The notes below the pieces were generated by a model, which made no database searches, was not told the origin of the DNA, and was given only the letters and a program-made list of their open reading frames with translations. Source: Aquificota bacterium (lineage in GTDB: Bacteria; Thermosulfidibacterota; Thermosulfidibacteria; Thermosulfidibacterales; B14-G1). Taken from it: a stretch of 5,880 bases of DNA. Location: assembly GCA_003648675.1 (NCBI GenBank), contig QMPS01000057.1:1-5880 (forward strand), written 5' to 3'. Positions 1-5,880 of the stretch are shown here, in pieces; position 1 is the stretch's first letter; the number at the start of each line of letters is the position of its first letter. The translations under genes and the position numbers were made by a program.

Positions 1-1
1 C

Positions 2-223
2 TCTTACATAAACCCCGAGGTCTGTGTGGGATGCCAGCAGTGCAAGAAGATCTGCATGTATTCGGCCATTGATTACGATCCCGCCCGGGGAGTCTGTGTG
101 GTGAACGAGGCCGTGTGTAAGGGCTGCGGTCTTTGTGCCGCCACCTGCCCCAACAAAGCGGTGACGGTGAAGCACTTCAATAATCAGGAGATCTTCTCCG
201 AGCTGGAGGGGGTACTGCTATGA
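2..223 (+). CDS. hdrA: HdrA-like subunit, C-terminal end (5' truncated by window edge)
   Basis: This is the last 73 codons of a gene that enters from the left; the frame is open to the first base. The fragment is a two-cluster bacterial ferredoxin domain. Counting the first whole codon as residue 1, one C-x2-C-x2-C-x3-C motif is at residues 8-18 and a second, ending in CP, follows about 20 residues later. The tail (KHFNNQEIF...) resembles the usual end of HdrA, which has a ferredoxin pair and then a short helix. In HdrA proteins this domain passes electrons from the bifurcating FAD to ferredoxin or a partner subunit in the cytoplasm. The last cysteine of the first motif is followed by Met instead of the usual Pro, but all four ligands are present. 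The stop overlaps the next gene's start (ATGA), and that gene is mvhD, the standard HdrA partner. The HdrA assignment is inferred from the tail plus context; the FAD part is not visible. A GTG at 26 lies inside the first cluster motif and is not a credible start. Confidence 0.8.
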   Translation, partial: SYINPEVCVGCQQCKKICMYSAIDYDPARGVCVVNEAVCKGCGLCAATCPNKAVTVKHFNNQEIFSELEGVLL

Positions 224-645
224 GCGAGGCTTTTGAACCCAAAATAGTGGGGTTCCTCTGTTACTGGTGCAGTTACACCGCTGCCGATCTGGCAGGGGTG
301 AGCAGGATGAAGTATCCCCCCAATTTGAGGGTGATCAGGGTCATGTGCTCCAGCCGAGTGGACCCTGTCTTCATCATCAAAGCCCTGCTGGACGGGGCTG
401 ATGGGGTGCTGGTGGCGGGGTGTCATCCGGGAGACTGCCACTACCAGAAAGGTAACTACTATGCCAGAAGGAAGATTGTCTTGACCAAGAAGCTCTTGGA
501 GAGCCTGGGTCTGGAGCCCGAGAGGGTGAAACTCTCCTGGATTGCTGCGTCAGAAGGACCCAAGTTTGCCCAGGTAGCCAAGGAGTTTACCGAAGAGATC
601 CGAAAGCTGGGACCAAACCCCGCCAAATCGGAGCTCTTTTTGTGA
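220..645 (+). CDS. mvhD: MvhD-type [2Fe-2S] electron-transfer subunit, copy 1
   Basis: A 141-residue protein of the MvhD/FlpD family (methyl-viologen-reducing hydrogenase delta subunit), which is usually about 140 residues, so it looks full length. Family hallmarks are visible: C14-x2-C17 in a LCYWCSY context, the ADLAGVSR segment at 23-29, RVMCSSRVDP with C43, the GADG turn at 59-62, and GCHPGDCHY with C68 and C73. The cysteines bind a [2Fe-2S] cluster in the family. MvhD physically links HdrA to a hydrogenase or formate dehydrogenase and carries electrons to the HdrA flavin; it is soluble, with no signal peptide or membrane segment. The start ATG at 220 overlaps the upstream HdrA stop by four bases and has a G-rich Shine-Dalgarno (GGAGGGGG, 205-212), indicating translational coupling. 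All five cysteines are TGT/TGC, with no selenocysteine TGA. The family call is firm; the catalytic partner is unknown. Confidence 0.93.
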   Translation: MSEAFEPKIVGFLCYWCSYTAADLAGVSRMKYPPNLRVIRVMCSSRVDPVFIIKALLDGADGVLVAGCHPGDCHYQKGNYYARRKIVLTKKLLESLGLEPERVKLSWIAASEGPKFAQVAKEFTEEIRKLGPNPAKSELFL

Positions 646-653
646 GGGGAGGT
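646..653 (+). promoter_or_regulatory. Shine-Dalgarno of the double HdrA gene
   Basis: GGGGAGGT sits directly after the stop codon of the first mvhD, and its GGAGG core is six bases before the ATG at 659. It fixes the start of the 994-residue protein, which begins at once with a Rossmann-like beta strand (TVLIYG). Confidence 0.75.
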
Positions 654-658
654 AGGCC

Positions 659-3643
659 ATGAGCAAAGAGAGTACTGTGCTTATCTACGGCACCAATCTT
701 GCGGGATATAGGGTGGCCTACGCCCTGGCCAAGATGGGCTACAAAACCGTCATGCTCAATCGGGGGGCCTATGTGGACCAGTACAGGAACCAGGTCTTGG
801 CCCAGCTTCCCCTAGACTTCTGCTGGGCTTGTGGCCACATGCCCCAGAGGCTCTTCATCGGCCTGGGGGCCATGCAGGTCCTCTACAACGCTGACCTTCT
901 GGAGGTATCGGGGGAACCAGGTAATTTCAGAGTGAAAATAAAGAAGCGGGACCACTACGTGAACAACTTTGCCTGCACCGAGTGTGAGGCCTGTGTCCGG
1001 GTCTGTCCCGTTGAGGTGGAGGAAAATGGTACGAAACGCAAGGCCATCTACGTCTACCCTGAGATTGCTTGGGAGAACATCTTCCTCATAGATGAGGAGC
1101 ACTGCACCAAATGCGGTGAATGTGAAAAGGTGTGTCCCACGGGGTGCCTGAAACTGGAGCGCCCCGAGGAGACTTTAGAGATGGAGGTGGGAGCCATAGT
1201 CTTGGCTCCCGAGTTTGATGAGCCCACTCAAGAAGACCTGGCCAAGTTCGGCTACGGTGCCTTGGCCAACGTGGTGAAGTCCTCCGATTTGGCCCGGCGC
1301 TCCCTCCTCACCAACTTTGTGAAAAACTCCCTGGAGCGTCCCTCTGATGGCAAGCTGCCCCAGCGGGTGGCCGTGGTGGTGACTCCCCAGTACAACCAAG
1401 GGGTGGAGTACGAGAGTTACAACGCCACCATCTCCGCCATCTACAGGGCCTATCGCACCAAGGAGCTCATGCCTGAGGCCCAGGTCACCATCTTTTTCCG
1501 GGAGTTCAGGGGTTTTGGCAAGGGCCACCACCGCTGGTACGAGAGGGCCTTGGAAGCAGGGGTGGAGATTGTCCGGGCCCAGGATCTGGAGGTGGAGGGG
1601 ACCGACGGTGACAACGTTAAGATAAAATACACCATGGGAGATGCCCAACGGGAGCTGGAGACGGAGCTCCTCATCCTTATTACGGGTCAAAAGCCACCCG
1701 GCCTGATGAAGAGACTTTCCCAGCTCGCGGGGGTGGAGGCAGATGAACACGGATTCTGCAAAGTGCTGCCCTTCACCTGTGGCAAGACCACTAAGGAAGG
1801 TATCTTCGCCGTGGGTGAGTTCACGGGGCCCAAGGGTAACCCCGAAACGGTGTGGGAGGGTTACGGAGCAGCCGTAGAGGTCTTGGAGTACCTGGGGGAC
1901 AAGAACTTTGCACCGGCGCCTCCTCCCCAGCTCAGGGACGTGGCAGGGGAGCCTCCTAAAATTGGGGTCTTCATCTGCTCCTGTTTCGGGGAGTTCAACA
2001 ACTTCATGGACCTGGAATCCCTGGCCCAGAAGGCTCGGGAATTACCGGGAGTGGCCCATGTGGAGATTATCAAGGGCTGCTGTACCCCGCCTTCCATCCA
2101 GGAGACGGCTCAGGCCATAAAGGCTTCGGGGGTGAATCGGGTGGTTCTGGCGGTGTGCACCCCCCTGCAGAAGCTCCTCAAGTTCAGGCGTACGGTGATG
2201 ATGGCTGGTCTTAATCCCCTCCTGGCCGAGTTTCTCCGTCTAAGGGAAGATGTCATCCGGGTTCACGAGGACAGGGAAGCCATGGAAGAGAAGGCCCTAG
2301 CCCTCATCGCTTCCGGAGTGGAGAAGGTGAGGAAGGCCCAGGCGGCACCTCCCCCAATGGATACTTTCCAAAGCTCAGTGCTTGTCATTGGCGGAGGGCC
2401 TGCGGGTATGGAGGTTGCCCTGGCCGTGGCCGACAGAGGCTTTCCTGTGACTCTAGTGGAGAGGGAGGATAAACTGGGCGGCCTAGCCCTGGATCTTAGA
2501 GTGGACCTGGAGGGCCATGACCTTTCGGCTTACACGGCGGAGCTGATGAAAAAGGTGGAAGGTCATGCCAATATCAAGGTTCTCACCGGGGCCGAAATCA
2601 AGGATCTGTGGGGCTACGCCGGCCATTACTATGCCCAGGTCCGGGTAGGGGAGGAAAGCCACCTGGTGGAAGCAGGCATCGTCGTTCCCGCTGTGGGGGC
2701 TAAACCTTTCGATCCCCAGGGGGCCTTCCTTTATGGCCAGGATGAGAGGGTCCTCACCCAGAGGGAGCTGGAAGAAAGGCTTTATCAGGGGGATGTGCTG
2801 GAAGGACCCGTGGTTATGATTCAGTGTGTGGGATCCAGGAATAAGGCCCATCCCTACTGCAGCAGGGTCTGTTGCTCTCAGGCATTGAAGAACGCTCTGG
2901 CCCTGGCGGACAAGGGTGTGGAGGTGACCATCCTCTATCGGGATCTTAACACCTATGGATTTAAAGAGGACTACCACCGTATGGCCCTGGAGAAGGGGGT
3001 AAGGTTCATCCGTTTCTCGGGTGACGCCTATCCCCAGGTTACAGCGGAGGAGAAGGGGCTGAAGGTGAAGGTCCATGACATAGACAGGGAGAGAGACCAA
3101 GAACTGGAGGCGGGCCTGGTGATTCTTTCCGTGGGTATTGTGCCCGATGTGGAGACCAGCCGGCGTCTGGCCCAGTGGCTGGGTTATAAGCTGGACCCCG
3201 AGGGATTCTTCGATACAGAGACCAGCATGTGTCCCTATGAAGAAGCCATAAAGAGGCTCATGAAGCCCTGGGAGCTATCCAGCAACGCTATCTTCCCTGT
3301 GGGGTTAGCCCATTCGCCCAGGTCCCTCACCGAGGCCTTGCTCACGGCTAAGGACGCTGCGGGGCGGTCCCTAACCGTGCTGGGGAAGAAACAGCTTCCG
3401 CCTCCCAACGCCATGTTTGTCTCGGCGGTGAGGGAGTCCAAGTGTGTGGCCTGTGGTCTATGCGTAGAGGTCTGTCCTTACTACGCCCGGGAGATAGACG
3501 AGGCGAAGGGCGTAGTGAAGGTGAGGCCTTTCCTGTGCGACTCCTGCGGGGCTTGCCTAGTAGCCTGCCCTAGTGAAGCCGCGTACTTAAGGGATGCCAG
3601 GGGCGAGCAGATGATCCCCAGCATAGACGCCCTGTTGATGTAG
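659..3643 (+). CDS. hdrA: Double (tandem) HdrA-like iron-sulfur flavoprotein, 994 aa
   Basis: Two HdrA-type units are joined in one chain. Half 1 (about 1-412) has a weak Rossmann start (GTNLAG at 11-16), C55-x2-C58 where HdrA has its CSMC-like pair, and an inserted two-cluster ferredoxin (C106/109/112/116 and C149/152/155/159). It also has an HdrA-like FRGFGKG segment (283-289) and a closing GIFAVGEFTGPKG (381-393). Half 2 begins with an HdrA N-terminal domain (434-560; C440, C442, C474, C475, C500). It continues with a canonical FAD motif GGGPAG (578-583) ending at E601, then CVGSRN with C734, C738 and C739, then YGFKEDYHR (766-774). It closes with a two-cluster ferredoxin (C929/932/935/939 and C960/963/966/970). 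A Pro/Ala-rich linker (about 418-433) separates the halves. In HdrA the FAD is the bifurcation site. Here only half 2 shows an intact FAD signature; half 1 lacks the second glycine and the acidic ribose-binding residue, so it may act only as an iron-sulfur relay. The nearest comparisons are HdrA, QmoB and the long HdrA-like BamE of class II benzoyl-CoA reductase. It is cytoplasmic and flanked by mvhD genes on both sides. Confidence 0.9.
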   Translation: MSKESTVLIYGTNLAGYRVAYALAKMGYKTVMLNRGAYVDQYRNQVLAQLPLDFCWACGHMPQRLFIGLGAMQVLYNADLLEVSGEPGNFRVKIKKRDHYVNNFACTECEACVRVCPVEVEENGTKRKAIYVYPEIAWENIFLIDEEHCTKCGECEKVCPTGCLKLERPEETLEMEVGAIVLAPEFDEPTQEDLAKFGYGALANVVKSSDLARRSLLTNFVKNSLERPSDGKLPQRVAVVVTPQYNQGVEYESYNATISAIYRAYRTKELMPEAQVTIFFREFRGFGKGHHRWYERALEAGVEIVRAQDLEVEGTDGDNVKIKYTMGDAQRELETELLILITGQKPPGLMKRLSQLAGVEADEHGFCKVLPFTCGKTTKEGIFAVGEFTGPKGNPETVWEGYGAAVEVLEYLGDKNFAPAPPPQLRDVAGEPPKIGVFICSCFGEFNNFMDLESLAQKARELPGVAHVEIIKGCCTPPSIQETAQAIKASGVNRVVLAVCTPLQKLLKFRRTVMMAGLNPLLAEFLRLREDVIRVHEDREAMEEKALALIASGVEKVRKAQAAPPPMDTFQSSVLVIGGGPAGMEVALAVADRGFPVTLVEREDKLGGLALDLRVDLEGHDLSAYTAELMKKVEGHANIKVLTGAEIKDLWGYAGHYYAQVRVGEESHLVEAGIVVPAVGAKPFDPQGAFLYGQDERVLTQRELEERLYQGDVLEGPVVMIQCVGSRNKAHPYCSRVCCSQALKNALALADKGVEVTILYRDLNTYGFKEDYHRMALEKGVRFIRFSGDAYPQVTAEEKGLKVKVHDIDRERDQELEAGLVILSVGIVPDVETSRRLAQWLGYKLDPEGFFDTETSMCPYEEAIKRLMKPWELSSNAIFPVGLAHSPRSLTEALLTAKDAAGRSLTVLGKKQLPPPNAMFVSAVRESKCVACGLCVEVCPYYAREIDEAKGVVKVRPFLCDSCGACLVACPSEAAYLRDARGEQMIPSIDALLM

Positions 3644-3649
3644 GAGGAG
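3642..3649 (+). promoter_or_regulatory. Shine-Dalgarno overlapping the double-HdrA stop codon
   Basis: AGGAGGAG begins inside the TAG stop of the upstream gene (3641-3643), with its GGAGG core six bases before the ATG at 3654. Placing a near-perfect ribosome site on the stop codon couples translation of the second mvhD to the double HdrA. Confidence 0.8.
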
Positions 3650-3653
3650 AGTT

Positions 3654-4082
3654 ATGGAGGATAAGGGTTTCACCCCGAAGATCATATACGCCCTGTGCGC
3701 CTGGTGCGGCACGGGAGGCTCTGAGACGGCGGCAGCATACTGGCTTAAATATCCAGAGAACGTACTTCCTTTCAGGGTCACATGCACCGGCGCTCTGGAT
3801 GCCAGCTACGTCCTCAGGGCCCTTATAGAGGGTGCCGATGGCATGGTGGTGAGCGGGTGCCATCCCGGCGACTGCCATTACAACTTGGGCAATTTCCGGG
3901 CTAGGCGGCGTTTGGCTGTTATGAAAGAGGTCCTTAACACCCTGGGGCTAGGCGGTGAGCGCCTCTGGCTGCGGTGGGTGGCCCATGGCGAGGGCAAAAA
4001 GCTAGTGGACACGGCCTGGGAGTTTGATGCCCACATCAGGGAGAAGGGACCCAATCCCCTGGTAGGTCGTTGGGACACGTGA
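3654..4082 (+). CDS. mvhD: MvhD-type [2Fe-2S] subunit, divergent copy 2
   Basis: A 142-residue MvhD/FlpD-family protein of normal length. It keeps the five candidate cluster cysteines: C15-x2-C18 (ALCAWCG), C44 (RVTCTGALD), and C69 and C74 in SGCHPGDCHY. It also keeps the GADG turn (60-63) and the terminal GPNP. A by-eye ungapped alignment with copy 1 gives about 60 identical residues in about 138, so it is an old paralogue and not a recent duplicate. It has lost the ADLAGVSR stretch that follows the first cysteine pair in copy 1 (here GGSETAAAYW) and the arginine after CSS (here CTGALD). These are positions where family members are usually well conserved, so it probably docks on a different partner. 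By family role it relays electrons between HdrA and a dehydrogenase. Its position between the double HdrA and the FrhB-like gene suggests it bridges those two; that is inference. Confidence 0.9.
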   Translation: MEDKGFTPKIIYALCAWCGTGGSETAAAYWLKYPENVLPFRVTCTGALDASYVLRALIEGADGMVVSGCHPGDCHYNLGNFRARRRLAVMKEVLNTLGLGGERLWLRWVAHGEGKKLVDTAWEFDAHIREKGPNPLVGRWDT

Positions 4083-4089
4083 GGGAGGG
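4081..4089 (+). promoter_or_regulatory. Shine-Dalgarno deciding the FrhB-like start
   Basis: GAGGGAGGG overlaps the end of the mvhD copy 2 stop codon and places a GGAGG core five bases before the ATG at 4094. This favours ATG 4094 over the in-frame TTG at 4070 and GTG at 4079, both of which lie upstream of the ribosome site. Confidence 0.75.
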
Positions 4090-4093
4090 TGCC

Positions 4094-4462
4094 ATGCTGG
4101 TGGTCAAAGAGAAGAGAAACAGGGTCCAGGGGCTGAAAGACCTCCTCAAAGGCCTGCTGGAAAAGGATGTGGTGAAGGCCCTGCTGGTGCCTATGAGGAT
4201 TCCTTCAGGGGAGTCCTTCGCCCACGTTCTCACCCGGGAGGCTGCTCTGGTGGATGATGCCTGGCCCATACCTCCCGTTATGACGGTCCAGGGGGCCCGG
4301 GTGGTCTCCAAGCTCACCCGGAAGGGCCCCGTGGATAAACCCACGGCTGTGGTCCTCAGACCATGCGAACTCAGGGCCATGAGGGAGCTCATAAAGCTCA
4401 ATCAGGTGAAGCCCGAAGGGCTTCTCACTATCAGCTTTGACTGTCAGGGGCCTACCCTTTGA
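4094..4462 (+). CDS. FrhB/FdhB-like protein, N-terminal part (frame broken at its 3' end)
   Basis: This frame codes for 122 residues starting MLVVKEKRNR. It resembles the N-terminal domain of the coenzyme F420 hydrogenase/dehydrogenase beta-subunit family (FrhB/FdhB). The signature is AVVLRPCELRA (85-95, C91), a helix with KLNQV, then TISFDCQG (112-119, C117), matching the family pattern RPC-[DE]-[IL]-RA ... DC-x-G. Family members bind FAD and iron-sulfur clusters and exchange electrons with F420, or in bacteria with other acceptors. The frame stops at a TGA (4460-4462) four residues after DCQG, far short of a complete FrhB. The missing part continues directly in the frame one base back. I read this as the front piece of a single gene of about 380 codons (4094-5235) interrupted by a one-base loss. 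The alternative is that it is a real separate small subunit. No signal peptide or membrane segment is visible. Confidence 0.75.
   Translation: MLVVKEKRNRVQGLKDLLKGLLEKDVVKALLVPMRIPSGESFAHVLTREAALVDDAWPIPPVMTVQGARVVSKLTRKGPVDKPTAVVLRPCELRAMRELIKLNQVKPEGLLTISFDCQGPTL
4441..4460 (+). other. Frame-break site within the FrhB-like gene (G run 4447-4450)
   Basis: The downstream frame is closed by a TGA at 4438-4440 and the upstream frame ends at the TGA at 4460-4462, so the switch must fall between these points. The interval contains a run of four G. One additional G, or a -1 slip there, makes the protein read DCQG-AYPLKDYIEG without interruption, joining the FrhB N-terminal domain to its C-terminal domain. 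The possible causes are a sequencing or assembly error in a homopolymer, a true inactivating mutation, or recoding. No canonical X-XXY-YYZ slippery heptamer is seen. Confidence 0.7.
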
Positions 4463-5235
4463 AAGACTATATAGAGGGGGACAGGGGAAGGTTGGAGGAG
4501 CTTTTCCAGAAAAGTCTGGGGGCCCAGGAGTTACCTGAGGCTAGACCCCTGTGTCAGGTCTGCTACCATTTCACCGGTGAGTTGGCGGACATCGAGGTGG
4601 GGTTCGTCGGGGCGTCTGAGGACGAGTATTACCTTGTTGCCAACTCTCCTGAGGGGGAAGAGGCCTTGAAGACCCTGGGCTATCAGGGAGGAGGGGACCT
4701 AAAGGAGCGGGAAGAGGCCTTGAAAGAGATGAAGGAGGCCCGTCGGCAAAAGAGAAGGACCTACTTTACCGAGGAGTTTGGCAGCCAGATCTCCGGACCT
4801 GATGCCCTTCTGTCCACCTTGCACGACTGCACAAATTGCCACAACTGCATGAGGGTGTGTCCTATCTGCTTCTGCAGGGAGTGTTTCTTCGATTCTGATG
4901 CCCTCAAGGTGAGTCCGGATAATTACCTGGGCAGGGCCCGAAAGAAGGGGGCCCTCAGGCTTCTACCGGACACCCTCCTCTTTCATATGGGAAGGATGAA
5001 CCACATGAGCCTGTCCTGCGTCTCCTGCGGGGTCTGTGAAGACGCCTGCCCCAATGGAGTACCCGTATCCCGTCTCTTCGCCATGGTAGGAGACAGGACT
5101 AGGGCCATATTCGACTACGAACCTGGCAGGGATTTGGAAGAATCCATTCCCTTCCTGGACTACAGGGAAGAAGAGCTCCAGGAGTGGGAAGCACCCTACA
5201 CACAGAGCACCACCCACTGCCCATCCTCTTCATAA
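4459..5235 (+). CDS. FrhB/FdhB-like iron-sulfur protein, C-terminal part with two-cluster ferredoxin
   Basis: This frame is open from 4441; the first possible start is TTG 4459. In numbering of the restored 380-residue protein, C154-x2-C157 followed by ELADIEVGFVG (163-173) is the FrhB/FdhB C-terminal domain signature. A charged helix (about 203-222) follows. Next come C246/249/252/256, three extra cysteines in CPICFCRECFF (259, 261, 264), a DTLLFHMGRMNHMS segment, and C309/312/315/319 ending in CPNG. The whole resembles bacterial FdhB/FrhB-like proteins that fuse an FrhB unit to a two-cluster ferredoxin and occur beside HdrA/MvhD and formate-dehydrogenase genes. The likely role is carrying electrons between the Hdr/MvhD modules and a soluble carrier or a catalytic dehydrogenase; the acceptor is not visible. 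If translated alone, the TTG would overlap the upstream stop (TTGA) and could use AGGGG at 4446-4450. The unbroken domain match makes a single original gene more likely. The tail after about residue 367 (TQSTTHCPSSS) looks unconserved. This is the last gene of the operon. Confidence 0.82.
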   Translation: MKDYIEGDRGRLEELFQKSLGAQELPEARPLCQVCYHFTGELADIEVGFVGASEDEYYLVANSPEGEEALKTLGYQGGGDLKEREEALKEMKEARRQKRRTYFTEEFGSQISGPDALLSTLHDCTNCHNCMRVCPICFCRECFFDSDALKVSPDNYLGRARKKGALRLLPDTLLFHMGRMNHMSLSCVSCGVCEDACPNGVPVSRLFAMVGDRTRAIFDYEPGRDLEESIPFLDYREEELQEWEAPYTQSTTHCPSSS

Positions 5236-5259
5236 CCTTCTCTCCCGGTCGTTGCATTG

Positions 5260-5290
5260 GCCCGGTCCCGCCAGGGGCCGGGCATTTTTT
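5260..5290 (+). terminator. Rho-independent terminator of the Hdr operon
   Basis: A 10-bp GC-rich stem (5260-5269 with 5274-5283, one G-T wobble) and a four-base GCCA loop are followed one base later by six T, then a further AT-rich tract with six more T (to 5299). It lies 24 bases after the TAA at 5233-5235 and points in the plus direction. Read on the minus strand, the hairpin is not followed by a T run, so it is not an efficient terminator for the convergent gene. The rest of the gap (5300-5421) is AT-rich, and I see no gene or strong signal in it. Confidence 0.92.
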
Positions 5291-5421
5291 ATATTTTTTC
5301 GGGTCACCGAGCCAATCTTCAGCTATCGAACTCCTGGGGGGCCTATGAGAAGTAAAAGTTAAGGTCGAGCATTAAAACAGCATCAAAACACTAAAAAGCT
5401 TAGAACTGGAGGTCCGGGAGA

Positions 5422-5880
5422 TCAATACGCTCCTTCCCCTTTCAGCAACACTTTCACTGTCTTGAAGAGAATCACAATGTCCAGCCATAGGGACCAGTTT
5501 TGGACGTACCATGCGTCCAGTATAAGCCTTTCTTTGAAGGGAAGCTCGTTTCTTCCACTCACCTGCCATAGGCCCGTGATGCCCGGCTTGGCCACCAGAA
5601 TGGTGGAAAAGTACTCTCCCATGTCCTCCTTTTCCCGGGGTAGATAAGGACGAGGCCCCACCAGACTCATCTCTCCTTTGATGACATTTATGAGCTGGGG
5701 TAGCTCGTCCAAGCTAGTCTTCCTGAGTAACCTGCCCACCCGGGTGACTCTGGGATCGAAGCCTTTGAGTTTCTTGAACTCTTCCCATTCCTCTCTGGCT
5801 TCGGGGTTTTGTTCCAGGTAGTCTTTCAATTTAGAGTCGCTGTCCCTGTACATAGTTCGAAACTTGATGCACCTGAAGAG
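5422..5880 (-). CDS. Polyprenyl-phosphate sugar-1-phosphate transferase, C-terminal part (5' truncated by window edge)
   Basis: The last 152 codons of a bacterial sugar transferase (WbaP/WcaJ/PglC superfamily), which loads the first sugar-1-phosphate onto undecaprenyl phosphate at the inner face of the membrane to begin surface polysaccharide synthesis. The frame stays open to the window edge, giving an upstream FRCIKFRTM typical of the family, so the in-frame ATG at 5853 is internal. Visible family motifs, numbered from the edge, are KFRTM (6-10), [20 protein letters not shown] (44-63) with the D58-E59 catalytic dyad, [10 protein letters not shown] (69-78), [13 protein letters not shown] (98-110) and the ending KGEGAY. 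The N-terminal membrane part lies outside the window, so WbaP-type (long) and PglC-type (short) forms cannot be told apart, nor can the sugar. It converges on the Hdr operon and has no functional link to it. No clear minus-strand terminator follows its TGA. Confidence 0.94.

Follow-up and report, generated by a model that had tools for sequence, protein, structure and literature searches.

The modules of HdrA are reportedly the subject of a review by Appel et al. (2021), and it is an open question how HdrA decides between splitting electrons and just passing them. Double HdrAs are already known (PMC9012536; PMC12054007; PMC9430772; the papers named here by PMC number are cited from excerpts). 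In the methanogen dimer, each HdrA supplies, through its C197, a ligand to the N-terminal cluster of its partner, and a heterodimer-like complementarity within one chain has been proposed for ANME HdrA3/A4 (PMC9012536). E356 and K409, residues proposed as markers of bifurcating flavins, are kept in 75% of type II sequences (PMC12054007), and a core lacking this pair has been reported for Sporomusa ovata, where it is the second core (PMC9430772). The wiring proposed for solved Hdr complexes lets the arm with its MvhD act on the FAD that belongs to the partner HdrA. The high-potential electron then exits through the partner's HA4, and the low-potential electron through the shuttle cluster HA3, brought close to the partner's HA5 in state 1 (PMC12350162). 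In an alternative scheme, the Cys197-ligated N-terminal cluster, and not HA3, relays the low-potential electron (PMC9012536).

Here, we describe a double HdrA whose first half lacks both the FAD and the cluster motifs. Among the open-licence papers searched, we recognised no report of such a half.

The double HdrA and its window

The window, by which we mean the whole stretch of DNA analysed, comprises 5,880 nt of the forward strand of Aquificota bacterium (assembly GCA_003648675.1, contig QMPS01000057.1, positions 1-5,880; GTDB lineage Bacteria; Thermosulfidibacterota; Thermosulfidibacteria; Thermosulfidibacterales; B14-G1). Its features are listed below, with residue numbers of the double HdrA in brackets.

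2..223 (+): upstream HdrA with GltD insertion, its C-terminal ferredoxin, cut by the contig edge
220..645 (+): MvhD1 (FlpD)
659..3643 (+): double HdrA, 994 residues (P0001)
659..1894 (+): half 1 (1-412), a thioredoxin-reductase-like HdrA core with inserted ferredoxin, flavin features lost; no N-terminal domain and no C-terminal ferredoxin
689..706 (+): GTNLAG (11-16) where GGGxAG is expected; middle Gly replaced, outer two kept
755..766 (+): LNRG (33-36), with N34 instead of the acidic residue after beta-2
821..832 (+): CWAC (55-58), the equivalent of HdrA C194/C197
929..1174 (+): inserted two-cluster ferredoxin of half 1 (91-172)
1364..1444 (+): conserved Cys-free stretch (236-262; T242, E252, N255, Y262) replacing CVGSR..CxxxCC..K409
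1826..1846 (+): GPKGNPE (390-396), compared with GPKDIPE; Asp lost
1955..3640 (+): half 2 (433-994), an HdrA without inserted ferredoxin and without C194/C197
1955..2356 (+): N-terminal HdrA domain of half 2 (433-566), with Cys 440, 442, 474, 475 and 500
2390..2407 (+): GGGPAG (578-583), FAD motif of half 2
2825..2875 (+): CVGSR..CSRVCC (723-739), HA4-type cluster motif of half 2
3419..3589 (+): C-terminal two-cluster ferredoxin of half 2 (921-977)
3654..4082 (+): MvhD2 (FlpD), adjoining the double HdrA
4070..5235 (+): FrhB2 (FdhB/ElpB-like), two overlapping frames in the window

The protein has the thioredoxin-reductase-like core with inserted ferredoxin that characterizes HdrA, while the N-terminal cluster domain and the C-terminal ferredoxin are found only in half 2. 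It scores 484.4 bits with the NCBIfam model NF040770 (cut-off 1100) and 382.3 bits with NF041778 (cut-off 1400), which indicates that it is not an equivalog of methanogen HdrA/HdrA2. As in type II (double) HdrAs, there are two thioredoxin-reductase cores per chain, and the N-terminal domain and the Cys197 equivalent are complementary, with C58 in half 1 and the N-terminal domain in half 2. A type II HdrA would be expected to have an FAD site in both cores; judged by sequence, half 1 appears to have none.

The two halves across the family

Twelve positions were checked in half 1, namely the three Gly of GxGxxG, the acid after beta-2, the ATG Gly, E356, the four cluster Cys, K409 and the GPKD Asp. 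We take the GxGxxG, beta-2, ATG and GPKD positions to have flavin-site roles and the cysteines of CVGSR..CxxxCC to be cluster ligands. Ten of the twelve are changed, and Gly 11 and Gly 16 are kept. Three of the 111 single-HdrA rows used for comparison are in fact fragments from the FAD-less family (P0122, P0123 and P0131, the three rows with T242/E252/Y262). Against the 111 rows the changes are Gly13 to Asn (Gly in 104/111), Glu34 to Asn (Glu or Asp in 105/111), the ATG Gly185 to Glu (Gly in 108/111), Glu212 (E356) to Ala (Glu in 98/111), Lys262 (K409) to Tyr (Lys in 104/111), Asp393 of GPKD to Gly (Asp in 99/111), and Cys242, 252, 256 and 257 (C386, C399, C403 and C404) to Thr, Glu, Ala and Thr (Cys in 108, 108, 107 and 110 of the 111). 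C55, C58 and all eight cysteines of the inserted ferredoxin are retained. An earlier note on this DNA had described just such a double HdrA, with GTNLAG and LNRG in half 1, no CVGSR..CxxxCC, and ferredoxin and CxxC kept, and all of this was confirmed in the sequence.

Two FAD-less half 1s (those of P0001 and the G106 homologue) were compared with Pfam, and no FAD/NAD Rossmann model matched their N-termini, while several such models match three of three intact half 1s and the half 2 of the window. None of the ligand-binding Pfam families matched the N-terminal part of half 1. Half 1 of the double HdrA likely holds no FAD.

Half 2 carries the N-terminal domain, GGGPAG, E601, CVGSR..CSRVCC and the C-terminal ferredoxin, without an equivalent of C194/C197. 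The earlier statement that this half has all FAD and cysteine motifs is thus right for the FAD and cluster motifs and wrong for the C194/C197 pair.

Both halves can be followed through 148 listed family sequences, made up of P0001, the best 120 of 1029 homologues and 27 more from a second query (best 120 of 198). Position 13 is Asn in 141 and Ser in seven; N34, T242, C58 and the eight ferredoxin cysteines occur in 148/148, E252 and C55 in 147/148 each, and no sequence has Glu at 212 or Lys at 262. Two members (P0007 and P0024) have Cys at both 256 and 257. The family search proposed with the earlier note, which asked whether the degraded half is conserved across homologues, therefore gives a positive answer, with the altered half 1 recurring in every listed sequence. 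In half 2, Gly 578, 580 and 583 and the four cysteines of CVGSR..CSRVCC are likewise present in 148/148. The bifurcation residues of half 2, both present in P0001 (E705 and K744), are less constant: both occur in 52/148, Lys alone in 44/148 and neither in 52/148. Among intact doubles or tandems, the pair is complete in 21 of the 25 half 2s. Together with the loss of E356/K409 from half 1, both flavin sites of the FAD-less family appear to drift from bifurcation.

A match at E <= 1e-130 was found in 34 of 386 genomes, 10 of which hold the FAD-less family: eight of the same order as the window (its own genome included), G106 and G206. One of the eight own-order matches is visible only from residue 405 on. 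The nine other family genomes have matches at 55-83% identity, and the remaining matches among the 34 genomes at most 37%. We found no intermediates between the FAD-less family and intact doubles among the matches listed (best 120 of 1029 and best 120 of 198), nor among the E <= 1e-130 matches in the 386 genomes. A set of 25 distant HdrAs, 23 of them fused doubles and two tandems, has E356, CxGxR, C399, C403/C404 and K409 in half 1 without exception (25/25), these being the only columns counted over the 25. The 36 sequences kept for the comparison with intact doubles include two FAD-less ones (L048 and L049) and seven unsplit ones with no recognised N-terminal motif; the row L041_1551, labelled h1, is actually a half 2. 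The GxGxxG region is unreadable in the GltD-containing rows L058, L065 and L066 and in the shortened rows L039, L040, L050, L061, L062 and L063, and L040 has Val at the GPKD Asp.

In a tree calculated without the trait columns, the half 2s of FAD-less and intact doubles fall in one clade (SH-aLRT 100), and the FAD-less half 1s stand beside the intact N-halves, with 1.44 changes per column along their stem as compared to 0.46 along that of half 2. The trees are quick searches with SH-aLRT only, their deep forks are unsettled, and one of them warns of long-branch meeting. The shared half 2 clade and the position of the FAD-less half 1s suggest that the loss of the half 1 flavin site most likely followed fusion. 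Two loci (L041, 373-3893; L042, 257-3405) carry half 1 and half 2 HdrA genes in unfused tandem, with FAD motifs in both; these are possible relatives of the pre-fusion state.

The former FAD part of half 1 (residues 5-90) is strongly constrained, with a mean column entropy of 0.74 bits (121 sequences), the lowest of the segments compared, and 0.73 bits in 39 representatives at 75% identity. In 14 FAD-less rows it has 0.59 bits as compared to 1.50 for the FAD part of half 2, and in 14 intact doubles with complete halves the corresponding values are 1.04 and 1.48 bits. Because the FAD-less family is less divergent overall, the entropies are most fairly compared as a ratio within the protein (0.39 as compared to 0.70). 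The FAD-less rows have fixed thirty half-1 residues that are seldom found in the 14 intact rows, and many of these lie at FAD-site places (10Y, 17Y, 34N, 36G, 38Y, 56W, 252E, 255N, 263R, 387E, 394N and 399W). By this low entropy and these newly fixed positions, half 1 appears rebuilt rather than abandoned or decaying. It had been called apparently flavin-dead; the flavin motifs are indeed gone, but the half is not merely dead, given this rebuilding and strong conservation.

Gene neighbourhood and candidate partners

The same-order loci read FrhB1-HdrC-HdrB-HdrA with GltD insertion-MvhD1-double HdrA-MvhD2-FrhB2, an order seen in full in L012-L014 and cut in FrhB1 in L017. Behind the double HdrA come MvhD2 and then FrhB2 in 9/9 cases (the window and eight loci; L068 begins inside the double HdrA gene); among PDB structures, FrhB2 best matches FdhB/ElpB. 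HdrBC lie in the same cluster in 4/9, with contig ends truncating the window, L015 and L068; L016 and L067 have MvhD2-FrhB2 without HdrB or HdrC on the same stretch. CCG (HdrB) proteins occur in nine of the ten family genomes, and G106 (92% complete) has no CCG match, so the double HdrA is not strictly tied to heterodisulfide chemistry.

The F420 ligase family PF01996 was found in three control genomes and in none of the ten family genomes, which makes F420 unlikely as electron donor. Neither MetV nor MetF is among the cluster genes identified. A CdhC/ACS match is present in one of ten family genomes, G106, and in none of the eight own-order genomes searched (a set without G002), so we rejected a Wood-Ljungdahl role of the MetVF type in the own order. 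A link to dissimilatory sulfite reductase was also set aside, with DsrA over the cut-off in 0/10 genomes and two weak matches below it, in a search where no control genome passed either.

Several side observations concern neighbouring genes. FrhB2 is split in the window into overlapping frames (4070-4462 and 4459-5235, +); it is a single frame in five of six same-order loci (L012-L015 and L017) and split at another place in L016, and selenocysteine or a programmed frameshift was dropped as an explanation for this reason. The break in the window is either an assembly error or a true break. The upstream partner is a type III HdrA of 1134 residues (L012:5468-8872), its ferredoxin interrupted by an NfnB/GltD-like insertion and its FAD and cluster motifs intact; in the genome of the window, pieces of such a gene lie on contigs C167 and C57. 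An intact double HdrA in L037 (6609-14867) adjoins genes resembling HdrB, FolD, MetF and CODH, the last three assigned by visual inspection of the sequence, and this cluster is a probable complex of the methylene-THF reductase type. In-frame stops (TGA or TAA) occur in HdrA matches of G028:C67, G031:C48, G014:C209, G009:C1 and G243:C141; the TGA codons might encode selenocysteine.

Possible roles of half 1 and relation to known systems

AlphaFold2 models were made of ligand-free protein chains, one model per protein. The model of P0001 (pLDDT 90.2, pTM 0.89; 121 sequences), superposed by way of half 2 with its arm, fits 8rvy (state 1) at 2.8 A, 7bkb at 6.9 A and 5odc at 9.4 A; Foldseek gives 3.6 A for 8rvy and 7.5 A for 8rvu (state 2). 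The control, the intact double of L037 (pLDDT 77.5; 9 sequences), fits 5odc at 3.3, 7bkb at 3.6, 8rvu at 4.1 and 8rvy at 9.0 A. An arm in a state-1-like place in P0001 and in the other state in L037 is suggestive only, the alignments being of unequal depth.

With the Cys197 equivalent in half 1 and the N-terminal domain in half 2, each half would supply what the other lacks, so that the single chain resembles a heterodimer. The only arm of P0001 is on half 2, so its partner would be half 1; the flavin and the HA4 that this arm would serve are then the ones lost, and the inserted ferredoxin, in which the HA3 route and the N-terminal-cluster route both end, is kept together with the Cys197 ligand. 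We propose, with about an even chance of being right, that half 1 is a flavin-free wire of iron-sulfur clusters, leading to ferredoxin from the FrhB2-MvhD2 arm that sits on half 2. The flavin of FrhB2 would take up (or give off) an electron pair, and the electrons would run by way of the FrhB2 clusters, the half 2 C-terminal ferredoxin and MvhD2. Single electrons would then travel through the cluster common to the half 2 N-terminal domain and C58 to the inserted-ferredoxin clusters of half 1, and/or hop directly from the half 2 C-terminal ferredoxin to these two clusters, and from there to soluble ferredoxin. Without a flavin where the arm faces, no bifurcation would take place there, and one FAD and six [4Fe-4S] clusters would be expected per chain. 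The trans wiring under this model is itself a proposal of PMC12350162, and the surviving Gly 11 and Gly 16 are a counterpoint, as is an altered pocket conserved as if it bound something. The presence of E705 and K744 in P0001, of CCG proteins in nine of ten family genomes and of HdrBC in 4/9 clusters also weighs against the wire. The conduit role that the earlier note gave to a flavin-free half 1 gains support from the missing Rossmann matches and from the invariant ferredoxin cysteines and C58. More tentatively, and with somewhat less than an even chance, a widespread bacterial clade may have turned a bifurcating machine into a post-bifurcation wire, its half 1 pocket emptied and rebuilt as a conserved site (a relay or a site for a new ligand), so that electrons are exchanged between an FrhB-type flavin and ferredoxin without splitting.

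The wire makes no use of the half 2 flavin, and yet the invariance of its GxGxxG and cluster cysteines argues that this flavin matters; together with its neighbouring cluster it probably forms a second, non-bifurcating electron contact (to HdrC where HdrBC exist). The earlier note had instead suggested a division of labour with half 2 as the flavin site. A related reading, that the half 2 FAD is the sole true bifurcating flavin and half 1 carries the low-potential electron off through its inserted ferredoxin in one trans circuit, draws on the same invariance, on E705 and K744 in P0001, and on the N-terminal cluster that half 2 would have in common with C58 under the Cys197 rule (PMC9012536). 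It is unlikely, though it deserves weighing: both signature residues are kept in only 52/148 sequences and neither in as many, and it is the partner's flavin, in this case the missing one, that the arm, Cys197 and the inserted ferredoxin surround in the proposed wiring (PMC9012536; PMC12350162). The earlier division of labour is not supported as stated on the same points, leaving the half 2 flavin without a partner arm, without an adjacent Cys197-ligated cluster and without an inserted ferredoxin of its own, and with bifurcation residues far rarer than in intact half 2s.

The remaining readings concern the pocket of half 1. The thirty fixed positions, the lowest-entropy segment and a long stem followed by conservation would suit a pocket rebuilt for another ligand, e.g., a phosphorylated nucleotide, and catalytic in its own right; this is rather unlikely, as no ligand-binding Pfam family matches there, conservation could equally serve packing and docking of the half 2 N-terminal cluster, and the aromatic replacements may just fill a void. 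FAD binding by half 1 might also persist with a motif that has diverged; two glycines survive, but with the other ten positions changed and no Rossmann model matching where intact half 1s do match, we consider it improbable. Plain decay, once a second flavin became superfluous, would explain why many functional positions were lost at once; it is hardly credible, being already contradicted by the conservation of the half, from its low entropy to the eight ferredoxin cysteines and C58 in every listed sequence.

In P0001, flavin motifs and the adjacent cluster are removed where the MvhD arm would face, the low-potential exit is kept, and a second, flavin-competent core in the same chain provides an internal control. 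The protein bears on two questions, namely if bifurcation occurs at the trans flavin and if the arm can feed the inserted ferredoxin in its absence. It is also a caution that the name HdrA or FAD-dependent oxidoreductase, or the architecture alone, shows neither two flavins nor bifurcation.

P0001 resembles the type II HdrA and ANME HdrA3 and HdrA4 in its two fused thioredoxin-reductase HdrA cores (PMC12054007; PMC9012536), and ANME HdrA3/A4 in having the N-terminal domain and Cys197 on different halves (PMC9012536). However, ANME HdrA3/A4 begin with the half that bears the N-terminal domain, the reverse of P0001, and all of them appear, from the Fig. 8 legend, to keep the FAD residues that half 1 of P0001 lost (PMC9012536); half 1 also lost E356/K409, unlike 75% of type II sequences (PMC12054007). 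Like methanogen Elp-Hdr and Fdh-Hdr (8rvy/8rvu, 7bkb), the locus has an FdhB/ElpB-MvhD arm on the N- and C-terminal domains of HdrA (PMC12350162), but those complexes are described as a symmetric HdrA dimer with two FAD, HdrBC and an F420 donor, whereas the family genomes lack the F420 ligase (0/10). In the single HdrA of Methanothermococcus (5odc) each accessory domain is present once, as in the fused P0001, where the core occurs twice and unequally and the accessory domains are divided between both cores. The same order, with an extra thioredoxin-reductase core first, is described for HdrA of the MetVF-HdrABC-MvhD complexes of Sporomusa ovata and Moorella thermoacetica, whose second half has, as in P0001, a first domain (called MvhD-like there), a core and a C-terminal ferredoxin without an inserted one (PMC9430772). 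In S. ovata the E/K pair is retained in the first core alone (E160, K216), a core without a ferredoxin domain; M. thermoacetica retains the pair in both cores and carries a GltD domain in addition (PMC9430772). The first core of P0001 differs from both: it has lost the E/K pair and the FAD and cluster motifs, and has kept its ferredoxin.
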